Shown one piece after another: positions 1 through 7,365 of a stretch of 7,365 nucleotides of DNA. The stretch is from contig JAHIRR010000231.1 of assembly GCA_018818505.1 (NCBI GenBank), forward strand, positions 1 to 7,365. Reading direction: 5' to 3'. The translations under genes and the position numbers were made by a program. The notes below the pieces were generated by a model, which was not told the DNA's origin, did not search any database, and worked only from the letters and a program-made list of their open reading frames with translations. Position 1 is the first letter of the stretch; every line of letters begins with the position of its first letter. Source of the stretch: Candidatus Omnitrophota bacterium (GTDB taxonomy: Bacteria > Omnitrophota > Koll11 > Gorgyraeales > Gorgyraeaceae).

Positions 1-1
1 C

Positions 2-319
2 TGGTTGTATGTCCTGGATAATTGCAGGGGCATAGATGTTGTTTTGCATAAGGGCAGGATCGGTGAGATCTATAATATCGGCGGCAGTTATGAAATACCT
101 AATATAAAGCTCACGCGTATAATATTAAAACTCATGGGTAAATCCAGCAAGATGATCAAATATGTACCTGATAGGCTTGGCCATGACAGGCGCTATTCCC
201 TGAGCTCATCTAAGATAAAAAGGCTTGGCTGGCAGCCAACAAAGGATTTTAATGCGGCAATAAAAGAGACGATAGAATGGTACAGGGACAATAAATCGTG
301 GTGGAAGAGGCTAAAATGA
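2..319 (+). CDS. rfbB: dTDP-glucose 4,6-dehydratase, C-terminal part (5' end outside window)
   Basis: This is the last 105 residues of an extended short-chain dehydrogenase/reductase (SDR). The frame is open to the left edge and reads WLYVLDNCRGID, close to the WLYVEDHCRAI block typical of RfbB/RmlB, so the TTG at position 5 is not a real start. Downstream come EIYNIGG, the substrate-binding block DRLGHDRRY (usually DRPGHDRRY) and the C-terminal LGWQP...IKETIEWYRDNKSWW signature. RfbB converts dTDP-glucose to dTDP-4-keto-6-deoxyglucose in the cytoplasm, the second step towards dTDP-rhamnose and other 6-deoxyhexoses. The NAD-binding half and the catalytic YxxxK are outside the window. The stop overlaps the next ATG (ATGA, 316-319), which implies translational coupling. 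The family call is secure; intactness of the missing N-terminus cannot be judged. Confidence 0.93.
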   Translation, partial: WLYVLDNCRGIDVVLHKGRIGEIYNIGGSYEIPNIKLTRIILKLMGKSSKMIKYVPDRLGHDRRYSLSSSKIKRLGWQPTKDFNAAIKETIEWYRDNKSWWKRLK

Positions 320-1620
320 TAAACCAATTAAAATTTAAAGTCACAGATAAAAGCGCGAATATCGGTATAATCGGACTTGGTTATGTGGGTCTTCCACTTG
401 CGGTTGAGTTCGCGAAGGCGGGATTTAGTGTAACAGGTTTTGACGCAGATGCTAAAAAGATCTCGCAGATAAACAAAGGCAGGTCTTACATATCAGATGT
501 TCCGTCAGAAGATGTCAGAGATCTAGCCTCGTCCAAAAAATTAATTGCTACGCCTGACAAGGCTTTACTGAACAAGATGGATGTGATCATTATCTGTGTA
601 CCTACACCTCTTCGCAAGACAAAGGAACCAGACATCTCATTCATACTTTCGGCTACCGAAGATATAGTGCGCAGCCTCAGAAAGGGCCAGCTAATAGTGC
701 TTGAGAGCACGACTTATCCAGGAACTACTGATGAGGTGATTCTCGCTAAGTTGGGCGCAGACAGCCTTAAGGTCGGAAAGGATTTTTTCCTCGCATTCTC
801 TCCTGAACGAGTAGATCCAGGAAATGCTAAATACAAGACAAAGGATATCCCAAAGGTAGTCGGCGGGGTCACTGAAATATGCACAGACTTGACAAAGCTT
901 CTGTATTCGCAGATCATCAAAGAGGTGATCCCTGTTTCCAGCACGCGCTCAGCAGAGATGGTAAAGCTTTTAGAGAATACATTTCGCGCTGTGAACATAG
1001 GCCTTATAAATGAACTTGCGCTCATGTGCAACAAGATGAACCTTGACATCTGGGAGATCATCGACGCTGCCAAGACAAAACCATTTGGGTTTATGCCGTT
1101 TTATCCTGGTCCTGGCTGGGGAGGGCATTGCATTCCGTGCGACCCGATCTATCTTTCGTGGAAGGCGCGCCTGCATGGTTTTGAAGCAAGGTTTATAGAG
1201 CTGGCGGCGGAGATAAACGCGTTTATGCCGCATTATGTTGTGGATAGGATCACTGATGGATTGAATGAACAGAAAAAGGCCTTAAAGGGGTCAAGGATCT
1301 TTATCGTAGGGATTACCTATAAGAAAGACATCAATGATATGAGGGAATCGCCTGCGCTCCCAATAATCAATATGCTCATTGAAAAGGAAGCAAAGCTCCA
1401 GTATCACGATCCTTTGGTGCCGAGTTTTAAAATAGACGGATTGAAGCTCGACTCTATAGATCTGACAAAAGAAAATATCTCTTCAAGCGATTGCGTTGTG
1501 ATCGTGACAGATCATACGACACTGGATTATAAATTAATAGTAGATAATGCAAAGTTGATTCTTGACGCGCGCAATGTGCTGAAAGATTTCAAGAAAAATA
1601 AAAATATTATAACATTATAG
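316..1620 (+). CDS. wbpA: UDP-N-acetyl-hexosamine 6-dehydrogenase (WbpA-type nucleotide sugar dehydrogenase)
   Basis: The 434-aa protein is full length for the UDP-glucose/GDP-mannose dehydrogenase family. An N-terminal Rossmann fold shows GLGYVG at residues 20-25, then CVPTP (94-98), ESTTYPGTT (130-138) and FSPERVDPGN (161-170). The central helical domain has ENTFRAVNIGLINE (220-233). The active-site block is GGHCIPCDP (269-277), with C272 as catalytic thiol. The C-terminal domain begins near VGITYKKDINDMRESP (331-346). The PFGFMPFYPGPG and RFIELAAEIN blocks fit WbpA-like enzymes, which oxidise UDP-GlcNAc (or UDP-GalNAc) to the uronic acid with two NAD+. UDP-glucose as substrate is not excluded. 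ATG 316 is preferred over in-frame GTG 298/301: it has AGAGG five bases upstream and the ATGA overlap with rfbB. C275, where isoleucine is usual, is a small oddity. Confidence 0.88.
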   Translation: MINQLKFKVTDKSANIGIIGLGYVGLPLAVEFAKAGFSVTGFDADAKKISQINKGRSYISDVPSEDVRDLASSKKLIATPDKALLNKMDVIIICVPTPLRKTKEPDISFILSATEDIVRSLRKGQLIVLESTTYPGTTDEVILAKLGADSLKVGKDFFLAFSPERVDPGNAKYKTKDIPKVVGGVTEICTDLTKLLYSQIIKEVIPVSSTRSAEMVKLLENTFRAVNIGLINELALMCNKMNLDIWEIIDAAKTKPFGFMPFYPGPGWGGHCIPCDPIYLSWKARLHGFEARFIELAAEINAFMPHYVVDRITDGLNEQKKALKGSRIFIVGITYKKDINDMRESPALPIINMLIEKEAKLQYHDPLVPSFKIDGLKLDSIDLTKENISSSDCVVIVTDHTTLDYKLIVDNAKLILDARNVLKDFKKNKNIITL

Positions 1621-1640
1621 AAGTAGTGCAGTAAAATGAC

Positions 1641-1789
1641 ACGAAATAACCAAGGTACAAGAAACAATAACCAAATAATAACCAATGACCAAATTCAAAT
1701 AACCAAACGTTGGGATGGAGTGTTTGGTTATTGATTATTGAAATTTGAATATTGTTTGTATCTTGTATCTTGGTTATTGGTTATTTCGT
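1641..1789. repeat. Inverted repeat A, copy 1 (68-nt arms, 13-nt loop)
   Basis: The left arm is 1641-1708, the loop 1709-1721 and the right arm 1722-1789. The outer 13 positions and the inner 11 of the arms are complementary without mismatch. The middle is imperfect, giving roughly two thirds pairing over 68 ungapped positions. The arms are AT-rich and CAA recurs mostly every 7 bases. The element starts 20 nt after the dehydrogenase stop and ends 31 nt before the epimerase start. It matches copy 2 (4819-4973) at 62/68 left-arm and 58/68 right-arm positions without gaps, so this is a dispersed family and not a chance palindrome. It holds no credible gene. Confidence 0.9.
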
Positions 1790-1803
1790 TTATAGAACAG
1801 TAT

Positions 1804-1814
1804 AGGAGAAAGGA
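1804..1814 (+). promoter_or_regulatory. Ribosome binding site of the epimerase gene
   Basis: AGGAG (1804-1808) and a second AGGA (1811-1814) lie 12 and 6 nt before ATG 1821. The nearer one has normal spacing and supports that start. Both lie between the end of repeat A1 and the gene. Confidence 0.7.
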
Positions 1815-1820
1815 ATTTTT

Positions 1821-2753
1821 ATGAAGTTTCTGGTTACAGGCGGCGCTGGTTTTATTGGGTCGCATATTGTTGAAAGCTTAGTAAATAATGGCGATAAGGT
1901 CAGGGTTATTGATGATCTAAGTTCAGGGAGGATTGAAAATTTAGAATCCGTAAGAGGTAAGATAGAGTTTATAGAGGGAGATATTAGGGACAAGGGACAA
2001 GGGACAAGGGTCATGCAGGGGATTGATTATGTCCTGCATCAGGCAGCGCTTAGGAGCGTGCCAAAGTCACTTGGGAATCCAAAACTTTACAACGATGTAA
2101 ACATAAACGGGACATTGAATATCTTGACCGCGGCCAAAGAGGCCAGGGTAAAACGCGTAGTTTTTGCCTCGTCCAGTTCTATCTATGGAGAGACAAAGAC
2201 ACTTCCCAGCAAAGAGGATTTTTACCCGCTCTTGATATCTCCTTACGCTCTTACAAAACTGGCAGGCGAATACTACTGTAGGATTTTCAGTGAGATCTAT
2301 GGGCTGGAGACAGCAAGCCTTCGTTATTTCAATGTGTTTGGGCCAAGGCAGAGCCTTGAGAATGAATACGCTGTTGTTATACCTAAGTTTATAACTTGCA
2401 TACTTAAGGATGAACAGCCGCCTGTTCATGGCGACGGTAAACAAACCAGAGATTTTACGTATGTAGAAAATGTGGTCCAGGCCAATATTAAAGCTGCTAC
2501 AGCTCCGGGAATAAAATGCGAAGTCTTTAATATTGCGTGCGGAAAGGCATACAGCGTATTAGACATAGTTAAATATACAAATAAGATCCTTAAAAAAGAT
2601 ATAAAGCCAAAACTAGGCCCGATAAGGCCGGGAGATGTAAAACACACACTCGCGGACATAAGCAAAGCGAAGAAATTATTAAAATTCGATCCAAAGGTCA
2701 GTTTTGAAGAAGGACTTGCGAAGACGGTGGAGTACTTTAAGAGCGTTACATAG
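1821..2753 (+). CDS. UDP-hexose/UDP-N-acetylhexosamine 4-epimerase (GalE/WbpP-like SDR)
   Basis: The 310-aa protein is the normal length for an extended SDR epimerase. It has the NAD-binding GGAGFIG at residues 7-13, D31 at the end of beta-2, HQAALRSVPKS (73-83), NINGTLN (94-100), ASSSSIYG (116-123), the catalytic pair Y142/K146 in YALTK, and RYFNVFGPRQ (168-177). These blocks match WbpP-like UDP-GlcNAc 4-epimerases best. T276, in GDVKHTLADI, aligns with the gatekeeper position that is Tyr299 in E. coli GalE and Ser in WbpP. A small residue there normally admits N-acetylated substrates, so UDP-GlcNAc/UDP-GalNAc interconversion is inferred, possibly alongside UDP-Glc/UDP-Gal. Next to the WbpA-like enzyme it could lead to UDP-GalNAcA. 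Residues 56-64 are encoded by a gggacaa tandem repeat. Neighbouring spacers hold unrelated inverted repeats. Confidence 0.87.
   Translation: MKFLVTGGAGFIGSHIVESLVNNGDKVRVIDDLSSGRIENLESVRGKIEFIEGDIRDKGQGTRVMQGIDYVLHQAALRSVPKSLGNPKLYNDVNINGTLNILTAAKEARVKRVVFASSSSIYGETKTLPSKEDFYPLLISPYALTKLAGEYYCRIFSEIYGLETASLRYFNVFGPRQSLENEYAVVIPKFITCILKDEQPPVHGDGKQTRDFTYVENVVQANIKAATAPGIKCEVFNIACGKAYSVLDIVKYTNKILKKDIKPKLGPIRPGDVKHTLADISKAKKLLKFDPKVSFEEGLAKTVEYFKSVT
1987..2010 (+). repeat. In-frame 7-bp tandem repeat (gggacaa x3 + ggg)
   Basis: Three perfect gggacaa copies followed by ggg sit inside the epimerase gene. They encode the segment DKGQGTR (residues 57-63) between the conserved GDIRD and the IDYVLHQAA block. 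Because 7 is not a multiple of 3, adding or losing one unit would shift the frame. The unit can also be written CAAGGGA, the same CAA-every-7 pattern as inverted repeat A. Confidence 0.9.
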
Positions 2754-2761
2754 TTGAATGT

Positions 2762-2889
2762 GGAAGTTTCGTAAGGTTTCGTGATGTTGCGTAAAGTTTC
2801 GTAAAGTTACAAAAAAGACTAGAATTTAAACGTTGTTAATGCAACCTTACGCAACTTGACGAAACCTAACGCAACTTTACGAAACCTCC
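2762..2889. repeat. Inverted repeat B: arms of 10-bp units (49-nt arms, 30-nt loop)
   Basis: The arms are 2762-2810 and 2841-2889 and pair at 40 of 49 positions with no gaps. Within each arm GTT recurs exactly every 10 bases, in units such as gtttcgtaag, gttgcgtaaa and gtttcgtaaa. The loop (2811-2840) is AT-rich. The element begins 8 nt after the epimerase stop and ends 19 nt before the gmd start, so it fills the spacer. There is no T-run after the second arm, so it is not a standard intrinsic terminator. It is unrelated in sequence to repeat A. Confidence 0.9.
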
Positions 2890-2904
2890 GCGTTATACAG
2901 GAGG
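2885..2904 (+). promoter_or_regulatory. gmd ribosome binding site with an upstream complementary CCTCC
   Basis: AGGAGG (2899-2904) lies 4 nt before ATG 2909 and is a near-perfect SD sequence. CCTCC at 2885-2889, the last bases of repeat B's right arm, can pair with GGAGG 2900-2904 across a 10-nt loop and mask it. The same CCTCC also belongs to the large repeat B hairpin, so the two pairings exclude each other. The SD call is firm; the switch is inferred. Confidence 0.6.
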
Positions 2905-2908
2905 AGAA

Positions 2909-3880
2909 ATGAAGAAAGCATTAATCACAGGCATTACCGGTCAAGATGGCGCGTATTTATCAAGGCTGCTGCTGGAAAAAGGCTACGAGGTCCATGGCAT
3001 TGTAAGGCGGGTTGCGCTGGAAGACCCTGAACACCGGCTCTGGCGCATAAAGGATGTGTTGGGGAAATTAAAGCTTCATTCCGGTTCCCTTGAGAGCTAT
3101 GCCAGCTTATTTGACGTGGTAGAAAAAGTAAAGCCTGATGAATGTTATCATTTGGGCGCGCAGAGTTTTGTTAGTTATTCTTTTGAAGATGAATTTTCAA
3201 CGATCAATACAAATATCAACGGGACCCATTACATTTTATCGTCGATAAAGAATAAGGCGCCTAAATGCAGGTTCTACTTCGCGGCTAGTAGTGAACAATT
3301 TGGCCATGTCAGGGAGGTGCCGCAGAAAGAGACCACGCCATTTTATCCGCGTTCGCCATATGGCATCTCGAAAGTAGCTGGTTTTGATCTGACCCGTAAT
3401 TATCGCGAGGCATATGGCCTCTTTGCGTGCAATGGCATACTTTTCAACCACGAATCCCCCCTGCGCGGCTATGAATTTGTAACGCGTAAGATATCAAGAG
3501 GCGCTGCCATGATAAAAAAGGGTATTGCTAAAGAATTACGTCTTGGCAACCTGGATGCTAAGAGGGATTGGGGTTTTGCGGCAGACTTCACTGAAGCGAT
3601 GTATTTAATGCTCCAGCAGGATAAACCTGACGACTATGTGATAGCTACAGGCGAGACACATACGGTAAAGGAATTCGCAGAGCTTGCCTTTAAACATGCA
3701 GGCCTTGACTGGAAAGAGTATGTAAAGGTAGATGAGTTATTATTTCGTCCTGCCGAGGTCCATGAGCTCAGAGGCGACTGCGCTAAAGCCAAAAAAGTAT
3801 TAAACTGGAAACCAAAGGTCGGTTTTGAAGAATTGGTCAAGATGATGGTGGACGAGGATTTAAAAAGGATCAAGGTATGA
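2909..3880 (+). CDS. gmd: GDP-mannose 4,6-dehydratase
   Basis: The 323-aa protein is a complete, rather short member of the Gmd family. It has the nucleotide-binding GITGQDG at residues 8-14, [12 protein letters not shown] (81-92), NINGTHYIL (102-110), AASSEQFG (125-132) with S128/E129, and the catalytic Y151/K155 in YGISK. The family-specific [16 protein letters not shown] block (180-195) and [16 protein letters not shown] (212-227) follow. PLRG replaces the PRRG of E. coli Gmd, a variant I believe some Gmd subfamilies share. The enzyme turns GDP-mannose into GDP-4-keto-6-deoxymannose, the branch point to GDP-fucose, GDP-rhamnose and GDP-perosamine. No reductase (Fcl/Rmd) or aminotransferase for the next step is in the window. 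A strong SD precedes ATG 2909, and the stop overlaps the following ATG (ATGA, 3877-3880). Confidence 0.92.
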
Positions 3881-4806
3881 CAAAGACAACATTGATCACA
3901 GGTGGCGCGGGGTTTTTAGGTTCGCATTTGTGCGAGCGCTTCCTGAAAGAGGGCTATAAAGTCATTTGCATGGATAATCTTATAACAGGCGCTCTTTCTA
4001 ACATTTCCCATCTTGAAAAAAATCCTGACTTTAAATTCATAAAACATGATGTATCTAAATACATAGATATAGAAGATAAAATAAACCTGGTCCTGCATTT
4101 CGCTTCTCCCGCAAGCCCTATTGATTACCTGAATTATCCTATACAGACTCTCAAGGTCGGTTCATTGGGCACGCATAACGCGCTGGGCGTGGCAAAGGAG
4201 AAAAAGGCGGGGTTTTTGCTGGCGTCTACTTCTGAAGTTTACGGAGATCCAAAGATCCACCCTCAGCCAGAGACTTATTATGGCCATGTGAACTGCATCG
4301 GGCCGCGCGGCGTCTACGACGAGGCCAAGCGTTTTGCAGAGGCTATTACAATGGCTTATCATAAGACGCACGGTCTTGATACTCATATAGTAAGGATATT
4401 CAATACGTATGGAAAAAATATGAGAAGGAACGATGGCAGGGCAATCCCTAATTTTATAAGCCAGGCACTAAAGAATGAGCCGATAACCGTGTATGGCAAG
4501 GGTTCTCAGACCAGGAGTTTTTGTTTTGTATCCGATCTTATTGAGGGTATTTATTTATTGAGCCAATCTGATATCCATGGCCCTGTAAATATAGGCAATC
4601 CTGTAGAATTAAGCATCATAGGCCTTGCCAAAGAAATAATAAAACTCACAGGAAGTCAAAGCAAGATCATCCATAAAGATCTTCCAGAAGATGACCCAAA
4701 GGTCAGACAGCCAGATATAACCAGAGCGGCAAAACTTCTTAAGTGGAAACCAAGAGTAAAGCTGGAAGAGGGATTAAGGGAGACAATAAGGTGGTTTAAA
4801 CAATAA
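3877..4806 (+). CDS. uxs: UDP-glucuronate decarboxylase (UDP-xylose synthase)
   Basis: The 309-aa protein is full length for a bacterial UXS. It carries GGAGFLG at residues 9-15, MDNLITG (32-38), [23 protein letters not shown] (74-96), [10 protein letters not shown] (116-125) with S119/E120, the family-specific [11 protein letters not shown] (142-152) with catalytic Y147/K151, RIFNTYG (173-179), and [12 protein letters not shown] (211-222). The HFASPAS and [11 protein letters not shown] blocks separate it from GalE and RfbB. It converts UDP-glucuronate to UDP-xylose and CO2 in the cytoplasm through an NAD+-bound 4-keto intermediate. The start overlaps the gmd stop, with AAGGA 7 nt upstream, so gmd and uxs are probably co-translated. 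Its substrate UDP-GlcA must come from a UDP-glucose dehydrogenase. The dehydrogenase at 316-1620 looks like a HexNAc enzyme, so that source is uncertain. Confidence 0.9.
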
Positions 4807-4818
4807 ATCTAAACTAAG

Positions 4819-4973
4819 ACGAAATAACCAAGATACAAGAAACAATAACCAAACAATGACCAATTACCAAATTCCAAAAACCAAACAAGGTGATCAGCGG
4901 ACATGGTTTGGTTATTGGTTATTGAATATTGAAAATTGTTTGGTGATTGTAACTTGGTTATTGGTTATTTCAT
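4819..4973. repeat. Inverted repeat A, copy 2 (68-nt arms, 19-nt loop), overlapping a gene start
   Basis: The left arm is 4819-4886, the loop 4887-4905 and the right arm 4906-4973. Arm lengths equal those of copy 1 (1641-1789); the loop is 6 nt longer, so reading frame across the element is preserved between copies. The outermost ends pair (acgaaataacca against tggttatttcat, one mismatch). The element begins 12 nt after the uxs stop. It contains the ATG of the wzi-like gene at 4856, and codes for residues 1-39 of that protein. No SD-like sequence precedes this ATG. Confidence 0.9.
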
Positions 4974-6505
4974 TAGTTGCTTTACTCTTCCCTGGTATTT
5001 CAGAGTCTTCTCCGTCAGTGGATGTGCCTCTCAGGCACTGGAGCTACGACGCTATAGAGAAATTGGCCATATTGGACCTTGCTGATATCGCGGATATTGG
5101 TTTCAGGCCTGTCTCCCGCATAAAAATGGCGCATATGATAAAAATCGCCATTGAAAAGTCAGCTGACTATGAGCAAAGTTTTGAATGGGCAGAGCAGGAG
5201 TATTTAGAGGTACTTTTATATAATCTGATAGATGAGTTCAGGGAAGAATTAGTTACGATAGGGGTCGATGTTGCCGCGGTCAGTGATGATGGGCCCAGGA
5301 AATATATCTTAAAGGCGCCAGAACTGAATGTTGAAAAGATCTACGCGAATATCGATTCAGAACAGCGGCTCTTTGAAAATAAAGAAGGCTGGAAACTGAA
5401 AGACGGCTTTAATCTTCGAGCCAGGTTAAATACATGGGCAAAGGCCGCGGATCTCTTTGCGATCTCTTTAACCCCTGGCCTCAGGTACGCTCCCGATGAG
5501 ATAGACGCGGATTTAGAAAAAGGCCATATAAGAGTTGCCCACCCCAGTTTTAATATGGAACTTTCAATGGGCCGCAGTTCAATGTGGTGGGGGCCGGGCT
5601 TTGATGGCGCATTGCTTTTAACAGATAATGCCTTTCCTTTGGATATGGTAAAGTGGAACAATATATATCCTTTCAGGCTGCCATTTATTTTAAGAAAGAT
5701 CGGCAGGTTTAACGCGCAATTTTTTGTCTCCAGGCTTGAGGATAAAAGGACTGTGCCTGGGGCGTTTGTGACAGGCTGGCGCCTGGATTATACCCCGTGG
5801 AATTTTCTGAAATTCGGATTTGGGCATATTCTGATGCACGGCGGCAAGGGTGTAAAAAAACTTGGTTTTGCTAATTTCTGGAGTTCCGCGTCGCTGGTAT
5901 TCAGCGCGGCAGGCGGCGGAACCGAGATAGAGAATCATATAATCTCAGGGGATGTCCAATTATTTATCCGGCGCATAGATAGATTTTTGCCGATCGCGAC
6001 AGGCGCAAAATTATATACAGAATGGGGCGCGGAAGACGAGGCAGGGAATATTCCGATAAATCTAGCCTCCATCACAGGGATTTATTTTACGGATGTATTT
6101 AAAATCTCAGGGTTTGATGGTAAGATAGAGTTTGCCAAACTTGACGATATCTTTTACGACCATTTTAGATATGCCTCGGGTTATACGCGGCGGGGAAGTA
6201 TAATAGGCCATCACATAGGAGGCGATTCAGAGGAGATGGCGGCAACAGCTATATTTAATCTTCCCCGGGAATACAGCATGAGCACCACCTTCAGTCATCA
6301 GCGCCGGGGCCTCCAAAAGGCCAGTGTTGAGACCGTAAATGAGTTAAGAATAGAATTTAGTGTAATAGATGCCTTGAAGATGTATAATATATGCGGCATT
6401 GAAGTCGATGCATTCTACGAATTCGAAGACATAGATAATTACGATAATACTTCAAACGCGGCAAAAAATCATATTATAGGCGTGGAGGCAAGGAGAAAGT
6501 TTTAA
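4856..6505 (+). CDS. Wzi-family outer-membrane capsule assembly protein
   Basis: The 549-aa protein appears complete. Residues 28-46 form a hydrophobic stretch (CLVIVTWLLVISLVALLFP) preceded by K8, K10 and R15, read as a signal peptide with an unusually long n-region. Residues 58-100 (HWSYDAIEKL...RPVSRIKMA) look like an SLH-type helical module. The family signature is GRSSMWWGPG (239-248) with GALLLTDNAFP (251-261), followed by strand-rich sequence. The protein ends in Phe, as many outer-membrane beta-barrels do. Wzi proteins attach or organise capsule at the outer membrane, which fits the export gene downstream. The first 39 residues are encoded by inverted repeat A2 and no SD precedes ATG 4856. 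The next in-frame ATG (about 5126) would delete both signal and SLH-like parts, so a start inside the repeat is likely; GTG/TTG codons within it are alternatives. Confidence 0.82.
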   Translation: MTNYQIPKTKQGDQRTWFGYWLLNIENCLVIVTWLLVISLVALLFPGISESSPSVDVPLRHWSYDAIEKLAILDLADIADIGFRPVSRIKMAHMIKIAIEKSADYEQSFEWAEQEYLEVLLYNLIDEFREELVTIGVDVAAVSDDGPRKYILKAPELNVEKIYANIDSEQRLFENKEGWKLKDGFNLRARLNTWAKAADLFAISLTPGLRYAPDEIDADLEKGHIRVAHPSFNMELSMGRSSMWWGPGFDGALLLTDNAFPLDMVKWNNIYPFRLPFILRKIGRFNAQFFVSRLEDKRTVPGAFVTGWRLDYTPWNFLKFGFGHILMHGGKGVKKLGFANFWSSASLVFSAAGGGTEIENHIISGDVQLFIRRIDRFLPIATGAKLYTEWGAEDEAGNIPINLASITGIYFTDVFKISGFDGKIEFAKLDDIFYDHFRYASGYTRRGSIIGHHIGGDSEEMAATAIFNLPREYSMSTTFSHQRRGLQKASVETVNELRIEFSVIDALKMYNICGIEVDAFYEFEDIDNYDNTSNAAKNHIIGVEARRKF

Positions 6506-6510
6506 TGAAT

Positions 6511-6637
6511 CGCGGAATCTACGCTGAAGCTCAACTTTATCTGGCAAGGCTGGACCTCGGCTTTTTTAAAAGCCGAGGTCCAGCCTTGCCAGATAAAGTT
6601 GAGACGCGGAACTAACGCGGAACTAACGCGGAAGACC
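6511..6637 (+). repeat. 11-bp direct repeat array (cgcggaactaa type) split by a palindrome
   Basis: Units on the left are cgcggaatcta (6511-6521) and cgctgaagctc (6522-6532). Units on the right are cgcggaactaa (6605-6615), an identical copy (6616-6626) and cgcggaagacc (6627-6637). All run in the same direction. The 74-bp palindrome at 6530-6603 sits between the two groups. The array starts 5 nt after the wzi-like stop and ends 36 nt before the next start. Confidence 0.75.
6530..6603. repeat. Perfect 74-bp palindrome (36-nt arms, 2-nt centre)
   Basis: Arms 6530-6565 and 6568-6603 are perfectly complementary around a central TT. The first non-pairing flanking bases are g6529 and a6604. In RNA it would give a very stable hairpin. 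No T-run follows, so it does not look like a simple intrinsic terminator on the plus strand. Immediately outside the arms are acgctgaag (6521-6529) and acgcggaac (6604-6612), 7 of 9 identical, which is target-duplication-like but also explained by the 11-bp array. Confidence 0.95.
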
Positions 6638-6658
6638 GAGTAGGTTCTGCGATTTAAA

Positions 6659-6667
6659 AAGGAGGAG
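6659..6667 (+). promoter_or_regulatory. Strong ribosome binding site of the export gene
   Basis: AAGGAGGAG lies 6 nt before ATG 6674. It fixes the start of a reading frame that has no stop inside the window. It lies 21 nt after the end of the 11-bp repeat array. Confidence 0.85.
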
Positions 6668-6673
6668 TATAAA

Positions 6674-7365
6674 ATGTTCAGAAAATTTGTAAATTTCAAT
6701 TTGATTTTATCGCTTACCTTTCTTTTAACCACTGTTTTACCGACGCAGGCCTTTTCATACGAGACCTCAGGCGAGGATTTTCAGCTTAAATGCGTAGATG
6801 AATCTCTTGATTATAAGCCAGAGACCTATAAAAAGGTCCGCTGTCCTCGTTGTGGCATGGAGTTCTATTATATTGAAGGGAAGGAAGGCCCGCATTCCCA
6901 TTGGGTGCATTACGAGATCTCTGAGAAAAAGGGAAGCGATATCGAGATAGCTGAACAGGATAAGAATGAAGCGGAGAAGCAAAAAGGCATCTTTGATCTT
7001 TCCAAACAAAAAAAAGAGCTTGATGAGCTTAAGGCAAGTCTTTCTATGGCAAAACAAAGAAATGAAAACCTGACCCTTGCCCAGCTCAATATGTTAGAAG
7101 GGCCACAGTATGAACTTCGACAGAAACTCATCTGCCCATACGACGGACATAGTTTTTTTCCGGAAGGTACTGTCATAGAAAACAGAAAATTAATGCGGGA
7201 GTCTTTATTTGAGGAAAAACCATCCAGCATAGAAGAGAGCTTTGCGAAATCCATTCCTTTTGGCGTTTCAAAGGATTTGAAACAGTTTGGCTACGACCTA
7301 TTTTTAATACCTGAGGAACGCGATAAAAAAGAAGAATCCGCGGTTAGACAGGAAGAAGGTCAAGC
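6674..7365 (+). CDS. Probable polysaccharide export (Wza/OPX-type) protein, N-terminal part with CxxC module (3' end outside window)
   Basis: The frame is open for 230 codons to the right edge. Residues 1-26 form a classical signal peptide (MFRK, a hydrophobic core, then PTQA before FS). The mature part has RCPRCGMEF (C57, C60), a His-rich HSHWVH (74-79), a charged probable coiled coil (about 90-135), then ICPYDGHSFFPEG with C154. The CPRC and CPYDG segments resemble zinc-ribbon knuckles, although the second has one Cys. Residues 195-211, with KQFGYDLF, resemble the segment that precedes the Poly_export/SLBB region of Wza-like proteins. That region, with its YxLGPGD motif, would begin just past the window. 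The OPX call is inferred from this motif and from the adjacent Wzi-family gene; the CxxC part has no function I can name. Confidence 0.6.
   Translation, partial: MFRKFVNFNLILSLTFLLTTVLPTQAFSYETSGEDFQLKCVDESLDYKPETYKKVRCPRCGMEFYYIEGKEGPHSHWVHYEISEKKGSDIEIAEQDKNEAEKQKGIFDLSKQKKELDELKASLSMAKQRNENLTLAQLNMLEGPQYELRQKLICPYDGHSFFPEGTVIENRKLMRESLFEEKPSSIEESFAKSIPFGVSKDLKQFGYDLFLIPEERDKKEESAVRQEEGQ

Follow-up and report, generated by a model that had tools for sequence, protein, structure and literature searches.

The window, the whole 7,365-nt stretch of DNA analysed here, comes from an uncultured Omnitrophota bacterium and holds a polysaccharide gene cluster. Its features are as follows, with G009 denoting a colinear relative:

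316-1620: UDP-sugar dehydrogenase gene
1632-1790, + strand: repeat A1, intergenic, in the UDP-sugar dehydrogenase/epimerase gap; absent from G009
1821-2753 and 2909-3880: first and second epimerase/dehydratase genes
2757-2894, + strand: palindrome B, at a junction, intergenic, unrelated to repeat A; absent from G009
3877-4806, + strand: third (NAD-dependent) epimerase/dehydratase gene, with the probable ancestral wzi start within its 3' end
4791-4799, + strand: putative decayed ancestral wzi start, GTG GTT TAA, inside the epimerase gene and out of frame with present wzi (from comparison with G009, G002, G003, and G007)
4810-4974, + strand: repeat A2, a palindrome located after the epimerase stop and ahead of the old wzi signal peptide, encoding Wzi residues 1-39
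4821-4891, + strand: left arm of A2, A-rich, containing ATG 4856 and encoding a polar stretch with Lys
4901-4971, + strand: right arm of A2, T-rich, hydrophobic, encoding most of residues 17-39
4856-6505, + strand: wzi (PF14052), 549 aa, with a repeat-built leader (from the ORF list and Pfam profile)
4973-5014, + strand: putative ancestral signal-peptide remnant, residues about 40-53, VALLFPGISESSP, resembling FALLLPCISEASP of homolog P0049
6530-6603, + strand: third type of junction palindrome, 3' of wzi, with perfect 36-nt arms and a 2-nt gap; absent from G009
from 6674: further ORF

All four gaps separating non-overlapping genes of the window contain a palindrome (A1, B, A2, and the one at 6530-6603), and none was found at the overlapping pair (2909-3880/3877-4806). 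Fold z-scores, computed against 200 dinucleotide shuffles, are -6.6 for A1, -7.8 for B, -7.0 for A2, and -14.7 for the 6530-6603 palindrome; since no shuffle (0 of 200 in each case) folded as well as A1 or A2, those two folds are not due to chance. The words that make up palindrome B resemble GTTTCGTAAG/GTTGCGTAA and differ from those of repeat A; at the corresponding junction G009 has another short palindrome, TAGGCCAGGTTTAAACCTGGCCTA. The 6530-6603 inverted repeat (fold -68.6 kcal/mol) could be a terminator or a junction element.

The alignment of A1 with A2 spans 159 columns and contains 25 mismatches; compared as direct copies, the two share 88% identity over 77 nt and 86% over 69 nt. The 71-nt arms of A2, 9 nt apart, are 75% complementary. 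The earlier note had described A1 and A2 as related copies of a dispersed palindrome, with loops differing by 6 nt and with A2 encoding Wzi residues 1-39, and the alignment, folds, and ORF all agree with this. Its readings of A1 (ATA at 1678, TGA at 1732) are also correct, but the proposal built on them, that two single-base differences (ATG and TGG in A2) mark the capture of the repeat by the gene, does not hold: 25 aligned bases differ, and ATG at the codon homologous to 4856 is present in five copies, A2 among them, of the 29 sampled (A1 and A2 included in the sample), so no special mutation is needed. Nor is A2 alone in combining this ATG with an open frame, as a second copy among the 29 (L039) does so as well, with the frame open to the end of the element; the L039 open frame is just 56 aa long, so no gene uses that start. 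What remains of the proposed capture of a non-coding repeat is that a mostly intergenic repeat now encodes the N-terminus of an exported protein, without the special two-base change as its cause. By eye, copies of repeat A (1632-1790, 4810-4974, and L039-L068) also seem to show a roughly 7-base phrasing (CCAATAA, CCAAGAT, ACAAGAA, and so on), with stems containing regular internal loops.

The entire window has a colinear counterpart in G009, with 85-90% DNA identity. Gaps between aligned blocks are short in G009 (9, 52, 62, and 7 nt, vs. 197, 160, 214, and 165 nt in the window), and they contain nothing that aligns with the window's four palindromes; the different short palindrome mentioned above is in the second. 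At the epimerase-wzi junction (62 vs. 214 nt) the net difference is 152 nt. The G009 wzi gene begins with a GTG within the last epimerase codons and has a 22-residue leader reading MVRLASFLIFCSIFLAPSILLANPSVDVP; G002, G003, and G007 have ATG in place of this GTG. Since 152 is not divisible by three, and the window has GTG GTT TAA at the old start, wzi there must begin inside the repeat. No clear target-site duplication was seen when the window and G009 junctions were set side by side by eye. The comparison with close relatives suggested in the earlier note therefore yields a wzi gene without the repeat and with a different signal peptide.

We infer that the direction of change was insertion in the window rather than loss in G009, a polarity that depends on one close relative. 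The reverse, in which the repeat was ancestral at this junction and was lost by G009, making the capture old rather than recent, seems decidedly improbable. A compacting lineage could explain the joint absence of all four palindromes from this single close relative, but six others (G002, G003, G004, G006, G007, and G013) have still other junction sequences, in which the leaders keep the overlapping start or have their own, and arm complementarity is still 75% and 71% in the two A copies.

Insertion of A2 at the epimerase-wzi junction, replacing the wzi start and part of its signal peptide, is thus the reading we consider probable. A copy of about 150 nt, from a family of palindromic repeats scattered through Omnitrophota, would have entered this junction, which would have been signal-peptide coding sequence, because the ancestral wzi start lay within the end of the epimerase gene. 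The insertion would have shifted the frame, cutting wzi off from its old start, and the inserted copy would by chance have carried an ATG and an open frame. Its left arm would then have come to encode a polar n-region containing Lys/Arg; its right arm would have contributed the beginning of a hydrophobic core that continues into what is left of the old signal.

Two other explanations of the arrangement were set aside. A fusion of epimerase and Wzi by frameshifting might be suspected from a TTTAAAC at 4795-4801, before the epimerase stop, but a ribosome in the epimerase frame would not meet it in the phase needed for a -1 slip. Homolog P0001 (91% identity) has a short start, MANPSVDVP, that might suggest a missing leader; G009 reads TTG GCA AAT there, inside a longer leader, and the P0001 start looks like a start-calling choice.

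The Wzi ORF matches PF14052 over residues 169-537 (E=1e-58, 199.7 bits, cut-off 30.1), and ATG 4856 is the earliest ATG, GTG, or TTG in its open frame. The leader has the two features expected of a Sec signal peptide, a positive n-region and a hydrophobic core of at least 12 residues: net charge is only +1 ahead of the best hydrophobic 12-mer (mean Kyte-Doolittle 2.9). This 12-mer, however, is formed by residues 34-45 and straddles the end of the repeat near residue 39, so that the repeat provides the n-region and only part of the core, rather than most of it as the earlier note had it. Sec cleavage sites have small residues at -3 and -1; these would be Ser and Ser if Wzi were cut after GISES, a site set by analogy with homologs ending in Ala. 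As the end of the core and the cleavage region look ancestral (VALLFPGISESSP, like FALLLPCISEASP of P0049), the leader would be a chimera.

The proposed start is not a strong one. No Shine-Dalgarno-like sequence was found by eye at ATG 4856, while the other five gene starts of the window have one, and two of the three bases of this ATG are paired in the predicted hairpin; initiation here may therefore be weak. In-frame alternatives are TTG at 4922, 4940, and 4961 and GTG at 4943. A start at 4940 or 4943, in the right arm, would give a short leader, MVIVTWLLVISLVALLFPGISES, without the left arm. Its length fits the 22-residue leaders common in homologs and its core is equally hydrophobic, but it has no positive charge before the core, a weak start codon, and no recognisable ribosome site; translation from here appears unlikely, and would in any case still mean a leader and start codon derived from the repeat. 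ATG 4856 is the inferred translation start of wzi, with the repeat-built leader presumably exporting the protein.

A less benign reading is that the repeat damaged wzi, leaving an ORF open by chance with its translation lost or its product signal-less, a pseudogene on the way. The lack of a Shine-Dalgarno-like sequence and the hairpin of about -51 kcal/mol over the ATG are compatible with this, as is the occurrence of ATG plus open frame in 2 of 29 copies, which means that openness can arise without selection. So are the 33 amino-acid differences from G009, placed slightly more often on the window lineage (13) than on that of G009 (7), with 13 assigned to neither. On the other hand, the 549-codon ORF is intact, and dN/dS between mature Wzi and its G009 counterpart is 0.069, compared with 0.060, 0.049, and 0.060 for three neighbour genes. 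Among 166 columns at least 95% conserved, one departs in the window and one in G009. These values show that mature Wzi has been constrained over the window-G009 split as a whole, not necessarily since the insertion, and a recent event would not show in them. We regard damage to the gene as quite unlikely. It may be added that dS for wzi (5012-6502) vs. G009 is 0.45, about half the 0.82-1.02 of its neighbours; recombination or local constraint could explain this.

Repeat A had matches at E<=1e-6 in 53 of the 384 genomes sampled from the phylum, a count of genomes rather than copies in a scan that mostly scored two candidates per genome. When more candidates were scored, at E<=1e-9, all of 36 genomes chosen among those with matches had between 1 and 26 (both strands counted). 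Repeat A is rare among close relatives, detected at E<=0.001 in only 3 of the 19 genomes in the family of G001. Like bacterial MITEs, it has inverted-repeat arms, a length of 100-200 bp, and multiple copies. In G014, copies lie upstream of ORFs that on reading resemble ssb and clpC.

In the 29 copies, left arms are 53% A and right arms 51% T; a hydrophobic 12-mer (mean Kyte-Doolittle of at least 1.6) is encoded in 130 of 174 frames of the right arms (the 29 copies on both strands), compared with 21 of 174 for shuffled elements and none of 174 for the left arms. Because of this arm polarity, a polar and then a hydrophobic stretch results for any downstream frame, in either orientation. Most long ORFs touching repeat A are not captures. 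Among 20 loci chosen because their open frames were among the longest, 18 had an ORF of at least 100 aa touching the match; on reading, the repeat supplies the leader in just one of these, in G092, and the others have a likely ATG after the repeat or contact it at the C-terminus.

At the epimerase-wzi junction itself, eight loci could be compared (the window, G002, G003, G004, G006, G007, G009, and G013). Repeat sequence is read into the wzi leader in six of them, as a hairpin in four and as shared repeat words in two. G002, G003, and G007 have an GCGGAGCGNAGCTCCGC hairpin after the overlapping ATG (z -3.3, -4.2, and -2.4), a word that occurs a second time in L007. In G006 and G013 the start and n-region, MSLRAK(R/Q)S, come from one half of a repeat of the GTCATTGCGAGCGAAGCGAAGCAATC type, which is degenerate in G006; the likeness was seen in shared words and not by folding: the G006 hairpin (z -3.8) is upstream of this ATG, and the G013 leader segment folds no better than its shuffles (z -0.1). 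In G004 an CCCCGTAGG...CCTACGGGG hairpin (z -6.6) ends at a likely TTG start, beside the leader rather than within it. The G009 junction has no palindrome (z -0.9). There is no obvious Shine-Dalgarno sequence at the overlapping starts of these relatives, so these genes may rely on the one upstream for initiation.

More distant wzi loci are mixed. G014 has a complete GTCATTGCGAG...CTCGCAATGAC palindrome at the junction (z -7.5), and 15 of 19 genomes have matches to its family; this palindrome may itself be untranslated, as it has an ATG at its end that could be the start. No palindrome was seen, by eye only, at L008, L009/L038, L034, L035, or L036. The N-termini of two metagenomic homologs, P0022 and P0005, match scattered sites in 16 and 23 of the 384 genomes, respectively, many with internal stops; although these homologs are known from protein alone, their N-termini appear to behave as expected for repeats. 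Palindromes of the same kind also precede genes for cytosolic epimerases (e.g., at three junctions each in G004, G006, and G007). In G004, G006, G007, and G013 the third epimerase has an ATG, giving MKT..LITGG, directly 3' of the palindrome; with its own ATG so placed, this conserved protein needs nothing from the palindrome.

The G092 ORF mentioned above encodes a Memo/AMMECR1 fusion (PF01875 and PF01871), with repeat A upstream, read in the frame that wzi uses in the window (...MRMLKKDLFGYWILAIGYCLVIVSWSLVIPIVVFA). On the reverse strand of this locus (L074, about 1900-2070), a single repeat A copy accounts for the last codons of a radical-SAM ORF as well as for the leader of the overlapping Memo/AMMECR1 ORF. 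Homolog P0075 is 91% identical to the G092 protein over 92% of the query and has an unrelated leader, while the repeat-A leader persists in diverged form in P0076 (81%) and P0079 (65%). At the G149 Memo locus the T-rich arm can be recognised in the DNA, with the palindrome fold lost (z +0.8) and another short palindrome within the left-arm region; this looks like a captured leader retained while its palindrome decays.

Elsewhere in the Memo family, strong hairpins over the leader were found in G237 (z -9.5), G185 (z -7.3), and G133 (z -5.1); the G237 palindrome has 35 matches in its own genome, both orientations counted. In 90 Memo loci (not a random sample, but the best 90 of matches listed in 244 of 305 genomes), z is below -3 in 10 leader regions and in one mature control region, with 19 vs. 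6 at a cut-off of -2 and 5 vs. 0 at -4. The G092 leader itself scores only -2.1 because the 140-nt window used cuts its palindrome. As far as folding shows, palindromes in Memo leaders are recurrent but a minority.

Candidates come from other gene families too. The G333 secretin gene (PF00263) has an ATG overlapping the upstream stop (ATGA) and a leader, MSIRPKNIKTEKQKNLFIILFFGFLVFWFFGLSIA, lying over an A-rich/T-rich palindrome; P0195, identical to this secretin, has the same start. Two ORFs with no Pfam match, in G057 (prepilin-like from a GVTLIEML motif recognised by eye) and in G022, are weaker leads for palindrome leaders. From protein sequence only, a (G)GLNLPY/CLNLPY-like leader word is common to Wzi homologs P0043 and P0062 and secretins P0235, P0243, and P0245, perhaps from one palindrome; similarly, the leader of the secretin homolog P0232, MKKSVQLLVVGYWLLVIGYACGEE, resembles repeat A in its hydrophobic frame.

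Leaders vary widely across 74 Wzi homologs, and 80 of the 90 Memo leader regions lack a strong hairpin (z above -3). Both are what would be expected if the window leader were the product of ordinary signal-peptide drift, with AT-rich DNA encoding hydrophobic residues anyway and the likeness to a repeat of no importance. Against this are the 152 nt without a G009 counterpart, the fold z of -7, and the excess of hydrophobic frames in right arms over shuffled elements; the DNA identity between A1 and A2 excludes drift in the window, and as an overall account it has very little probability.

A more general suggestion can be made, which we advance tentatively, leaning slightly away from it: that junction palindromes of Omnitrophota are orientation-free leader cassettes, whose repeated capture, replacement, and decay regularly renew signal peptides and prepilin leaders. 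Palindromes of many families would gather at gene junctions, and where genes overlap an insertion would hit the 5' end of the downstream gene, surviving mainly where this end encodes a cleavable leader. The T-rich arm would help: as a palindrome A-rich on its left and T-rich on its right reads alike on both strands, any insertion would put a polar (often Lys-rich) and then a hydrophobic stretch ahead of the gene. Counting against the suggestion are the low share of strongly folding Memo leaders, the distant wzi loci where no palindrome was seen by eye, the poor folds in G007 and G013, and the positions of the G004 and G014 palindromes relative to their likely or possible starts.

Signal peptides change fast and seem easily replaced, yet the origin of new ones is rarely seen. 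Here the repeat-free site in G009 shows the prior state, and across related species a single gene has several unrelated palindromes in its leader. Should the general suggestion be true, it would explain odd N-termini like WLLVIGYWLLVI in predicted proteins, and junction palindromes would be expected to be tolerated in the 5' ends of exported genes but not in those of cytosolic ones. For annotation, it is a caution that repeat-like N-termini may be genuine leaders.

No description of palindrome-built leaders in Omnitrophota was found in literature searches. Repeats read as protein are known from several other systems. In Nematomorpha mitochondria, inverted repeats are read as protein (PMC6649704); these are perfect palindromes inside mitochondrial genes, in contrast to dispersed elements serving as leaders in Omnitrophota. 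The MITE-like elements ERIC/RU-1 and NEMIS/Correia are described as 100-200 bp long, with strong stem-loops and many intergenic copies, sometimes fused to genes in frame (PMC2229807). Repeat A can be likened to them in size, stem-loop, and copies, although neither a target duplication nor a transposase nor a terminal motif was established for it. Rickettsia palindromic elements (Ogata et al. 2000) are described as 105-146 bp long, also intergenic, and translated in frame within protein genes (PMC2229807). Comparing behaviour only, those elements are described as lying inside conserved protein genes, whereas A2 is in a leader, ahead of the mature Wzi sequence, and provides the start.

The closest parallel is in Yersinia, where the YPAL/RU-2 palindromic repeat (about 168 bp) encodes residues 1-30 of the predicted 41-residue signal peptide of the exported protein YPO1552 (Delihas 2007, PMC2759123); its homologs in other genera have unrelated signal sequences, and translated RU-2 is hydrophobic (PMC2759123). 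As in A2 and wzi, a palindromic repeat gives the N-terminal part of a signal peptide, a likeness in behaviour taken from that paper. With RU-2 in YPO1552 (PMC2759123) and the in-frame Rickettsia elements (PMC2229807), the kind of event is therefore already known. YPO1552, however, is a small protein of unknown role without a repeat-free site for comparison, while Wzi is a known conserved family with such a site in G009; unlike in YPO1552, the frame of wzi was changed and its start replaced, and leaders of this one gene contain palindromes of several unrelated families. What the Omnitrophota case adds to the known systems is thus the repeat-free site, the replacement of a start after a frame change, recurrence with unrelated palindromes, and the argument from arm polarity.
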